A stretch of 64,000 nucleotides of DNA, taken from positions 434,001 to 498,000 of the forward strand of contig NZ_FQYY01000001.1 of assembly GCF_900141885.1 (NCBI RefSeq), read 5' to 3'. The DNA is from Mesonia phycicola. GTDB taxonomy: Bacteria; Bacteroidota; Bacteroidia; Flavobacteriales; Flavobacteriaceae. The notes under the pieces are model-generated. The model searched no databases, was not told the DNA's origin, and saw nothing but the letters and a program-made list of their open reading frames with translations. Position numbers and translations under genes: made by a program. This document shows, piece by piece, positions 1 through 64,000 of this stretch (positions are counted from its first letter, which is position 1; every line of letters begins with the position of its first letter).

Positions 1-123
1 CATCGAAGAAGTGAAATACTTTGAAATTTTTTGAGCATTAACTGTACTACAAATTCCAATCAAAAAAGATATAAGTATAAAAGGGCGTGAAAAACACACC
101 CTTTTTGGTAGACTACTCACCAT
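1..123 (-). CDS. Partial secreted protein, N-terminus only
   Basis: An open frame runs off the left edge of the window on the minus strand. From the ATG at 123-121 it encodes a convincing signal peptide: a basic n-region with Lys and two Arg in the first 14 residues, a hydrophobic core (FILISFLIGICSTV) and a c-region ending NAQ, a common flavobacterial signal-peptidase I site, then KISKYFTSSM at the edge. The start is uncertain: the ATG overlaps the last 11 bases of the upstream lipoprotein gene, and the terminator hairpin at 79-105 lies inside the reading frame, so GTG at 99 or TTG at 63 could be used instead. Function is unknown because the mature protein is outside the window. Seen: frame and signal-like sequence. 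Inferred: that it is a gene. Confidence 0.42.
   Translation of the reverse strand, partial: MVSSLPKRVCFSRPFILISFLIGICSTVNAQKISKYFTSSM
79..105 (-). terminator. Intrinsic terminator of the TRL lipoprotein gene
   Basis: Inverted repeat with 11-base arms at 79-89 and 95-105. The only non-pairing position (86/98) is C/A on the plus strand but becomes a G-U wobble in minus-strand RNA, so the hairpin belongs to the leftward transcript of the gene ending at 113. It is not followed by a long U-run, so termination may be partial and the small secreted gene downstream may be read through. Confidence 0.6.
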
Positions 124-430
124 ATACAAAAACTTTGTATTTTGCAAAAATACCTAAAAAACTAGTTGATTGCTCATCTACGTGATGGATTTTTGTAATA
201 CCTGCAGATTTTGCAGCTGCATCAATACTTGCGTCTCCAGTTGCCACAGCACCTAATATAGATGTTGCTTCTGCAGATCCAACTTTTGATGAGTTAGAAT
301 TGCTTGTCGCTGTTAACGGAGCTTTAACATCAGAGTACAATACACCTGTTAAAGGACTTTTAACAGAAGCACAACTTGAAAGTAATAAAGTTGCACCGGC
401 AGCAAACATTAAATTTTTAACTTTTTTCAT
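113..430 (-). CDS. TRL-like family small lipoprotein
   Basis: A 105-residue lipoprotein. Residues 1-19 form a lipoprotein signal (basic MKKVK, hydrophobic core) and the lipobox LSSC puts the lipidated cysteine at residue 20. The mature part resembles the TRL-like family (PF13146), recognisable from SPLTGVLYSDVKAPL followed by SKVGSAEATSILGAVATGDASIDAAAKSAGI and a C-terminal KYKVFVYGE strand; these are short envelope lipoproteins of unknown role. The gene is monocistronic or followed by the partial secreted gene at the window edge. A perfect -7 box (TATATTTG, minus strand, 513-506) about 75 bases upstream fits its promoter. Family call is by eye; function is not established. Confidence 0.78.
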   Translation of the reverse strand: MKKVKNLMFAAGATLLLSSCASVKSPLTGVLYSDVKAPLTATSNSNSSKVGSAEATSILGAVATGDASIDAAAKSAGITKIHHVDEQSTSFLGIFAKYKVFVYGE

Positions 431-505
431 AATAGATTAAATTAGTTATTCATGTCTACTTCAGAATTTAATTGGCTTTTCGACTTGTTCCCAATAAATT
501 TGAGG

Positions 506-513
506 CAAATATA
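506..513 (-). promoter_or_regulatory. -7 element for the TRL lipoprotein gene
   Basis: On the minus strand 513-506 reads TATATTTG, an exact match to the Bacteroidota -7 consensus TAnnTTTG. No clear TTTG lies at the ideal 19-base spacing upstream. The predicted transcript would have a leader of about 70 bases before the ATG at 430. Confidence 0.4.
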
Positions 514-678
514 TTTAATGCTCAAATATTTCATATACAATCACGTATTTTTTTTAACAATTTTTATAGACAATTATTATTTATCAAAATATTCTCTAGG
601 TGTAGCTATGTAATAATCAAAATAGTTCGAAATGAAATTGAGAATTAATTATATTATTATTTCGTTTATTATATAACA
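514..678. other. AT-rich intergenic stretch without recognised genes
   Basis: Part of the 305-base gap between the TRL lipoprotein and the DUF4374 gene. Apart from the -7 element at 506-513 and the terminator at 679-717 I see no open frame, RNA gene or repeat in it. Confidence 0.6.
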
Positions 679-717
679 AAAAGCCCCAAACTACTAGTTA
701 AAGTATTTGGGGCTTTT
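679..717 (-). terminator. Terminator of the siderophore receptor operon
   Basis: Twelve perfectly paired bases (679-690 with 706-717, core GCCCCAAA/TTTGGGGC) flanked by A and T tracts. It lies just past the stop of the leftward DUF4374 gene at 736 and is a strong intrinsic terminator for it. Confidence 0.85.
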
Positions 718-735
718 CTTATTTAACTTAACTTA

Positions 736-2016
736 TTACTCTTCAGTAGAAATCTCTGTAGTTAATTTACCTACAATTTTCACACTTTCTGCCTCAATAG
801 TTGATAATTGAGTAGCAGTTGCTGTAGCTGCATCTATTTCATATAAATAATTTTCTCCTTCAGAAGGAACTGCTGTGATTAACAATCTTCCGTTATCTTT
901 ATCTGCATAAGGAGTTCTAAATTCCCAATTTGGTAATGCATTTTCTGGGAAGTTAGTTACCCAAGTAAAAGTTTCTGCCTCAACATCTACTACAGCAAAA
1001 CGATCTGCGTCTATACCAAAAGTAGCATCTGCATTTGTACCAGGGTACATAGCTACAATAAAGGTAGAACCACCCATATAATAAGTTCTAAATAAATTAT
1101 AACCTCCAGAAGCTTCACTAATGTTGAAGAAATAATCATCATCAAACTCAAACGTCCCTTGGTTTATTTTTAAAATTCCAGAAGGTACAGTTACTAAATC
1201 TTGATCTGCATAACTTGTTTGACCTGAAGAGAACACATATAAATCTCCGCTATCTACTACTTCTAAACCTGTATCTCCTTGTGAGTATTTTTGCCCTGCT
1301 ACAAAACCAGTTCTTCCTTCATCTTTAATTACTTGATTTAATGTAAAATCGTCATTAAAAACTACTACATAAGTATTATTGTAATAATCTGATGTAAATG
1401 CGCTTGCATTAATACTTCTTGCTCCAGCAATAATATGGTCTTCGTAATAAGCGATATCTGTAAAGTAAGCAGCTTCTCCTTCTTCTAATAAATCGTTTGT
1501 TACAATTGTATATTCTGTAGAAGCATCTGTAGTTGGATCTACTTTATGAAAGTATCCTAATTGATCTACAGTAGGATCTGATAATCTATCTGAATATCCT
1601 AAAATTAAATAATCTCCTACTTCTTCTTTAATGTGAGTAGATACATCTAAAGCAAGTTCGTTTCTTTTAGTAATTGTACCGTCCGCATTTAAAACATAAG
1701 AAGCGGTTGTACCTGCATCTTGCTGATTGTAAAGGAAACCATATAAAACATCATCTTGGTAAAAAGACCAAATTCTATCTCCTGGAGATTGCACAGCATC
1801 TACAGAAGTTGCATCAAACACAGCATCTGCAGAAACTTCGTCTCCAGAAACTATGTAATCATTTTCTCCAGAAGAAGCAGCTACCACATACTTAGATGTA
1901 GTTAAAACTTCGTCATCATCAGATGCACTTGCTCCATCATCATCGCTTGAACAAGACATAAAATTAAGCGCTACTATTACCACAGCGAATCTTAAATATT
2001 TAATTGGTGTTTTCAT
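736..2016 (-). CDS. Surface lipoprotein, DUF4374 family, siderophore locus
   Basis: A 426-residue lipoprotein with signal peptide 1-21 and lipobox FMSC (Cys22). The cysteine is followed by SSDDD, which fits the Asp-rich lipoprotein export signal that sends Bacteroidota lipoproteins to the outside of the outer membrane. The mature part looks like the DUF4374 family (starting near KYVVAASSGENDYIVSGDEV), a repetitive beta-rich, probably propeller-like protein that is habitually encoded next to siderophore-type TonB receptors. It lies 18 bases after the TonB receptor gene in the same direction and shares its terminator at 679-717. I infer that it captures or hands over a ferric chelate at the surface. 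The DUF assignment is from memory of the family and the neighbour. Confidence 0.75.
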   Translation of the reverse strand: MKTPIKYLRFAVVIVALNFMSCSSDDDGASASDDDEVLTTSKYVVAASSGENDYIVSGDEVSADAVFDATSVDAVQSPGDRIWSFYQDDVLYGFLYNQQDAGTTASYVLNADGTITKRNELALDVSTHIKEEVGDYLILGYSDRLSDPTVDQLGYFHKVDPTTDASTEYTIVTNDLLEEGEAAYFTDIAYYEDHIIAGARSINASAFTSDYYNNTYVVVFNDDFTLNQVIKDEGRTGFVAGQKYSQGDTGLEVVDSGDLYVFSSGQTSYADQDLVTVPSGILKINQGTFEFDDDYFFNISEASGGYNLFRTYYMGGSTFIVAMYPGTNADATFGIDADRFAVVDVEAETFTWVTNFPENALPNWEFRTPYADKDNGRLLITAVPSEGENYLYEIDAATATATQLSTIEAESVKIVGKLTTEISTEE

Positions 2017-2034
2017 AATTTGGGTTATTAAAAT

Positions 2035-4371
2035 TTATAGTTTATTAAAAAAATATCTGAATTTTACTGAAAAACTTCTACCTGGTTTTTGTAGGCTAAA
2101 ATTATCATACAACGTTTCATCTAAAATATTTTTAGCATCTAGAGAGAGGTTGTATTTACCTTTTTTCCAAGAATAGGTAGTAGATATATTGTGACTTATT
2201 TGCTTAGGCACTTCTGCTCTATTTGCTGCTTGGTATGCATCATAATCATATAAAAATGCGTCTACATATTCTAACACATAATTAAAACTTAGTTTGCTTT
2301 GGTTTAACCAAACGTTATCTACAAAGTAAGAAGCGTTAAACTGCCCAAATAAAGTGGGTTGGTTAGGCAGTGTAGATTTATAATAAGTAGAGCCTTCTGT
2401 ATAATTTTTAGGCTCTAAATAAGAAGCACTTACTCCCGCTACAAAACGATTTTTATAAGAATAGCGCATTTCTAAATCTACTCCAGGAGTCTTTACTAGC
2501 TCTGTATTTTCATAAGAACCCTCTCCTTGTGAATAAGAAATATTTAAACGTATATAGTCTGAAGTTCTTCTATAGAAAAAATTAACATCGGTACTAAAAA
2601 CGTTATCCTCATTAATATTCCAGTTATAGTTAACACCAAAATTGTAGTTATTACTAATTTCTGGTTTTAAGTCAAAATTTGCTAAATAAAAACCAAATAC
2701 AGCTCCAAATAACTCTTCACTAACTGGTAGCCTTACCGTATTTTCATAATTAGCTTTTAACTGTAAATTATCTTTAAGAAAGTAGGTAGCTGTAAAACCA
2801 TAACCATATTTAGAGTCGTCTTTTGTTACAGTTTCAAAATTTTCAATTCCGTTTAATTGAGAAAGATTTAAATAAGCAGATGCATGATAAGAATACATTT
2901 TTCCGAAAATGGAAGTATTAAACTTAGGACTAAACTCTGTATTTAAACCAACACCTAAAATATTACGATTATTAACTCTAGGTTTTTCATTTATATAATC
3001 GTCTACTGCTTTTTTTTCATCTCCTTTACGAGAAAAGAAGTTAGAAACATTATTAATAGTTAATCTATTTTTACTATTAATTTCATAATCTAGGTTGGCG
3101 TTTATGGTACCGTTTCTATCTTTATATTCAAAATCTGAGTAACTACTTTCTCCTAAAGACTTAGAGATAACCCACTCCCCTAACCAGTTGTATTCACGAT
3201 CTGATAAATCGTAATTATTACCACCACCAAAATTATAATTGGCAGCAATGCTAAAATCTAATCCATCTAAACCTAAATCTTTTTTAGCATACAATAAAGA
3301 AGGCATTATTGTATTTGAAGTTTGATATTTTTCTCCAAAAGCTAAATTAAGATATGCAGGGTGCTGAATTTCATCATACTCATGACCTAAAGTGAACCCA
3401 AATAATAATTGATCTGCAAAAGACTTATTTACCAATCCTAATTTTGCAATTACTACCTCATTATGGTAAACATCATGAAAACGTCTAACACGTTGCGTTT
3501 CTTGAGAGAGTAAATTGGTTTCAAAATCTTTAATCGTAGCATCTACATAATAATCGTTATCAGAGTAATTTTGAAAAGCATTTAATTGAGCTGTAAATCC
3601 GCTTTTAGAAGTATAACCTGCGTTAACAAAAGTTCTGTGCGTATTAAAACTTCCGTAAGAGTAAGAAGCGTCTAAATAAGTACCTTTTGTTTTTTTGGTA
3701 ACAATATTTACAGCTCCACCTAAAGCATCAGATCCAAACTTAACAGGCACAACACCTTTATAAACCTCTATTCTTTCTGCTAAGTTTATAGGTAAATTAT
3801 TTACCTGAAATGCAGAACTCATTGCATCCATAGGCATACCGTCTATAAAAAACCTCACATGCCTACCACTAAGACCATTTATGGTAACATTTGTTCTAGA
3901 ACCTAAACCGCCTGCTTCTTGAATTTTTACACCCGGTGCTCGTTCTAACACCTCCGTCATACTTACCGTTGCATTATGAAAAGGTTTAGCATCTATTGCT
4001 ATGGCATTAAACCCAGACTCTTCTATTTGTTTTACAGAAGATTTTCCTACAATCAATATATCATCAAAAGAAAAACTAGGATCTCTTTTTAAGCTGAAGT
4101 TGTATGTATTTTTATTTTTATCAATGGCAATTTCTTGCTGCAAATAGCCTAAAGACTTACAAGCTAAAATTTGAGATTTGCTAGTTACTTGCAGTTGATA
4201 CGCTCCATCTACATCGGTATAAGCAACATTTTGCGTACCTACTACAAAAACACTCGCGTCTATTAATGGACTACCCTCAGCATCTTTTACAAATCCAGAA
4301 ATAGTAGTTTTTTGGCTAAAACTTGTAAAAACGGTAAATAAGAAAAATATAGAAAAAAAAGATGCTTTCAT
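2035..4371 (-). CDS. TonB-dependent outer-membrane receptor, siderophore type
   Basis: A 778-residue receptor. Residues 1-19 are a signal peptide ending SFS before Gln20. Residues about 22-105 form a CarboxypepD_reg-like domain (ISGFVKDAEGSPLIDASVFV), 115-225 a TonB plug with RVEVYKG-type signature (AERIEVYKGVVPVKFGSDALGGAVNIV), and the remainder a 22-strand barrel ending in an aromatic-rich strand FRYFFNKL. The plug segment VTINGLSGRHVRFFIDG is typical of siderophore/vitamin receptors rather than SusC proteins, and no SusD gene is present. It imports a ligand, most likely a ferric siderophore, with TonB-ExbBD energy supplied elsewhere. It is first in an operon with the DUF4374 lipoprotein and divergent from an AraC regulator. 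Confidence 0.93.
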   Translation of the reverse strand: MKASFFSIFFLFTVFTSFSQKTTISGFVKDAEGSPLIDASVFVVGTQNVAYTDVDGAYQLQVTSKSQILACKSLGYLQQEIAIDKNKNTYNFSLKRDPSFSFDDILIVGKSSVKQIEESGFNAIAIDAKPFHNATVSMTEVLERAPGVKIQEAGGLGSRTNVTINGLSGRHVRFFIDGMPMDAMSSAFQVNNLPINLAERIEVYKGVVPVKFGSDALGGAVNIVTKKTKGTYLDASYSYGSFNTHRTFVNAGYTSKSGFTAQLNAFQNYSDNDYYVDATIKDFETNLLSQETQRVRRFHDVYHNEVVIAKLGLVNKSFADQLLFGFTLGHEYDEIQHPAYLNLAFGEKYQTSNTIMPSLLYAKKDLGLDGLDFSIAANYNFGGGNNYDLSDREYNWLGEWVISKSLGESSYSDFEYKDRNGTINANLDYEINSKNRLTINNVSNFFSRKGDEKKAVDDYINEKPRVNNRNILGVGLNTEFSPKFNTSIFGKMYSYHASAYLNLSQLNGIENFETVTKDDSKYGYGFTATYFLKDNLQLKANYENTVRLPVSEELFGAVFGFYLANFDLKPEISNNYNFGVNYNWNINEDNVFSTDVNFFYRRTSDYIRLNISYSQGEGSYENTELVKTPGVDLEMRYSYKNRFVAGVSASYLEPKNYTEGSTYYKSTLPNQPTLFGQFNASYFVDNVWLNQSKLSFNYVLEYVDAFLYDYDAYQAANRAEVPKQISHNISTTYSWKKGKYNLSLDAKNILDETLYDNFSLQKPGRSFSVKFRYFFNKL

Positions 4372-4609
4372 ATAATAAAAGACGCTATTGGTTAAGTACC
4401 CTAAAAAAAAAAAATTACTTCCTCCTATTTTATTTAATTATGCTTTGCAAAAATTCTTTATGGTAAGATTTTGTAGCAAAATCAATAAATTTCAAGAAAA
4501 TAAATTATGTTTGTTATTTATATTTAGTTTAAATAAATGCAAAAGTATTTTAAATGAAATAAAAAATACCTACGCGATTTGGATTAAAAATGCCGCGAAA
4601 AGAATAAAT
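4372..4609. promoter_or_regulatory. Divergent regulatory region, receptor / AraC gene
   Basis: A 238-base AT-rich gap between divergent genes. Rightward, TATGTTTG at 4506-4513 is an exact -7 consensus, about 95 bases before the AraC start. Leftward, the complement of 4540-4547 is TACTTTTG, also an exact -7 match. Neither has a clear TTTG at 19-base spacing. The two boxes lie about 30 bases apart, facing away from each other, so one bound regulator could control both. Confidence 0.35.
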
Positions 4610-5590
4610 ATGAAGTCTATTTATCAAAGTAATCATTTTACAGAAAAGAAGATTATTAAAAAATATAATAATCAACTTAGAAGTGAAGATTTAGTGGAAG
4701 AGAACACCAATTACACTAATGCTGCTCTACAAACTAGCCTTAAAGAAATAATTTTAGACGGAATGCGTATTTCTATTAGAAACGTGCAATTATCTCCTCC
4801 TTTTATTATAGATGTAGAGCATGATTTTCCGTTTATGAAACTGCATTTTGAATTAGAAGGCGGGAGCAATTATACACCTAAAAATAAAAATTTTCCAAGT
4901 GTAAATATTCCTAGCAGGCATTACAATTTGTTTTTTCTACCTAAAGTAAAAGGCACTTTAAACTATGACCACCCTACTAGAAGAGCCTTAGAAATTAATT
5001 TTAAGAAAAAATTTCTAAAAAAAGTTTTTGGTAATTCATTGCTAAAAATTAGTAATCCTTACGGAGTAGCTATCGAGAAAAATATACCTTACTTAATGTA
5101 TAAAGAGAGTAAGCCTATCACTCCAAATTTATGGATAATTATACAAGATATTATCAACTGCAATTTTGAAGGAGCTATAAAAAAAGTATACTTAGAATCT
5201 AAAGTAACAGAAATTTTAACCATACTTTTTAACGAGCTTCAGCAAAATCATGAACCACCTAAACAACTAGATAATACCGATTATTTAAAAATTGTAGAGG
5301 CAGAAGCAATTTTAAGAAAAGATATTAAAAACCCACCAACTATTTCAGAGCTAGCACTTTTAACGGGTTTAAATCAATATAAACTCAAGCAAAACTTTAA
5401 AAAAATATATCACGCTCCAATATTTACGTATATCACCAATTTAAGAATGGAAAAAGCTATACACTTAATTGTAGATAAAGGCTATACCGTTAGTGAGGCT
5501 GCTTATAAAATTGGTTATAAAAATCCGCAACATTTCACAGCAGCATTTAAAAGAAAGTACAATTATTTACCCAGTTCTTTAAAAAGTTAA
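4610..5590 (+). CDS. AraC-family regulator of the siderophore locus
   Basis: A 326-residue AraC/XylS-type regulator. The C-terminal 97 residues contain the two helix-turn-helix motifs: ISELALLTGLNQYKLKQNFK and VSEAAYKIGYKNPQHFTAAF. This architecture and the position beside a TonB receptor recall PchR-type siderophore-responsive activators; the N-terminal domain (about 20-200) would bind the ligand. I chose ATG 4610 because the 74 in-frame codons upstream are low-complexity, hydrophobic and Lys-rich, cross the -7 element at 4506-4513, and look untranslated. The esterase gene follows after 21 bases, so the two are probably co-transcribed. Which siderophore it senses cannot be told. Confidence 0.88.
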   Translation: MKSIYQSNHFTEKKIIKKYNNQLRSEDLVEENTNYTNAALQTSLKEIILDGMRISIRNVQLSPPFIIDVEHDFPFMKLHFELEGGSNYTPKNKNFPSVNIPSRHYNLFFLPKVKGTLNYDHPTRRALEINFKKKFLKKVFGNSLLKISNPYGVAIEKNIPYLMYKESKPITPNLWIIIQDIINCNFEGAIKKVYLESKVTEILTILFNELQQNHEPPKQLDNTDYLKIVEAEAILRKDIKNPPTISELALLTGLNQYKLKQNFKKIYHAPIFTYITNLRMEKAIHLIVDKGYTVSEAAYKIGYKNPQHFTAAFKRKYNYLPSSLKS

Positions 5591-5611
5591 ATTAATCTAT
5601 TTTATACCCTC

Positions 5612-6733
5612 ATGAAAAATTTTGCCCAAGAAAAACTTCCTCAAAAAATATCAACAATTCTATTTATAATATTTACAATTATTTTGAGTCACCATTCCGT
5701 TTTAGCTCAAGAGAAAATTAAAATTGGAGAAAAAGTTATTCTTCATTCAAAAAAATTAAATGAAAATAGAGAATTATATATTTCTCTACCTAAAAGCTAC
5801 AACAACAACATTTACAGTAAAAAAAATTACCCCGTTCTTTATTTTTTTGACGGAGACTCTCATTTTGAAAATTTGGTTGCACAACGCAATTGGTTAACTC
5901 GCAATCTTTATGCTACTATGCCAGAAATAATATTAGTTGGTATTCTACAAAAAGACAGAACAAACGAGCTCACTCCAACCCACATGGAAACTCCCGAAGG
6001 CTGGAAAAGAGCTAATTTTTCTACTAGTGGAGGTAATCAAAAATTTATGTCTTTTATAGAAGAAGAAGTAAAAACATTTGTAGACAAAAATTACCGCACT
6101 AACGGATTTGAAATTTTAAGCGGTCATTCTTTCGGCGGTTTATCTACAGTTAATTGCTTTATAAACACACCAGAACTTTACAATGCCTACATTGCCATAG
6201 ACCCAAGTATTTGGTGGGATAATACTACAGTTTTAAACAATTTAGAAGAAAACTGTGTGACTAAAAAACATCAAAATAAACTTCTATTTATTGCTAAAGC
6301 TAATGATGCAGGCTCAGGTGAAGAACATCATCAAGCTATACTTGCATTTCATGATATTTTAAAAAATCTTGCTACCCCTACAAATTTTAACTGGCAATTT
6401 AAATTATATGAAAACGAAGACCACGGCTCTGTAGTGGTACCAGCAGAGTATGATGCTTATAGATTTATTTTTGAAGGATACCAACTTCCGGTAAAAAAAG
6501 CTATGAAAAACCCTCAATTAATAGATACACATTACCAAAAAATATCTTCAAGATTAGGCTATGCAATAATACCAGATGAAGCCTTGATAGATCAATTAGC
6601 CAACGTATGTATTAAACAAGGTTTATATACTCAAGCAGAAAAATTACTTTTAAAAAACAGTAAAAATTACCCGCAAAGCAAATCTGCTCAATCTAAATAT
6701 AAAAAATACCAAAAAGAGAAATTGAATAAGTAA
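5612..6733 (+). CDS. Exported esterase, Fes/IroE-like (esterase D fold)
   Basis: A 373-residue alpha/beta hydrolase of the esterase D family (PF00756). A signal peptide (about 1-32, ending LAQ) indicates export to the periplasm. The nucleophile elbow GHSFGG places Ser at residue 173, and the conserved histidine is His271 (ENEDHGS). Residues about 320-373 form a TPR-like helical tail. IroE and Fes relatives hydrolyse catecholate siderophore esters to release iron; that role is inferred here from the neighbouring TonB receptor, DUF4374 lipoprotein and AraC regulator. General esterase activity on other substrates is the alternative. It lies 21 bases after the AraC gene. Confidence 0.85.
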   Translation: MKNFAQEKLPQKISTILFIIFTIILSHHSVLAQEKIKIGEKVILHSKKLNENRELYISLPKSYNNNIYSKKNYPVLYFFDGDSHFENLVAQRNWLTRNLYATMPEIILVGILQKDRTNELTPTHMETPEGWKRANFSTSGGNQKFMSFIEEEVKTFVDKNYRTNGFEILSGHSFGGLSTVNCFINTPELYNAYIAIDPSIWWDNTTVLNNLEENCVTKKHQNKLLFIAKANDAGSGEEHHQAILAFHDILKNLATPTNFNWQFKLYENEDHGSVVVPAEYDAYRFIFEGYQLPVKKAMKNPQLIDTHYQKISSRLGYAIIPDEALIDQLANVCIKQGLYTQAEKLLLKNSKNYPQSKSAQSKYKKYQKEKLNK

Positions 6734-6848
6734 ACTATAATTATTTTAATACTAATTACTTTAAATATCTAAGAATATCTCAATATTTAAGCGTAAAAAT
6801 ACAAATAACACAAAAATACAAACATTTAACATTTTAATTGAGTTATTC
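6734..6848. other. AT-rich gap before the ilv leader
   Basis: Between the esterase and the ilv promoter. I see no terminator for the esterase operon, no open frame and no repeat here. Confidence 0.6.
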
Positions 6849-6880
6849 TTTGCTCAGTTAAATATCTATTTATAATTTCA
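6849..6880 (+). promoter_or_regulatory. Probable ilv operon promoter
   Basis: TTTG at 6849-6852 matches the -33 element, and TAATTTCA at 6873-6880 matches six of eight positions of the TAnnTTTG -7 element, with a 20-base spacer. Transcription would begin near 6885-6888, some 15 bases before the leader peptide ATG at 6901. The position is right even though the -7 match is imperfect. Confidence 0.45.
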
Positions 6881-6900
6881 CTTAACATTTAAGATTTAAA

Positions 6901-6969
6901 ATGAATCGAAACATAAAAAATATTATTCGCATTATTATTCTAGTCATTATTATCCCAATAATGAGCTGA
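6901..6969 (+). CDS. ilv operon leader peptide (attenuation)
   Basis: A 22-codon open frame with ATG at 6901 and TGA at 6967-6969. Its content is diagnostic: ten Ile (residues 5, 8, 9, 11-13, 16-18, 20), one Leu and one Val, including the run IIRIIILVIIIPI. It lies 81 bases before ilvD, between the promoter and an intrinsic terminator at 7002-7030. The sequence 6964-6973, which overlaps its last sense codon and stop, pairs with the left arm of the terminator. This is the layout of a translation-sensing attenuator: a ribosome stalled on Ile codons leaves 6964-6973 free to form the antiterminator; one that reaches the stop covers it and lets the terminator form. Too short for ordinary gene callers. 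Confidence 0.88.
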   Translation: MNRNIKNIIRIIILVIIIPIMS

Positions 6970-7015
6970 AAGGTATTGCTATAATTTAACTATATATCAT
7001 TAACCCTTTTCAGCT
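6964..7015 (+). promoter_or_regulatory. ilv antiterminator pairing
   Basis: Bases 6964-6973 (AGCTGAAAGG) can pair with 7006-7015 without interruption: nine Watson-Crick pairs and one G-U. The right half occupies the terminator's left arm and loop, so the two structures exclude each other. The left half starts in the codon before the leader stop, exactly where a terminating ribosome would mask it. Confidence 0.8.
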
Positions 7016-7030
7016 TGAAAAGGGTTTTTT
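7002..7030 (+). terminator. ilv attenuator terminator
   Basis: A perfect 10-bp stem (7002-7011 with 7017-7026) closing a five-base loop and followed by a T-run to 7030. It lies 21 bases before the ilvD start and would stop transcription before the structural genes when isoleucine is plentiful. Confidence 0.9.
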
Positions 7031-7050
7031 AGTTTAAAGAAATAAGATAA

Positions 7051-8742
7051 ATGAAACTTAACAAATTTAGTCAACGAGTAACCCAAGACCCATCCCAACC
7101 TGCATCGCAAGCTATGCTTCACGCCATAGGCTTAACAGATGAAGATTTAGCCAAACCTTTAATTGGTATTGGTAGCACAGGTTTTGAAGGTAACCCGTGT
7201 AATATGCACCTCAACGATTTAGCCCAACATGTAAAAACAGGAATTAACAGTAACGATGGTGTAGGTTTAGTATTTAACACTATTGGGGTAAGTGATGGTA
7301 TTTCTATGGGTACCCCAGGTATGCGTTTCTCTCTTCCGTCACGAGATATTATTGCAGATTCTATGGAAACTGTGGTAGAAGGGATGAGCTACGATGCATT
7401 AGTTACCGTGGTAGGTTGCGATAAAAATATGCCTGGTGCTTTAATGGCCATGTTTAGACTAGACCGACCTTCGGTTATGGTTTACGGCGGAACGATTGCT
7501 CCTGGTAAACTTGGCGATAAAAAACTAGATGTGGTTTCTGCTTTTGAAGCTTGGGGAGAAAGATCTACAGGTAAAATGAAAGAATGTGAATTTAAAAAAG
7601 TAATACATCACGCATGTCCTGGCCCTGGTGCTTGTGGCGGAATGTATACTGCCAATACTATGGCTTCTGCTATCGAAGCTTTAGGCTTTTCACTTCCTTA
7701 TAACGCCTCTAATCCTGCTGTAGGAAATGCAAAATTAGCAGAATGTACTAAAGCTGGAGAAGCGGTAATGCAGCTATTAAAACAAGATTTAAAACCTTCA
7801 GATATAGTTTCTAAAAAATCTTTTGAAAATGCTATTACGGTAGTTATTACTCTTGGTGGCTCTACCAATGCGGTACTTCATTTTCTAGCCATTGCAGATG
7901 CTGCAGGGGTAGATTTCAGAATTGATGATTTTCAACGTATAAGTGATCAAGTTCCATATTTAGCTAATTTAAAACCTAGCGGAAAATATTTAATGGAAGA
8001 CCTTCATAAAATTGGAGGTACTCCAGCCGTTATGAAATATCTTTTAGACAAAGGGTACTTACACGGAGATTGTTTAACCGTTACCGGCAAAACACTTGCC
8101 GAAAATTTAGCAAATGTTCCTTCATTAACAGAAGAGCAAGATATAATTCATTCCGTAGAAAATCCTTTAAAAGCTACAGGGCATCTACGTATTCTTAAAG
8201 GAAATTTAGCTTCTGAAGGTGCTGTAGCCAAAATTACCGGTAAAGAAGGACTTTTATTTTCTGGTACTGCAAAAATTTACGAAGGTGAATATCTAGCTAA
8301 CGAAGGTATATCTAACGGAGAAGTAAGAGAAGGTGATGTGGTGGTTATTAGGTATGAAGGTCCAAAAGGCGGACCCGGAATGCCAGAAATGCTAAAACCT
8401 ACTTCTGCAATTATGGGAAGAGGTTTGGGTAAAAAAGTTGCTTTAATTACCGACGGAAGATTTTCTGGAGGGACCCACGGTTTTGTGGTAGGCCATATTA
8501 CTCCAGAAGCACAAGTAGGCGGAACAATCGCTCTTTTAAAAGATGGTGACAAAATCACTATTGATGCAGAAAAAAACACTATAGATGTTCATCTTTCTGA
8601 AGAAGAACTTACTCTAAGAAAAAAAGAATGGAAAGCCCCACCTTTAAAAGTAACTCGTGGAGCATTATTTAAATATGCACAATCAGTAACCTCTGCGTCT
8701 TCAGGATGCGTAACCGATAAAGTTTATGGAAACACAAACTAA
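7051..8742 (+). CDS. ilvD: Dihydroxy-acid dehydratase
   Basis: A 563-residue IlvD/Edd family enzyme that dehydrates 2,3-dihydroxyisovalerate and 2,3-dihydroxy-3-methylvalerate to the 2-oxo acids, the third common step of Val and Ile synthesis, in the cytoplasm. The three cluster cysteines are Cys50 (GNPC), Cys123 (GCDKNMPG) and Cys195 ([14 protein letters not shown]), and the C-terminal GRFSGGTHG motif is present. Length is normal. It is the first structural gene after the attenuator, and its last 17 bases overlap ilvB in another frame, suggesting translational coupling. Confidence 0.98.
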
Positions 8743-10441
8743 AACTAAAACCAAAGTAATTACAGGAGCAGAAGCTGTTGTAAAATGTCTTTTATTAGAA
8801 CAAACCGATTATTTGTTTGGATATCCAGGTGGTGCAATAATGCCTGTTTATGATGCTATGTACGATTATCGAGATCAATTAGAGCATATACTTACAAGAC
8901 ATGAACAAGGAGCAATTCACGCAGCACAAGGTTATGCTCGTGTTTCGGGTAAAGTAGGTGTTTGTATTGCTACTTCTGGCCCTGGTGCCACCAATTTAAT
9001 TACAGGTTTAGCAGATGCACAAATAGATTCTACTCCGCTAGTTTGTATTACTGGTCAAGTTGGTAGTCATTTATTAGGTACAGATGCCTTTCAAGAAACC
9101 GATGTGGTAGGTATTTCTACTCCTGTAACAAAATGGAATATTCAAGTTACTAAGGCAGAAGATATTCCTGAAGCTATAGCTAAGGCTTTTTACATTGCAA
9201 AAAGCGGTAGACCAGGCCCTGTTTTAATAGATATCACTAAAGATGCACAGTTTCAAACTTGCGAGTTTGCCTACAAATCTTGTGCTAGTGTAAGAAGTTA
9301 TGTACCAGAAACTCCTATTAATCAAAAACAAATAGAAAAAGCAGCAGCATTAATTAATAACGCTAAAAAACCTTATGTGCTTTTTGGTCAAGGGGTAGTT
9401 TTAGCAGATGCACAAGAAGAATTTAGAAAGTTTATTGAAAAGGGAGATATTCCTTCTGCTTGGACAATTTTAGGTCTTTCTGCTCTATCTACACATCACC
9501 CACTAAATATGGGAATGTTAGGTATGCACGGTAATTACGGACCCAATTTATTGACTAATGAATGTGATGTTCTTATAGCAGTAGGTATGCGTTTTGACGA
9601 TCGTGTTACAGGAGATTTAAGCAGATATGCTACCCAAGCTAAAGTAGTTCACTTAGAAATTGACCCAGCAGAAATTAACAAAAACGTATTTGCAGATGCT
9701 CCCGTACTAGGTAACTGCAAACAATCGCTACAAATGTTAACAGATTTGATAGAAGAAAAAAAGCATACCGATTGGAAACAGCTTTTTTACGATTGTAAGC
9801 AAAAAGAGTTTTCTGTCGTGATTGAAAAAGAACTTGCTCCTTCTTTAAATGAAGAAATGACTATGGGAGAAGTTATCAAACATATTTCTGACCAAACTAA
9901 AGGAAAAGCTATTGTCGTTACAGATGTTGGTCAGCACCAAATGGCATCTCAACGATATTACGAGCATGACCAATGGAGAAGCCACGTAACCTCTGGCGGA
10001 TTGGGAACTATGGGGTTTGGACTGCCAGCAGCTATTGGAGCCAAACTAGGAGCGCAAGATAGAGAAGTTATTTGCGTAGTAGGCGATGGTGGCTTTCAAA
10101 TGACGATACAAGAGTTAGGTACTATTTTTCAATCGCAAATTGATGTGAAAATTTTAGTATTGAATAATGAGTTTTTAGGAATGGTACGCCAATGGCAAGA
10201 ATTATTTTTTGAAAGAAGGTATTCTTTTACAGAAATGGTAAATCCAGATTTTCAAACTATTGCTAAAGGCTACCACATAAAAGCAGAAAAGGTAGAAAAA
10301 AGAGAGCACTTAACGGAAGCTATCGGGAGATTTTTAAATCACAAAGGAAGCTATTTGCTAGAAGTAATGGTTGGTAAAGAAAATAACGTGTTCCCTATGG
10401 TACCTACTGGCGCTAGTGTATCTGAAGTTAGACTAAAATAA
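8726..10441 (+). CDS. ilvB: Acetolactate synthase, large catalytic subunit
   Basis: A 571-residue thiamine-diphosphate enzyme that condenses pyruvate with pyruvate or 2-oxobutyrate. Visible features: [13 protein letters not shown] near the N-terminus, the catalytic Glu60 in [16 protein letters not shown], the FAD-binding middle domain, and the ThDP/Mg motif from GDGGFQMT to LNN near residues 450-480. The poly-Thr/Lys first ten residues are the start chosen because the ATG lies inside ilvD's last codons and no better start exists. ilvN follows after 12 bases and supplies the regulatory subunit. Confidence 0.98.
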
Positions 10442-10453
10442 AAACCGAGTAAA

Positions 10454-10993
10454 ATGAAAGAAGAATTCACCATATCTGTTTTTACGGAAGATAAAATAGG
10501 CTTACTAAACCGGGTAAGTATCATTTTTACAAGAAGGCATATCAACATAGAAAGCATCACTGCTTCTGCTAGTGAAGTTGAAGGTATTCACCGCTATATT
10601 ATTGTGGTGGAAGAAGAAGAAAGTTTAGTAATAAAAGTTATACAGCAATTAGAAAAACAGGTAGATGTGGTAAAAGCTTTTTACCATCGTAACAAAAATA
10701 TGGTACACCAAGAAATTGCACTTTACAAAGTACCGACCTCTGCGCTAGCCTCTGGAGAAGACGTTGAAGAAATTATTAGAAGTAGCAACGCACGTATTCT
10801 TACGGTAGAAGCTGAATTTACTGTAATTGAAAAAACTGGCCATAAAACAGACACGCAAGCACTTTATAATAAACTAGAACCTTACGGTTTATTAGGTTTT
10901 GTAAGATCTGGTAGAGTAGCTATACCTAAACACATGAAAGAATTTAAAGAATATATGGAAGAAGTAGAAAAAGCCTCTACCTTTTACTGTTAA
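10454..10993 (+). CDS. ilvN: Acetolactate synthase, small regulatory subunit
   Basis: A 179-residue regulatory subunit. An ACT domain occupies about residues 4-80 (FTISVFTEDKIGLLNRVSIIF, then INIESITA), followed by the ALS_ss_C domain. It activates IlvB and confers feedback inhibition by branched-chain amino acids. It sits 12 bases after ilvB. A 118-base gap with a stem-loop separates it from ilvC. Confidence 0.97.
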   Translation: MKEEFTISVFTEDKIGLLNRVSIIFTRRHINIESITASASEVEGIHRYIIVVEEEESLVIKVIQQLEKQVDVVKAFYHRNKNMVHQEIALYKVPTSALASGEDVEEIIRSSNARILTVEAEFTVIEKTGHKTDTQALYNKLEPYGLLGFVRSGRVAIPKHMKEFKEYMEEVEKASTFYC

Positions 10994-11010
10994 ATGACTA
11001 TACGAAACAA

Positions 11011-11054
11011 AACTGTTGTTTGCTTCAATTTAAAAATTGCCTAGACAAACAGTT
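11011..11054 (+). repeat. Stem-loop in the ilvN-ilvC gap
   Basis: Arms 11011-11022 and 11046-11054 pair over nine bases with a three-base bulge, enclosing a smaller CAATT/AATTG hairpin (11026-11030 with 11035-11039). No T-run follows, so it is not a terminator; it may be an mRNA processing or stability structure between ilvN and ilvC. Confidence 0.4.
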
Positions 11055-11111
11055 ACTAGAATAAAAATTAACCATTACACAATAAATTAATAAAACTTAA
11101 AATAAAAAATC

Positions 11112-12158
11112 ATGGCAAAATTAAATTTTGGCGGAGTAGAAGAAAATGTAGTTACAAGAGATGAATTTCCTCTAAAAAAAGCAGTTGAAACTCTTAAAGA
11201 CGAAACGGTTGCAGTAATTGGCTATGGCGTTCAAGGTCCTGGGCAAGCACTAAACTTAAAAGATAATGGGTTTAATGTAATTGTAGGACAACGTAAAAAT
11301 TCTAAAACTTGGGATAAGGCAGTAGCAGATGGTTGGGTACCTGGTGAAACTCTTTTTGAAGTAGAAGAAGCTGCTAAAAAGGGAACTATTGTACAATACT
11401 TACTTTCTGATGCAGGCCAAATTGCACAATGGGAAACCGTAAAAAACCAATTAAATCCAGGAGATGCATTATATTTTTCTCACGGTTTTGGTATTACTTA
11501 TAAAGACCAAACTGGTATTGTACCTCCTAAAGATGTAGATGTAATTTTAGTAGCCCCTAAAGGTTCTGGAACTTCTTTACGTAGACTTTTTGTAGAAGGA
11601 AAAGGGTTAAACTCTAGTTATGCTATTTTTCAAGATGCTACTGGTAAAGCTTACGATCGTGTAGTTTCTTTAGGTATTGGTGTTGGTTCTGGTTACTTAT
11701 TTGAAACAGATTTTCAGAAAGAAGTTTATTCAGATTTAACTGGAGAACGCGGTATTTTAATGGGGGCTTTGGCAGGTGTTTTTGAAGCTCAGTATGAAGT
11801 ATTACGTAAAAATGGACACTCCCCTTCTGAAGCTTTTAATGAAACAGTAGAAGAACTTACCCAAAGTTTAATGCCTCTAGTTGCAGAAAATGGGATGGAT
11901 TGGATGTATGCTAATTGCTCTACCACTGCACAACGTGGTGCTTTAGATTGGCGTCACAAATTTAAAAAAGCAACTTTACCTGTTTTTGACGATTTATATG
12001 AAAGTGTAAAAACTGGTGAAGAAGCTAGAGTTACTATTAAAGCAAACGAGAAAGACGATTATCGTGTAAAATTAGAAGAAGAACTAAAAGAACTTAGAGA
12101 ATCTGAAATCTGGAAAACGGGAGCACAAGTAAGAAAATTAAGACCTGAAAACAATTAA
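11112..12158 (+). CDS. ilvC: Ketol-acid reductoisomerase (NADP+)
   Basis: A 348-residue class I (short-form) reductoisomerase that isomerises and reduces acetolactate/acetohydroxybutyrate. The Rossmann motif IGYGVQGPGQALNLKDNG begins near residue 36, and the acidic metal-binding helix segments (TDFQKEVYSDLTGERG) follow. The form is slightly longer at both ends than the 330-residue bacterial enzyme, as I recall for Bacteroidota. It lies within the ilv cluster with its own short upstream gap and is followed by an intergenic repeat element before ilvA. Confidence 0.98.
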   Translation: MAKLNFGGVEENVVTRDEFPLKKAVETLKDETVAVIGYGVQGPGQALNLKDNGFNVIVGQRKNSKTWDKAVADGWVPGETLFEVEEAAKKGTIVQYLLSDAGQIAQWETVKNQLNPGDALYFSHGFGITYKDQTGIVPPKDVDVILVAPKGSGTSLRRLFVEGKGLNSSYAIFQDATGKAYDRVVSLGIGVGSGYLFETDFQKEVYSDLTGERGILMGALAGVFEAQYEVLRKNGHSPSEAFNETVEELTQSLMPLVAENGMDWMYANCSTTAQRGALDWRHKFKKATLPVFDDLYESVKTGEEARVTIKANEKDDYRVKLEEELKELRESEIWKTGAQVRKLRPENN

Positions 12159-12181
12159 TTTTTCTTAAAACAACTAGTAGT

Positions 12182-12281
12182 TGCGTTAAGGATAGTAGTA
12201 TAAATCCCGCAGTAAATTGTAGCGTAAGCGAAAAATTTATGAGGAATTGCAACGAATAGCCTGACCCGCAGGGTAACGCCC
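12182..12281 (+). repeat. Intergenic fold-back element, copy A (ilvC-ilvA)
   Basis: One of four related 100-115 bp elements. It begins TTGCGTTAAGGAT and ends with GACCCGCAGGGTAACGCC. The termini form an inverted repeat, GCGTTA at 12183-12188 with TAACGC at 12274-12279; a small CCC-GCA-GGG hairpin sits just inside the right end. It fills most of the gap between ilvC and ilvA and would be transcribed. See copies at 29629, 31734 and 62497. Confidence 0.75.
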
Positions 12282-12304
12282 ACAATAACAAATAGATTAT
12301 TTAT

Positions 12305-13567
12305 ATGAAAACACAACAAGCACCTTTACTTTTATTAAGCAACGTAAAAAGAGCGCAGCAAAATATTGAGGGTATTGTGGTGAAAACTGCTCTACAAAAA
12401 AATAGAAGTTATTCTAAAGATTTTGCTGCTAACATTTTTTTAAAGCGAGAAGATCAGCAACGAGTAAGATCTTATAAAATTAGAGGTGCTTATAATAAAA
12501 TTGTTTCTCTTACCGCTGCAGAAAGAGAAAATGGCGTGGTTTGCGCTAGTGCTGGTAATCACGCGCAAGGTGTTGCTTTTTCTTGCAAACATTTAAATAT
12601 TAATGCTAAAATATTTATGCCTACTCCTACTCCGCTACAAAAAGTAGAACAGGTAAGAATGTTTGGTGATGATAAAGTGGAAGTAATTTTATTTGGTGAT
12701 ACTTTTGATGATGCTAAACACGAGGCTTTACGTTATAGCAAACTACATAATTGTACGGTAATTCACCCTTTTGACGATCCAAAAATTATGGAAGGTCAAG
12801 GTACTATTGGTTTAGAAATTTTAGAAGCTTCTACAGAACCTATAGACTATTTATTTTTGCCAATTGGCGGCGGTGGTGTGGCTTCTGGAGTAAGTAGTGT
12901 TTTTAAAGAACTTTCTCCCTCTACAAAAATTATTGGCGTAGAGCCAACAGGTGCCGCATCTATGTCTACCTCTATTCGTAATAACAAAAACACAGAGCTT
13001 CTTGAAATAGATAAGTTTGTAGATGGCGCTGCAGTAAAAAAAGTGGGTGAGCTTACTTACCAAATTTGCAAACAAAATTTAGACAGCGTTATTACCGTTG
13101 ATGAAGGTAAAATATGCGAAACTATTTTAAAATTATACAATAGAGATGCTATTGTTGCAGAACCTGCTGGCGCTTTAACTCTGGCTGCTTTAAGTCAATT
13201 TACCGAAGAAATTAAAGGTAAAAATGTGGTTTGCGTGGTTAGTGGTGGTAACAATGATATTACCAGAATGGAAGAAATTAAAGAACGTGCTTTACTTTAC
13301 AACGGATTGAAGCATTATTTTCTGGTAAAATTTCCGCAAAGAGCGGGTGCATTAAAGCAATTTGTGGTAGATGTATTAGGCCCTAATGATGATATTACCC
13401 ATTTTGAATACATTAAAAAAAATTCTAGAGAAAAAGGTCACGCAGTTGTTGGTATAGAATTAAAAGAAAAAGAAGATTTTACTCCATTATTAAATAGAAT
13501 GAAAGAGTTTCAGTTTTATGGAGACTATATTAATGAAAAAGAAAGCTTGATGAATATTTTAGTGTGA
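12305..13567 (+). CDS. ilvA: Threonine dehydratase, biosynthetic
   Basis: A 420-residue PLP enzyme that deaminates threonine to 2-oxobutyrate, the committed step to isoleucine. Lys58 in RSYKIRGAYNKI is the Schiff-base lysine, SAGNHAQGVA binds substrate and GGGGVASG binds the PLP phosphate. The C-terminus (about 340-420, HYFLVKFPQRAGALKQFV) is a single ACT-like regulatory domain, so it is the short type rather than the two-domain E. coli form. Last gene of the ilv cluster; no terminator is obvious after it. Confidence 0.97.
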   Translation: MKTQQAPLLLLSNVKRAQQNIEGIVVKTALQKNRSYSKDFAANIFLKREDQQRVRSYKIRGAYNKIVSLTAAERENGVVCASAGNHAQGVAFSCKHLNINAKIFMPTPTPLQKVEQVRMFGDDKVEVILFGDTFDDAKHEALRYSKLHNCTVIHPFDDPKIMEGQGTIGLEILEASTEPIDYLFLPIGGGGVASGVSSVFKELSPSTKIIGVEPTGAASMSTSIRNNKNTELLEIDKFVDGAAVKKVGELTYQICKQNLDSVITVDEGKICETILKLYNRDAIVAEPAGALTLAALSQFTEEIKGKNVVCVVSGGNNDITRMEEIKERALLYNGLKHYFLVKFPQRAGALKQFVVDVLGPNDDITHFEYIKKNSREKGHAVVGIELKEKEDFTPLLNRMKEFQFYGDYINEKESLMNILV

Positions 13568-13712
13568 AATCTAATTTTAAATATTCAAAAATTTAGCTTT
13601 TTATCAATCATATTAACAACTTAAATGGTATTAAAAAATTAAAAATTCAATTTTATAACTATATTTTTAAAATATTAATTGCTAATTTAATATATTTATG
13701 CTAAAATAGTAT

Positions 13713-14132
13713 ATGCAGCCTAGAATATGCCCTAATTGCAGTTCAGAAAGAAATATAAAAAGTGGGATTATTAACAATCGGCAACGCTACAAATGCAAAG
13801 ATTGCAATTATAATTTCACTGTAAATAAACTAGGTAAAAAAATAGACGATTACTACGTAAACAAAGCTCTACAGCTATACTTAGAAGGCCTTACCTATAG
13901 AGAAATTGAAAGAATTTTAGGCATTTCTCACGTTACTATACTCAACTGGGTAAAAAAATATAATATTAAGCGCCCTTACAAGACAGACTACCACCCAACT
14001 TACAAAATATTAAACCCTCAAGAGCTTTCAGAATACTTTAAAAACCCTAAAAATTTATCTGGTGCAGGCGTATTGGTTACAGAGCTTGGCGATAAATTTA
14101 TGCTGATAAAATGGGAACGATTTAAAGATTAA
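13713..14132 (+). CDS. Zinc-ribbon/HTH protein, InsA-like DNA binder
   Basis: A 139-residue protein with an N-terminal zinc ribbon (Cys6, Cys9, Cys28, Cys31) and a helix-turn-helix at about 52-85 (GLTYREIERILGISHVTILNWVKKY). This pair of modules is that of IS1-type InsA and related transposase N-termini, but no catalytic domain follows; the last 50 residues (about 90-139, ending LIKWERFKD) are not transposase-like. No inverted repeats or target duplications surround it. I read it as a domesticated DNA-binding protein, possibly the regulator of the acetate genes that start 108 bases downstream. An insertion-sequence remnant is the alternative. Confidence 0.72.
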   Translation: MQPRICPNCSSERNIKSGIINNRQRYKCKDCNYNFTVNKLGKKIDDYYVNKALQLYLEGLTYREIERILGISHVTILNWVKKYNIKRPYKTDYHPTYKILNPQELSEYFKNPKNLSGAGVLVTELGDKFMLIKWERFKD

Positions 14133-14182
14133 CTATATCTAATTAACAAAAAAATATATTAAGTTTTAATTAACTATACTTT

Positions 14183-14235
14183 TTAGGCAATTTAGTGATG
14201 CACACAAAACCAATTTATTAATCACTAAATCCTAA
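14183..14235 (+). promoter_or_regulatory. Long inverted repeat before the porin start codon
   Basis: Arms 14183-14199 and 14221-14235 pair over 15 bases with a two-base bulge; the inner nine (TTTAGTGAT/ATCACTAAA) are perfect and their starts are 30 bases apart. The right arm ends five bases before the porin ATG at 14241. A near-consensus -7 box, TACTTTTT at 14177-14184, abuts the left arm. It could be a two-half-site operator or an mRNA hairpin that governs ribosome access. Confidence 0.6.
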
Positions 14236-14240
14236 TTTGT

Positions 14241-15464
14241 ATGAATAAAAAACTCATAATTCTGCTCTGTTTTGGGGTTTTTATCTTTCAATCATCTTAT
14301 GCTCAAGTCTCCCCCTATTACAAAGGCGGACTAAAGGTTGAATTTGATGAGGAAGGTAAAAAATACCTCCGTATAATTTCTTGGGCACAGGTACAAAGCG
14401 TTTATCAAGATGACGTTGCAGAAGACGAAAGTAACCTTGATTTTAATTTGAGAAGAGCACGAATACTAATGTTCTCTCAAATTAGTGAAAAATTTCTCAT
14501 CCTTACCCATTTTGGACTCAACAACCTTAATAGTGATTCTATGAGTCCCACAGGAACCGGTGATGGTTCACAACTTTTTTTCCACGATGTTTTCGCGCAA
14601 TATAACTTAAATGAAAATCATTCTATAGGTGGAGGTTTACATTATTTTAATGGTATTTCTAGACTAAATAACCAAAGTACTCTAAATATGTTAACGTTAG
14701 ATAACAACAGACAATCTTGGACTACTTTAGGTTTAACAGATCAGTTTGCTAGACACGTTGGTATTTATGCAAAAGGAAATTTAGGAAAACTACAATATAG
14801 AGTAGCTATTAATGATGCTACTACTTCTAGCTTAGATTTAAGAGAACCAGAAATTAATGGAAGCGCTGTTTATGGAGGTAAAAGATTATTAGGCTCTAAA
14901 GATGCAGGAAAAGCTTACGCTGGATATTTTGATTTTCATTTTTTAGACCAAGAGTCTAATTTTCTTCCTTACAAAGTAGGAACTTACTTAGGAAACAAAA
15001 AAATATTTAACCTTGGAGCTGGTTTTTTTGCTCATCCTAATGGTGCTGTTTATACAAATAACAATGGTGAATTAGAAGGAGATAATGTTTCTATTTTTGC
15101 TGTAGATGCTTTTTATGACACTCCACTAGGCACAAATGGTAGTGCTCTTACTGCATACGCTACTTACCAAAATAATAATTACGGAGAAAACTATCTATAC
15201 AGTGCATACGGTACAGGGAGTATGGTTTATAGTCACGTTGGTTACTTATTACCTGGAGAAAATACCAAAGCTCAATTTCAACCTTATTTATCTTACGCTA
15301 TTAATAGCTATGATGCTTCTGAAGACAATAGAAATATTTTTAAGGGAGGACTTAATTTATTTTTAAGTAGCCACAATTCTAAACTTAGCCTAGAATATTC
15401 TAACGAGAGTTTTGGAGATATTAACCAAAACGTAGTTACTCTTCAAGCAATGATATACTTATAA
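14241..15464 (+). CDS. Outer-membrane porin of the acetate locus
   Basis: A 407-residue outer-membrane protein with a signal peptide (1-21, ending SSYAQ) and a beta-barrel pattern, ending with a strand VVTLQAMIYL. The N-terminal LRIISWAQVQSVYQDD, RRARILMFSQISEKFLILTHFGLNN resembles the phosphate-selective porin O/P family (PF07396), but in this context the substrate is more likely a small organic acid. It opens a run of co-directional genes with the two symporter subunits; the gap to the small subunit is 11 bases. Substrate is inferred from neighbours only. Confidence 0.8.
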   Translation: MNKKLIILLCFGVFIFQSSYAQVSPYYKGGLKVEFDEEGKKYLRIISWAQVQSVYQDDVAEDESNLDFNLRRARILMFSQISEKFLILTHFGLNNLNSDSMSPTGTGDGSQLFFHDVFAQYNLNENHSIGGGLHYFNGISRLNNQSTLNMLTLDNNRQSWTTLGLTDQFARHVGIYAKGNLGKLQYRVAINDATTSSLDLREPEINGSAVYGGKRLLGSKDAGKAYAGYFDFHFLDQESNFLPYKVGTYLGNKKIFNLGAGFFAHPNGAVYTNNNGELEGDNVSIFAVDAFYDTPLGTNGSALTAYATYQNNNYGENYLYSAYGTGSMVYSHVGYLLPGENTKAQFQPYLSYAINSYDASEDNRNIFKGGLNLFLSSHNSKLSLEYSNESFGDINQNVVTLQAMIYL

Positions 15465-15475
15465 ATTTTAAAACT

Positions 15476-15733
15476 ATGACAGATAAACAAAACGCAATTG
15501 CATATTGGAAAAAAAATGTCAAGTACCTAGTAATTTTATTAACTATATGGTTTGTAGTTTCTTTTGGTGCAGGTATTCTTTTCAAAGATGAACTTAACAC
15601 CATAAAAATGGGAGGTTTTAAACTAGGTTTTTGGTTTGCCCAACAAGGTTCTATTTACGTCTTTGTTATTCTAATTTTTGTCTACATAAGACTGATGAAT
15701 AAATTAGATAAGAAGTACGGTTTCGACGAGTAA
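15476..15733 (+). CDS. Sodium/substrate symporter small subunit (DUF4212)
   Basis: An 85-residue membrane protein with two predicted transmembrane helices (about 14-34 and 56-74) and the family pattern YWKKNVKYLVILLTIWFVVSFGAGILF, GFKLGFWFAQQGSIYVFVILIFVY. DUF4212 proteins are the small partners of ActP-like sodium symporters and are always encoded just before the large subunit, as here (27 bases upstream). Confidence 0.93.
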   Translation: MTDKQNAIAYWKKNVKYLVILLTIWFVVSFGAGILFKDELNTIKMGGFKLGFWFAQQGSIYVFVILIFVYIRLMNKLDKKYGFDE

Positions 15734-15760
15734 AATTTCATTAACTAAAAATATTATATT

Positions 15761-17536
15761 ATGAGTGTTCAAGTATGGACCTGGATCCTAGTAGGGGTTT
15801 CTTTTGCCTTATATTTCGGAATTGCTATTTGGGCAAGAGCCGGATCTACAAAAGAATTTTATGTTGCTGGCGGTGGTGTTTCTCCATTAGCAAACGGAAT
15901 GGCTACTGCAGCAGACTGGATGAGTGCCGCCTCCTTTATTTCTATGGCAGGTTTAATCTCTTTTATGGGTTATGATGGCTCTGTTTACTTAATGGGCTGG
16001 ACAGGTGGTTATGTTCTTTTAGCATTATTACTAGCACCTTATTTAAGAAAATTCGGAAAGTTTACTGTTCCAGATTTTATAGGAGACCGTTATTACTCTA
16101 ACGTTGCTAGAACTGTTGCTGTGGTATGTGCTTTATTAGTATCATTTACATATGTGGCAGGACAAATGCGTGGCGTAGGAATTGTGTTTTCTCAGTTTTT
16201 ACAGGTAGAAATTAACACCGGCGTAGTTATAGGGATGGTAGTAGTTCTTATATTTTCTTTTTTAGGAGGAATGAAAGGGATTACCTACACACAAGTGGCG
16301 CAATACTGTGTGCTAATGTTTGCTTTTTTGGTTCCTGCTATATTTATTTCTTTACAAATGACAGGAAACCCAATTCCACAACTAGGTATGGGTGGCACTG
16401 TAGAAGACGGCACATATTTATTAGATAAATTAGACACTTTACACAGAGAACTTGGTTTTAATGAGTATACCAACGGCTCTAAAAGTACTTGGGATGTTTT
16501 TGCTATCACTTTTGCCCTAATGGCTGGTACAGCAGGTTTACCCCACGTTATTGTTAGATTTTTTACAGTAGCCAAAGTAAAAGATGCTAGAAAATCTGCA
16601 GGGTTAGCTTTATTATTTATTGCTTTTTTATACACCACTGCACCTGCTGTTGCTGTTTTTGCAAGAACAAATTTAATTGAAACTGTAAACAATCAGGCTT
16701 ATGAAGATATGCCAGAATGGTTTAAAACTTGGGAAAACACTGGATTATTAGGATGGGCAGATAAAAACGGAGACGGAAAAATTCAATACGTTAACGGAAA
16801 CGCTATTGATGGTAAAAAACCAATTTTTACTGAAAATCGTGGAGAACACGGAGAGCGTATCATAGAAAACCCAAGTGCAGACACCAACGAGTTTTATGTA
16901 GATAGAGATATTATGGTATTAGCAAATCCAGAAATTGCCAATTTACCAAATTGGGTGATAGGTCTTGTAGCTGCTGGTGGTCTTGCTGCAGCTTTATCTA
17001 CAGCTGCAGGTTTATTACTTGTAATCTCTACTTCTATTTCTCATGACCTTATTAAAAAACAAATAAAACCAGATATTTCTGAAAAAGGAGAATTATTAGC
17101 AGCTAGAATTAGTATTCTAGTAGCAATTGTAATTGCAGGATTCTTCGGAATTTACCCACCAGGATTTGTCGCCGCCGTCGTCGCCTTGGCATTTGGTTTA
17201 GGAGCAGCATCATTTTTTCCTGCTATTGTATTAGGAATATTTGATAAACGAATGAACAAAGAAGGCGCTATTTGCGGAATGGTAGTTGGTCTTTTATTAA
17301 TGCTTTTTTATATGATTAGGTTTAAAACTGGATTAATAGGGATTATGGATCCTTTACCTGCAGAAGATTGGTGGTTTGGCACCTCTCCAGAAGGTTTTGG
17401 TACTATTGCCATGCTAGTTAACTTTGTAGTATCTATTGTGGTTTCTAGATTTACAAAACCAACCCCTCAAGAAGTACAAGATATTGTAGAAAATATAAGA
17501 ATACCAAGTGGAGCTGGAGAAGCTTCAAGTCATTAA
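15761..17536 (+). CDS. actP: Sodium:acetate symporter large subunit, ActP-like
   Basis: A 591-residue sodium/solute symporter with about 13 transmembrane helices. GGGVSPLANGMATAADWMSAASF and the GLAAALSTAAGLLLVISTSISHD segment are hallmarks of the acetate permease branch. A hydrophilic insert around residues 310-380, containing DKNGDGKIQ, looks like an EF-hand-type acidic loop; such inserts occur in the DUF4212-partnered symporters. It would import acetate or related short-chain acids with Na+. The neighbouring acyl-CoA synthetases and transporter-like kinase support that substrate. Followed by a terminator at 17560-17597. Confidence 0.92.
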   Translation: MSVQVWTWILVGVSFALYFGIAIWARAGSTKEFYVAGGGVSPLANGMATAADWMSAASFISMAGLISFMGYDGSVYLMGWTGGYVLLALLLAPYLRKFGKFTVPDFIGDRYYSNVARTVAVVCALLVSFTYVAGQMRGVGIVFSQFLQVEINTGVVIGMVVVLIFSFLGGMKGITYTQVAQYCVLMFAFLVPAIFISLQMTGNPIPQLGMGGTVEDGTYLLDKLDTLHRELGFNEYTNGSKSTWDVFAITFALMAGTAGLPHVIVRFFTVAKVKDARKSAGLALLFIAFLYTTAPAVAVFARTNLIETVNNQAYEDMPEWFKTWENTGLLGWADKNGDGKIQYVNGNAIDGKKPIFTENRGEHGERIIENPSADTNEFYVDRDIMVLANPEIANLPNWVIGLVAAGGLAAALSTAAGLLLVISTSISHDLIKKQIKPDISEKGELLAARISILVAIVIAGFFGIYPPGFVAAVVALAFGLGAASFFPAIVLGIFDKRMNKEGAICGMVVGLLLMLFYMIRFKTGLIGIMDPLPAEDWWFGTSPEGFGTIAMLVNFVVSIVVSRFTKPTPQEVQDIVENIRIPSGAGEASSH

Positions 17537-17559
17537 TTTGTTTTAGTTTGATTAGTAAG

Positions 17560-17597
17560 AAGCGGTATCAATGCTATTTTGATACCGTTTCTTTTTG
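17560..17597 (+). terminator. Terminator after the acetate symporter
   Basis: Arms 17560-17571 and 17579-17590 pair over 12 bases with one G-U, followed by a short T-run. It separates the porin/symporter genes from the small membrane protein and sensor kinase. Confidence 0.8.
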
Positions 17598-17624
17598 TAT
17601 ATTGAAATTTATTCATCATTTAAA

Positions 17625-17819
17625 ATGAAAAAAAGACACGAGCAAAAATTAGTTATTCTTTCTTTAGCTTTATTTCTATTGCTAAATATTCCTTTCATTT
17701 TAATTTTTAATACAGAAGCTGTTTTTTTTGGAATCCCAATTATGTATCTAGCTTTTTTTAGCATTTGGGTTATTTCTATTATCATTTCATTTATAGTGAT
17801 AAAACGCCATTATGAATAG
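17625..17819 (+). CDS. Small two-helix membrane protein
   Basis: A 64-residue protein beginning MKKRHEQ and ending IVIKRHYE, with two hydrophobic helices (about 9-30 and 36-58). I chose ATG 17625 rather than the upstream codon at 17595, which lies in the terminator region. Its stop overlaps the start of the sensor kinase by eight bases, implying translational coupling, so it may be an accessory subunit of the kinase or of the symporter. No family recognised. Confidence 0.75.
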   Translation: MKKRHEQKLVILSLALFLLLNIPFILIFNTEAVFFGIPIMYLAFFSIWVISIIISFIVIKRHYE

Positions 17820-20502
17820 TTATGTATTATTTGGCATTGTAGCCCTTTACTTGGCTATTTTATTTTTTGCTGCATTTTGGGGAGAAAACAAAGCTCCTAA
17901 AAAGTGGGTAAGCAATCCATATATTTATTCGTTATCTATTGCTGTTTATTGTTCTGCTTGGACATATTACGGTAGTATTGGTAACGCAGCTACCTCTGGC
18001 ATTAGCTTTTTACCTATTTATTTAGGGCCTATGATTGTTGCACCGTTATGGATTATTATTCTTCGGAAGATTATCCGAATTTCTAAGCAACATAAAATTT
18101 CTTCTATAGCAGATTTTATTTCTTTGCGTTATGGTAACAATCGCTTTCTTGGCGCCTTGGTAACTGTAATATGTGTTATTGGCACGGTTCCTTATATTTC
18201 TCTCCAACTAAAAGCTGTTTCTGAGACCTACGCTATTTTTGCAGACAATAAAATACAAACTTCTACTGGTATTTTTAACGATACCACTTTTTACATAGCA
18301 GTATTTTTAGCTTTGTTTGCTACATTTTACGGTACTCAAAAAACAGATGCTTCAGAAAAACACCGTGGCATTATTACTTCTGTAGCTTTAGAGTCTATTT
18401 TAAAACTTATCTTTTTTCTTATAGCAGGAATTTATATTACCTTTTTTCTGTTTGATGGAACTGAAGATATTTATCAGAAAATAAGCACCTACCCTAATTT
18501 TTCTAGTCTCATTAAATTTGACGGTATAGAAATGGGTATAAATTGGTATTTAACTTTGTTGCTTTCTATGTTCGCCATCTTTTTATTGCCGCGCCAATTT
18601 CAAGTAATGGTGGTAGAAAATAGCAACGAAAAGCACTTAGCAAAAGCTATCTGGTTATTTCCATTATACTTATTACTCATCAATTTATTTGTAATTTTTA
18701 TAGCTTGGGGTGGTATTATAAGTTTTGGTAGTAGTGAGCAAGCAGAATATTTTACGTTGTTGCTTCCTCTAAAAAATCAGCACCAAATATTAGCGCTTAT
18801 TGTCTTTTTGGGTGGGTTTTCTGCCGTAATTTCTATGGTAGTTGTCTCTACACTTGCCCTTTCTACAATGGTTAGTAACAACTTAATTATCCCTTATGGG
18901 TTTTTAGATAAGTTTGTGAGAAGGCACAGTGCAAAAAACACCTCATCTATTAAAAATATTAGAAGAATATCTATTTTCTTAATAATAATTGCTGCTTATT
19001 TTTTCTATTTAGTATACTCTATTCAGCTTTCTCTTTATTCTATTGGGCTTATTTCTTTTATAGTTATTGCGCAATTAGCTCCTTCGTTTTTTATAGGATT
19101 ATTTTGGAACAGAGGCTCTTCTAAAGCTGCTATTACAGGAATAATTTTAGGTTTTCTCATTACCTTTTATTGCCTTATTCTGCCTTTTACTATTGAAGCT
19201 TTAACAGGAAATTCTTCTTTTACAGATTATGGCCCTTGGAAAATTGAATTTCTTAAACCTTACCAGCTTTTCGGCTTAAAACTATTTAACTCTACTTCTA
19301 ATGCTTTTTTCTGGAGCTTAACAGTAAATACTTTTTGTTACCTCATCTTTTCTTTAACTGCTAAAGGAAATTACAGAGAAAGAAATTATGCCGAAATGTT
19401 TGTAAATAACGAAAATTACGCAAAACTACAAGATAACGTACTGGTTTGGCGCGGAGAGGCTTACGTAAGTAATATAAAAAATGTACTGATAAAATTTTTA
19501 GGAGTTACTGCTACAGAAAAAGCGCTTCAACATTTCTTTTTGCAATATGAAATTTCTCCAGAAACAGAAATAGCAGATGCTAGACTTATAAATTATTCAG
19601 AAAAATTACTTACCGGTAGTATTGGTAGTGCTTCTGCCAAAATTTTAATAGATAATGTGGTGAAAGAAGAAAAAATAAGTTTAGTAGAAGTACTTCAAAT
19701 TCTAGAAGAATCTAGAGATACTTTTGCTAAAAACAAAATGCTTCATCAAAAATCTACAGAGCTATTAGATCTAACTCAACAACTTAAAAATGCCAACCAC
19801 GAGTTAATTTTAAAAGACAAACAAAAAGATGAATTTCTAGATACGGTAGCACACGAGCTCAAAACCCCAATTACAGGAATTAGGGCTGCTTCAGAAATAT
19901 TAAAAGATGATATTAATGAAATGCCTAACGAGCTTAAAACACAGTTTTTAAGTAATATTATTAAAGATGCTGACAGACTTTCTAGACTTATCAATAATAT
20001 TTTAGATTTCGAAAAACTATCTACCGGTAGACTAAAACTATCTTTACATCGCAAAAATTTTTCAGAAACAATAGATTTTGCAATGCAAAGCTTAGCACAC
20101 ATCATTGCTAAAAAACGAATTAATATTCAATACAACTCTTCTGAAGAAGTTAAACTTTTTTATGACGAAGACCGTATTTTACAAGTGCTTACCAACTTAA
20201 TATCTAACGCCATAAAATTTTCTCCTGAAAAAAATGGCACTATTAAAATTGAATATACTAGAGAAAATCCCTTTTTAAAAGTAGTAGTACAAGATAACGG
20301 CAAAGGCATACCAGAAGAAGATATTGATTTTATTTTTGATAAATTTTACCAATCTAAAAACCAAAACACCATTAAACCAGAAGGTAGCGGTTTAGGTTTA
20401 GCCATTAGCAAACAAATAATAGAAAAACACAACGGAAAAATATGGGCAGATAAAACATTTAAAAGTGGCGCAAAAATTGTTTTTCTTTTACCAATTTATT
20501 AA
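17812..20502 (+). CDS. Sodium-symporter/histidine kinase fusion, CrbS/CbrA type
   Basis: An 896-residue sensor. Residues about 1-520 are a sodium/solute-symporter domain with some 13 transmembrane helices, about 545-625 match the STAC linker (SEKLLTGSIGSASAKILIDNVV), then a coiled segment, a HisKA domain with His681 in DTVAHELKTPITG, and a HATPase with DNGKGIP and GSGLGL. There is no PAS domain, unlike CbrA. In Vibrio and Pseudomonas the related CrbS controls acetyl-CoA synthetase; here the kinase is embedded with acs and an acetate permease, so an acetate or short-chain-acid sensing role is inferred. The receiver gene follows after 17 bases. Confidence 0.93.
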   Translation: MNSYVLFGIVALYLAILFFAAFWGENKAPKKWVSNPYIYSLSIAVYCSAWTYYGSIGNAATSGISFLPIYLGPMIVAPLWIIILRKIIRISKQHKISSIADFISLRYGNNRFLGALVTVICVIGTVPYISLQLKAVSETYAIFADNKIQTSTGIFNDTTFYIAVFLALFATFYGTQKTDASEKHRGIITSVALESILKLIFFLIAGIYITFFLFDGTEDIYQKISTYPNFSSLIKFDGIEMGINWYLTLLLSMFAIFLLPRQFQVMVVENSNEKHLAKAIWLFPLYLLLINLFVIFIAWGGIISFGSSEQAEYFTLLLPLKNQHQILALIVFLGGFSAVISMVVVSTLALSTMVSNNLIIPYGFLDKFVRRHSAKNTSSIKNIRRISIFLIIIAAYFFYLVYSIQLSLYSIGLISFIVIAQLAPSFFIGLFWNRGSSKAAITGIILGFLITFYCLILPFTIEALTGNSSFTDYGPWKIEFLKPYQLFGLKLFNSTSNAFFWSLTVNTFCYLIFSLTAKGNYRERNYAEMFVNNENYAKLQDNVLVWRGEAYVSNIKNVLIKFLGVTATEKALQHFFLQYEISPETEIADARLINYSEKLLTGSIGSASAKILIDNVVKEEKISLVEVLQILEESRDTFAKNKMLHQKSTELLDLTQQLKNANHELILKDKQKDEFLDTVAHELKTPITGIRAASEILKDDINEMPNELKTQFLSNIIKDADRLSRLINNILDFEKLSTGRLKLSLHRKNFSETIDFAMQSLAHIIAKKRINIQYNSSEEVKLFYDEDRILQVLTNLISNAIKFSPEKNGTIKIEYTRENPFLKVVVQDNGKGIPEEDIDFIFDKFYQSKNQNTIKPEGSGLGLAISKQIIEKHNGKIWADKTFKSGAKIVFLLPIY

Positions 20503-20519
20503 ATTGCAAGAGTAAGGCT

Positions 20520-20885
20520 ATGAAGAAAAAAGTTTTAATTGTAGATGATGAGCCAAATATTGTAATGACTTTAGAGTACGCTTTTAGAAAGCAAAATTTT
20601 GAAGTGTTTATTGCAAGAGACGGCAGCGAGGCTAAAATAATTTTAGAAAAAGCTTTACCCCAAGTAGTTTTACTTGATGTAATGATGCCTAAAGTAGATG
20701 GGTATCAAACTTTAAAGTTTATAAAAAATACTAGCGGATTAGAACATACAAAAGTTGTTTTTATTTCTGCAAAAAATAAAGCTTCAGATATTGAGAAAGG
20801 TCTTAATATGGGAGCAGACAAATACATAACGAAGCCATTTTCTGTAAAAAAAGTAATTGGCGAAGTAAAACAACTGCTTGATTAA
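20520..20885 (+). CDS. Receiver-only response regulator
   Basis: A 121-residue CheY-like receiver: acidic pair Asp9-Asp10, phospho-acceptor Asp53 (VLLDVMMPKVDGYQ), Ser83 and Lys105 (KPFSVKK) are all present. No output domain is attached. It is directly after the kinase and is its obvious phosphorylation partner. It must act through protein contact or as a phosphate sink, or pass the phosphate on to another regulator. In the well-studied CrbS system the partner CrbR carries a DNA-binding domain, which is missing here. Confidence 0.94.
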   Translation: MKKKVLIVDDEPNIVMTLEYAFRKQNFEVFIARDGSEAKIILEKALPQVVLLDVMMPKVDGYQTLKFIKNTSGLEHTKVVFISAKNKASDIEKGLNMGADKYITKPFSVKKVIGEVKQLLD

Positions 20886-20936
20886 TAATTGGTTTTGTGT
20901 GCAAACAACCAGTAATTAATTTAAAAGGAGTTTGTT

Positions 20937-21161
20937 ATGAAAATACAATTAAGTCCCTTAGCTTCAGATATTTTTATCTGTCTTTACGTGGGTATATCTC
21001 TATTTATACGTCTTAAATTAGAATTTGAAACGTACATATCCCCTATTCATTCTTTAATAATAGGCGCTTGTTTTTTAACAATTTTATGGGTTTTGGTAAA
21101 GCTAAAGGTTTTAAATCCTAATTGGTTTGGACTTTTTAAAACTAAAAAATCTAACTCATGA
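20937..21161 (+). CDS. Small two-helix membrane protein before prpE
   Basis: A 74-residue protein with two hydrophobic helices (about 9-24 and 38-58) and a basic tail LFKTKKSNS. A good purine-rich site (AAAAGGAG, about 20922-20929) precedes the ATG, which is unusual in this AT-rich genome. Its stop overlaps the start of the acyl-CoA synthetase in an ATGA. No family recognised; conserved position in the acetate module suggests an accessory role. Confidence 0.7.
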   Translation: MKIQLSPLASDIFICLYVGISLFIRLKLEFETYISPIHSLIIGACFLTILWVLVKLKVLNPNWFGLFKTKKSNS

Positions 21162-23059
21162 GTTATACTAAGCTTTATAAAAACAGTATAGATAATCCTG
21201 AAAAATTTTGGCAAGAACAAGCTAAAAACATTTCTTGGTATAAAGAGCCTACAGTTATTTTATCTAAAGATAAAAATGACTACCCGCAATGGTTTGAAGA
21301 CGGAGAGTTAAATATTTGCTACCTCTGTATAGACAAACATATTGAAGATGGTTTTGGAGAGCAAATAGCTATAATTTATGACTCTCCCGTAACCAACACC
21401 AAACAAAAAATTAATTTTAATCAACTTCAACAAGAAGTAAGTAAACTTGCTGGAGGGCTACAAAGTTTAGGTCTACAAAAGGGAGATACTACCATTATTT
21501 ATATGCCCATGATTCCGCAAGCTATCTATGCCATATTAGCTTGTGCTAGAATTGGAGTAACACACTCTGTAGTATTTGGAGGCTTTGCCCCGAAAGAACT
21601 TTCTATTAGAATAGACGATTGCCAACCTAAAGCAATCATCACTGCATCTAACGGAATAGAAATCAACAAAATTATTCCGTATAAACCTTATGTAGATAAA
21701 GCCATTCAAATTTCTTCTCATCAACCTCAACACGTCATTACATTTGATAGAAAACAAAATGTAGAAATTCCGAAGAAAGATTACGATATAGATTTTGAAG
21801 AATTATGTAAAAAATCAAAACCGGCAGCCCCTGTTGCTGTAAAATCTACGCACCCAAACTATATACTTTACACTTCTGGAACTACAGGAAAACCAAAAGG
21901 AGTAATTAGAGATACTGGCGGTCATGCTGTTGCTATGAAATTTTCTATTCAAAATATTTATGCTGTAAACCCTGAAGATGTTTTTTGGGCTGCAAGTGAT
22001 TTAGGCTGGGCAGTTGGACACAGTTACACAGTTTACGCTCCACTTATTAATAGAAGTACTACCGTACTTTTTGAAGGAAAACCAATTAAAACACCAGATG
22101 CTTCTACTTTTTGGAGAATAATAAGTGAGTACAAAGTAAAAACTATGTTTACAGCTCCTACAGCTATTAGAGCTATTATAAAAGAAGATCCGCAAGGTAA
22201 ATTTATTTTTAAATACGATTTATCACACTATAAATTTCAATTTTTAGCAGGAGAACGTTGTGATGTTACTACCCTTAATTGGCTAGAGCAAAAACTTAAT
22301 ATACCAGTAATAGACCATTGGTGGCAAACAGAAAGTGGTTGGCCAATGCTTGCAAATATGGCTGGTTTAGAGTTACAAGAAATAAAACCAGGTTCGGCAG
22401 GCTTACCCGTTTGCGGTTACGATATTCAAATACTTAATGAAGAAGGAGAAATTGCTGCAGACGATACTGAAGGTTTGGTAGCCATTAAATTACCGTTACC
22501 ACCAGGGTGCTTAACAGATATTTGGAGAAACAACGCTCGCTTTAAAGCAGGATACTTTAAAAAATTTCCTGGATATTATTTTTCTGGAGACGGAGGTTAT
22601 AAAGATGAAGATGGCTACGTTTTTATTACAGGTCGCGTAGATGATATTATTAACGTAGCAGGGCATAGACTATCTACCGCAGAAATGGAAGAGATTGTCG
22701 CTTCTCACCCCACGGTAGCAGAATGTGCTGTAATTGGTATTCATTGCGATATTAAAGGTCAAATTCCTATTGGGCTTATTGTATTGAAATCTGATGTAGA
22801 CACCAATCATAATTTATTAGAAAAAGAAATTATACAACGTGTAAGAACTGATATAGGAGCGGTAGCTAGTTTTAAAAAAGTATTAGTCGTAGAGCGTTTA
22901 CCAAAAACTAGATCTGGTAAAATCTTAAGAAAACTTTTAAGAAATATTGCCGATGAAATTAATTTTAATACACCTTCTACTATTGACGATCCCAAAATAA
23001 TTTCAGAAATTCAAGAACTATATCAACAACAACAAATAGGAAGATTTACAAAAAACTAA
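21158..23059 (+). CDS. prpE: Propionyl-CoA synthetase (PrpE/ACSS3-like)
   Basis: A 633-residue AMP-forming acyl-CoA synthetase. The P-loop-like motif LYTSGTTGKPKGVIRDTGGH, the segment KPIKTPDASTFWRIISEYKV and HWWQTESGWPM match the propionate-CoA ligase branch rather than Acs; the C-terminal SGKILRK holds the adenylation lysine. It converts propionate (possibly also acetate) plus CoA and ATP to acyl-CoA, AMP and PPi in the cytoplasm. It shares an operon with acs 12 bases downstream. Substrate preference is by sequence resemblance. Confidence 0.88.
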   Translation: MSYTKLYKNSIDNPEKFWQEQAKNISWYKEPTVILSKDKNDYPQWFEDGELNICYLCIDKHIEDGFGEQIAIIYDSPVTNTKQKINFNQLQQEVSKLAGGLQSLGLQKGDTTIIYMPMIPQAIYAILACARIGVTHSVVFGGFAPKELSIRIDDCQPKAIITASNGIEINKIIPYKPYVDKAIQISSHQPQHVITFDRKQNVEIPKKDYDIDFEELCKKSKPAAPVAVKSTHPNYILYTSGTTGKPKGVIRDTGGHAVAMKFSIQNIYAVNPEDVFWAASDLGWAVGHSYTVYAPLINRSTTVLFEGKPIKTPDASTFWRIISEYKVKTMFTAPTAIRAIIKEDPQGKFIFKYDLSHYKFQFLAGERCDVTTLNWLEQKLNIPVIDHWWQTESGWPMLANMAGLELQEIKPGSAGLPVCGYDIQILNEEGEIAADDTEGLVAIKLPLPPGCLTDIWRNNARFKAGYFKKFPGYYFSGDGGYKDEDGYVFITGRVDDIINVAGHRLSTAEMEEIVASHPTVAECAVIGIHCDIKGQIPIGLIVLKSDVDTNHNLLEKEIIQRVRTDIGAVASFKKVLVVERLPKTRSGKILRKLLRNIADEINFNTPSTIDDPKIISEIQELYQQQQIGRFTKN

Positions 23060-23071
23060 AACTTAAATACT

Positions 23072-24985
23072 ATGAGCAATTACCACATAAAACATTTAGA
23101 AGAATACTTTCAAGTCTACAGAAAATCTGTTAGGTATCCAGAAAAATTTTGGGAAGAAATTGCTGAAGAACATTTTTTATGGCGAAAAAGATGGGATAAA
23201 GTACTAGAGTGGGATTTTAGCAAACCAGAAGTAAAATGGTATCAAGGAGCTAAACTTAATATTACAGAAAATTGTATAGACAGACACTTATTTTCTCACG
23301 GAGATGATACTGCAATTATTTTTGAACCTAATAATCCAGATGAAGAAGCTCAACATATTTCTTATAATGAATTGCACCGTAGAGTTTGCAAATTTGCCAA
23401 CGTACTAAAAAACCAAGGCATTAAAAAAGGAGATCGTGTATGTATTTATTTACCTATGATTCCTGAACTTTCTGTAGCCATGCTGGCTTGTGCTAGAATT
23501 GGCGCTATACATTCTATTGTTTTTGCAGGTTTCTCTTCTTCTGCATTAGCTACTAGAATATTAGACAGCGATTGTAAAATGGTAATTACATCAGATGGTT
23601 CATACAGAGGTTCTAAAACTATCGATTTAAAAAGTATTGTAGATGCCGCTTTAGAAAAATGTCCAGAAGTAACAAAAGTTTTGGTTGCTAAAAGAATAAA
23701 TTCAGATATACAATTAAAAGAAGGCAGAGACGAGTGGCTGCAGCCTTTACTAGACAAAGCAGAAGAAATTTGTGAACCAGAAATGATGGATGCAGAAGAC
23801 CCATTATTTATTCTTTACACCTCTGGCTCTACAGGTAAACCAAAAGGTATGATGCACACTTGTGGTGGTTATATGGTATATAGCGCTTATACCTTTAAAA
23901 ATGTATTTAATTACAGAACAGGAGATGTATATTGGTGTACGGCAGATATTGGATGGATAACTGGTCATAGTTATATTGTTTACGGTCCATTAATTAATTG
24001 TGCTACTACCGTAATGTTTGAAGGCGTACCAAGTTACCCAGATTTTGGACGTTTTTGGGATATTGTAGAAAAACATAAAGTAAATCAATTTTACACTGCA
24101 CCAACTGCAATTAGAGCATTGGCAAAAGAAAATATTGAATATATAGAATCTCATGACCTTTCTTCTCTTAAAGTATTGGGTACCGTAGGAGAACCTATTA
24201 ACGAAGAAGCATGGCACTGGTATAATGATAATGTGGGTGAAAAAAATTGCCCAATTGTAGATACATGGTGGCAAACAGAAACTGGCGGAATTATGATTTC
24301 TCCAATTCCGCACTCTACCCCAACTATACCAACTTATGCAACTTTACCATTACCTGGTATTCAACCAGCATTGATGGATGAAGAAGGAAAAGAACTAAAG
24401 GGTTATCAAGTACAAGGAAAATTATGTATAAAATTCCCTTGGCCTGGTATGGCTAGAACTGTTTGGGGAGATCACCAACGTTACAAAGACACCTATTTTT
24501 CTGCTTATGAAAATAAATATTTCTCAGGAGATGGCGCTTTGAGAGACAATGTAGGTTATTATAGAATAACAGGTCGTGCAGATGATGTGGTTATAGTTTC
24601 TGGACACAATTTAGGTACTGCTCCAATAGAAGATGCTATTAATGAACACCAAGCGGTAGCAGAGTCTGCTATTGTTGGATTTCCGCACGATGTAAAAGGA
24701 AATGCTCTTTACGGATTTGTAATTTTAAAAGAAGTGGGAGAATACCGTAAGCACGAAAATGTAAGAAAAGAAATTAACCAATTAATTACAGAGCACATAG
24801 GGCCAATTGCTAAATTAGATAAAATACAATTTGTCTCTGGCTTACCTAAAACACGTTCTGGTAAAATTATGAGAAGAATTTTAAGAAAAATTGCTAGTAA
24901 AGACACTAGCAATTTAGGAGATACAAGTACACTACTTAATCCAGAAGTTGTTCAAGAAATTATAGAGAATTCATTAAACAAATAA
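23072..24985 (+). CDS. acs: Acetyl-CoA synthetase
   Basis: A 637-residue AMP-forming acetate-CoA ligase of the usual length. LYTSGSTGKPKGMMHTCGGY, VDTWWQTETGGIMISPIP and YFSGDGALRD are classical Acs motifs; Lys598 in PKTRSGKIMRR is the lysine acetylated by Pat-type enzymes in other bacteria. It produces acetyl-CoA from acetate imported by the upstream symporter. Last gene of the acetate/propionate run, followed by a strong terminator. Confidence 0.97.
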   Translation: MSNYHIKHLEEYFQVYRKSVRYPEKFWEEIAEEHFLWRKRWDKVLEWDFSKPEVKWYQGAKLNITENCIDRHLFSHGDDTAIIFEPNNPDEEAQHISYNELHRRVCKFANVLKNQGIKKGDRVCIYLPMIPELSVAMLACARIGAIHSIVFAGFSSSALATRILDSDCKMVITSDGSYRGSKTIDLKSIVDAALEKCPEVTKVLVAKRINSDIQLKEGRDEWLQPLLDKAEEICEPEMMDAEDPLFILYTSGSTGKPKGMMHTCGGYMVYSAYTFKNVFNYRTGDVYWCTADIGWITGHSYIVYGPLINCATTVMFEGVPSYPDFGRFWDIVEKHKVNQFYTAPTAIRALAKENIEYIESHDLSSLKVLGTVGEPINEEAWHWYNDNVGEKNCPIVDTWWQTETGGIMISPIPHSTPTIPTYATLPLPGIQPALMDEEGKELKGYQVQGKLCIKFPWPGMARTVWGDHQRYKDTYFSAYENKYFSGDGALRDNVGYYRITGRADDVVIVSGHNLGTAPIEDAINEHQAVAESAIVGFPHDVKGNALYGFVILKEVGEYRKHENVRKEINQLITEHIGPIAKLDKIQFVSGLPKTRSGKIMRRILRKIASKDTSNLGDTSTLLNPEVVQEIIENSLNK

Positions 24986-25004
24986 GTTGAAGAAACTTTT
25001 TACC

Positions 25005-25040
25005 AAAAAGCCGCCCTTATAAAAGATGCGGCTTTTTTTT
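25005..25040 (+). terminator. Terminator after acs
   Basis: Stem AAAAAGCCGC (25005-25014) with GCGGCTTTTT (25028-25037) and a T-run to 25040. It closes the acetate/propionate gene run. Confidence 0.9.
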
Positions 25041-25113
25041 GTTATAAAAAATAAAAAGGCTTTTCTATGTTCTTAAAGTGAAGCATATTTGCTGTTTTAA
25101 AATTTTGAAAAAT

Positions 25114-26247
25114 ATGGAGCTAAAAGTAAAACAACGCATTGCCTTAAGCACTTGCTTTTTTTTAGCTGGATTCTGCTTTTCTTCTTGGGCTTCACGCATA
25201 CCCACTATTAAAGATAACTTTAATTTAAGCGAAGCAGAATTAGGAAACCTTCTTCTGGTTATGCCTATAGCCTCTTTAATTGGTCTACCTATTTCTGGAT
25301 GGATGGTAGCCAAATTTAGCAGTAGAAATCCGTTAGTACTTTCTATGTTATTTTTTGGAGCTTCTCTTTTAGTTTTAGGCTATACTTCTAATATTATAGT
25401 TCTTATTGCGGCAGTTTCTGTATTCTCATTTTGTATGCGTATCATTAATATTTTTATGAATACGCAAACCATAACCCTTCAAAAAAAATTCACTAAAAAA
25501 ATTATTGGCTCTTTTCACGGTATATGGAGCACAGGTGGTTTAGCTGGAGTAGCTTTTTGTACACTAATTTTAAAACTGAATATTTCTTTTGAGCTTCATA
25601 TGTTAATGGTTACCACAATAACTTTTGTAGGTGCTATTGCAGCGTATTTTTATTTACTAAAAAATGACAAAGCCACCGCAGGAAACAAAATAAAGCTTGG
25701 CAAACCAGATCCTTTTATTTTTTACTTAGGTATTCTAATTTTCTTTGCTTCAGTTTGTGAGGGTGGTATGTTTGACTGGAGTAGCGTTTATTTTAAAGAT
25801 GTTATTGAAGAAGATATTTTTACGCTAGGCTACTTTACATTTATGATTTTTATGGCATTGTCTCGTTTCTCTTCAGACCGCGTGATAGAAAAAATAGGTA
25901 TGCAAAAATCTTATTACCTCAGCGCTAGTTTAATTGTAGTTGGCATAACTACCGTAATACTTCTACCTTATTTTTGGCCTGCATTAATTGGTTTTAGTTT
26001 AATAGGTTTAGGAGTGGCAGCAGTAATTCCTATGATTTTTACTTCTGCTGGAGACTCTAAAAAATATTCTGCAGGTATGGCTATTTCTATCATTTCTACG
26101 TACGGTATTTTAGGCAGACTATTAGGTCCGCCGCTAATTGGTTATTTAGCTGAAATTTTTAGTTTAAGACTTGCCTTTTTACTATTTCTAATTTGCGGAG
26201 TAATGCTTATTCCTTTTTCAAAGAAACTTTTTAAACTTTACAATTAA
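25114..26247 (+). CDS. MFS transporter
   Basis: A 377-residue major-facilitator protein with 12 hydrophobic helices. The first helix ends CFSSWASRIPTIKDNFNLSEAELGNLLLVMP, a pattern I associate with the sugar/drug-type MFS group annotated in many Bacteroidota. I chose ATG 25114 over the GTG at 25078. It overlaps the acetyltransferase gene by one base (TAATG), so they are coupled. Substrate unknown. Confidence 0.88.
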   Translation: MELKVKQRIALSTCFFLAGFCFSSWASRIPTIKDNFNLSEAELGNLLLVMPIASLIGLPISGWMVAKFSSRNPLVLSMLFFGASLLVLGYTSNIIVLIAAVSVFSFCMRIINIFMNTQTITLQKKFTKKIIGSFHGIWSTGGLAGVAFCTLILKLNISFELHMLMVTTITFVGAIAAYFYLLKNDKATAGNKIKLGKPDPFIFYLGILIFFASVCEGGMFDWSSVYFKDVIEEDIFTLGYFTFMIFMALSRFSSDRVIEKIGMQKSYYLSASLIVVGITTVILLPYFWPALIGFSLIGLGVAAVIPMIFTSAGDSKKYSAGMAISIISTYGILGRLLGPPLIGYLAEIFSLRLAFLLFLICGVMLIPFSKKLFKLYN

Positions 26248-26747
26248 TGGATAACAACGTAATACTTAGAGAAGCTCAAGAAAGAGATTTACCAGCAATC
26301 TTAGAAATATTAAATCATCATATTTTACACACCACAGTAATTTATAATTACAATACCAAAAGTCTTTTAGAAATGAAAGATTGGTTTCTAGAAAAACAAA
26401 ACTTGAAGTTTCCTATTTTAGTAGCAGAGTTAGACAACGACGTAGTGGGATATGGTACCTTTGGACAGTTTAGACCACACGAAGCATATAGATATTGTAT
26501 AGAACACTCTGTTTACGTATCGCCAGATTTTCAAGGAAAAGGTATTGGTAAACAACTTATTTTAAAATTAATTACACTTGCCAAACAAAGAGATTGCCAT
26601 AATATGGTAGCAGGCATAGATGCTGAAAATAAATTTAGCATTCAATTTCATAAAAATCTAGGTTTTCAAGAAGTGGGCTATTTAAAAGAGGTTGGTTATA
26701 AATTTGACAGGTGGTTAGATTTAGTATTTCTACAATTGAATTTGTAA
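26247..26747 (+). CDS. GNAT acetyltransferase, phosphinothricin-type
   Basis: A 166-residue acetyltransferase. The acetyl-CoA loop reads VYVSPDFQGKGIGKQL near residues 90-105, and the pattern REAQERDLPAILEILNHHI to LGFQEVGYLKEVGYKFDRWLDLVFLQ is that of the Pat/Bar (phosphinothricin or methionine sulfoximine) family. It probably acetylates an amino-acid-like amine. Coupled with the MFS gene upstream, which could export the product. Convergent with the next gene. Confidence 0.88.
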   Translation: MDNNVILREAQERDLPAILEILNHHILHTTVIYNYNTKSLLEMKDWFLEKQNLKFPILVAELDNDVVGYGTFGQFRPHEAYRYCIEHSVYVSPDFQGKGIGKQLILKLITLAKQRDCHNMVAGIDAENKFSIQFHKNLGFQEVGYLKEVGYKFDRWLDLVFLQLNL

Positions 26748-26763
26748 ACTTTCCAAAACAATT

Positions 26764-28299
26764 TTACTCATTAAATTTCTCTTTAATAATTTCTGCTACG
26801 GGTCTGTTTTCAAAATTACTTTCTAACCAAGAAATTATATCTAAATATAAAAATGCGCGACGTTCAAACGGGTGTTCTTCATACACTTTTAACCGATCTC
26901 TAAGTTTTTTAAATTCTGCCTTAATATCAGAAGGGTAAACATTAGGCAAGTGCCTTAAAAACTTAATCATTTCTTTTTGCACTTCATGTAAATCATTCAT
27001 TTTAATTAAAAACCGATAGGTAGAACGTATTAATTTATCTAATTGATAATCTAAACCAGCTTCATAATGCGCTACAAGATTTAAAATTCTACTAAAACAC
27101 ATTAAATCTTCTCGCATTTCTAGCGATTTATTCTGAATTATTTTCTGAAGAAATTCAATACACTTTTCATAATTATCATCACCAAAATATAGCGATGCTA
27201 TTTTATAATACAACACCATAATATGATGTTCATCTAAAGAGTTTTGGTAAAGTTTAATTTTACGTGTAATTTCGTTTACCAAGCTATCTCCATTAGCAAA
27301 TTCACCTTTCATAAATCGTAAATTCAATTTATTAAAGTAGAGATACATAAAAGACAAAACCAGTATATTTTCATCTTTAGGTATACGTTTATCTTGTATA
27401 TTTTTTTCAAAATCTGCTAATACTCGCTCAAATAAACTTACACTATTTAAATAGAAAAGAGCCTCTAACAAATAATGATTTCCTTTTATATAAAAAACAG
27501 GATGTACTTTTATTAAAGTTGGATTTTGCTGAAAAAGATCTACCCATTTAGAGGCATACCGATAACAAGATAAAAAGTCTTGTGTTATAAAACTATACCA
27601 CAAGTAAGACTGATATAACCATAATTTTTCTCGAAAACTTAATTGCTTATAATTGTACACTGGCAAATTTTCTTCAAAAAAACTGGTAATCTCTTGGGCT
27701 TCTTCTTCTGTTCTTGCATACCCCATTTTTAAAAAAATGTTATAAAGCTGCAGTGATAAATTAGAAAGTTTGCCCGCTATAACGTTTAAAACAGAAAGTT
27801 CTTCGGTTTGGTTTACCAAATCGTCTGCTCTGTGTTCTAAACTTCTGGTAATGTATTGAGATTCTATAATTTTCTCTAGATCTAAAACTTCAAAAGCAAT
27901 ATTTTTTTCTTCATACTCAATCGCACTAATTTTAGTTTTATCTAACAACTTTAACGCCTGTTTATAGAGTCCTTTTCTATATAAAATATAAGCAAAATCA
28001 AGCTGCTCTCTTAGTTGTAAAGGTATATTTTGTTGAGAAGGGTTTAAACGTAAACTCACCAATATCTGTTTGTACAAATGGGCTTTTACATTAGATAATT
28101 GTTGCTTTGTTATTGAAGTTTTAGATAAAATTTCTAACTCATCATAACTTTTTTGTTTCGATAAAATTTTAAATAAATGTTCAAATTTACGCTCAGATTT
28201 CCCTCCCATTCTTCCCGCATACAATGAAAATTGTCGCTTTTCAGATGCAGAAAGCGTTTTAATTAAAGAAAATAAAGGGTCAGAATAATCTTTTAACAT
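26764..28299 (-). CDS. Alpha-solenoid protein of unknown function
   Basis: A 511-residue, wholly helical protein without signal peptide. Paired helices of about 34-40 residues (for example YILYRKGLYKQALKLLDKTK and YFGDDNYEKCIEFLQKIIQ) suggest degenerate TPR-like repeats. It begins MLKDYSDPLFSLIKTLSASEKRQFSLYAGRMGGKSERKFEHLFKIL in two steps; I recall similar proteins of about 510 residues throughout Flavobacteriaceae without assigned function. I chose ATG 28299 over the GTG eight codons upstream. Divergent from leuA. Confidence 0.75.
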   Translation of the reverse strand: MLKDYSDPLFSLIKTLSASEKRQFSLYAGRMGGKSERKFEHLFKILSKQKSYDELEILSKTSITKQQLSNVKAHLYKQILVSLRLNPSQQNIPLQLREQLDFAYILYRKGLYKQALKLLDKTKISAIEYEEKNIAFEVLDLEKIIESQYITRSLEHRADDLVNQTEELSVLNVIAGKLSNLSLQLYNIFLKMGYARTEEEAQEITSFFEENLPVYNYKQLSFREKLWLYQSYLWYSFITQDFLSCYRYASKWVDLFQQNPTLIKVHPVFYIKGNHYLLEALFYLNSVSLFERVLADFEKNIQDKRIPKDENILVLSFMYLYFNKLNLRFMKGEFANGDSLVNEITRKIKLYQNSLDEHHIMVLYYKIASLYFGDDNYEKCIEFLQKIIQNKSLEMREDLMCFSRILNLVAHYEAGLDYQLDKLIRSTYRFLIKMNDLHEVQKEMIKFLRHLPNVYPSDIKAEFKKLRDRLKVYEEHPFERRAFLYLDIISWLESNFENRPVAEIIKEKFNE

Positions 28300-28352
28300 C
28301 GTAAAATCATTTAACACAAACACTTAAAAAACAAATACTTAATAATAAAAGT

Positions 28353-28398
28353 AGCCGCTTAGAAATCGTAAGTATTTTTAAAATTTGATTCTAAGGCT
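28353..28398 (+). promoter_or_regulatory. Stem-loop upstream of leuA
   Basis: AGCCGCTTAGAAATC at 28353-28367 pairs with GATTCTAAGGCT at 28387-28398 (12 pairs with small bulges), and the flanks AAAAGTA/TACTTTT extend the pairing. It lies 51 bases before leuA, in the 126-base divergent gap. No leader peptide is visible, so if it is regulatory the mechanism differs from the ilv attenuator. Confidence 0.4.
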
Positions 28399-28449
28399 CT
28401 ATAAACCTTATTACTTTTAAAATTAAAGATAAACTAAAAACAAGCGTTT

Positions 28450-29622
28450 ATGAGTACAGAAAAGGTAGAAATTTTTGATACCACGTTGAGAGATGGAGAG
28501 CAAGTACCTGGGTGCAAGTTAAACACCACCCAAAAATTAAAAATTGCCAAAAGATTAGATGAATTAGGGGTAGATGTTATAGAAGCAGGATTTCCTGTAT
28601 CTAGCCCACAAGACTTTCAATCTGTTTCAGAAATTGCCAAACTCGTAAAAAATGCCACCGTTTGCGGCCTAACTAGAGCTGTAAAAAACGATATTGAAGT
28701 AGCTGCACAAGCTTTAAAACATGCCAAAAAACCAAGAATACATACTGGTATTGGTACTTCAGAATCTCATATTAAATACAAATTTAAATCTACACCACAA
28801 GAAATTATAGAACGTGCGGGAGAAGCGGTAGCTTATGCCAAAAGTTTTGTAGACGACGTAGAGTTTTATGCAGAAGATGCTGGTAGAACAGATAATGAGT
28901 TTTTGGCAACTGTTTGTACAGAAGCCGTCAAAGCTGGCGCAACTGTTTTAAATATACCAGACACCACAGGTTATTGTTTGCCCGAAGAATATGGTAAAAA
29001 AATAAAATACTTAAAAGATAATGTAGTAGGCATAGAAAACGTGATCATTTCTTGTCATTGCCACAACGATTTAGGGATGGCTACCGCCAACTCTATTGCC
29101 GGAATCACCAATGGCGCTCGCCAAATAGAATGTACTATAAATGGTATTGGCGAACGTGCAGGAAACACTGCTTTAGAAGAAATAGTAATGATTTTGCGCC
29201 AACACCCAGCATTAAACTTACATACAGATATCCACTCGCAATTATTGTACGATACCAGCAAAATGGTTTCTCAAGAAATGGGAATGTACGTACAACCCAA
29301 CAAAGCAATTGTTGGTGCCAACGCCTTTGCTCATAGTTCTGGTATTCACCAAGACGGAGTAATTAAAAACAGAGAAACTTACGAAATTATCAACCCAGCA
29401 GATGTAGGTGTAACCGAGTCTGCCATTATTCTTACCGCAAGAAGCGGTCGTGCTGCCTTAGCTCATAAAGCCAAAAAAGTTGGTTATAATCTTACCAAAC
29501 TAGAGTTAGATGTAGTGTACAAAGAATTTCTTCATTATGCCGATGCACGCAAAGAAGTTCTAGACAACGACATTCATAAAATTATGGAAATTTATCAATC
29601 TAAATCTCGTGTAAGCGCATAA
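28450..29622 (+). CDS. leuA: 2-isopropylmalate synthase, short form
   Basis: A 390-residue HMGL-like TIM-barrel enzyme that condenses 2-oxoisovalerate with acetyl-CoA, first step of leucine synthesis. Motifs: [16 protein letters not shown] at the start, [14 protein letters not shown], the metal ligands in [14 protein letters not shown] and GIGERAGN. The protein stops soon after the barrel and a short helical linker ([15 protein letters not shown]); the LeuA allosteric dimer domain (about 120 residues, PF08502) that gives leucine feedback inhibition is missing. Citramalate or homocitrate synthase are alternatives, but the leuC-leuD-leuB context favours LeuA. Repeat copy B lies in the 136-base gap to leuC. 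Confidence 0.93.
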
Positions 29623-29628
29623 TTATGT

Positions 29629-29744
29629 GGGCGCAACCCTACCGGGTCGGGCTATTCGCTATATCTTTTTTGCTACTCACTTGAGCTTAATTTAAGAAGT
29701 CTTTTATAAAGCAAAAAAGGATGTCGCTTCTATCCCTTGCGCAA
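29629..29744 (-). repeat. Intergenic fold-back element, copy B (leuA-leuC)
   Basis: Inverse orientation relative to copies A and C. Read on the minus strand it starts TTGCGCAAGGGATAGAAG and ends GACCCGGTAGGGTTGCGCCC. Terminal inverted repeat: GCGCAA 29631-29636 with TTGCGC 29737-29742. A second, inner pair is ATCTTTTTTGCT (29663-29674) with AGCAAAAAAGGAT (29710-29722). It fills the leuA-leuC gap. Confidence 0.8.
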
Positions 29745-29758
29745 TTAAAAAAAACAAA

Positions 29759-31141
29759 ATGAAAAAAACACTTTTTGATAAAATCTGGGATGCTCACGTG
29801 GTAGAGTCTATACCTAACGGTCCAGATATTTTATATATAGACAAACATCTAATTCATGAAGTTACTAGTCCGCAAGCTTTTCAAGAACTTAAAGACCGTA
29901 ATATCCCTGTTTTTAGACCAGATAAAACTGTAGCTACTGCAGACCACAACACGCCTACAGAAAATCAACATTTACCTGTAAAAGACTTATTATCAAGAAA
30001 ACAACTTAAAGAACTTACTCAAAATTGCGAAGAAAATAATATTACCCTTTACGGTCTAGGGCATCCCTACAATGGTATTGTGCATGTTATGGCTCCAGAG
30101 TTAGGTATTACCCAACCAGGAATGACAATGGTTTGTGGTGATAGCCACACCTCTACCCACGGTGCTTTTGGCACCATTGCTTTTGGTATAGGTACTAGCC
30201 AAGTTGCGCAAGTTTTTGCTAGTCAATCTTTATTGGTGCAAAAACCCAAAAAACTTAGAGTAAACGTAAACGGCAAATTAAAAAAAGGAGTTACCCCTAA
30301 AGATGTTATCTTATATATTATTAGTGAATTAGGCACCAACTCGGGTACTGGATATTTTTGTGAATACGCAGGTAACGTTTTTGAAGAAATGTCGATGGAA
30401 GGCAGAATGACCGTTTGTAATATGAGCATAGAAATGGGTGCTCGTGGCGGACTTATAGCGCCAGACCAAACCACTTATGATTATGTAGAAGGAAGAGAAT
30501 TTGCGCCAAAAGGAGAAGCATTTGAAAAACTAAAAACCTATTGGGAAAGTTTAAAAACAGACGAAGACGCTATTTTTGATCAAGAGTATTCTTTTAATGC
30601 AGAAGCCATAGAACCTATGGTAACTTACGGTACTAATCCAGGTATGGGTATAAAAATTACCCAAGCTATCCCTACAAATAGTAATAAAAGTTCAGACAAA
30701 GCACTAGAATATATGGGCTTTACAGCTGGAAAATCTTTAATAGACACCCCTATTAATTATATTTTTATAGGTAGTTGTACCAACTCTAGAATAGAAGATT
30801 TTAGACTAGCCGCTAGTTACATTAAAGGAAAGAAAAAGGCAGACAATGTAAACGCATTAATTGTACCCGGCTCAAGACAAGTAGCTGCTCAAATTGAAGA
30901 AGAAGGTTTACATACTATTTTTGAAGAAGCAGGATTTAAATTAAGGCAACCAGGCTGCTCGGCTTGTTTAGCGATGAACGATGATAAAATACCTGCAGGA
31001 GAGTATTGCGTATCTACCAGTAACAGAAATTTTGAAGGTAGACAAGGGCAAGGCTCTAGAACCATTTTAGCTAGCCCATTAACTGCTGCTGCAACTGCTA
31101 TTGCAGGAAAAATTGTAGATTTTACAAAACACCTAAACTAA
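29759..31141 (+). CDS. leuC: 3-isopropylmalate dehydratase, large subunit
   Basis: A 460-residue aconitase-family subunit that with LeuD isomerises 2- to 3-isopropylmalate. Iron-sulfur motifs [12 protein letters not shown] and [10 protein letters not shown] and the loop [13 protein letters not shown] are present. Its last base is the first base of the leuD start codon (TAATG overlap), so the subunits are translationally coupled. Confidence 0.98.
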
Positions 31142-31731
31142 TGGAAAAATTTGTAACCCTTACCGATACAGCGGTACCCTTAGAGATAGAAAACATAGAT
31201 ACCGATCAAATAATTCCGGCTCGTTTTTTAAAAGCTACAGATAAAGCTGGTTTTGGAGAAAATTTATTTAGAGACTGGCGCTTTGATAACGAAGGAAATA
31301 TAAAAAAAGATTTTCCATTAAATCAAGAACAATATCAAGGTCAAATTTTAGTGGCTGGAGATAATTTTGGTTGCGGCTCTAGTAGAGAACACGCTGCTTG
31401 GGCTATAAAAGCATATGGCTTTAAAGTAGTTGTTTCTAGCTATTTTGCAGATATTTTTAAGGGCAACTCTTTAAATAATGGTTTGCTACCTGTGCAAGTG
31501 AGTCCAGAGTTTTTAGCAGAATTATTAAAAGCAATTGAAGAAAATCCTAAAACAGAAATTAAAATTGATTTAGAAAATCAAGTAATTACTCTTTTAGAAA
31601 AACAGCTAGAAGAAAGATTTGATATCGATGCTTATAAAAAAGTATGTTTAGTTAACGGATTTGATGATATTGATTTTTTATTGAGTAAATTAGAAAATAT
31701 AAAGGCTTTTGAAGAAAAGCACATTGCATAA
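31141..31731 (+). CDS. leuD: 3-isopropylmalate dehydratase, small subunit
   Basis: A 196-residue swivel-domain subunit of Leu[15 protein letters not shown] at the start and [20 protein letters not shown] near residues 76-97 are the family signatures. Normal length. Repeat copy C separates it from leuB. Confidence 0.98.
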
Positions 31732-31733
31732 AA

Positions 31734-31837
31734 TGCGCAAGGGATTGAAGTGGCATCCTTTTTATGTCATTTTGAGCGGAGTCGAGAAATTACATAAAAA
31801 AGATATAACGGAAAGCCCGACCCATAGGGTTGCGCCC
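31734..31837 (+). repeat. Intergenic fold-back element, copy C (leuD-leuB)
   Basis: Starts TGCGCAAGGGATTGAAG and ends GACCCATAGGGTTGCGCCC. Terminal inverted repeat GCGCAA 31735-31740 with TTGCGC 31830-31835; inner pair ATCCTTTTTATGT 31755-31767 with ACATAAAAAAGAT 31792-31804. The loop carries TTTTGAGCGGAGTCGAGAAA, similar to short hairpins common in Bacteroidota genomes. Confidence 0.8.
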
Positions 31838-31851
31838 AAACAACACAAAAT

Positions 31852-32964
31852 ATGAAGTTAAACATAGCAGTATTACCAGGAGATGGTATTGGACCAGAAA
31901 TTACCCAACAATCGGTAAAAATTTTAAAAGCTATTGCAGAGCGTTTTGATCATGAGTTTACTTTTGAAGAAGCAGTTGTGGGAGCCGCAGCCATAGATGC
32001 CACTAATAATCCTCTACCAGATGCTACTTTAGAGTTATGTAAAATCTCTGATGCAGTCTTGTTTGGCGCTATTGGAGACCCTAAATATGATAACAATCCT
32101 GCTGCTAAAGTAAGGCCTGAGCAGGGTTTACTTAAACTACGTAAAGAGTTAGGTTTATTTGCTAATATTAGACCAGTTCGTGCTTTTGAGAAATTGCTAG
32201 AACACTCCCCTTTAAAACCAGAAAGAATTGCTGGAGCAGATATGGTAATTTATAGAGAATTAACAGGTGGTATTTATTTTGGTAAAAAAACATTGAGTGA
32301 AGACTTAAAACATGCTTCTGACCTTTGTGAATATTCTTTTGATGAAATTGAAAGAATGACCTATTTAGCTTTTGAAGCTGCGCAGAAAAGAAGAAAGAAA
32401 GTTACTTTGGTAGATAAAGCTAATGTGTTAGAAACTTCTAGACTATGGCGTAAAACGGTAAAAGAGATTGCTAAAAGTTACCCAGAAGTAGAATTAGATT
32501 TTTTATATGTAGATAATGCTGCTATGCAAATGATAATTAACCCAAAACAGTTTGATGTAATTCTTACAGAAAATATGTTTGGAGATATTATTTCTGATGA
32601 GGCTAGTGTAATTGGTGGTAGTATTGGTTTACTTGCCTCTGCCTCTGTTGGTAAACAATTTTCTTTGTTTGAGCCTATTCACGGTTCTTACCCGCAGGCA
32701 ACTGGCAAAGGTATTGCCAACCCAATTGCATCTATTCTTTCTGCAGCAATGTTGTTAGAGCATTTTAATTTACTAGAAGAAGCAGCCACCATACAAGCTG
32801 CGGTAGATAAAAGCTTAGAAATGAATATTTGTACTAGTGATATTAATAAGAAAAGTACCTACTCTACCGAAAAGGTAGGAACTTTTATTGAAGGATTAAT
32901 TTTAGATGAAGATCTAAAACTAAACGGAGATAACCTTAGCCTTGGGCAAGCAACAATTATATAA
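31852..32964 (+). CDS. leuB: 3-isopropylmalate dehydrogenase
   Basis: A 370-residue NAD-dependent oxidative decarboxylase. LPGDGIGPEIT at the start, RELTGGIYFG, the lysine in DKANVLETSRLWR and ENMFGDIISDEASVIGGSIGLL are diagnostic. It produces 2-oxoisocaproate, the precursor of leucine. Last gene of the leu cluster, followed by a terminator. Confidence 0.98.
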   Translation: MKLNIAVLPGDGIGPEITQQSVKILKAIAERFDHEFTFEEAVVGAAAIDATNNPLPDATLELCKISDAVLFGAIGDPKYDNNPAAKVRPEQGLLKLRKELGLFANIRPVRAFEKLLEHSPLKPERIAGADMVIYRELTGGIYFGKKTLSEDLKHASDLCEYSFDEIERMTYLAFEAAQKRRKKVTLVDKANVLETSRLWRKTVKEIAKSYPEVELDFLYVDNAAMQMIINPKQFDVILTENMFGDIISDEASVIGGSIGLLASASVGKQFSLFEPIHGSYPQATGKGIANPIASILSAAMLLEHFNLLEEAATIQAAVDKSLEMNICTSDINKKSTYSTEKVGTFIEGLILDEDLKLNGDNLSLGQATII

Positions 32965-32983
32965 TTAACTGTTTATAAATTAA

Positions 32984-33015
32984 AAAAAGGCTTTCAGAAA
33001 CTTGAAAGCCTTTTT
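32984..33015. terminator. Bidirectional terminator, leuB / T9SS gene
   Basis: Twelve-base arms 32984-32995 and 33004-33015 with A and T tracts on the outside, lying between convergent genes. It can serve both strands. Confidence 0.88.
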
Positions 33016-33032
33016 AATTTTTATTGCTTGGT

Positions 33033-33896
33033 TTATTCTTTTATAAACTTAATGTGTTTAAAAGAATTATTACTTTCTACTTTTAATATATAAACTCCGC
33101 TAGATAAATTTTCTACATTTATTTCTGTTAAGTTGTTAGAGGTTTTCTTTACAACTTGTTTTCCGTTAAGACTGTAAATTGATACTTCTGTAAGCTCATT
33201 ATTTCCTGAATTTTTTAATTTTAAAACATTTTTTACAGGATTTTCTAACAATACCAATTCTTCTAAATTCTTTTGTTGAAGACTCAATGTACAATCTGTA
33301 TTATCTCTTATAATTATTGGAAAAGAATTTTGAACAAAATTAGGACAAGTATCTGGAGAACCTTCTACTGTATAAGCTCCAGAAGATGTAATGGTATAAT
33401 TTATTTGGTTAGCTCCAGCTATTAATTGCCCATCTTTATACCATTGTACATTAGTATATGGTGTTTGCACCGTACAATCAATAAAATCTCCGTCACAAAT
33501 TAAATATTCTCCATTCATTGGATCTAACTCTACATTAGCACTAGGAGTGAGTGAAATAGATAAACTGGCAAATGCATAAGAATCTATTTGAATTTCGTTA
33601 GACTCATAAGTTGTACCATTTTTAGTCACCACTACTTTAAGTAAAGCTTGATCATAAGTATACCAATCGTAAGTAAAACTATTACTATTTGCCCCAGCAA
33701 TATCTTGAAAATTATCACTTAAAAACCAATATTTAAATTGCCATTGGTAAGTGTCATAAGTTTCGCCGTTAGTTACAGAAGCTGTACCATTAGAATTAGG
33801 ACAAAGCATTACATCTCCAGCTATTGTTGGATTGGTTTGACTAAAAAGATTAAAGAAACTTAAAAAAAGTAAAAATGAAAATAATTTTGTTTTCAT
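33033..33896 (-). CDS. Secreted protein with T9SS type A sorting domain
   Basis: A 287-residue exported protein. Residues 1-19 are a signal peptide (ending LFSQ). Residues about 23-200 hold two Ig-like/PKD-like beta domains with paired cysteines (for example VMLCPNSNG and YLICDGDFIDC), and the last 75 residues are a type A Por secretion sorting domain: LLENPVKNVLKLKN, VSIYSLNGKQVVKK, NVENLSSGVYILKVE. Such proteins cross the outer membrane by T9SS and are usually attached or released after domain cleavage. Function unknown; it lies downstream of a TPR-LuxR regulator in the same direction. Confidence 0.88.
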   Translation of the reverse strand: MKTKLFSFLLFLSFFNLFSQTNPTIAGDVMLCPNSNGTASVTNGETYDTYQWQFKYWFLSDNFQDIAGANSNSFTYDWYTYDQALLKVVVTKNGTTYESNEIQIDSYAFASLSISLTPSANVELDPMNGEYLICDGDFIDCTVQTPYTNVQWYKDGQLIAGANQINYTITSSGAYTVEGSPDTCPNFVQNSFPIIIRDNTDCTLSLQQKNLEELVLLENPVKNVLKLKNSGNNELTEVSIYSLNGKQVVKKTSNNLTEINVENLSSGVYILKVESNNSFKHIKFIKE

Positions 33897-33980
33897 AAGT
33901 AATTGAGATTTGGGTTAATAATAAGTATTGCTAATATCTTAATTACTTATAAGTTAGCTTATGATTACACCGCTACATGA

Positions 33981-34009
33981 TGTGACAATTAGCGTGACAT
34001 TTTGTGACA
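33981..34009 (-). promoter_or_regulatory. Three TGTCACA direct repeats
   Basis: On the minus strand TGTCACA occurs at 34009-34003 and 33987-33981, with TGTCACG between at 33999-33993; starts are 10 and 12 bases apart, about one helical turn. They lie just after the TPR-LuxR stop codon and about 85 bases before the T9SS gene start, a likely place for activator sites. Confidence 0.45.
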
Positions 34010-35656
34010 TTACAGTGTTGACAGATACTCAAAGAGTATTTTACCAGAAGATAAATTAAGTTTTTTAGAAACTCTTTCTTTACGTTTTCTACAGCTTTCT
34101 ACAGAAATATTTAATAATGAAGCTATCTCATTATAAGAAAGGTTTAAATATATAAAAGACAAAAAACGAATATCGTTAGCTGTTAAGTTAGGATGAGTTT
34201 TCTTTAATTGAATAAGAAATTTAGGATTTAGATGATTAAATTTTGCATTAAACTCTTCCCATTTCATATCTTCTTTAAGATAGGTTTTTAACTCTTTTAT
34301 ATAAGTTTTAGTTGAATTGTTTTCTGTAATTTCTGGAAGCTTAGCAATTTTATTAATTACATCTTCTATCATTTCATTTCTTGTAGTTTGAAATAAAATT
34401 TTATCTGAAAGTTGTTTATTGCGTTGTTGTATTTCGTTTTCTAATTTCTTCTTTTCTAAGGCATTTTTTAATTCTTCTTCCCTACGCTGCTGGTGTAAAA
34501 GTTTTACTTTATTTCTTTCTTTCTCTAATTCTAAATCTGCTATTTTAAGATTTCTATTTACAAGTTCTCTGTTATGCTTATTTATTAAGTTTCTTTTGTA
34601 AAACACCCAACCTAAGATAATGATAACACAAACTAACACTAAGGTTATAATTAAATAAATATTTCTTTGATTTAAAGATTTTTCTTTACTTATAATTAGA
34701 TGATGGTTAGATTCTGCTAACTCAAATTTGAGCTGAGAATTTTCCAGAACTTCTTTATTTTGAGTGTCATTAATTAATTGACTTAAATAAACTATACTAT
34801 CTTTTGCAGTATAAATAGCATCTATATTTCCTGTTTTAAGAGCCAAAAGAGATTTTAACTCATAAAAGTTGAGTTTATAATTATTATTTACAGCTTCTAA
34901 AATTCCGGAAGAAATTGTCGCTTGAGATTTATCAAAATTTTTGCTTGCTAAATAAGCTTCAGCTAAAATTAACTGATTTTCAGAAATAGCTTCTTTTAAA
35001 TTATTGCCTCTTGCTTTCTCAATTACAATATTTGCTGCTTTAATTACTTCTTCATATTTTTTTTCATAGAGAAGTATATGGTTTTTAGTTGTAAGAGCAT
35101 TTAAATTTACTGCATCACTATCTACATTATTAAAGTCTAATACCTTATTTATGTAATAATTTGCTTGCGTTATATTTTTAAGCTCAAAATTAATTTTTGC
35201 TAAATTAGATGCGTAAAGCTTTATTTTGAGATCAATATTTTCTGAAACAGCAATATCAAAAGACTTTTTAAAGTACTCTTTTGCTTTTTCTAAATTGTTT
35301 TCTGCAGCATAAACAATTGCAATATTGTTAAGCACCGTCATCTCATCTTTAGAAGCATTTTTTTGTATGGCAAGATTGTAAGCCTCTAAGTAATGTTTAA
35401 TAGCATTACCATAATCTAACATTTGGTAATATGCGGCTCCTAAATTATTTGTAGCTAAAAATTGCTCTTTATAATATTCTTTTTTTTCTGCTATACTTCT
35501 TACGCTTTCTAGCTTAGGAATTGCCGACGCATAATTCTGACGTTCAAAAATATCTTCTACCGCTTGTTTTATAACATCTTCACATTCTTCTCTGCTCTGT
35601 GAAAAAGAATAGTGAACAAGAAAAATAAATAATATAATAAGGTAATTTGTCTTCAT
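34010..35656 (-). CDS. TPR / coiled-coil / LuxR-type HTH regulator
   Basis: A 548-residue protein. After a signal-like N-terminus (1-19, ending YSFSQ) come about six TPR units (25-285), a transmembrane helix near 328-352 (IYLIITLVLVCVIIILGWVF), a basic coiled coil (355-415) and a C-terminal LuxR-like helix-turn-helix (about 485-548: LTANDIRFLSFIYLNLSYNEIASLLNISVESCRKRKERVSKKL). This periplasmic-TPR, membrane, cytoplasmic-HTH layout is a common Bacteroidota one-component regulator design. Targets unknown; the adjacent T9SS gene with its repeat sites is a candidate. Confidence 0.87.
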   Translation of the reverse strand: MKTNYLIILFIFLVHYSFSQSREECEDVIKQAVEDIFERQNYASAIPKLESVRSIAEKKEYYKEQFLATNNLGAAYYQMLDYGNAIKHYLEAYNLAIQKNASKDEMTVLNNIAIVYAAENNLEKAKEYFKKSFDIAVSENIDLKIKLYASNLAKINFELKNITQANYYINKVLDFNNVDSDAVNLNALTTKNHILLYEKKYEEVIKAANIVIEKARGNNLKEAISENQLILAEAYLASKNFDKSQATISSGILEAVNNNYKLNFYELKSLLALKTGNIDAIYTAKDSIVYLSQLINDTQNKEVLENSQLKFELAESNHHLIISKEKSLNQRNIYLIITLVLVCVIIILGWVFYKRNLINKHNRELVNRNLKIADLELEKERNKVKLLHQQRREEELKNALEKKKLENEIQQRNKQLSDKILFQTTRNEMIEDVINKIAKLPEITENNSTKTYIKELKTYLKEDMKWEEFNAKFNHLNPKFLIQLKKTHPNLTANDIRFLSFIYLNLSYNEIASLLNISVESCRKRKERVSKKLNLSSGKILFEYLSTL

Positions 35657-35701
35657 CTATGATTTTAAGTAACCAAAAGCAAATAAACCTTTAATATATC
35701 A

Positions 35702-36463
35702 TTATTTTTTAAAAGAATTTAATTGAGCTTTTAGTTCTTCCATAGAAGTTTGTAATTGCCTAAGCATACTGTTTTCAGAATTGGCATCTAAGCTAAAAGT
35801 TAACTTACTTGTTACTTGCCAAAGCTCTTGTATATCAGATACTTTTACTTCAAAAGGAGCATATTCTTCATTTAAAGAAACCAATCTAATTTTTGAAGGG
35901 TCTGTTAATTTATGTAGTTTTTTAACCACTACGGTATCGTACATTACCACCACGTAAATCTTATGATCACTTGCATCAGATAAACTTGGTATAGCTTTGG
36001 CCAACACCCAATCTTCAGGTCTTAAATTTGGCATCATACTATCTCCTTCTACCTGAAAACCTCGATAAGTTGCATTTCTGTATTGCGGTAAAGGAAAATC
36101 AAAAGCAGGTAATTGTCTATACCAATCTACGTCTTGAATATTGTGAGGATAACCTGCAGCTGCTTTCTGATTAACCATGGTAATATTTTCGTTATCTTCA
36201 CTATCTACCGTAATTACTTTTGGCATCGTATCTATCTGATGCAAAGGCAAATGCTTTTGATGGCTTTGCCCATATAACCAAAGTGGGTTAATATTGAATT
36301 GTTTCAATAACTCCATTACCACCGTTCCAGAAAGTTTTGTACGACCGCGTTCAATATCTGCAGTAGTATTTTTTACTCCTAGACGCTCAGCAAATTCAGC
36401 TTGTGTAAACTGGTTTTCGTCTCTTATTTCTTTAAAACGCTTAATTTCTACTCCTAATTCCAT
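35702..36463 (-). CDS. LexA-like XRE/S24 self-cleaving regulator
   Basis: A 253-residue regulator: XRE helix-turn-helix at about 4-60 (FTQAEFAERLGVKNTTADIERGRTKL) and a C-terminal S24 peptidase domain. The catalytic pair is Ser142 (VEGDSMMP) and Lys181 (VVVKKLHK), and an Ala103-Gly104 bond in KAAAGYPH is at the right place for LexA/CI-type autocleavage. This suggests a repressor inactivated by self-cleavage, possibly after DNA damage. I chose ATG 36463: a -33 TTTG (36497-36494) and -7 TATCTTTA (36475-36468) stand immediately before it, which would make the mRNA nearly leaderless and rule out the start at 36496. Family known, targets inferred. Confidence 0.88.
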   Translation of the reverse strand: MELGVEIKRFKEIRDENQFTQAEFAERLGVKNTTADIERGRTKLSGTVVMELLKQFNINPLWLYGQSHQKHLPLHQIDTMPKVITVDSEDNENITMVNQKAAAGYPHNIQDVDWYRQLPAFDFPLPQYRNATYRGFQVEGDSMMPNLRPEDWVLAKAIPSLSDASDHKIYVVVMYDTVVVKKLHKLTDPSKIRLVSLNEEYAPFEVKVSDIQELWQVTSKLTFSLDANSENSMLRQLQTSMEELKAQLNSFKK

Positions 36464-36467
36464 ATGG

Positions 36468-36497
36468 TAAAGATACAGAATAAGGAAATAATCCAAA
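36468..36497 (-). promoter_or_regulatory. Promoter of the S24 regulator, leaderless candidate
   Basis: Minus strand: TTTG at 36497-36494, an 18-base spacer and TATCTTTA at 36475-36468 (seven of eight -7 positions). The -7 box ends four bases before the ATG, so transcription should start at or next to the A of the start codon. Confidence 0.5.
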
Positions 36498-36523
36498 AAT
36501 AAAAAAGGAAATTTTCCGTGAAA

Positions 36524-37738
36524 TTATTGAGTTTTTAATTTTCGCTTCAGGTATTTAAAAGATAAAGCGTAATAAATTACCAACATTAAAGGCAAAGAAA
36601 TCATTAAATACCTCAACGCCATATCTAAACTATTAATTACACTTCCAGAAGAAGAAATTACAAAGCTAGAAAAAGAGATAATTATATATAATAAACCACC
36701 TATAAGTCCGCCAGCAATCCCAGCATAGCTAGGGAAGTACAACATATTATTGGTAAAGTAATTGGTAAATATAAAGCCTGAACAAATATGAATAACAAAA
36801 GCAAAAGCGATTAAAAGATATAAACTATCGTATTGCAGGCTTATACCTATTAACATTGCAATTAGCACCAATTGAACAATAACAGCCCTTTTATTTTTTA
36901 AAACAAATGCTTTAGCATTAAAACGTTTACTCAATATACCACCAACCATCCAAGAAACTCCTAGAATTAAAGTACAATAACCTATCACTACAGAGTTAAA
37001 ATTAAAATGGTGTTCTACTACAAAAGGACCTGACACATTAAATACCATTACTACAGAATATGCTAAACCTAAAATTAAAATACCAAGTATAAAAGGTTTA
37101 TTTCTAAGCATAATGCTATACAGTATTACGGTTTTCTTTAGATTAAATTTCTTTGTTACCCGTATAGTTTCACCACTAAACAAAATTTCTGCTACCAATA
37201 AAATTGCTGCATAAATGGCTAAAAAGTAAAAATTAGCTTGCCAATTAAATACATCTTCTAGATATCCGCCAAGAAAAGGAGCTATTATAGGTCCGCAAGA
37301 CCAAACTATAGTAAAAAAGCTTAAATAATGTTTTCTCCTTTCTGTTTCATAAACATCTACAAAATAAGCTCGTTTAGCAACCACTACAAATGCAGTACCA
37401 ATACCTTGTACTATTCGCCAAAAACAAATTAGCCACACTTCTTCTGTAAATGTTACTGCCAAACTACTAACTAATAAAACTGCTAACGAAATTAAAAGAG
37501 GTTTATAGCGCCCAATACTATCTAATATACTCCCTACAAATAATTGTGCTACACCATAACTTAAAAAAAAGCAGGTTAACGTTAACTGAATACTCTTTTC
37601 TGAAACTAATAAATCTTTAGACATAGCAGGGAAAGAGGGCAGATAAACATCTGTCATAAATCCAGAAAGAGGAATAGTAAAAAAGGTAATAATCGTAGCC
37701 AGTTTTTTTTGGCTCTCGGTTGCTTTCTGTAAATGCAT
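36524..37738 (-). CDS. Bcr/CflA-family MFS drug efflux transporter
   Basis: A 404-residue transporter with 12 helices. PLSGFMTDVYLPSFPAM in helix 1 and GVAQLFVGSILDSIGRYKPLL in the 2-3 loop are characteristic of the Bcr/CflA branch, which exports bicyclomycin, sulfonamides or small peptides in other bacteria. It lies 60 bases before the S24 regulator in the same direction, but the regulator has its own promoter. Substrate not predictable. Confidence 0.9.
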   Translation of the reverse strand: MHLQKATESQKKLATIITFFTIPLSGFMTDVYLPSFPAMSKDLLVSEKSIQLTLTCFFLSYGVAQLFVGSILDSIGRYKPLLISLAVLLVSSLAVTFTEEVWLICFWRIVQGIGTAFVVVAKRAYFVDVYETERRKHYLSFFTIVWSCGPIIAPFLGGYLEDVFNWQANFYFLAIYAAILLVAEILFSGETIRVTKKFNLKKTVILYSIMLRNKPFILGILILGLAYSVVMVFNVSGPFVVEHHFNFNSVVIGYCTLILGVSWMVGGILSKRFNAKAFVLKNKRAVIVQLVLIAMLIGISLQYDSLYLLIAFAFVIHICSGFIFTNYFTNNMLYFPSYAGIAGGLIGGLLYIIISFSSFVISSSGSVINSLDMALRYLMISLPLMLVIYYALSFKYLKRKLKTQ

Positions 37739-37866
37739 GAGAATATATAGATAAGACTTTAAGAAACATTGGTTAGAATTTTAGCCAGTGCTTTCTTTAA
37801 AAACCTCAAAATTAAATCTTGTTTTTGTACTAGTTTTTAAACTTATGATACTTTAACAAATAAGAA

Positions 37867-37904
37867 TTTCAATAAAAGGATTTATTCCATAATTTTGTAC
37901 AAAA
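37867..37904 (+). promoter_or_regulatory. Promoter with palindromic operator, rSAM gene
   Basis: TTTC at 37867-37870, a 19-base spacer and an exact -7 box TAATTTTG at 37890-37897. The perfect 12-bp palindrome TTTTGTACAAAA at 37893-37904 overlaps the -7 box and the expected start of transcription, an ideal place for a repressor. The ATG at 37919 follows 15 bases later. Confidence 0.7.
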
Positions 37905-37918
37905 TCCTATCTTGTTGT

Positions 37919-39205
37919 ATGAATTTTGATCGAATAAAAGAAAAATTGAATATTCTTGCCGATGCGGCCAAATATGATGTGTCTTGCTCTAGTAGCGGGA
38001 GTAAACGTCAAAACCAAAATAAAGGCCTTGGCGATTCTAGCGGAATGGGTATTTGCCATAGTTATACAGAAGATGGACGTTGCGTTTCTTTGCTTAAAAT
38101 ATTACTCACTAACCATTGCATTTTTGATTGTGCGTATTGCGTAACTAGAAAAAGTAACGACATTAAACGAGCTGCTTTTAAAGTACAAGAAGTGGTTGAC
38201 TTAACCATTAATTTTTATCGAAGAAATTATATTGAAGGCTTATTTTTAAGTTCAGGTATTTTTAAAAGTCCAGATACTACGATGGAGCGTTTGGTACAGG
38301 TGGCAAAAAAACTTCGGTTAGAAGAAAATTTTAATGGATACATTCATTTAAAATCAATACCTGGTGCGAATGACGAGTTAATGCACGAAGCAGGTTTATA
38401 TGCAGATAGGCTTTCTGTAAATATAGAAATACCCACAAGAGAAGGTTTAAAGCTTTTAGCACCAGATAAAGACCGAAAAGATTTTTTACAACCCATGAAC
38501 AAAGTAAAAAATGAAATTATTCGGTATAAATCTGAAAAGAAAATTATAAAAAGTACTCCCAAATTTGCTCCAGCTGGGCAAAGCACACAAATGATTGTTG
38601 GCGCTACTAATGAAACTGATGCACAGGTAATGTATACCGCTGCCTATTTTTATAAAAAATACCAAATGAAACGGGTATATTATTCTGGCTATATTCCTAT
38701 TAGTTACGACGCTAGGTTACCCTCTATTGGTACAGATGTTCCGTTATTAAGAGAAAACAGGTTGTATCAAGCAGATTGGCTCATGCGTTTTTACGGATTT
38801 TCTATTGAAGAATTACTAAACAAAGAACATCCCAATCTCGACAGCGATGTAGACCCAAAACTAAGTTGGGCATTACGTAATTTACATTTATTTCCGGTAG
38901 ATGTAAATAAAGCAGATAAACAAATGCTTGCAAGAATACCTGGTCTTGGTATGAAATCTGTCTATAAAATTTTAGGAGCAAGAAAATACCGAAACCTCAA
39001 CTGGGAACACCTCAAAAAAATTGGAGTAGCACTAAATCGTGCTAAATATTTTATGGTTTGTAACTCTCAAGAATGGGAGAAAAAAGATCTTTCAGCAATG
39101 AGTATTAAAAATTTAATTCTTCAAAATTCAAAGAGTAAATTTAGAAATACATATAACAATCAACTTAATTTATTTGATAAACAAGATGCGTTAATTCAGT
39201 ATTAA
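37919..39205 (+). CDS. Radical SAM protein, putative DNA repair/modification
   Basis: A 428-residue protein of the rSAM_link_UDG type (TIGR03916). The radical-SAM cluster is Cys67, Cys71, Cys74 in NHCIFDCAYC, with extra cysteines 23, 46 and 55 in the conserved N-terminal SSSGSKRQ and GICHSY region. A helix-hairpin-helix near 335-365 (LARIPGLGMKSVYKILGAR) points to DNA binding. This family is nearly always paired with the DUF4130 protein that follows here, and both are associated with the uracil-DNA-binding UdgX family; the reaction is not known. I use ATG 37919 because the earlier ATG lies inside the promoter. Confidence 0.93.
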   Translation: MNFDRIKEKLNILADAAKYDVSCSSSGSKRQNQNKGLGDSSGMGICHSYTEDGRCVSLLKILLTNHCIFDCAYCVTRKSNDIKRAAFKVQEVVDLTINFYRRNYIEGLFLSSGIFKSPDTTMERLVQVAKKLRLEENFNGYIHLKSIPGANDELMHEAGLYADRLSVNIEIPTREGLKLLAPDKDRKDFLQPMNKVKNEIIRYKSEKKIIKSTPKFAPAGQSTQMIVGATNETDAQVMYTAAYFYKKYQMKRVYYSGYIPISYDARLPSIGTDVPLLRENRLYQADWLMRFYGFSIEELLNKEHPNLDSDVDPKLSWALRNLHLFPVDVNKADKQMLARIPGLGMKSVYKILGARKYRNLNWEHLKKIGVALNRAKYFMVCNSQEWEKKDLSAMSIKNLILQNSKSKFRNTYNNQLNLFDKQDALIQY

Positions 39206-39245
39206 ACCTTGATCAACTTCAACTAATTTTAAAATTAGGGTGGGG

Positions 39246-39268
39246 TGCTGAAACAAGTTCAGCATGAC
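39246..39268 (+). repeat. Short hairpin repeat, copy 1
   Basis: TGCTGAA (39246-39252), five-base loop, TTCAGCA (39258-39264), then TGAC. The same 23-base unit with one loop change recurs at 61470-61492. It sits in the 85-base gap between the radical-SAM and DUF4130 genes. Confidence 0.75.
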
Positions 39269-39290
39269 GACATTAAAAGTAAAGTAAAAA

Positions 39291-40046
39291 ATGGTATTTA
39301 TTTACGATTCATCTTTTGAAGGTTTTCTTTCGGCGGTTTTTATGGCTTATGAGTATAAATGTAAGCAACCAAAAATTGTGAAGAGAGAAAAGTTTTTAGG
39401 TGATTTTTTTGAAGAAGTGGAAGAGGTAATTACTTCCGAAGAAAAATCTAAACGAGTTTGGTTAAAAGTTAAAGAAAAATGTGGTTCTCGCGGAAGTCAA
39501 CAAATTTACTGGGCCTTTCTTAGTGAGTTAAATGAAATTGAAAATACACTTTTTCTATACATTCAACACGCCTTATCTTCAACCAAAAATATTACAAAAG
39601 ATTATGCCAATCCTGCTGTGTTAAAGGTTGCACAAACTGTAAAACAAGTAGGTCGAGAAAAACACCGAATGGATGCTTTTGTAAGATTTAGAAAAACTAA
39701 AGATGATATTTATTTTGCTACCGTAGAACCAGATTTTAATGTTTTACCTCTCAATATTAAACACTTTAAAAATAGGTATGCCGATCAAAAATGGTGCATT
39801 TACGATTTAAAAAGAAACTACGGAATTTTTTATGATCTAGAGAAAGTAGAAATTATACAGCTTGATTTGCCTACTTCTATTTTAGAAACTTCAACAGATT
39901 TTTTTACTACGGAAGAAATTCAGTTTCAACATTTATGGAAAAACTATTTTGACAGCACCAATATTAAATCTAGAAAAAATACTAAACTACACCAACAGCA
40001 CGTACCTAAACGATATTGGAAGTATTTAAGCGAGAAGTATTTATAA
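39291..40046 (+). CDS. DUF4130 DNA-metabolism partner of the rSAM protein
   Basis: A 251-residue protein of the TIGR03915/DUF4130 family, recognisable from FIYDSSFEGFLSAVF at the start, QVGREKHRMDAFVRF in the middle and the C-terminal QQHVPKRYWKYLSE. In other genomes this domain is adjacent to the radical-SAM partner and sometimes fused to UdgX, which binds uracil-DNA covalently. Here it is a stand-alone gene 85 bases after the radical-SAM gene, and no UdgX gene follows. Its biochemical role is unknown; it has no recognised nuclease motif. Confidence 0.92.
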   Translation: MVFIYDSSFEGFLSAVFMAYEYKCKQPKIVKREKFLGDFFEEVEEVITSEEKSKRVWLKVKEKCGSRGSQQIYWAFLSELNEIENTLFLYIQHALSSTKNITKDYANPAVLKVAQTVKQVGREKHRMDAFVRFRKTKDDIYFATVEPDFNVLPLNIKHFKNRYADQKWCIYDLKRNYGIFYDLEKVEIIQLDLPTSILETSTDFFTTEEIQFQHLWKNYFDSTNIKSRKNTKLHQQHVPKRYWKYLSEKYL

Positions 40047-40194
40047 AAAGATAGCGTATATAATTTTTTTAAAAAATTATACTTTCATCTTGTAACAAAA
40101 TAAAATTTATAGCGTCTTATAATGGAAAGCCAATATTAAAAAACGCCGAAATTTAATTAGTTAAAAATTGTTCTCATTCATCAATCAAAGGCGT
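40047..40194 (+). ncRNA. Possible structured RNA or leader
   Basis: A gap with an AT palindrome near 40059-40085, then ACGCC at 40143-40147 pairing with GGCGT at 40190-40194 just before a perfect terminator hairpin. The arrangement of enclosing stem plus terminator resembles a small RNA 3' end or an attenuated leader for the methyltransferase gene. No open frame longer than a few codons. Weak evidence. Confidence 0.22.
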
Positions 40195-40225
40195 AAAAGC
40201 TTAGCATCTTGCTAAGCTTTTTTTA
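40195..40225 (+). terminator. Terminator before the methyltransferase gene
   Basis: Perfect 11-bp stem (40195-40205 with 40211-40221), five-base loop, then a T-run. It ends 14 bases before the next ATG, so it either ends the rSAM/DUF4130 transcript or attenuates the gene that follows. Confidence 0.88.
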
Positions 40226-40238
40226 TTACATTTAAAAG

Positions 40239-40985
40239 ATGAAAGACAACTTCTCTAAAGATTCTCAACTCTACGCAAAATACCGACCTACCTATCCGGC
40301 CGTAGTATTTGACTATATTTTTAGTTTAGTAGAAAATAAAAATATTGCTTGGGATTGTGCTACAGGAAATGGCCAAGTAGCCACAAAATTAGCTGAAAAA
40401 TTTACGCTTGTTAAAGCTACAGATTTAAGTGCTTCTCAATTAAAAAACGCTACACCACTAAACAATATAGATTACTCTGTGCAATTAGCAGAAAAAACAA
40501 ATTTTAAAAATCATCAATTTGATTTAATTACCGTTTCTCAAGCTATACATTGGTTTAATTTCAATGAATTTTATGCAGAAGTAAATCGTACCTTAAAACC
40601 TAACGGGTATTTAGTAGTGATTGGGTATGGTTTAGCAAGCGTTACCCCTAAAATAAATAACTTAATTAATTATTTTTACAATGATATTTTAGGTAAATAT
40701 TGGGATGACGAACGTAAATATATAGAAGAAAATTACCAAACCATTCCGTTTCCTTTTAAAGAGGTGGCAGCTCCTAAATTTAAAATTACTTACTGTTGGA
40801 CCGCAGAAGATTTTTTAAATTACCTATATACTTGGTCTGCTGTAAAACATTTTATAAGCATTAAAAAAAGGAATCCGCTTAAGCTTATAGAACATGAGTT
40901 AAAGAATTATTGGGAAGATAAAAAAAGAGAAGTTACTTTCCCCGTGTTATTACGTGTAGGAAATAAAAAATCCTTTTCAGAATAA
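40239..40985 (+). CDS. Class I SAM-dependent methyltransferase
   Basis: A 248-residue Methyltransf_11-type protein. The SAM loop reads WDCATGNGQVATKLAEKF near residues 36-53 and the acidic LVKATDLSASQL follows. The N-terminal SKDSQLYAKYRPTYP and later ISQAIHWFNFNEFYAEVNRTLKPNG resemble the small-molecule methyltransferase group related to trans-aconitate and ubiquinone-type enzymes. Substrate unknown. The stop codon lies in the loop of the following terminator. Confidence 0.85.
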   Translation: MKDNFSKDSQLYAKYRPTYPAVVFDYIFSLVENKNIAWDCATGNGQVATKLAEKFTLVKATDLSASQLKNATPLNNIDYSVQLAEKTNFKNHQFDLITVSQAIHWFNFNEFYAEVNRTLKPNGYLVVIGYGLASVTPKINNLINYFYNDILGKYWDDERKYIEENYQTIPFPFKEVAAPKFKITYCWTAEDFLNYLYTWSAVKHFISIKKRNPLKLIEHELKNYWEDKKREVTFPVLLRVGNKKSFSE

Positions 40986-41003
40986 CTAAAAAGGATTTTT
41001 TAT
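40966..41003 (+). terminator. Terminator overlapping the methyltransferase 3' end
   Basis: AAAAATCCTTTT (40966-40977) pairs with AAAAGGATTTTT (40989-41000). The loop contains the TAA stop of the methyltransferase. It also faces the convergent clpS gene and may serve both. Confidence 0.8.
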
Positions 41004-41041
41004 TACTTCAAACTTATACTTAAACAAGCATAGTATAAAAA

Positions 41042-41317
41042 CTATTGAATTTCTGCACTCAGCCCTGCTTGTAATAAAGCGCTACAACGCGGTTCTAAAT
41101 CGTCATAATCGCCAGTTTTCACAGTACATTTTCCTTTGTAATGTATTAGCATAGTACATTGTTCTGCTTGTAAAGGATCATGGTCACAAGCATTCATCAA
41201 CATATCTATCACATAATCAAATGTGTTTACATCATCATTAAAAACAACAATTTCGTTTTGTCTTGTTTCTTGTTTATCTGTGAGTAACTCCTCTAAAACT
41301 TCTTCTTGTACACTCAT
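41042..41317 (-). CDS. clpS: ATP-dependent Clp protease adaptor ClpS
   Basis: A 91-residue adaptor that delivers N-degron substrates to ClpAP/ClpC. EIVVFNDDVNTFDYVIDMLMNACDHD and LIHYKGKCTVKTGDYDDLEPRCSALLQAGLSAEI follow the ClpS fold; the NDDVNTFDYV segment forms the N-degron pocket. I use ATG 41317 (MSVQEE) because the 20 codons upstream are not family-like and overlap prmA. It follows prmA in the same direction. Confidence 0.93.
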   Translation of the reverse strand: MSVQEEVLEELLTDKQETRQNEIVVFNDDVNTFDYVIDMLMNACDHDPLQAEQCTMLIHYKGKCTVKTGDYDDLEPRCSALLQAGLSAEIQ

Positions 41318-41366
41318 ATTTAAAATTTTAACATGTAAATTTAATAAACAATCTTCAAAAATTAAA

Positions 41367-42200
41367 TTATTTAACAAACTTTACAGCCACCCAATTGTCT
41401 CTTACTAAGTGAGTTTGATAGTTTAAACCTAAATTTTCACAACTTTCTTTAATTATAGGCAAATCTTCTTGGTAAAAACCACTTAAAAATAATTTACCGC
41501 CATTATTTAAACAGTTTACGTAGGTTGCCATATCATTTAATAAAATGTTACGATTAATGTTTGCAATTATTGCATCGTATGTTTTATTATTTAATAAGCT
41601 TGCATCTCCCTCATAGGCTGTGATGTGATGACAGTTATTTCTTTCTATATTTTCAACCGTATTTAAATAACACCAATTATCAATATCTATAGCATCTAGA
41701 GGTTTAGCACCTTTCATTTCTGCAAGAATTGCTAAAACTCCAGTACCACAGCCCATATCTAACACTTTTAGATTTCCCCAATCTTCTTTTAATATATGCT
41801 GAATCATCATATGCGTGGTGGCGTGATGACCTGTACCAAAACTCATTTTTGGCTCAATAACTATATCAAATTCTGTTTCTAATTTAGGGTGAAAAGGTGC
41901 TCTTACTTGGCAAAGCTCATCTACTACAATTGGAGAGAAGTTTTTCTCCCACTCTTCATTCCAATTTACTTGTTCAATATCTTCAGAAGTATAGGTAATC
42001 TTAAACTCTGTAGAGTCTAAAATCTGAATATTTTTTAATATCTCTTCATGATATTCTTTGGTTTGTATGTAAGCTTGTACTCCACTTTCTGTTTCTACAA
42101 AACTTTCAAAACCTGCTTCACCTAATTCAGCAATTAAAATTTCTGTTCCTGGTTGTAATGGCTCTACGTTAAAATAAAAGCCTTTATATGTTTGACTCAT
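41367..42200 (-). CDS. prmA: Ribosomal protein L11 methyltransferase
   Basis: A 277-residue PrmA. EEWEKNFSPIVV, KMSFGTGHHATTHMM and the SAM loop VLDMGCGTGVLAILAEMKGA are family signatures, and NINRNIL is the catalytic-region motif. It trimethylates L11 lysines and its N-terminus in the cytoplasm. It lies 22 bases after queE and is followed by clpS. Confidence 0.96.
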   Translation of the reverse strand: MSQTYKGFYFNVEPLQPGTEILIAELGEAGFESFVETESGVQAYIQTKEYHEEILKNIQILDSTEFKITYTSEDIEQVNWNEEWEKNFSPIVVDELCQVRAPFHPKLETEFDIVIEPKMSFGTGHHATTHMMIQHILKEDWGNLKVLDMGCGTGVLAILAEMKGAKPLDAIDIDNWCYLNTVENIERNNCHHITAYEGDASLLNNKTYDAIIANINRNILLNDMATYVNCLNNGGKLFLSGFYQEDLPIIKESCENLGLNYQTHLVRDNWVAVKFVK

Positions 42201-42222
42201 TTCTTTGAAAGAATTAAAATCT

Positions 42223-42855
42223 TTATGGAATATTTAAATATTTATGGGTTTGTAGAGATACTTTCCACTGTGGGTTTTGCATAACATAATCTACAATCAT
42301 TGGCACTACCTTATCTCTTACACTCCATTCTGGCTGCAGGTAAAGTATACAGTCTTTATTTACTTTAGTCGCCTGCTCTTCTGCAAATTTTAAATCGTGT
42401 TTATTAAAAACAATTACTTTTAACTCATTTGCTTGATCGTACACTTTTTGAGTGGGTAATTTTAATTTTTTAGGAGATAAACAAATCCAATCCCAAATAC
42501 CTGTTAACTCGTATGCACCAGAAGTTTCAATATGAGTTTGTGCCCCCTTATCTTTTAATTGATTAGTTAGCTCTGTCATATCCCAAGTTAATGGTTCACC
42601 TCCTGTTACCACAATAGTTTTGCTGTATTTTATAGCATTTTCTACAATGGTTTCTGTAGCTGTAGGCGGGTGCTTTTCTGCATCCCAACTTTCTTTCACA
42701 TCACACCAGTGGCAACCAACATCACAACCACCTATTCTTATAAAATATGCGGCTGTACCTTTATGGTAACCTTCCCCTTGAATGGTATAAAACTCTTCCA
42801 TTAAAGGAAGCATTTTACCTTGTTCTACCAACTGCTCTATTTCTTCTTTTTTCAT
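42223..42855 (-). CDS. queE: 7-carboxy-7-deazaguanine synthase
   Basis: A 210-residue radical-SAM enzyme in the queuosine/preQ0 pathway. The cluster ligands are Cys44, Cys48, Cys51 in GGCDVGCHWCD, a CX3CX2C spacing typical for QueE, and EEFYTIQGEGYHKG and VVTGGEPL bind substrate and SAM. Other pathway genes are not in the window. An exact -7 box TATCTTTG stands seven bases before the ATG. Confidence 0.95.
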   Translation of the reverse strand: MKKEEIEQLVEQGKMLPLMEEFYTIQGEGYHKGTAAYFIRIGGCDVGCHWCDVKESWDAEKHPPTATETIVENAIKYSKTIVVTGGEPLTWDMTELTNQLKDKGAQTHIETSGAYELTGIWDWICLSPKKLKLPTQKVYDQANELKVIVFNKHDLKFAEEQATKVNKDCILYLQPEWSVRDKVVPMIVDYVMQNPQWKVSLQTHKYLNIP

Positions 42856-42862
42856 AAGAGTG

Positions 42863-42870
42863 CAAAGATA
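42863..42870 (-). promoter_or_regulatory. -7 element of queE
   Basis: Minus strand 42870-42863 reads TATCTTTG, an exact TAnnTTTG match. With seven bases to the ATG the transcript would be almost leaderless. No good -33 element at 19 bases. Confidence 0.45.
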
Positions 42871-42994
42871 GTGATTAACAAAGGAACATACATTTTTTAC
42901 TCATTTTAAATTCAAATTCTATATAAGATATCTCTATAATAATTTCTAAGAGCAAATTACTATTACTACTTTTACCACTTAAAATAAACTACTC

Positions 42995-43543
42995 ATGAAA
43001 AAATTTATAGCCCTTTTTTCTATCCTTCTCTTACTTGCCTGTACTAAAGAAGAAAAACACAATCCTTTTTTAATAACAAACCAGCAAGTAGGCTTACTTA
43101 CTAAAAACATTCAGGTTAAAGATTTAGACTCTGTATATGCTAATGATTCTATTGTTTCTATAAACAAAAACCAATTTAGAACATCTACACAAATTACCAT
43201 TTTTGATAAAGCTGGTAAAGAGCTTTTATTATTAGACCCTGTACAAGTTTTTGATAGTACCAGTACAATCTCTACCATTCAATTAAAAGATAGTAGATTT
43301 AAAACTGAAAAAGGTTTAAGTATCTCTAGCACTTTTAAAGATATTGAAAGTAATTACAAAATTTCTAGAATAGAAAATACACTAAATAATGTAATTATAT
43401 TCTTAGACGATATTAATGTATATATAGCAATAGATAAAGAGAATATTTCTGGAGATGCTAAATACAATACAAACATCCCTATTGAATCAAATCAAATTCC
43501 TGATAATGCTAAGATTAAAAACTTTTGGATTGGTTGGGAGTAG
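42995..43543 (+). CDS. Hypothetical lipoprotein before the pyrophosphatase
   Basis: A 182-residue lipoprotein with a short signal (1-15) and lipobox LLAC (Cys16). The mature part is mixed alpha/beta without a recognised domain; TNQQVGLLTKNIQVKDLDSVYANDSIV and the C-terminal KIKNFWIGWE are the most distinctive parts. The next gene starts two bases after its stop, so it is co-transcribed with the lipoprotein pyrophosphatase. Function unknown. Confidence 0.75.
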   Translation: MKKFIALFSILLLLACTKEEKHNPFLITNQQVGLLTKNIQVKDLDSVYANDSIVSINKNQFRTSTQITIFDKAGKELLLLDPVQVFDSTSTISTIQLKDSRFKTEKGLSISSTFKDIESNYKISRIENTLNNVIIFLDDINVYIAIDKENISGDAKYNTNIPIESNQIPDNAKIKNFWIGWE

Positions 43544-43544
43544 T

Positions 43545-44165
43545 ATGAATATATTAAATTTTTGTGCAGGTCTACTTTCTATTTTAGTACTAACTAGTTG
43601 CCAACAAGAAAATAAAAAAGAAATAGACTACTACCACTTACCTACCTATTCTAAAAATAAAAACATTCAGGCTGTGGTAGAAATACCAGCAGGAACCAAT
43701 CACAAAATTGAATATAATAAAATAGAAAAAAAATTTATTAACGACACGCTTAACGGAAAAGACAGAATTATAGACTTTTTACCCTATTTAGGTAATTACG
43801 GTTTTATTCCTTCTACTTATAGCGATCCAGAAAATGGTGGTGATGGTGATGCTTTAGATGTTTTAATTTTAGGCGAAAATATTACCACAGGAAGCGTTGT
43901 CGAGATTATCCCTATTGGGATGATTGAGCTTTTAGACAACGAAGAGTCTGACAATAAAATTATTGCTATTCCTGCTGAAGAAAACAAGCGAATTATTAAA
44001 GCTACCAATTTTCATGAGTTTTCTGAAAATTATCCTGAAATAAGAAAAATGATAGGTGATTGGTTTAAATTTTACGATTTAAATGATGAAATTCAATTAA
44101 AACGTTGGACAGGTGAACAAGCCGCAATGAGTGAAATTGAAAAATGGAGATTACCTAACCCATAA
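43545..44165 (+). CDS. Family I inorganic pyrophosphatase, lipoprotein form
   Basis: A 206-residue family I pyrophosphatase. The catalytic signature is GGDGDALDVLIL, and AVVEIPAGTNHKIEYN, LGNYGFIPSTY and KFYDLNDEIQLKRW are family strands. Unlike the cytoplasmic enzyme it begins with a lipoprotein signal, LTSC (Cys19), so it should be anchored in the envelope, facing the periplasm. I chose ATG 43545 because the 30 codons upstream overlap the previous gene and are not family-like. Role inferred: hydrolysing extracytoplasmic pyrophosphate to recover phosphate. Confidence 0.9.
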   Translation: MNILNFCAGLLSILVLTSCQQENKKEIDYYHLPTYSKNKNIQAVVEIPAGTNHKIEYNKIEKKFINDTLNGKDRIIDFLPYLGNYGFIPSTYSDPENGGDGDALDVLILGENITTGSVVEIIPIGMIELLDNEESDNKIIAIPAEENKRIIKATNFHEFSENYPEIRKMIGDWFKFYDLNDEIQLKRWTGEQAAMSEIEKWRLPNP

Positions 44166-44207
44166 TATTACAAACAACAAAAAACCAATTCTAAACTCGC
44201 AACAATC

Positions 44208-44215
44208 TATTTTTG
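44208..44215 (+). promoter_or_regulatory. -7 element of the hydrolase gene, leaderless candidate
   Basis: TATTTTTG at 44208-44215 is an exact -7 match, ending three bases before the ATG at 44219; transcription would begin at the start codon. The -33 position has no TTTG, so this is tentative. Confidence 0.35.
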
Positions 44216-44218
44216 TGT

Positions 44219-45058
44219 ATGAAAAAGACAATAAATAAGTATTTACCTAAAATGATAGGTATTCAACTTAACGGTTTACACTTGGTAAAACCTAAAAAAG
44301 CAGTAAAAAAAGCATTTTCTCTTTTTTGCATTCCTAGACGAGGTAAGGTTAAGCCAGAGCAAATGGACTTTTTAAATAAAGCAAAACATGAAATTGTAGA
44401 AGTAGAAAATCTTGCTTTACAAACTTATAATTGGAAAAATAACGGAAAAACTATTCTTCTAATTCACGGTTGGGAAAGTAACACATTTCGTTGGATGAGT
44501 TTAATTGAAAAATTAAAAGCAGAAAATTATAACATTATCGCTTTTGATGCTCCTGCACACGGTAACTCTACAGGTAATTTCTTGCATGTTCCGCTATATA
44601 CAAAATGTGTAGAAGCAATAGTAAAAAAATACTCACCAGATTACGTAATTGGCCATAGCATTGGCGGTATGACAACCGTTTTTCATCAATACAGCTACCC
44701 TAATCCTGCAATTAAAAAACTGGTATTATTAGGCCCACCATCAGAAATTACAGAAATTATGGATGATTACCAGAAAATTCTTAACTTCAAACCTAGGGTA
44801 ATGCGTGATTTAGATATTTACTTTAAAGAACAATTGGGCTATAATTTTCATGAGTTTTCTATTGCAAAATTTGCTAGTAACATTAAACAACCAGGTTTAA
44901 TTATACATGACACTTATGATAAAATTGCCCCTGTAAGCGCTTCAAAAAGTATTCATGAAAATTACGAGAACTCAAAATTTATAGAAACAGAGGGCGCTGG
45001 TCACTCTTTAAATAATGACTATATTCATGGAGAAATTATTCAGTTTTTGAATAACTAA
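44219..45058 (+). CDS. Alpha/beta hydrolase
   Basis: A 279-residue alpha/beta-fold hydrolase. LLIHGWESNTFRW is the oxyanion segment, GHSIGGM the nucleophile elbow and EGAGHSLN carries the catalytic His. No signal peptide, so cytoplasmic. The ATG at 44219 is preferred over a TTG two codons earlier. It lies 12 bases before rluF and is probably co-transcribed. Substrate unknown. Confidence 0.87.
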   Translation: MKKTINKYLPKMIGIQLNGLHLVKPKKAVKKAFSLFCIPRRGKVKPEQMDFLNKAKHEIVEVENLALQTYNWKNNGKTILLIHGWESNTFRWMSLIEKLKAENYNIIAFDAPAHGNSTGNFLHVPLYTKCVEAIVKKYSPDYVIGHSIGGMTTVFHQYSYPNPAIKKLVLLGPPSEITEIMDDYQKILNFKPRVMRDLDIYFKEQLGYNFHEFSIAKFASNIKQPGLIIHDTYDKIAPVSASKSIHENYENSKFIETEGAGHSLNNDYIHGEIIQFLNN

Positions 45059-45070
45059 AAAATCATTTTT

Positions 45071-45871
45071 GTGGAAGAGAAGAAATTAAAAAGAATAAAC
45101 AAATACCTAAGTGAAGTTGGTTATTGTTCTAGAAGAAAAGCAGACCAACTAATTGATGAAGGTAGAGTAACAATTAACGGTCAAGTTCCTGAAATGGGAA
45201 CTAAAATTTCTAATGATGATGAAGTAAGAGTAAATGGTGAACTTATAAAAGACACGAAAAAAAAGCAAGTCTACTTAGCATTTAATAAACCCGTTGGTAT
45301 AGTTTGTACTACAGATACTAAAGTAGAGAAAGACAATATTATAGATTACATTAATTACCCTACTAGAATATTTCCTATTGGTAGGTTAGATAAACCTAGT
45401 GAAGGCCTTATTTTACTAACCGATGATGGTGATATAGTAAACAAAATTCTTAGAGCTAGAAATAATCACGAAAAAGAATATGTTGTAAAAGTAGACAGAC
45501 CTATAAACAATGACTTTTTAAACAGAATGAGTAATGGCGTACCTATATTAGATACAATTACAAAAAAATGTCACGTTGAAAAAGTAGGGAGTCACGATTT
45601 TAAAATTACCCTAACACAAGGTTTAAATAGACAAATTAGACGTATGTGTGAGTATCTAGGCTTTGAAGTTGTAAAACTTAAAAGAATAAGAATTATGAAT
45701 ATTGAATTAGACTTACCAATTGGCAAATATAGAGAGTTAACAGAAGATGAACTTAACCAATTAAACAGTCTTATTAGTGATTCTAGCAAAACAGAAGAAG
45801 CGTCTTTACCTACACCTACCAAAGTTGTAAAAAAAGAAATTCCAAAATTTAAACCTAAAAGTAGAAGGTAA
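45071..45871 (+). CDS. rluF: 23S rRNA pseudouridine synthase RluF
   Basis: A 266-residue enzyme: S4 RNA-binding domain at about 5-60 (RINKYLSEVGYCSRRKADQLI) and a RsuA-type catalytic domain with Asp107 in GRLDKPSEGL, HEKEYVVKVD, VPILDTITKKC and QGLNRQIRRMCEYLG. The match is best to RluF, which modifies 23S U2604. The start is GTG at 45071; no later ATG would leave the S4 domain intact. The Lys-rich tail PKFKPKSRR may aid RNA binding. Confidence 0.93.
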   Translation: MEEKKLKRINKYLSEVGYCSRRKADQLIDEGRVTINGQVPEMGTKISNDDEVRVNGELIKDTKKKQVYLAFNKPVGIVCTTDTKVEKDNIIDYINYPTRIFPIGRLDKPSEGLILLTDDGDIVNKILRARNNHEKEYVVKVDRPINNDFLNRMSNGVPILDTITKKCHVEKVGSHDFKITLTQGLNRQIRRMCEYLGFEVVKLKRIRIMNIELDLPIGKYRELTEDELNQLNSLISDSSKTEEASLPTPTKVVKKEIPKFKPKSRR

Positions 45872-45888
45872 TCTATAAAAAAGTAACA

Positions 45889-45934
45889 TTTCTTTAAGTA
45901 GCCCACATTCTATTTCTTGGTAACTTTAAAGAAA
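45889..45934 (+). repeat. Hairpin abutting the next start codon
   Basis: TTTCTTTAAGT (45889-45899) pairs with ACTTTAAAGAAA (45923-45934) with one bulged base. It ends two bases before the ATG at 45937, so it could occlude translation initiation, or be the 3' hairpin of rluF. Confidence 0.4.
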
Positions 45935-45936
45935 AA

Positions 45937-46176
45937 ATGGAAAGACCAAGAATTAAAAACGAAGAGCAATACGAAGCTTTAAGAGATAAAGGCTATAGTA
46001 AAGAGAAGTCTGCTAGAATTGCCAACACAAAAAATTCTGGCAAAAAAGGTGGACATAGTGAAAAATATGAAGAGCGAACAAAAGAAGAACTGTACCAACA
46101 AGCTCAAAAAGTAGGTATTGAGGGGCGTTCTACAATGTCTAAAGATGAATTGATTAAAGCGCTAAGAAATAACTAA
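45937..46176 (+). CDS. Small basic protein, DUF7218/Rho-N-like
   Basis: A 79-residue, highly charged cytoplasmic protein. The first half (MERPRIKNEEQYEALRDKGYSKEKSARIANT) resembles the ChaB/plasmid-stabilisation-like DUF7218 segment and the second half (RTKEELYQQAQKVGIEGRSTMSKDELIKALRN) a Rho N-terminal SAP-like helical domain, which binds nucleic acids. It lies one base before the VOC gene and is probably part of the same transcript as the small genes that follow. Function not established. Confidence 0.75.
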   Translation: MERPRIKNEEQYEALRDKGYSKEKSARIANTKNSGKKGGHSEKYEERTKEELYQQAQKVGIEGRSTMSKDELIKALRNN

Positions 46177-46177
46177 T

Positions 46178-46603
46178 ATGCAAATACAACCATTTCATTT
46201 AGCTATTCCGGTAGATAATTTAGAACTTGCTAGACAATTTTATAGAGACACGTTAGAATTACCTGAAGGAAGAAGTGATAAACAGTGGGTAGACTTTAAT
46301 TTTTTTGGTCACCAATTAGTTATTCATTTTAAAGAAAAAAAAGAATCTTCTACAATAAGAAACACCAATCCTGTTGACGGAAAAGACGTTCCTATTCCAC
46401 ATTTTGGAGTAGTTTTAACTTGGGAGCACTTTCATAATTTAGCAGAAATGCTTCATCAAAAAAACGTCTCATTTGAGATTGAGCCTTACCTCAGGTTTAA
46501 AGACAAACCTGGAGAGCAAGCCACTATGTTTTTTTATGATCCGTGCGGCAACGCACTAGAATTTAAAGCTTTTAAAAATCAATCTCAATTATTTGCTAAA
46601 TAA
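46178..46603 (+). CDS. VOC-superfamily (glyoxalase/dioxygenase fold) protein
   Basis: A 141-residue protein beginning FHLAIPVDNLELARQFYRDTLELPEGR, a VOC half-module, and ending with MFFYDPCGNALEFKAF, the second. Metal ligands of the fold are plausible at His8, His53 or 57 and Glu near 132. The reaction cannot be inferred: glyoxalase, resistance protein and dioxygenase relatives all share the fold. Packed between two other small genes. Confidence 0.85.
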   Translation: MQIQPFHLAIPVDNLELARQFYRDTLELPEGRSDKQWVDFNFFGHQLVIHFKEKKESSTIRNTNPVDGKDVPIPHFGVVLTWEHFHNLAEMLHQKNVSFEIEPYLRFKDKPGEQATMFFYDPCGNALEFKAFKNQSQLFAK

Positions 46604-46606
46604 TAT

Positions 46607-47692
46607 ATGAAAAAACTTCAACCAGCTTTAGTTAGGCAAATTTTTATTTTATTGCTTATTATATTTTTAGGGTTTCTTATTTTTAAAGAAATGACTCCCT
46701 ACCTTTCAGGTGTTTTGGGAGCAATTACTTTATTTTTTCTACTACAAGGCTGGATGAAAAAATTAGTAAATAGAGGCTGGAATGCAGGCCTTGCAGCTAG
46801 CGTTTTAATGCTAGCATCTTTTATAGGCATATTAGTACCTATTACCGGTATTGTGTTATTACTTACTTCTAAAATTGGGAAAGCAGTAAATAATTCAGAA
46901 AAAGTAGTTCAGGCATTTAAAGAACAAGTAGATAGTTGGGAGCATTCTTTAGGCTACAACATTAGTAGTCAAATTGATACTAATGAAATTACCAGCTGGA
47001 TTTCTACCAATTTACAAGATTTAGCAGGTGGTACTTTTAATGCTTTTATAGCAATTGGTATTATGTACTTTTTGCTTTATTATATGCTAACGTATAGAAA
47101 AAAAATTAAAGAATCTTTAGATGAATATATCCCAATAAACCACGAAAATTTAATCTTGATTGGTAATGAAAGTGGTGATATGGTAAAAGCCAATGCTATT
47201 GGTATTCCGTTAGTAGCATTAGTACAAGGTATTATTGCTCTTATAGGTTTTATAATATTTGGGGTTCCAGATCCGTTTTTCTGGTTTGTAGTGACCACTA
47301 TTGGTTCTATGATTCCGTTTGTAGGGACAGCAATTGGTATTATACCAGTTACTATACTTATGTTTGCTCAAGGCTACAACTGGCAAGCTGTTGCTATATT
47401 AATTTACGGAATTGTAGTGGTTGGTTCTTCTGATAATATTGTTAGATTATATGTATTAAAAAGATTATCAGATGTACACCCACTTATTACCTTAATAGGA
47501 GTGGTAGTAGGTGTTCCTTTATTTGGTTTTATAGGTTTAATTTTTGGTCCGTTATTAGTTTCATTATTTCTGTTAATTGTAATAATTTACAAGAAAGAAT
47601 ACGGAAAAGCCAAAGAAAATATAGACACTACAGATACTGAAGAAATAAAACAAAAAGACTTGATAGAAGAAAATAAATCAAAAAAACTGTAA
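46607..47692 (+). CDS. AI-2E family transporter (PF01594)
   Basis: A 361-residue inner-membrane protein with about eight hydrophobic segments and the family's PFVGTAIGIIPVTI and GVVVGVPLFGFIGLIFGPLL motifs near the C-terminus. The family includes exporters and Na+/H+ antiporters; an autoinducer-2 role is not implied. It ends one base before the YkvA gene. Confidence 0.9.
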   Translation: MKKLQPALVRQIFILLLIIFLGFLIFKEMTPYLSGVLGAITLFFLLQGWMKKLVNRGWNAGLAASVLMLASFIGILVPITGIVLLLTSKIGKAVNNSEKVVQAFKEQVDSWEHSLGYNISSQIDTNEITSWISTNLQDLAGGTFNAFIAIGIMYFLLYYMLTYRKKIKESLDEYIPINHENLILIGNESGDMVKANAIGIPLVALVQGIIALIGFIIFGVPDPFFWFVVTTIGSMIPFVGTAIGIIPVTILMFAQGYNWQAVAILIYGIVVVGSSDNIVRLYVLKRLSDVHPLITLIGVVVGVPLFGFIGLIFGPLLVSLFLLIVIIYKKEYGKAKENIDTTDTEEIKQKDLIEENKSKKL

Positions 47693-47693
47693 T

Positions 47694-48095
47694 ATGATGT
47701 TTGATAAGATAAAAGATAAAATTAACGAAGACTACGTTAAAGAGGGTGCAAAAAAGACTAGAAAAAAAGATATTACACATACATTAGACAATCAAGAAGA
47801 AATTGATAAAAAAATGTCTAATACAAGTTTTTTAGAAAAATATGCAGAGTTGGGTAAACTTATGATTAATATGCTGAAAGACTATAAAAAAGGAACTTAT
47901 GGCGAAGTACCTTGGTTTACCATAGCTTCTATTGTTTTTGCATTATTATATGTACTAAATCCATTAGATTTAATACCAGATTTTATTCCAGGATTTGGAT
48001 ATATTGACGATATGAGTGTTTTTACTCTAGCTTTAAAGTTTATAGAAACAGATTTGCATAAATATATGGACTGGAAATTAGAAGAAACAGAGTAA
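47694..48095 (+). CDS. YkvA family membrane protein (DUF1232)
   Basis: A 133-residue protein with the DUF1232 core WFTIASIVFALLYVLNPLDLIPDFIPGFGYIDD, a membrane hairpin, near residues 80-115, and a charged N-terminal half. Two ATG codons in a row begin it; either could be used. Last gene of the run from rluF, ending in a strong terminator. Function of the family is unknown. Confidence 0.88.
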   Translation: MMFDKIKDKINEDYVKEGAKKTRKKDITHTLDNQEEIDKKMSNTSFLEKYAELGKLMINMLKDYKKGTYGEVPWFTIASIVFALLYVLNPLDLIPDFIPGFGYIDDMSVFTLALKFIETDLHKYMDWKLEETE

Positions 48096-48096
48096 T

Positions 48097-48127
48097 AAAA
48101 AAGGAAGCTAAATTAGCTTCCTTTTTT
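48097..48127. terminator. Bidirectional terminator, ykvA / folD
   Basis: A perfect 14-bp stem (48097-48110 with 48114-48127) with a three-base loop and A/T outer tracts, sitting three bases from the end of folD. It should terminate both convergent transcripts. Confidence 0.92.
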
Positions 48128-48130
48128 AAT

Positions 48131-49021
48131 CTATTTATTTTCTCTTTGGCGGTGACGCTCTCTTGCTAATAACGTATTCTTTAAAAGCATTGCAATGGTC
48201 ATTGGCCCTACCCCTCCAGGTACTGGAGTAATATGAGAAGCCTTTTTCTTTACATTATCAAAATCTACATCTCCCACAATTTTATATCCTTTCTCTGTAG
48301 ATTCGTCTGGTACTCTTGTAATTCCCACGTCAATAACTACTGCATCATCTTTAATCATTTCTGCCTTTAAAAAATGAGGAATACCCACGGCAATAATAAT
48401 AATATCTGCCTGTGAGGTAATTTGCGTGATGTTTTTTGTGTACTTATGAGTTAGAGTTACTGTAGAGTTTCCTGGAAAACCACTTCTTCCCATTAATATA
48501 CTCATTGGTCTTCCAACAATATGGCTTCTACCAATTACAACCGTATGTTTACCTTTAGTTGGTATGTTATAACGCTCTAAAAGCTCTAAAATACCAAAAG
48601 GTGTTGCAGGTATAAAAGAAGTCATATCTAAAGACATTTTCCCAAAGTTAGTAGGGTGAAAACCATCTACATCTTTATCTGGATCTACTGCCATTAATAC
48701 TTTTTGCGTATCTATTTGAGGTGGCAATGGTAACTGTACGATAAAACCATCTATATCGTCGTTATTATTTAATTCTTCTATTTTGTTTAGTAATTCTACT
48801 TCACTAGTTGTACCAGATAAGCTTACTAAACTAGACTCAAAACCTACTCGTTTACAAGACTTTACTTTACTATTTACGTAAGTAAGACTAGCACCGTCAT
48901 TACCTACAATTATTGCTGCTAAATGCGGAACTTTTTCTTTACGCTCCTTCATTTTATTTACTTCTGCAGCAATTTCATTTTTTATATCGTTACTAACTTT
49001 TTTACCGTCTAATAAGATCAT
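48131..49021 (-). CDS. folD: Methylenetetrahydrofolate dehydrogenase/cyclohydrolase
   Basis: A 296-residue bifunctional one-carbon enzyme. Catalytic Lys in SKVKSCKRVGFE (the YVxxK motif TYVNSKVKSC), IVQLPLPPQID, DVDGFHPTNFG and the NADP loop VVIGRSHIVGRPMS and TPVPGGVGPMTIAML are present. Cytoplasmic. It follows ffh in the same direction after an 84-base gap containing the ffh terminator. Confidence 0.97.
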   Translation of the reverse strand: MILLDGKKVSNDIKNEIAAEVNKMKERKEKVPHLAAIIVGNDGASLTYVNSKVKSCKRVGFESSLVSLSGTTSEVELLNKIEELNNNDDIDGFIVQLPLPPQIDTQKVLMAVDPDKDVDGFHPTNFGKMSLDMTSFIPATPFGILELLERYNIPTKGKHTVVIGRSHIVGRPMSILMGRSGFPGNSTVTLTHKYTKNITQITSQADIIIIAVGIPHFLKAEMIKDDAVVIDVGITRVPDESTEKGYKIVGDVDFDNVKKKASHITPVPGGVGPMTIAMLLKNTLLARERHRQRENK

Positions 49022-49073
49022 CTTTATTTATTTGAATCTGTGTGGGGGTAACTATTAAATTATATCAATTAAA

Positions 49074-49100
49074 AAAGGTCAGCATTTTACGCTCACCTTT
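49074..49100 (-). terminator. Terminator of ffh
   Basis: Arms 49074-49083 and 49091-49100 pair with one internal mismatch; on the minus strand a T-run follows. It lies five bases after the ffh stop. Confidence 0.75.
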
Positions 49101-49105
49101 CTTTA

Positions 49106-50434
49106 TTACTTCATTCCTTTCATCATTTGCATCATTCGTTTGCCGCCACCGCCTTGCATCATTTTCATCATTTTGCTCATTTGGTCAAACTGTTTTAGCA
49201 ATTGATTTACTTGTGTTACAGAAGTACCAGAACCTTTCCCTATTCTTTTCTTTCTACTAGCATTAATAAGTGTAGGTGTAGATCTTTCTTCTGGTGTCAT
49301 AGAATGAATAATTGCTTCTATATGTTTAAAAGCATCATCATCTATATCTATATCTTTCATTGCTTTTCCTGCACCAGGTATCATTCCAATAAGGTCTTTC
49401 ATGTTCCCCATTTTCTTTACCTGCTGAATTTGGTTTAAGAAATCGTCAAAACCAAATTGATTTTTTGCAATTTTTTTCTGAAGTTTTCTTGCTTCTTCTT
49501 CATCATATTGTTCTTGAGCTCTTTCTACTAAAGAAACAACATCTCCCATTCCAAGAATACGCTCTGCCATACGTGCAGGGTAAAAGATGTCTATAGCTTC
49601 CATCTTTTCTCCTGTACCAATAAACTTAATAGGTTTATTTACTACAGATTTAATTGAGATAGCAGCTCCACCTCGAGTATCCCCATCTAACTTGGTAAGA
49701 ATTACCCCGTCAAAATTTAAAGTATCATTAAAGGCTTTTGCTGTATTTACAGCATCTTGCCCCGTCATTGCATCTACTACAAATAAGGTTTCTTGTGGTT
49801 TTATAGCTTTATGGATGTCTGATATTTCATTCATCATCACCTCATCTACAGCTAAACGACCAGCGGTATCAATAATCACTACATTAAACCCATTAGCTTT
49901 AGCGTAAGCAATACCTTTTTCTGAAATTGCTACTGGATTTTTCTCTTCTCTGTCTGAAAATACCTCAACTCCTATTTGATCTCCTACTACATGTAATTGA
50001 TCTATTGCTGCAGGACGATAAACATCACAGGCAACCAATAAAGGTTTTTTAGTTTTTTTAGTTTTCAAGAAATTAGCCAATTTACCAGAAAAAGTAGTTT
50101 TACCACTACCCTGTAAACCAGACATTAAAATCACACTAGGATTTCCTGAAAGATTAATCCCTTCTGCATCACCACCCATTAACTCTGTAAGCTCATCTTT
50201 TACAAGCTTAACCATAAGCTGCCCTGGTTTTAATGCAGTAAGTACATTTTGCCCAAGTGCTTTTTCTTTTACAACATTGGTGAAGTTTTTGGCTGTTTTA
50301 AAGTTTACATCGGCATCTACTAAAGCTCTTCTTACTTCTTTTAATGTTTCAGCAACATTAACCTCTGTAATTTGTCCGTGCCCTTTTAATACGTGTAACG
50401 CCTTATCTAACTTATCACTTAAATTATCAAACAT
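49106..50434 (-). CDS. ffh: Signal recognition particle protein Ffh
   Basis: A 442-residue SRP GTPase. The P-loop is GLQGSGKT at residues 106-113, DTAGRLAVDE the G3 region and TKLDGDTRGGAA the G4/G5 region; the C-terminal M domain is Met-rich (MSKMMKMMQGGGGKRMMQMM in two segments) and binds 4.5S RNA. It targets inner-membrane proteins to the translocon. It has a well-formed promoter at 50461-50491. Confidence 0.98.
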   Translation of the reverse strand: MFDNLSDKLDKALHVLKGHGQITEVNVAETLKEVRRALVDADVNFKTAKNFTNVVKEKALGQNVLTALKPGQLMVKLVKDELTELMGGDAEGINLSGNPSVILMSGLQGSGKTTFSGKLANFLKTKKTKKPLLVACDVYRPAAIDQLHVVGDQIGVEVFSDREEKNPVAISEKGIAYAKANGFNVVIIDTAGRLAVDEVMMNEISDIHKAIKPQETLFVVDAMTGQDAVNTAKAFNDTLNFDGVILTKLDGDTRGGAAISIKSVVNKPIKFIGTGEKMEAIDIFYPARMAERILGMGDVVSLVERAQEQYDEEEARKLQKKIAKNQFGFDDFLNQIQQVKKMGNMKDLIGMIPGAGKAMKDIDIDDDAFKHIEAIIHSMTPEERSTPTLINASRKKRIGKGSGTSVTQVNQLLKQFDQMSKMMKMMQGGGGKRMMQMMKGMK

Positions 50435-50460
50435 AGTCTTTCAGTCAATTTTGAGATTTG

Positions 50461-50491
50461 CAAAGTTAATGATTTGAAGTTTAACATTAAA
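50461..50491 (-). promoter_or_regulatory. ffh promoter
   Basis: Minus strand: TTTA at 50491-50488 (three of four -33 bases), a 19-base spacer and an exact -7 box TAACTTTG at 50468-50461. The transcript would start about 20 bases before the ATG. Confidence 0.65.
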
Positions 50492-50798
50492 AAATCATTC
50501 TTAAAAATAATGCTCTTTTTAAATTATATATTTTCTTACTGTATTACTCTCTTAATTCTTCACAAAAACATCTATTCAATAATAAAAATAATTACTTTAA
50601 ATACCTATAAAATAAAGCTTTGACAGAATTTTACTAAAATAATTTAGTTTTAAATTTTAAACGTCTAAACGTATTTTAAAAACTTTTAATTGTAAGTACT
50701 TTCACAAAATAAACATCAGGTTATTTATAGTTGTAAGAAATTTTTCATTTATTTAATCTCTTAAAAATTTCTAAATTTATTGCCTAAAATAATTATAA
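50492..50798. other. Intergenic region, ffh / sigma factor
   Basis: The rest of a 364-base AT-rich divergent gap. The only signal I see towards the sigma gene is TAAATTTA at 50772-50779 (seven of eight -7 positions) about 20 bases before its ATG, with no -33 partner. No open frame, RNA gene or repeat is evident. Confidence 0.5.
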
Positions 50799-51314
50799 AT
50801 GGGAAAATCTTTAAAAGAAAATGTTTGTGAAGAGCGCCTTTTTGGTAAAATTTACAAAGATTATGCTACCCATTTATATAATTTTTTATACTACAAGTTT
50901 GGTGACCAATTACAACCACAAGATAAAGTACAAGAAGCTTTTATTAAACTGTGGAAAAAATGTAAAGAAGTACCTCCCTCTAAAGCTAAATCTTTTCTTT
51001 TTACGGTTGCCAATAATTTAATGCTGAATGAGTTTAAGCACCAAAAAATAGTTTTGAAATACCAAGAGGTACATACTTCTAAAATTAACAACCAAGACCC
51101 GCAGTTTTTAATTGAAGAAAAAGAATACCTTATTAAATTTCAGCATGCGCTTTCTAAACTAACAGAATCACAAAGAGTTGCTTTTATGATGAATAGAACC
51201 GAAGGTAAAAAACACAAAGAAATAGCAGATATTTTAGGGGTCTCTACTAAAGCAGTAGAAAAAAGAATTTACTCTGCTTTAAAAAAATTACGAGAAGATT
51301 TAAAAGAAATTTAA
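50799..51314 (+). CDS. ECF RNA polymerase sigma factor
   Basis: A 171-residue ECF sigma. Region 2 is at about 15-80 (YATHLYNFLYYKFGDQLQPQDKVQEAFIKLWKK) and region 4 at 105-165 (ALSKLTESQRVAFMMNRTEGKKHKEIADILGVSTKAVEKRIYSALKKLRE). It is 55 bases before a FecR-type anti-sigma gene and a TonB receptor, the FecI-FecR-FecA layout for surface-signalled import. Confidence 0.95.
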   Translation: MGKSLKENVCEERLFGKIYKDYATHLYNFLYYKFGDQLQPQDKVQEAFIKLWKKCKEVPPSKAKSFLFTVANNLMLNEFKHQKIVLKYQEVHTSKINNQDPQFLIEEKEYLIKFQHALSKLTESQRVAFMMNRTEGKKHKEIADILGVSTKAVEKRIYSALKKLREDLKEI

Positions 51315-51369
51315 AAATAGAGGTAGGAGAAATTTAGTTTCAGTTGTTTTAATTGTAGAATACTGATAA

Positions 51370-52275
51370 ATGAATAAAGAAGAACTTATAAAAAAATGGC
51401 TAGATAACGAGCTTTCTCTTACAGAAAGAGAAGAGCTAGAGAAACTTGATGGTTTTAAAGACTATCAAAAAATAATTGCTAGCGTTCCCTATTTTAAGGC
51501 TCCTCAGTTTGAATCAGAAAAAATTTACAAGCAAATTCAAGAGCAGAAAAAACAATCTAGCTCTTCTAAAAAATGGATTGCTACAATTAGTAAAATTGCA
51601 GCTGTTTTAATTATTGGGTTTTTAAGTTACACCGTATTTTTTAAGAATACCAATAATCAAGAATTTAATACTCAGTTAGCTACCACAGAGCATATAATTT
51701 TACCAGATAATTCTTCAGTAGAGTTAAATGCAGATTCTTATTTATCTTTTAACGAAAACTCTTGGCAAGAAAACAGAAATGTCACTTTAAATGGAGAAGC
51801 ATTTTTTAAAGTAGCAAAAGGTCAAAAATTTACCGTTAAAACTCCTAATGGACAAGTTAGCGTAAAAGGAACTCAATTTAACGTTAAGCAACGTGACAAT
51901 TTATTTATTGTAACTTGTTACGAAGGTTTGGTAGAAGTTATTAATGCCAAAGACACTTTATTAGTTGCTGCAGGTAACGAGTATAGCTATGTACAAAACA
52001 GCTCTACTTTTAAAGATATTAACTTACAAAAACCATCTTGGACGGTTGGTAAAACAAGTTTTAGTAACATCCCGTTAAAAGAAGTTTTAAACGAACTTGA
52101 AAGACAATACAACATTAAGGTTAACCTAAAAAACCTTACTTTTGATACAGATCAAAATTACACTGGAAGTTTTGTACATCACCATTTAGAAGAAGCTTTA
52201 AAGGCAATTACCATTCCTTTTAATCTTACTTATAAAATTGATGATAGATCTGTAACTATTATAAAGAGTGAATAA
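51370..52275 (+). CDS. FecR-family anti-sigma regulator
   Basis: A 301-residue inner-membrane regulator: cytoplasmic anti-sigma part 1-66, one transmembrane helix near 70-91 (ISKIAAVLIIGFLSYTVFF), a periplasmic FecR domain (105-205; TEHIILPDNSSVELNADSYLSF and GEAFFKVAKG) and a C-terminal DUF4974 domain (about 225-300; SFSNIPLKEVLNELERQYNI). It should hold the sigma factor until the receptor is occupied. Its stop overlaps the receptor gene by eight bases. Confidence 0.95.
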   Translation: MNKEELIKKWLDNELSLTEREELEKLDGFKDYQKIIASVPYFKAPQFESEKIYKQIQEQKKQSSSSKKWIATISKIAAVLIIGFLSYTVFFKNTNNQEFNTQLATTEHIILPDNSSVELNADSYLSFNENSWQENRNVTLNGEAFFKVAKGQKFTVKTPNGQVSVKGTQFNVKQRDNLFIVTCYEGLVEVINAKDTLLVAAGNEYSYVQNSSTFKDINLQKPSWTVGKTSFSNIPLKEVLNELERQYNIKVNLKNLTFDTDQNYTGSFVHHHLEEALKAITIPFNLTYKIDDRSVTIIKSE

Positions 52276-54574
52276 AAAAAAATATCTTTTTTTAATTATA
52301 TGTTCTCTATTTTTTTGTCAACTTTTCTCTCAAGAAAAAAGTAAACACTCTTTGCCTTTAATTGAGCTTCTAGAAATTTTAGAAAAACACTCTTCTTATA
52401 GTTTTTCTTATGCAAATGAAGATTTAAAAAACATAAAAGTACCAGAACCACCTAACATACTATCTTTTACAGAAACTATTGCTTTTTTAAAAAAAGAAAC
52501 CGGTATTGAGTTTACAATTATTAACAATGAGCAAATTGCTGTAAAAGTAAAAGCAGTAAACCTATCTTCCAAAGAAAAAATACTTATAGAAAAACTAGAC
52601 GAGGTGGTACTAACTAACTTTATTGCTCCCGGTATTACCAAGCAAAAAGATGGTAGTTTAGAGATAGATTATAATACATTAAACATTTTACCAGGTTTAA
52701 TTGAACCAGATGTTTTACAAACACTACAAGCATTACCTGGTGTAGAAAGTGTTAATGAAACTGTTTCTAATATAAATGTAAGAGGCGGTACTAACGATCA
52801 AAATTTAATTTTATGGGACGGAATTAGAGTTTACCAAACTGGCCACTTTTTCGGATTGATTTCTGCCATTAATCCGCACCAAAATAAAACAGTTAAACTC
52901 TACAAAAACGGCACGCCTACTAATTACGGCAATAGCGTTTCTAGCGTTATTAAACTATCATCAGACCAAGAAGTAAATAAAACATTTACAGCAGAAGCAG
53001 GAATAACTTTTTTAAGTATAGATGCTTATTTAGACACACCACTAGACGATAAGTCTTCTATACAATTTTCTGCTAGATCTTCTATTAACAATGCTTTTAT
53101 AACTCCTACTTATTTACAATATTACGACAGAGCTTTTCAAGAAACAGAAATTACCGAAAACTCGTCTAACCTAATTAAGACTGAAGAAGATTTTAAATTT
53201 TCTGACATTAGCTTTAGGTGGCTTTATCAATTATCTGAAAAAGATGTATTGAGAATAAATTACTTCTACATCACTAATGAGTTAGAGTTTACTGCTAATG
53301 AGTTTAACCAAAATAATATTTACGTTAGAAGAAGTACTCTTGGACAAAAAAATTTAGGAATGGGAGCTTTTTATAAAAGAAATTGGACAGAAAAATTCTC
53401 CTCTTCCTTTCAAATCTATCATACTAATTACAACTTAACCTCTAGTAATGAAAATAACTTAAGTGAAGAAGAGATAAATCAAGAAAATAAATTGAATGAA
53501 AATAGTTTTAAAATAAACACGATATATAAATTTCATTCTAACTTTCAACTTAACTCAGGTTATGAGTTTACCTCTACTAACATAAAAGATGGAGAAGCTT
53601 CTGGAGAAATTACAGAAGAAAATATTCACTCAGAAAACCTCAATACTAATAGCTTATTTTCTTCTGCCAAATATACCAGTCCGTCTAAAAATACGGTTGC
53701 AGAAATTGGCATAAGAGCCAATTACTTTAATAAGTTCAATTTATTTTTAGCAGAACCTAGAATAAGCTTCAACCAAAAATTTTTAAAAGATTTTTCTGCA
53801 ATTGCTTTAGGCGAATTAAAAAGCCAATACACCACACAAATTGTAGATTTTCAGAATGACTTTTTGGGAATTGAAAACAGAAAATGGCAGCTTGCAGATC
53901 AAGAAAACATTCCGGTACTAAGAAGTAAACAATTATCGTTAGGCATTCATTACCAAAAAAATAAATGGCTTGCTAGTATAGAAAGTTATATAAAACGTGT
54001 AAATGGTATTACCTCCCAAAGTCAAGGTTTTCAAAACCAATATGAATATGCTAGAATTATTGGTGATTATGAAGCTAAAGGAATTGATTTTCTAATCAGT
54101 AAAAAGATAAACAGATTTAATACTAGAGTAAGCTACTCTATTACAGACAATAATTACTATTTTGAAGATTTATCTGCTAATGCAATTCCTAATAATTTTG
54201 AAATAACAAATTCGTTTACCCTAGCAACTTCTTATAGTTATAAAGATTTTGAAATTTCTTCTGGTTTAACCTGGAGGTCTGGTAAACCCTTCACTCCCAT
54301 CTCTGAAACGGGACTTACCAATAATCAATTTGATTATGAAGCGACTAACTCTAGTAATTTAAAAGATTATTTTAGAGTTGATATTTCTGCTAGCCAAAAA
54401 TTTAAAATTCAGAAAAAACTACAAGCTTATGCTGGTATTTCTATTTGGAATATTTTAGACCACAAAAACATCATTAATGCCTATTACCAGCAAGATGACA
54501 ATAATCAAATTTATTTAGTAGAACAAAAAGCTTTAGGCTTAACCCCAAACTTTGTGTTTAGGGTTAAGTTCTAA
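52268..54574 (+). CDS. TonB-dependent receptor with N-terminal signalling domain
   Basis: A 768-residue outer-membrane receptor with GTG start at 52268. After the signal peptide (1-21) residues about 25-95 form an STN-like signalling domain (LIELLEILEKHSSYSFSYANEDL), then the plug (DVLQTLQALPGVESVNETVSNINVRGGTNDQN) and the barrel, ending FVFRVKF. No SusD-like gene follows, so a siderophore or another small ligand is more likely than a glycan. The STN domain would contact the periplasmic part of FecR encoded upstream. Convergent with argS, six bases apart. Confidence 0.94.
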   Translation: MNKKKYLFLIICSLFFCQLFSQEKSKHSLPLIELLEILEKHSSYSFSYANEDLKNIKVPEPPNILSFTETIAFLKKETGIEFTIINNEQIAVKVKAVNLSSKEKILIEKLDEVVLTNFIAPGITKQKDGSLEIDYNTLNILPGLIEPDVLQTLQALPGVESVNETVSNINVRGGTNDQNLILWDGIRVYQTGHFFGLISAINPHQNKTVKLYKNGTPTNYGNSVSSVIKLSSDQEVNKTFTAEAGITFLSIDAYLDTPLDDKSSIQFSARSSINNAFITPTYLQYYDRAFQETEITENSSNLIKTEEDFKFSDISFRWLYQLSEKDVLRINYFYITNELEFTANEFNQNNIYVRRSTLGQKNLGMGAFYKRNWTEKFSSSFQIYHTNYNLTSSNENNLSEEEINQENKLNENSFKINTIYKFHSNFQLNSGYEFTSTNIKDGEASGEITEENIHSENLNTNSLFSSAKYTSPSKNTVAEIGIRANYFNKFNLFLAEPRISFNQKFLKDFSAIALGELKSQYTTQIVDFQNDFLGIENRKWQLADQENIPVLRSKQLSLGIHYQKNKWLASIESYIKRVNGITSQSQGFQNQYEYARIIGDYEAKGIDFLISKKINRFNTRVSYSITDNNYYFEDLSANAIPNNFEITNSFTLATSYSYKDFEISSGLTWRSGKPFTPISETGLTNNQFDYEATNSSNLKDYFRVDISASQKFKIQKKLQAYAGISIWNILDHKNIINAYYQQDDNNQIYLVEQKALGLTPNFVFRVKF

Positions 54575-54580
54575 ATTATA

Positions 54581-56356
54581 TTACATACGTTCTGGTACGT
54601 TAATACCTAATAATGTAAAAGCACTTTTAATGGTTTTTGCTACTGCTTGAGATAGTTGTACTCTAAATATTTTTTGAGCTTCTACTTCTGCTCCTAAAAT
54701 AATTACATTTTGATAAAAAGAATTAAACTCTTTTACCAAATCATACGTATAATTAGCAATTAACGCTGGGCTGTGTTGCTCTGCTGCTAATTGTATTACT
54801 TCTGGGTATTGCTGAAGTAATTTTATTACCTCACGTTCTTTTTCATTTAACGCATATTCCTCTAAATCTTCCGAATAATTAAAATCTGCTTTTCTTAAAA
54901 TAGATTGAATACGTGCGTAGGTATATTGTATAAACGGACCTGTATTTCCTTGAAAATCTACCGACTCTTCTGGGTTAAATAATATTCTCTTTTTAGGGTC
55001 TACTTTTAAAATGTAATATTTTAAAGCGCCTAAACCTATGGTATTGTAAAGTTCTTGCTTTTCTTCTTCTGTATAACCGTCTAATTTCCCTAAATCTTCA
55101 GAAATTGTTTGGGCTGTTTTAGCCATCTCTGCAATCAAATCATCTGCATCTACTACGGTACCTTCACGGCTTTTCATTTTTCCGCTAGGTAAATCTACCA
55201 TTCCGTAACTTAAGTGATATAAGTGATTTGCCCACTCAAAGCCTAATTTTTTCAAGATTAAAAACAACACTTTAAAATGGTAGTCTTGCTCGTTACCAAC
55301 GGTATAAACCATTCCGTTAATGGCATAATCTTCTACACGCTGAATGGCTGTCCCGATATCTTGCGTCATATAAACCGCAGTCCCGTCTGATCGTAACACA
55401 ATTTTTTCATCTAAACCTTCGTCTGTCAAATCTATCCAAACGCTACCATCTTCTTTACGGTAAAAAACTCCTTTTTCAAGTCCATCGTTTACCACTTCTT
55501 TTCCTAATAAGTAAGTATTGCTCTCGTAATAATTTTTATCAAAATCTACACCAAGTGCAGTATAGGTTTTTTCAAAACCATCGTACACCCATTGGTTCAT
55601 TTTTTTCCAAAGCGCAACTACCTCTTCATCTCCTGCTTCCCATTGTAAAAGCATTTTTTGAGCTTCTAATAATAATGGAGCTTCTTTTTTAGCTTCTTCT
55701 TCTGTTAAGCCTTGTTTTTGTAACTCTGCAATTTGAGTTTTATATTCTTTATCAAACTTTACGTAGTAATTACCAACTAACTTATCTCCTTTTAAGCCAG
55801 TAGACTCTGGAGTTTCTCCCTCTCCAAATTTTTGCCAAGCCAACATACTTTTACAAATATGTATACCACGGTCGTTAATAATTTGAGTTTTGTAAACCGT
55901 ATTTCCTGCTGCTTTTAAAATTTCTGAAACAGAATAACCCAATAAGTTATTACGTACGTGCCCTAAATGCAGTGGTTTATTTGTGTTAGGCGAAGAGTAC
56001 TCTACCATTAACTTAGGAGATTTCTCATCTGTAGTAACCTTGCCATACTGCTCATTGTCTTTCATTAAATTGAAAAACTTCAAGAAATAGCTATCACTTA
56101 ATACAATATTCAAAAAACCTTTTACCACATTAAAGCCAGAAACTTCTTCTACATTTTCTTCTAAATATTTTCCTATAGCTTCTCCTAATTGAACAGGATT
56201 TGTTTTTACTTGCCTTAACATAGGAAAAACTACCACGGTTACATCTCCTTCAAACTCTTTACGTGTAGCTTGAAACTCTATATTTTCTAATTCTACTTGA
56301 TGAAGGTGTTGTACTGCTTCTTTTACCTTTTGTGCTAATGTGTCTTGAATTGTCAT
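54581..56356 (-). CDS. argS: Arginyl-tRNA synthetase
   Basis: A 591-residue class I synthetase. The HIGH motif is HLGH at residues 130-133 (NTNKPLHLGHVRNN), the KMSKS equivalent is GKMKSREG, and the C-terminal DALR domain ends the protein. The N-terminal Add-1 domain that recognises the D-loop is present. I chose ATG 56356 because the alternative TTG at 56383 lies inside the -7 box of its promoter. Convergent with the TonB receptor gene. Confidence 0.97.
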   Translation of the reverse strand: MTIQDTLAQKVKEAVQHLHQVELENIEFQATRKEFEGDVTVVVFPMLRQVKTNPVQLGEAIGKYLEENVEEVSGFNVVKGFLNIVLSDSYFLKFFNLMKDNEQYGKVTTDEKSPKLMVEYSSPNTNKPLHLGHVRNNLLGYSVSEILKAAGNTVYKTQIINDRGIHICKSMLAWQKFGEGETPESTGLKGDKLVGNYYVKFDKEYKTQIAELQKQGLTEEEAKKEAPLLLEAQKMLLQWEAGDEEVVALWKKMNQWVYDGFEKTYTALGVDFDKNYYESNTYLLGKEVVNDGLEKGVFYRKEDGSVWIDLTDEGLDEKIVLRSDGTAVYMTQDIGTAIQRVEDYAINGMVYTVGNEQDYHFKVLFLILKKLGFEWANHLYHLSYGMVDLPSGKMKSREGTVVDADDLIAEMAKTAQTISEDLGKLDGYTEEEKQELYNTIGLGALKYYILKVDPKKRILFNPEESVDFQGNTGPFIQYTYARIQSILRKADFNYSEDLEEYALNEKEREVIKLLQQYPEVIQLAAEQHSPALIANYTYDLVKEFNSFYQNVIILGAEVEAQKIFRVQLSQAVAKTIKSAFTLLGINVPERM

Positions 56357-56380
56357 TTTTCTCAAAAAATTTTTGAAAGG

Positions 56381-56411
56381 CAAAGATAATTTAAAATTTA
56401 AAGCCTACTAA
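56381..56411 (-). promoter_or_regulatory. argS promoter
   Basis: Minus strand: TTAG at 56411-56408 (three of four -33 bases), a 19-base spacer, and the exact -7 box TATCTTTG at 56388-56381. The transcript would start about 20 bases before the ATG. Confidence 0.6.
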
Positions 56412-56537
56412 TATTGTTAACAGCTTTCCTGCTTACTTATTTCTATTAAAATCTGCCTTAAACAGCTAACAAATATTTCTTAACTATTTGTATTACTATA
56501 ATTTAAAACTTAATTTTAAGTATTATTCTTTTACTTT

Positions 56538-56987
56538 ATGCGCTTACTTTCTTATTTCATACTTCATAAATTTTCATTTATAAGTCTATTTATTTGTTTT
56601 GGTATTTTTTCTGCAAACAACTTAACTGCTAAAAAAGGAATTAATTTTTATCACGGCAGTTACCAAGAAGCTCTAGAAAAAGCTAGTTCTGAAAAAAAAC
56701 TAGTCTTTGTTTACCTTTATGCAGATTGGTGTGGTGTTTGTAAATCACTCAAAAAAAATACGCTAAAAGATAAAGAAGTTGGTAATTTTTATAATGATGA
56801 ATTTATAAGCATAGCCTTAAATGCAGAAAAAGGAGAAGGCCAAAAAATTGCAAAAAGTATTGGTTTGCAAAGTTACCCTACTCTACTGTTTTTAGATGGT
56901 GGCAACGGCAGAATTTTAAATCGAGTTTCTGGCTACAAAACCCCTATACAACTTATTAATTTAGGTAAAGTTTATACAAAAAATTAA
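56538..56987 (+). CDS. Exported thioredoxin-like protein
   Basis: A 149-residue protein with a signal peptide (about 1-31, ending NLTA) and a thioredoxin_7-type fold: LVFVYLYADWCGVCKSLKKNT holds the redox pair Cys65-Cys68, and the cis-proline is in SYPTLLFLDG. It probably handles disulfides or reduces envelope proteins in the periplasm. It lies five bases before the next small gene. Confidence 0.88.
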   Translation: MRLLSYFILHKFSFISLFICFGIFSANNLTAKKGINFYHGSYQEALEKASSEKKLVFVYLYADWCGVCKSLKKNTLKDKEVGNFYNDEFISIALNAEKGEGQKIAKSIGLQSYPTLLFLDGGNGRILNRVSGYKTPIQLINLGKVYTKN

Positions 56988-56991
56988 TTAT

Positions 56992-57417
56992 ATGCTTGTA
57001 AACGTTTCTTACAATAAACCAGAACTTCGAGAAAAAATTAATGCGGAAGTAGGTAAACCTTTTACCCTTTTAGAGCGAATTAAAATGAATGGAGTTGGCT
57101 CTAGCAAACTTTTTATTACTTCTACAAGTATAGAAATACATAACCTGCTTATTTTAGATAAATACATCAACACTTGCAATATTGAAATGCGCCCAGACGG
57201 TATTATTATTACGTTTAGATCTATTTTAGAAACTTATGCATTAATAATTCCGTATTACAAACTTCGTCTTTACAAAGGTAAAGCAGAAGAATACTCTATA
57301 TACCGAGATCATTTCTTTATCAAAGTAAAAGCAAATGAGAAAGCTGTACATCTATTTATGAAAAAAATACTTGATTATAAAGCTAAGCACTGGAGCTCTT
57401 CTTCCTTTCTTGAATAA
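56992..57417 (+). CDS. Conserved hypothetical protein
   Basis: A 141-residue cytoplasmic protein of mixed alpha/beta character without recognised domain. Distinctive segments: LREKINAEVGKPFTLLERIKMNG near the start and YRDHFFIKVKANEKAVHLFMKKILDYK near the end. It starts five bases after the thioredoxin-like gene, so the two are likely co-expressed. Confidence 0.72.
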   Translation: MLVNVSYNKPELREKINAEVGKPFTLLERIKMNGVGSSKLFITSTSIEIHNLLILDKYINTCNIEMRPDGIIITFRSILETYALIIPYYKLRLYKGKAEEYSIYRDHFFIKVKANEKAVHLFMKKILDYKAKHWSSSSFLE

Positions 57418-57447
57418 TTCACTATAAAAACCTCACAAAAGCAAACC

Positions 57448-57469
57448 TGCTCTTAACTTTAAAAGAGCA
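57448..57469 (+). terminator. Weak terminator-like hairpin
   Basis: TGCTCTT (57448-57454) pairs with AAGAGCA (57463-57469) around an eight-base loop, followed by a mixed T-rich stretch. It would end the thioredoxin-like/hypothetical transcript. Confidence 0.4.
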
Positions 57470-57551
57470 TCTTTAACATTAAGCAAACACTCTTTTAAAC
57501 AATTACTTACATACAAATAGATTTTTAAAATCACATTTGCAGCAAAAAAAA

Positions 57552-58184
57552 ATGGATTTATTTATCTATGCATTTGCCGCTTTATTCTCGGTAATTAACC
57601 CGTTAGGCACGGTACCTATTTTTGTAGGTTTAACAAAAGAAGACTCTAATGCAGAAAGGTCTAAAACCTCTATACTAACCGCAGTCAATATTTTTGTGAT
57701 ATTGGTAATTTCCTTTTTTACAGGAAAATACATTTTAAATTTCTTCGGAATTAGTATTGAATCTCTACGTATTGCTGGCGGACTCATCATTGTTTCTTCT
57801 GGTTTTGCATTACTTACAGGAACCTTTAATAAGCATAAAGGTATGGACAGAGAAAAAGTGCAGAACGATGCTTACCAGAGAGAAGGCGTTGCACTTACAC
57901 CCTTGGCAATCCCTATGCTTGCTGGCCCTGGGTCTATTTCGTTTTTAATTGGTTTAAATGAAGAATACAGCATTCTTCTAGACCAAGTAATTATTGTACT
58001 TTCTATTTTAACGGTTTGTCTGGCTACTTTTTTAGTGCTTAAAAGTGCTCCTTTTATAGTAAAATGGTTAGGCGCCTCTGGTATTAATGCAATTTCAAGA
58101 ATTATAGGTTTTATAGTAATTGCAATTGGGATAGAATATATTAGCTCTTCTGTAATGACGGTTTTAGGTATTGTTTTTAGATAA
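57552..58184 (+). CDS. MarC family integral membrane protein
   Basis: A 210-residue protein with six hydrophobic helices; VINPLGTVPIFVGLT and AIPMLAGPGSISFLIGL are MarC/UPF0056 motifs. I use ATG 57552 (MDLFIYAF) rather than the TTG five codons earlier. The family has been linked to antibiotic resistance by name only; its transport substrate is unknown. Confidence 0.92.
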   Translation: MDLFIYAFAALFSVINPLGTVPIFVGLTKEDSNAERSKTSILTAVNIFVILVISFFTGKYILNFFGISIESLRIAGGLIIVSSGFALLTGTFNKHKGMDREKVQNDAYQREGVALTPLAIPMLAGPGSISFLIGLNEEYSILLDQVIIVLSILTVCLATFLVLKSAPFIVKWLGASGINAISRIIGFIVIAIGIEYISSSVMTVLGIVFR

Positions 58185-58205
58185 ACAATGCACTTTTTTC
58201 ACCTT

Positions 58206-58242
58206 ATAGCTTTTAGAGAAATTATTTTTTTCTAAAAGCTAT
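58206..58242. terminator. Convergent inverted repeat after marC
   Basis: Perfect 12-bp arms (58206-58217 and 58231-58242) between convergent genes; the minus-strand stop codon at 58222 lies in its loop. Neither side has a long T-run, so termination strength is uncertain. Confidence 0.6.
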
Positions 58243-58425
58243 TCCGCATACTAAAGAAAGTACTCCTAAGCAAATCATTGCAAAAGACTGAGTGCTATCA
58301 CTCTCTGCCAATACTTTTTCGGTTCCATTTTCTAAAGAAATGTGCGGAAAAAACAAAGTATAGATTCCGTAACCAATTAAAATTGCTCCTAGAATTAGCA
58401 ATACAAACTTCAACGTATTTTTCAT
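58222..58425 (-). CDS. Small two-helix membrane protein
   Basis: A 67-residue protein with helices at about 6-26 and 46-63, separated by a short loop (FPHISLENGTEKVLAESDSTQ), and a basic RKK end. No family recognised. It lies between marC and the SDR gene on the opposite strand, alone. Confidence 0.7.
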   Translation of the reverse strand: MKNTLKFVLLILGAILIGYGIYTLFFPHISLENGTEKVLAESDSTQSFAMICLGVLSLVCGIAFRKK

Positions 58426-58494
58426 TTTATAAACCCTTCTTAAATAGCATCGAAAGTTAAGTATTAAATTGTAAATTTCTACTAAAATTAAGCA

Positions 58495-59925
58495 ATGAAA
58501 ATTCTTCTTACAGGTGCAAATGGTTATATAGGAATGCGGTTATTACCTCTGCTATTAGAGCAAGGTCATAAAGTTGTTTGTGCAGTAAGAAGTGCAGAGC
58601 GACTTTCTGTAGACCCTGAGGTTAAAAAAGAAATTGAAATTGTAGAAATTGATTTTTTAGAAGAAGTAAAACAAAATATCTTACCTACAGATATAGATGC
58701 GGCGTATTACCTCATCCATTCTATGACTACTTCTACTAAAGATTTTGACGAAAAAGAAGCGCAAGCCGCAGAAAATTTTAATAAATACCTTGCACCACTT
58801 AACGTTAAACAGGTTATTTTTTTAACCGGAATGACAAATGAAAAAGAAAGCTCTAAGCATTTAAGTTCTAGACAAAAAGTAGGCGAAATTTTACAAGAAG
58901 GTAATTTTCACCTTACATGTTTACAAGCAGGTATTGTAGTAGGTTCTGGGAGCTCTTCTTTTGAAATTATTAGAGATTTATGTGAAAAACTTCCGTTTAT
59001 GATTACTCCACGGTGGGTAAACACCAAAACACAACCCATTGCTATTAGAAATGTACTAGAATTTCTTACTGGCGTTTTAGGTAACGAGAAATGTTATGAT
59101 GAAGCTTTTGATATTGGCGGCCCAGAAGTGCTAACCTACAAAAAAATGATGCTGCAGTATTCTAAAATAAGAGGCTTACGTTTACATATTGTTGGCGTTC
59201 CCTTTATGACGCCACGCCTATCTTCTTATTGGTTATATTTTGTTACCTCAACTTCTTATAAACTTGCTGTAAATTTAGTAGATAGTATGACGGTAGAAGT
59301 AATCTCTAAAGACAAGAGACTACAAGATATGCTCAACATTAATCCTTTAACTTATGATGAAGCTATAAAAGTAGCTTTTGATAAAATTGAACAAAATCAA
59401 GTTATCTCTAGCTGGAAAGATTCAAAATCTAGCGGAAGATACAAACAAAAAGACCTTAACAAATACATACAAGTACCTAAACACGGTTGTTTAAAAGACA
59501 GTCAGCAACAAAAAGCAGAAAACCCTGAAGCGGCTTTAGAGAAAATCTGGAGTATTGGAGGACAAAGTGGTTGGTACTACGCAGATACTTTATGGAAATT
59601 TAGAGGTTACCTAGATAAACTTTTTGGAGGAGTAGGTTTACGTCGCGGAAGAACTCACCTACACAAAATAAACACAGGAGATTCTTTAGATTTTTGGCGC
59701 GTACTCTTGGCCGATAAAGAACAAAAACGTTTGTTATTATTTGCAGAGATGAAAGTGCCCGGAGAGGCTTGGTTAGAATTTTGTATAGATGAAAGCGGAG
59801 TGGTACACCAAACTGCTACTTTTAGACCAAAGGGCCTTGCTGGTAGAGCATATTGGTACAGTATGTTACCTTTTCATTTTTTTATTTTTAAAGGAATGTT
59901 GAATGAAATTGCCTCTGCCAAGTGA
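58495..59925 (+). CDS. SDR/NAD(P)-binding oxidoreductase with DUF2867 domain
   Basis: A 476-residue protein. The N-terminal half is an NmrA/extended-SDR Rossmann domain (ILLTGANGYIGMRLLPLLLEQGH; then AAYYLIHSM) and the C-terminal 150 residues match DUF2867 (GWYYADTLWKFRGYLDKLFGG, RRGRTHLHKINTGDSLDFW). This two-domain layout occurs widely, with an uncertain, possibly lipid- or quinone-related oxidoreductase function. Its stop overlaps the BCCT gene in GTGA, so both are coupled. Confidence 0.9.
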   Translation: MKILLTGANGYIGMRLLPLLLEQGHKVVCAVRSAERLSVDPEVKKEIEIVEIDFLEEVKQNILPTDIDAAYYLIHSMTTSTKDFDEKEAQAAENFNKYLAPLNVKQVIFLTGMTNEKESSKHLSSRQKVGEILQEGNFHLTCLQAGIVVGSGSSSFEIIRDLCEKLPFMITPRWVNTKTQPIAIRNVLEFLTGVLGNEKCYDEAFDIGGPEVLTYKKMMLQYSKIRGLRLHIVGVPFMTPRLSSYWLYFVTSTSYKLAVNLVDSMTVEVISKDKRLQDMLNINPLTYDEAIKVAFDKIEQNQVISSWKDSKSSGRYKQKDLNKYIQVPKHGCLKDSQQQKAENPEAALEKIWSIGGQSGWYYADTLWKFRGYLDKLFGGVGLRRGRTHLHKINTGDSLDFWRVLLADKEQKRLLLFAEMKVPGEAWLEFCIDESGVVHQTATFRPKGLAGRAYWYSMLPFHFFIFKGMLNEIASAK

Positions 59926-61412
59926 TTAAAACTTTACTTCATTATTTAAAAAACAATTTACTTTTAGCATTTTCTGTTGTCTTTATTCTAGTATTCTCCA
60001 GTTTTATTTTTATTTCTCCAGAAAGCTTTTATCAACTTATTGAAGAATACTCCTTAATTGTTAGAAACCTTTTTGGGAGTTTTTATTTATGGTTAGGCTT
60101 AGCTTGTGTAGTTTTTCTTTTAGTTTTAGCCTTTACTCCATTTGGCAAGATAAGATTGGGCGGTAAAAAACCAGAATACAAAACATTATCTTGGGTTGCT
60201 ATGCTTTACAGCGCAGGTATGGGTGCTGGCATCTTGTTACGTGCAGTACAAGAGCCTGTATTTATGCAACAAAATCCGCCAATTGTTAGTGATAATACTT
60301 CAGAAATAATTGCACTAGAATATACATTTTACCAATGGGGATTTACTGCTTGGGCTTTTTACGTGTTTTTTGCATTGGTAATGGGGTACTATTTATTTGT
60401 AAAAAATAAAAGCATGCTGCTTAGCAATGCTTTCCCTCAATATGAAAGTAGTAAATTAATTAAAGGAGTAGATTTACTAACTGTACTTACCACGGTTATA
60501 GGAATTGTAGCCGCCATTGGATTAGGAACTAAGCAAATTGAAGGCGGACTTACTTTTTTACTTGACCCCAACCATAATTATTATTTTGCATACCTCTTTA
60601 CATTTGTAATTTTTTTACTAGGTTTTATCTCTGCTTATCGTGGGATAAGTAACGGAATCCAGAAATTATCTAATTGGAATATTGCGCTTACCTCTTTACT
60701 ATTGCTATTTATTTTCTTACAAAATGATATGCTTTTAATTCTGAAAAACTTCGGAATTGCTACCTATCAATACATAATTGACTTTGTTCCGCTAAGTTTA
60801 GCTTTAGGAAACTATAATCCCGGAAAACAATTTCTTACCGATTGGACTCTTTATTATTGGGCATTTTGGTTAGCTTGGGCACCTTTTACAGGTATTTTTA
60901 TTGCTAGAATTTCTAAAGGAAGAACTATTAGACAAATGATTTTAGGCGCTATTTTAATTCCGTCTTTAGGTAGTTTCTTTTGGTTTAGTGTTTTTGGCAC
61001 TTCGTCTTTTCAGCTAATAGAAAAAATGAGTAATTACCAAGGAGAATTTGATAATGTTTTCACTTCTGTTTTTGTTTTCTTACAAGCACATCCATTTTCT
61101 ACTGCAACATCTATACTCACTATTATTTTATTGGTTGGTTTTTTAATTACCTCGGTAGATTCTGCTATTTATGTATTAAGTATGTTTACAGATAGAGGGA
61201 ATCAACATCCTAAAAAAACACATCGTTTAGTTTGGGCTATTTTAATGTTAGTTTTCACAGAAGCAATTTTAGTATTGGGTAGTTTTAATACAGAAATTAA
61301 TGTACTTACGGCAATGCAAAAATTATTAATTATCACTTCTCTACCCTTTGCATTTTTAAGTGTTCTTATAGGTATCCGTTTAGTGAAAGATTTTAGAAAT
61401 TTAAAATCTTAA
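59922..61412 (+). CDS. BCCT family betaine/carnitine/choline transporter
   Basis: A 496-residue transporter with 12 helices. SAGMGAGILLRAVQEP and YYWAFWLAWAPFTGIFIARISKGRTIRQMI are BCCT signatures. The start is GTG at 59922, overlapping the stop of the SDR gene. The usual Gly-Met-Gly-Ile-Gly segment reads GAGMGAGIL-like with some changes, and the tail is short, so osmotic activation is uncertain. Substrate likely a quaternary ammonium osmolyte. Confidence 0.93.
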   Translation: MIKTLLHYLKNNLLLAFSVVFILVFSSFIFISPESFYQLIEEYSLIVRNLFGSFYLWLGLACVVFLLVLAFTPFGKIRLGGKKPEYKTLSWVAMLYSAGMGAGILLRAVQEPVFMQQNPPIVSDNTSEIIALEYTFYQWGFTAWAFYVFFALVMGYYLFVKNKSMLLSNAFPQYESSKLIKGVDLLTVLTTVIGIVAAIGLGTKQIEGGLTFLLDPNHNYYFAYLFTFVIFLLGFISAYRGISNGIQKLSNWNIALTSLLLLFIFLQNDMLLILKNFGIATYQYIIDFVPLSLALGNYNPGKQFLTDWTLYYWAFWLAWAPFTGIFIARISKGRTIRQMILGAILIPSLGSFFWFSVFGTSSFQLIEKMSNYQGEFDNVFTSVFVFLQAHPFSTATSILTIILLVGFLITSVDSAIYVLSMFTDRGNQHPKKTHRLVWAILMLVFTEAILVLGSFNTEINVLTAMQKLLIITSLPFAFLSVLIGIRLVKDFRNLKS

Positions 61413-61419
61413 ACAACAA

Positions 61420-61455
61420 AAAACCTCACAGATTATAAAGCCTGTGAGGTTTTGT
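61420..61455 (+). terminator. Terminator after the BCCT gene
   Basis: A perfect 12-bp stem (61420-61431 with 61442-61453) and T-rich tail. Confidence 0.88.
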
Positions 61456-61469
61456 TTATCGGGATGCGA

Positions 61470-61492
61470 TGCTGAATCAAGTTCAGCATGAC
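61470..61492 (+). repeat. Short hairpin repeat, copy 2
   Basis: TGCTGAA, a five-base loop (TCAAG) and TTCAGCA followed by TGAC; identical to 39246-39268 except for one loop base. Between convergent genes. Confidence 0.75.
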
Positions 61493-61509
61493 ACTTTTTT
61501 TAAAAAATT

Positions 61510-62448
61510 TTATTTTTCAGCTTTTGGTAAGAAAACTTCAGCTAACATACAACGCGCGCTACCACCACCAAGAGTCTCAATAGTTTGTAAGCTACTACTT
61601 AAAATCTCGCAATGTTTTTCAATTTTAGCAACTTGGTCTGCCGTTAAACTTTGGTGAGCACGCTCACTCATTACCAAATATTTTTTATTAAATGCACCTT
61701 GTACTTGTAACATATTACCCGCAAACTGATGCATTTGTTCTTCAGAAATAGAAATTATTTCTTTTCCATCTTCTTTTAAACTACTAATTACTGCTTTGCG
61801 CTGTTTTTTATCATCTATCGTATCTAAACAAATAACTGCAAACTCTTCTGCCAGACACATCATTACGTTGGTATGGTAAATAGCTTTGCGTTCTCCATTC
61901 ACGGTTTGATTTGCATCAAAAACTACAGGCGTATATTCAAAATCTTCACAAAATTCAATTAACAAACTCTCATCGGCACGAGCAGAAATTGCACAATATG
62001 CTTTTTCATTTACACGGTCTAACAATAAACTTCCTGTACCTTCTAAAAAAACATCTTCCTCTTCTGCAGCAGTATAATCAACTATATTATTTATTTTAAA
62101 ACCTTCTTCTTCTAAACGCTGTAAAATATCTTCGCGACGTTCTCTACGTCTATTTTCTGCAAACATTGGGTATAATGCAACATCTCCATTTTCATGAAAA
62201 GAGACCCAATTATTTGGGAAAATAGAATCTGGCGTATTATTTTCTGCAATATCATCTACCACCACCACATTTACTCCAACTTTGCGAAGTTTCGATACAA
62301 AATCATCAAACTCTTGCTGTGCTTTTTGTGTTATTTCATCAACTGCTCCATCTATATTTTTCTGAAAATAATTATTCACCGCCGTCTCTTCATTCATTCT
62401 GAAGGCAACAGGTCTAATCATTAAAATACTATCTGTAATCTGTTTCAT
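61510..62448 (-). CDS. ctlX: Citrulline-utilisation hydrolase CtlX-like
   Basis: A 312-residue amidinotransferase-fold hydrolase of the CtlX group. IRPVAFRMNEETAVNNYFQ and DSIFPNNWVSFHENGDVALYPM are typical, EGTGSLLLDR holds an acidic substrate residue, the histidine is in YHTNVMMCL and the nucleophile is Cys300 in GGGSARCMLAEVF. In other bacteria CtlX enzymes act on citrulline or related ureido/guanidino compounds. A second family member lies 150 bases upstream in the same direction with repeat copy D between them. Confidence 0.88.
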   Translation of the reverse strand: MKQITDSILMIRPVAFRMNEETAVNNYFQKNIDGAVDEITQKAQQEFDDFVSKLRKVGVNVVVVDDIAENNTPDSIFPNNWVSFHENGDVALYPMFAENRRRERREDILQRLEEEGFKINNIVDYTAAEEEDVFLEGTGSLLLDRVNEKAYCAISARADESLLIEFCEDFEYTPVVFDANQTVNGERKAIYHTNVMMCLAEEFAVICLDTIDDKKQRKAVISSLKEDGKEIISISEEQMHQFAGNMLQVQGAFNKKYLVMSERAHQSLTADQVAKIEKHCEILSSSLQTIETLGGGSARCMLAEVFLPKAEK

Positions 62449-62496
62449 TTTTCTTTTTTTGCATTCATTAATTTTACTGAAACAACTTTTATTTAT

Positions 62497-62598
62497 GGCG
62501 TTCGGGCTGGCTTTCGCTACTCGCTTATTTTGTTACCTTTTCGCTCCGCTCAAGAAAACAAAAAAGAGCTCAAACACACCGCTCAATCCTTAACGCAA
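62497..62598 (-). repeat. Intergenic fold-back element, copy D
   Basis: On the minus strand it starts TTGCGTTAAGGATTGAGCGG and ends GCGAAAGCCAGCCCGAACGCC. Terminal inverted repeat GCGTT (62498-62502) with AACGC (62592-62596). It lacks the small CCC/GGG hairpin of the other copies. It fills the gap between the two amidinotransferase-fold genes. Confidence 0.7.
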
Positions 62599-63513
62599 TT
62601 ATTCTCTTATTAAAGGTAAGGTAGAGCAGCGCAACAATCCTTCTTGCTTTGCAATTTCTGCGTAAGGCACTTCTTCAACCGTGATACCTTGTTCACGCAG
62701 CCAAGTATTTAATCTTGTAAAATTCTTTTCAGAAATAACCACTTCTGGAGAAATAGAAAAAATATTGCTATTCATATGGTACATTTCTTCTGCTGTAATT
62801 TCAAATACATTTTCTTTTCCGAAGTAATTTACCAACCACTCGTATTCTTCTTCTTCTAAAAATCCGTTTTTATGAATAATAGCTTTGTTTTTACCTACTG
62901 GTTGAAAACAACAGTCTAAATGTAATGCATTATTTTTGGCATCTGTATTAGATTTTCTAAGGTTAAACGATTTCACTGTCTTACCAGGAAATAATTCTTC
63001 TAATGCGCTTACTGCTTTGGTATTGGTTCTTGCCGTGATAAAATCTGGGTAATCTTCTCCTCTATATGTACCTATAAAAATATAGTCGCCATGCGGCATT
63101 ACATCGCCACCTTCTACGTGTGCTTCTTCTGGAAAACGCACTACATTTTCTTTAGGTATTAAATCTATTATGTGCTGAATTGCTTCAATCTCACGCTCCC
63201 TATCTGGTAAGATATTCGCGATAACAAATTTATCTTCAATTACAAAACCAATATCACGTGCAAAAATTTGGTTATAATTTTCTATTACTTTTGGGCGATA
63301 GACTTCAACATCATATTTTTTTAAAACCTCTTCTACCGCTTTAATTTCTTTTACCATATCCTGCTCTTCTGGATAGGTGCCAGCTTTTAAATGTTCTAAA
63401 GATTTAGGATCGTAAGTATCTTCTATAGTAGGTTTATTTCCTATATTTTTAGCAAGACCTAAAACTACAGCTTTAAGTTTATTGGTTTCGTTTGTAATCT
63501 TTAGTGAAAGCAT
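62599..63513 (-). CDS. Arginine deiminase / DDAH-family protein
   Basis: A 304-residue amidinotransferase-fold enzyme. FARDIGFVIEDKFVIANIL and HVEGGDVMPHGDYIFIG hold substrate-binding acidic residues, ALHLDCCFQPVG the catalytic His and LLRCSTLPL the nucleophile Cys296. This is the usual Glu/His/Cys arrangement of arginine deiminases and dimethylarginine hydrolases. Paired with CtlX downstream, it could feed citrulline to it. Substrate not proven. An exact -7 box stands 15 bases before the ATG. Confidence 0.88.
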   Translation of the reverse strand: MLSLKITNETNKLKAVVLGLAKNIGNKPTIEDTYDPKSLEHLKAGTYPEEQDMVKEIKAVEEVLKKYDVEVYRPKVIENYNQIFARDIGFVIEDKFVIANILPDREREIEAIQHIIDLIPKENVVRFPEEAHVEGGDVMPHGDYIFIGTYRGEDYPDFITARTNTKAVSALEELFPGKTVKSFNLRKSNTDAKNNALHLDCCFQPVGKNKAIIHKNGFLEEEEYEWLVNYFGKENVFEITAEEMYHMNSNIFSISPEVVISEKNFTRLNTWLREQGITVEEVPYAEIAKQEGLLRCSTLPLIRE

Positions 63514-63527
63514 TTTTACTTTTTTAG

Positions 63528-63535
63528 CAAATATA
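63528..63535 (-). promoter_or_regulatory. -7 element of the ADI-like gene
   Basis: Minus strand 63535-63528 reads TATATTTG, exact TAnnTTTG, 14 bases before the ATG at 63513; the predicted leader is about ten bases. No clear -33 element, the upstream sequence being the gltA terminator. Confidence 0.42.
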
Positions 63536-63565
63536 AAAAAAGCTTCATATTTCTATGAAGCTTTT
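63536..63565 (-). terminator. Terminator of gltA
   Basis: Perfect 12-bp stem (63538-63549 with 63554-63565) with a four-base loop, followed on the minus strand by a T-run. It lies 21 bases after the gltA stop. Confidence 0.9.
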
Positions 63566-63586
63566 ACAAATATGATAATTTAAGAA

Positions 63587-64000
63587 TTATCTATTATTAA
63601 TATCTTTAAACTCTCTTAGATTTTCTCCGATATAAACTTGACGTGGACGACCAATTGGTTCTTTTCTTTGTCTCATTTCTTTCCATTGTGCAATCCAACC
63701 TGGTAATCTACCTAAAGCAAACATTACAGTAAACATTTCTGTAGGTATACCTAAAGCTCTGTAGATAATTCCTGAGTAGAAATCTACGTTTGGATAAAGC
63801 TTTCTTTTTACGAAATAATCATCTTCTAAAGCTTCTTTTTCTAATCCTTTTGCAATATCTAATACTGGATCTTTAACACCTAAGTCACCTAGAACTTCGT
63901 CTGCAGATTTTTTGATGATTTTTGCACGTGGATCAAAGTTTTTATATACACGGTGACCAAAGCCCATTAATCTAAACGGATCTTCTTTATCTTTAGCTTT
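63587..64000 (-). CDS. gltA: Citrate synthase, C-terminal part
   Basis: The last 138 codons of a type II citrate synthase running off the right edge; the frame continues to base 64000 ([20 protein letters not shown]). Present are the conserved [14 protein letters not shown] loop, the catalytic Asp region [19 protein letters not shown] and the C-terminal GRPRQVYIG. The N-terminal two thirds are outside the window. It condenses acetyl-CoA with oxaloacetate at the entry of the TCA cycle. Confidence 0.96.

Follow-up and report, generated by a model that had tools for sequence, protein, structure and literature searches.

A probable ribosome-mediated attenuator ahead of ilvDBNCA in Mesonia phycicola, with single and tandem counterparts upstream of ilvD in other Bacteroidota

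Among the closest described systems, the ilvL attenuator of Escherichia coli precedes ilvXGMEDA and combines a short leader rich in Ile, Val and Leu codons with a terminator ahead of the branched-chain genes. In 2010, leader-peptide systems were known to the authors of one paper solely from Proteobacteria and Actinobacteria, with Firmicutes then added (available text of PMC2965389). The accessible portion of a study of Flavobacterium psychrophilum speaks of 'strong clues' to leader-peptide attenuation at amino-acid operons (PMC9723704), and that of a study of Bacteroides thetaiotaomicron describes 5' regions with short frames resembling leader peptides (PMC7366714). The initial annotation of the locus analysed here held that such leaders are rarely annotated in Bacteroidota; this may hold for annotation, but flavobacterial leader-peptide attenuation has appeared in print (PMC9723704, in the part available). 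The Bacteroid-trp motif, Rfam RF01692, is listed in the available part of PMC2864571. Tandem attenuators are described for Salmonella mgtCBR, where they respond to ATP and proline and have stem-loops unlike intrinsic terminators (PMC3641672, accessible sections), and other tandem leader attenuators are cited in the available text of PMC4974804. The term ilv is absent from the main text of PMC9723704, whose supplementary tables may list an ilv leader, and has zero occurrences in the available text of those Bacteroidota and Flavobacterium leader-peptide papers that were examined for it, or of PMC2965389; no title in the literature gathered on tandem or double leader attenuators (mgtCBR, PMC4974804, PMC8092293, PMC10833563) concerns ilv. 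These sources weakly suggest that Bacteroidota ilv leaders are absent from print.

The window, by which we mean the whole analysed stretch of 64,000 nucleotides of Mesonia phycicola DNA, carries an Ile-rich leader frame, an antiterminator and an intrinsic terminator ahead of five ilv genes (Table 1). The operon content given by the initial annotation was right, as all five genes exceed a family cut-off, and the genes under control make the amino acid that would be sensed. The leader frame and the antiterminator were likewise recovered exactly as first described, and the terminator with its T-run lies where it had been placed, but its stem has 11 bp and not 10. The leader stop codon, TGA at 6967-6969, falls inside the left arm of the antiterminator; the antiterminator excludes the terminator, and a ribosome at the stop codon would cover that arm. 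The antiterminator helix, ten pairs of which one is G-U, is present in the best fold of the window RNA ending at 7016, and its score was matched by no swapped partner. The terminator scan yielded a single site of this kind, 0.0 being expected from shuffles. The leader RNA (6886-7030) had a better fold than all but one of 200 dinucleotide shuffles (199 beaten; z -3.7). When both strands of the 64-kb window were searched with the detector at loose settings, seven calls were obtained in 212 segments, and the ilvD leader had the top score, 10 of 12, the other calls scoring 7-9. The consensus fold of the genus sequences also contains a candidate protector hairpin that the initial annotation did not mention, in which leader codons double as pairing partners.

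Table 1. Coordinates of the features at the ilv locus (positions in the window) and of the leader that precedes hisG in this genome
Feature	Position	Strand	Remarks
13-nt block TTTAACATTTTAA	6825-6837	+	shortly before the promoter-like element; all 13 columns invariant among 6 genus sequences; possible operator or upstream element
-33-like element TTTG	6849-6852	+	
-7-like element TATAATTTCA	6871-6880	+	
Leader peptide frame MNRNIKNIIRIIILVIIIPIMS	6901-6969	+	22 codons: 10 Ile, 1 Leu, 1 Val
Segment 1, candidate protector hairpin 5' side	6922-6951	+	Ile/Leu/Val codons; consensus fold of 6 genus sequences; pairs with segment 2
Segment 2, candidate protector hairpin 3' side	6957-6985	+	includes the leader stop codon; consensus fold of 6 genus sequences
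Antiterminator left arm AGCTGAAAGG	6964-6973	+	pairs with 7006-7015
Antiterminator right arm CTTTTCAGCT	7006-7015	+	within terminator 5' arm and loop
Intrinsic terminator	7002-7030	+	11-bp stem, 7002-7012 with 7016-7026; 3-nt loop; T-run 7025-7030
ilvD, dihydroxy-acid dehydratase	7051-8742	+	TIGR00110 above cut-off
ilvB, acetolactate synthase large subunit	8726-10441	+	TIGR00118 above cut-off
ilvN, acetolactate synthase small subunit	10454-10993	+	TIGR00119 above cut-off
ilvC, ketol-acid reductoisomerase	11112-12158	+	TIGR00465 above cut-off
ilvA, threonine ammonia-lyase	12305-13567	+	NF006390 above cut-off
hisG leader MRDLNLHHHHFHIHAQAR and terminator	locus L237, 1189-1308	reverse	same genome

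The element is very probably a ribosome-mediated transcription attenuator of the trp/ilv/his type. RNA polymerase would start near 6885 and a ribosome would load on the leader at 6901. With charged tRNA-Ile, and with it the Val and Leu tRNAs, in ample supply, the ribosome would reach the UGA and cover the left arm of the antiterminator, upon which the terminator would form and transcription would end ahead of ilvD. Were these tRNAs short, the ribosome would stall in the Ile-rich stretch and the left arm would pair with the right arm, blocking the terminator and allowing ilvDBNCA to be transcribed. The initial annotation expected a response mainly to tRNA-Ile, and this is borne out in part: Ile codons dominate, but one Leu codon (CTA) and one Val codon (GTC, rare for Val here) lie between Ile13 and Ile16, and a stall at either of them would presumably also free the antiterminator.

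Folding was examined with an assumed ribosome footprint reaching 18 nt upstream and 11 nt downstream of the A-site codon. With the footprint at Ile8, 11, 13 or 16, the antiterminator forms in full in RNA that ends at 7016; at Ile18 the antiterminator is shortened, and at Ile20 or the stop codon none is formed. The same RNA without a ribosome also folds the antiterminator, which weighs against the candidate protector. Full-length equilibrium folding favoured the terminator in all states tried but the Ile13 stall (antiterminator 0.87), and the attenuation model therefore needs co-transcriptional timing. That equilibrium folding yields the terminator in most states tried would equally suit a plain terminator whose effect is to reduce basal transcription, the Ile-rich frame being untranslated or unsensed. 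We consider such a plain terminator improbable, and the coincidence of the leader stop codon with the antiterminator arm is a first point against it.

Bacteroidota promoters and start-site recognition differ from those of E. coli. A sigma-70-type promoter was rejected, as the scan for such promoters was at chance level with no excess (3 found against 3.2 expected). The TTTG element is presumably the Bacteroidota -33 box. A promoter upstream of the leader, as first proposed, is plausible, TTTG being invariant and TATAATTTCA mostly conserved in six genus sequences, but the second box fits the consensus TAnnTTTG (from the accessible part of PMC9723704) only partly. Transcription from these boxes would be expected to begin at the site near 6885.

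An IlvD match was found in 6 of 16 genus genomes, the window's own included, and branched-chain synthesis therefore looks patchy across the genus. The initial annotation had proposed aligning the upstream regions of relatives, and this alignment showed that each of the five other genus members with ilvD retains the leader frame and the alternative helices. In all six sequences the leader frame stays open up to a TGA stop and finishes as ILVIIIPIM or LLVIIIPIM plus one residue; frame, stop and helices stay though the sequence diverges. Of the 66 cells of the terminator stem in the six sequences, 97% are paired. Both sides have changed in 3 of its 11 pairs, against 0 in slid controls; as many changes were seen in 17 of 500 column shuffles. 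For the antiterminator, pairing is 95.7%, compared with 38-70% when slid, one pair meeting a gap in the window and one being unpaired in two of the six sequences. No two-sided change occurs in the antiterminator among the six sequences, five of eight pairs being invariant, and the shuffles are indistinguishable, all 500 of 500 reaching the observed values.

The wider comparison was based on the best 80 named matches, the genus loci and a search of the family that contributed 147 places. An IlvD hit was obtained in 233 of the 299 genomes covered by this search, the higher-ranked part of its list was used (29 loci and 118 stretches), and after four duplicate upstreams had been dropped there were 229 distinct ilvD upstreams. 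A strict unit was an ATG frame no longer than 50 codons with at least 8 of 12 codons for Ile, Val or Leu, followed 8-60 nt past the leader stop by a terminator folding at -9 kcal/mol or better; a relaxed unit needed 6 of 12. Of the 229 gathered upstreams, 67 contained a strict unit, compared with 0 of 1374 dinucleotide shuffles, and this association of an Ile/Val-rich frame with a terminator speaks against a plain terminator. Relaxed units were found in 92 of the 229 against 2 of 1374 shuffles. By source, strict units came from 45 of 149 genus and family loci and 22 of the best 80 named loci. Of the 162 upstreams that lack a strict unit, 25 carry a relaxed unit, and in 51 a terminator of some kind lies within about 450 nt; the layout of leader and terminator is common, not universal, at the strict threshold. 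An ATG frame with at least 8 Ile/Val in 12 codons occurred in 25 of 86 ilvD upstreams, that of the window among them, and in 0 of 1720 shuffles. In the 67 strict loci the Ile/Val-rich frames end a median of 28 nt ahead of the terminator.

At looser settings the detector recovers E. coli K-12 ilvL. A loose version of the search gave units in 66 of 171 loci with a background of 38 in 1710 shuffles, wrong frames included (e.g. L073, L109 and L144), and because of these wrong frames and this background the strict counts are used. Part of the family shares the attenuator layout, as do certain records from other Bacteroidota and from Ignavibacteriae. The ribosome-mediated attenuator placed before ilvDBNCA by the initial annotation is supported by both the genus comparison and this recurrence beyond the genus. 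The distance from the attenuator terminator to ilvD is about 20 nt in the window and about 180-250 nt in relatives such as L009, L011, L033, L037 and L224.

Locus-specific pairing was assessed for the 86 attenuators of the 67 strict loci by comparing each arm's own partner with partners swapped in from other loci. Antiterminator duplexes had a mean of -11.3 kcal/mol with their own partner against -7.9 with those of other loci; the own partner was better than the swap median in 73 of the 86 and beat 95% of swaps in 24. Protector duplexes showed means of -12.6 and -9.6 kcal/mol, respectively, with 68 of 86 better than the swap median and 25 of 86 beating 95% of swaps. An earlier pairing run with another score gave values no lower than the median in 59 of 71 cases and past the 95% mark in 21 of 71. 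Such a swap test may gain from within-locus base composition and lose from between-locus relatedness.

Analysis of the Val codons in 32 strict loci with the gene revealed that GTC accounts for 49 of 105 in the leaders against 106 of 1253 in ilvD, the leader exceeding its own gene in 29 of the 32; the odds ratio is 9.5 with p about 7e-22, a value that overstates independence because the loci are related. This enrichment also argues against a plain terminator. Among 15 genes of the window GTC is 15 of 467 Val codons. The Leu codons CTA and CTC together are enriched in leaders as well (19 of 56 against 195 of 1517, p 6e-5). The tRNA search of the genome itself gave 34 places, one place of 88 nt was left out, and ARAGORN, applied to 28 of 30 loci, showed one tRNA-Val gene with anticodon TAC, so that GTC would be read by wobble. 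In E. coli leuL, rare Leu codons serve sensitivity, and the leaders studied here may use GTC for sensitivity too. The GTC share is 0.65 in leaders with a TGA stop, 0.36 with TAA and 0.38 with TAG. Pairing with the UGA stop is thus insufficient as the sole reason for GTC, given the shares that persist with TAA and TAG, while a structural reason is possible because the share peaks with TGA.

The hisG gene of the same genome (PF01634 match) is preceded by the His-rich leader MRDLNLHHHHFHIHAQAR and a terminator of -17.0 kcal/mol. This leader is rich in His and not in Ile codons, a further point against a plain terminator at ilvD, and leader-peptide attenuation would thus appear to serve at least two operons of the genome. 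Leader-peptide attenuation is expected to need a ribosome close behind the polymerase, and its recurrence at ilv in the family, together with his in the genome studied, opens transcription-translation coupling in Bacteroidota to direct testing. An attenuator ahead of leuA (window position 28450) was rejected, as 28324-28449 contains no attenuator unit and no terminator on the + strand. For the second of the two homoserine dehydrogenase genes, the upstream stretch examined contained neither terminator nor unit. Two Flavo-1 RNA motifs (RF01705) lie in opposite orientations at window positions 29641-29750 (-) and 31732-31826 (+), flanking a gene pair at 29759-31731 that would be leuC-leuD judging by position.

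A riboswitch, a T-box or a protein-bound leader sensing its signal directly would share the layout of a structured 5' leader with a terminator, and sub-threshold matches to the PyrR, PyrG and Phe leader models were obtained, but no Rfam family reached the gathering score in the leader. Riboswitch, T-box and other Rfam cis-regulators were rejected on this ground, and we regard direct sensing as even less probable than a plain terminator. A small membrane peptide with a job of its own and incidental structure is the least credible reading. An Ile-rich 22-mer could span a membrane, but Ile/Val content and distance to the terminator persist across loci while sequence and length vary, and codons of the leader also take part in the candidate protector pairing.

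Probable attenuators of this kind also occur in series. A second unit (at least 6 of 12 Ile/Val/Leu) was found in 19 of the 67 strict loci, both units being strict in 14, and upstream of the most downstream strict leader a further unit occurred in 17 of 67 loci, compared with 3 of 1340 shuffled versions of these stretches. Tandem attenuators are present in four of the five other genus members with ilvD, and the window has one attenuator only. Besides these four, the 19 tandem loci include Gaetbulibacter, Aquimarina and Lutibacter records and an Ignavibacteriae MAG; the remaining ones come from eleven family genomes of nine numbered genera, some of which may be identical with the named genera. 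The second ATG lies 3-46 nt past the first terminator (median 16), which in nearly all 19 loci is too short for a separate promoter, and both attenuators would therefore stand under a single upstream promoter.

Under a loose motif rule, a CCTTCC-type terminator was assigned to 14 of the 19 first members and a TGTATC-type to 13 of the 19 second members; the 48 single units comprised 26 of the CCTTCC type, 10 of the TGTATC type and 12 others. The Ile, Val and Leu shares were 0.309, 0.102 and 0.073 in the 19 first leaders and 0.347, 0.090 and 0.066 in the 19 second leaders. Sensing of different amino acids by the two leaders is unsupported, the shares being alike, and because Ile dominates in both, a common amino-acid signal seems likely. 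The genus tree places the window and G001, which have a single unit each, below the four genomes that carry two units, and the fork joining G001 to the latter has a support of 88/92; from this topology a gain or a loss of units within the genus is each possible. In locus L024 the leaders MKTSNINIINVISNVVIISPR and MKAIKNISINVISIVVIISLR look similar, as if from a recent tandem duplication.

On balance these comparisons favour a Bacteroidota ilv leader that is a modular series switch, in which two full Ile/Val attenuators under one promoter occur in many genera, modules are gained or lost whole and GTC raises the sensitivity to charged tRNA-Val. If this is true, two attenuators for the same signal would multiply termination, so that repression would be tighter and the response steeper than with a single one. 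Relatives with one and with two modules form a natural set for measuring the effect of the second attenuator.

Compared with E. coli ilvL, the window has a different gene order and a leader of 22 residues against 32, and it would have a Bacteroidota-type promoter and a very short 5' untranslated region; the two peptides both contain VIIIP. The Bacteroid-trp RNA is a Bacteroidota cis-regulatory motif carrying a trp name (RF01692, as far as the available sources describe it), and the window has no match to it at gathering score. The relatives resemble mgtCBR, as described in the accessible sections of PMC3641672, in having two leader frames per leader, and differ from it in that both are Ile/Val leaders, each with an intrinsic terminator. 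Two ilv attenuators in series appear to be an arrangement rarely described, and together with the use of GTC they are the more interesting part of the comparison. The window itself holds a well-formed ilv attenuator of a kind for which little was found in print for Bacteroidota; the kind is nevertheless already known, because leader-peptide attenuation is in print for Flavobacterium psychrophilum (available part of PMC9723704), which shares with the window the bacterial family, the setting in amino-acid biosynthesis operons and the leader peptides.
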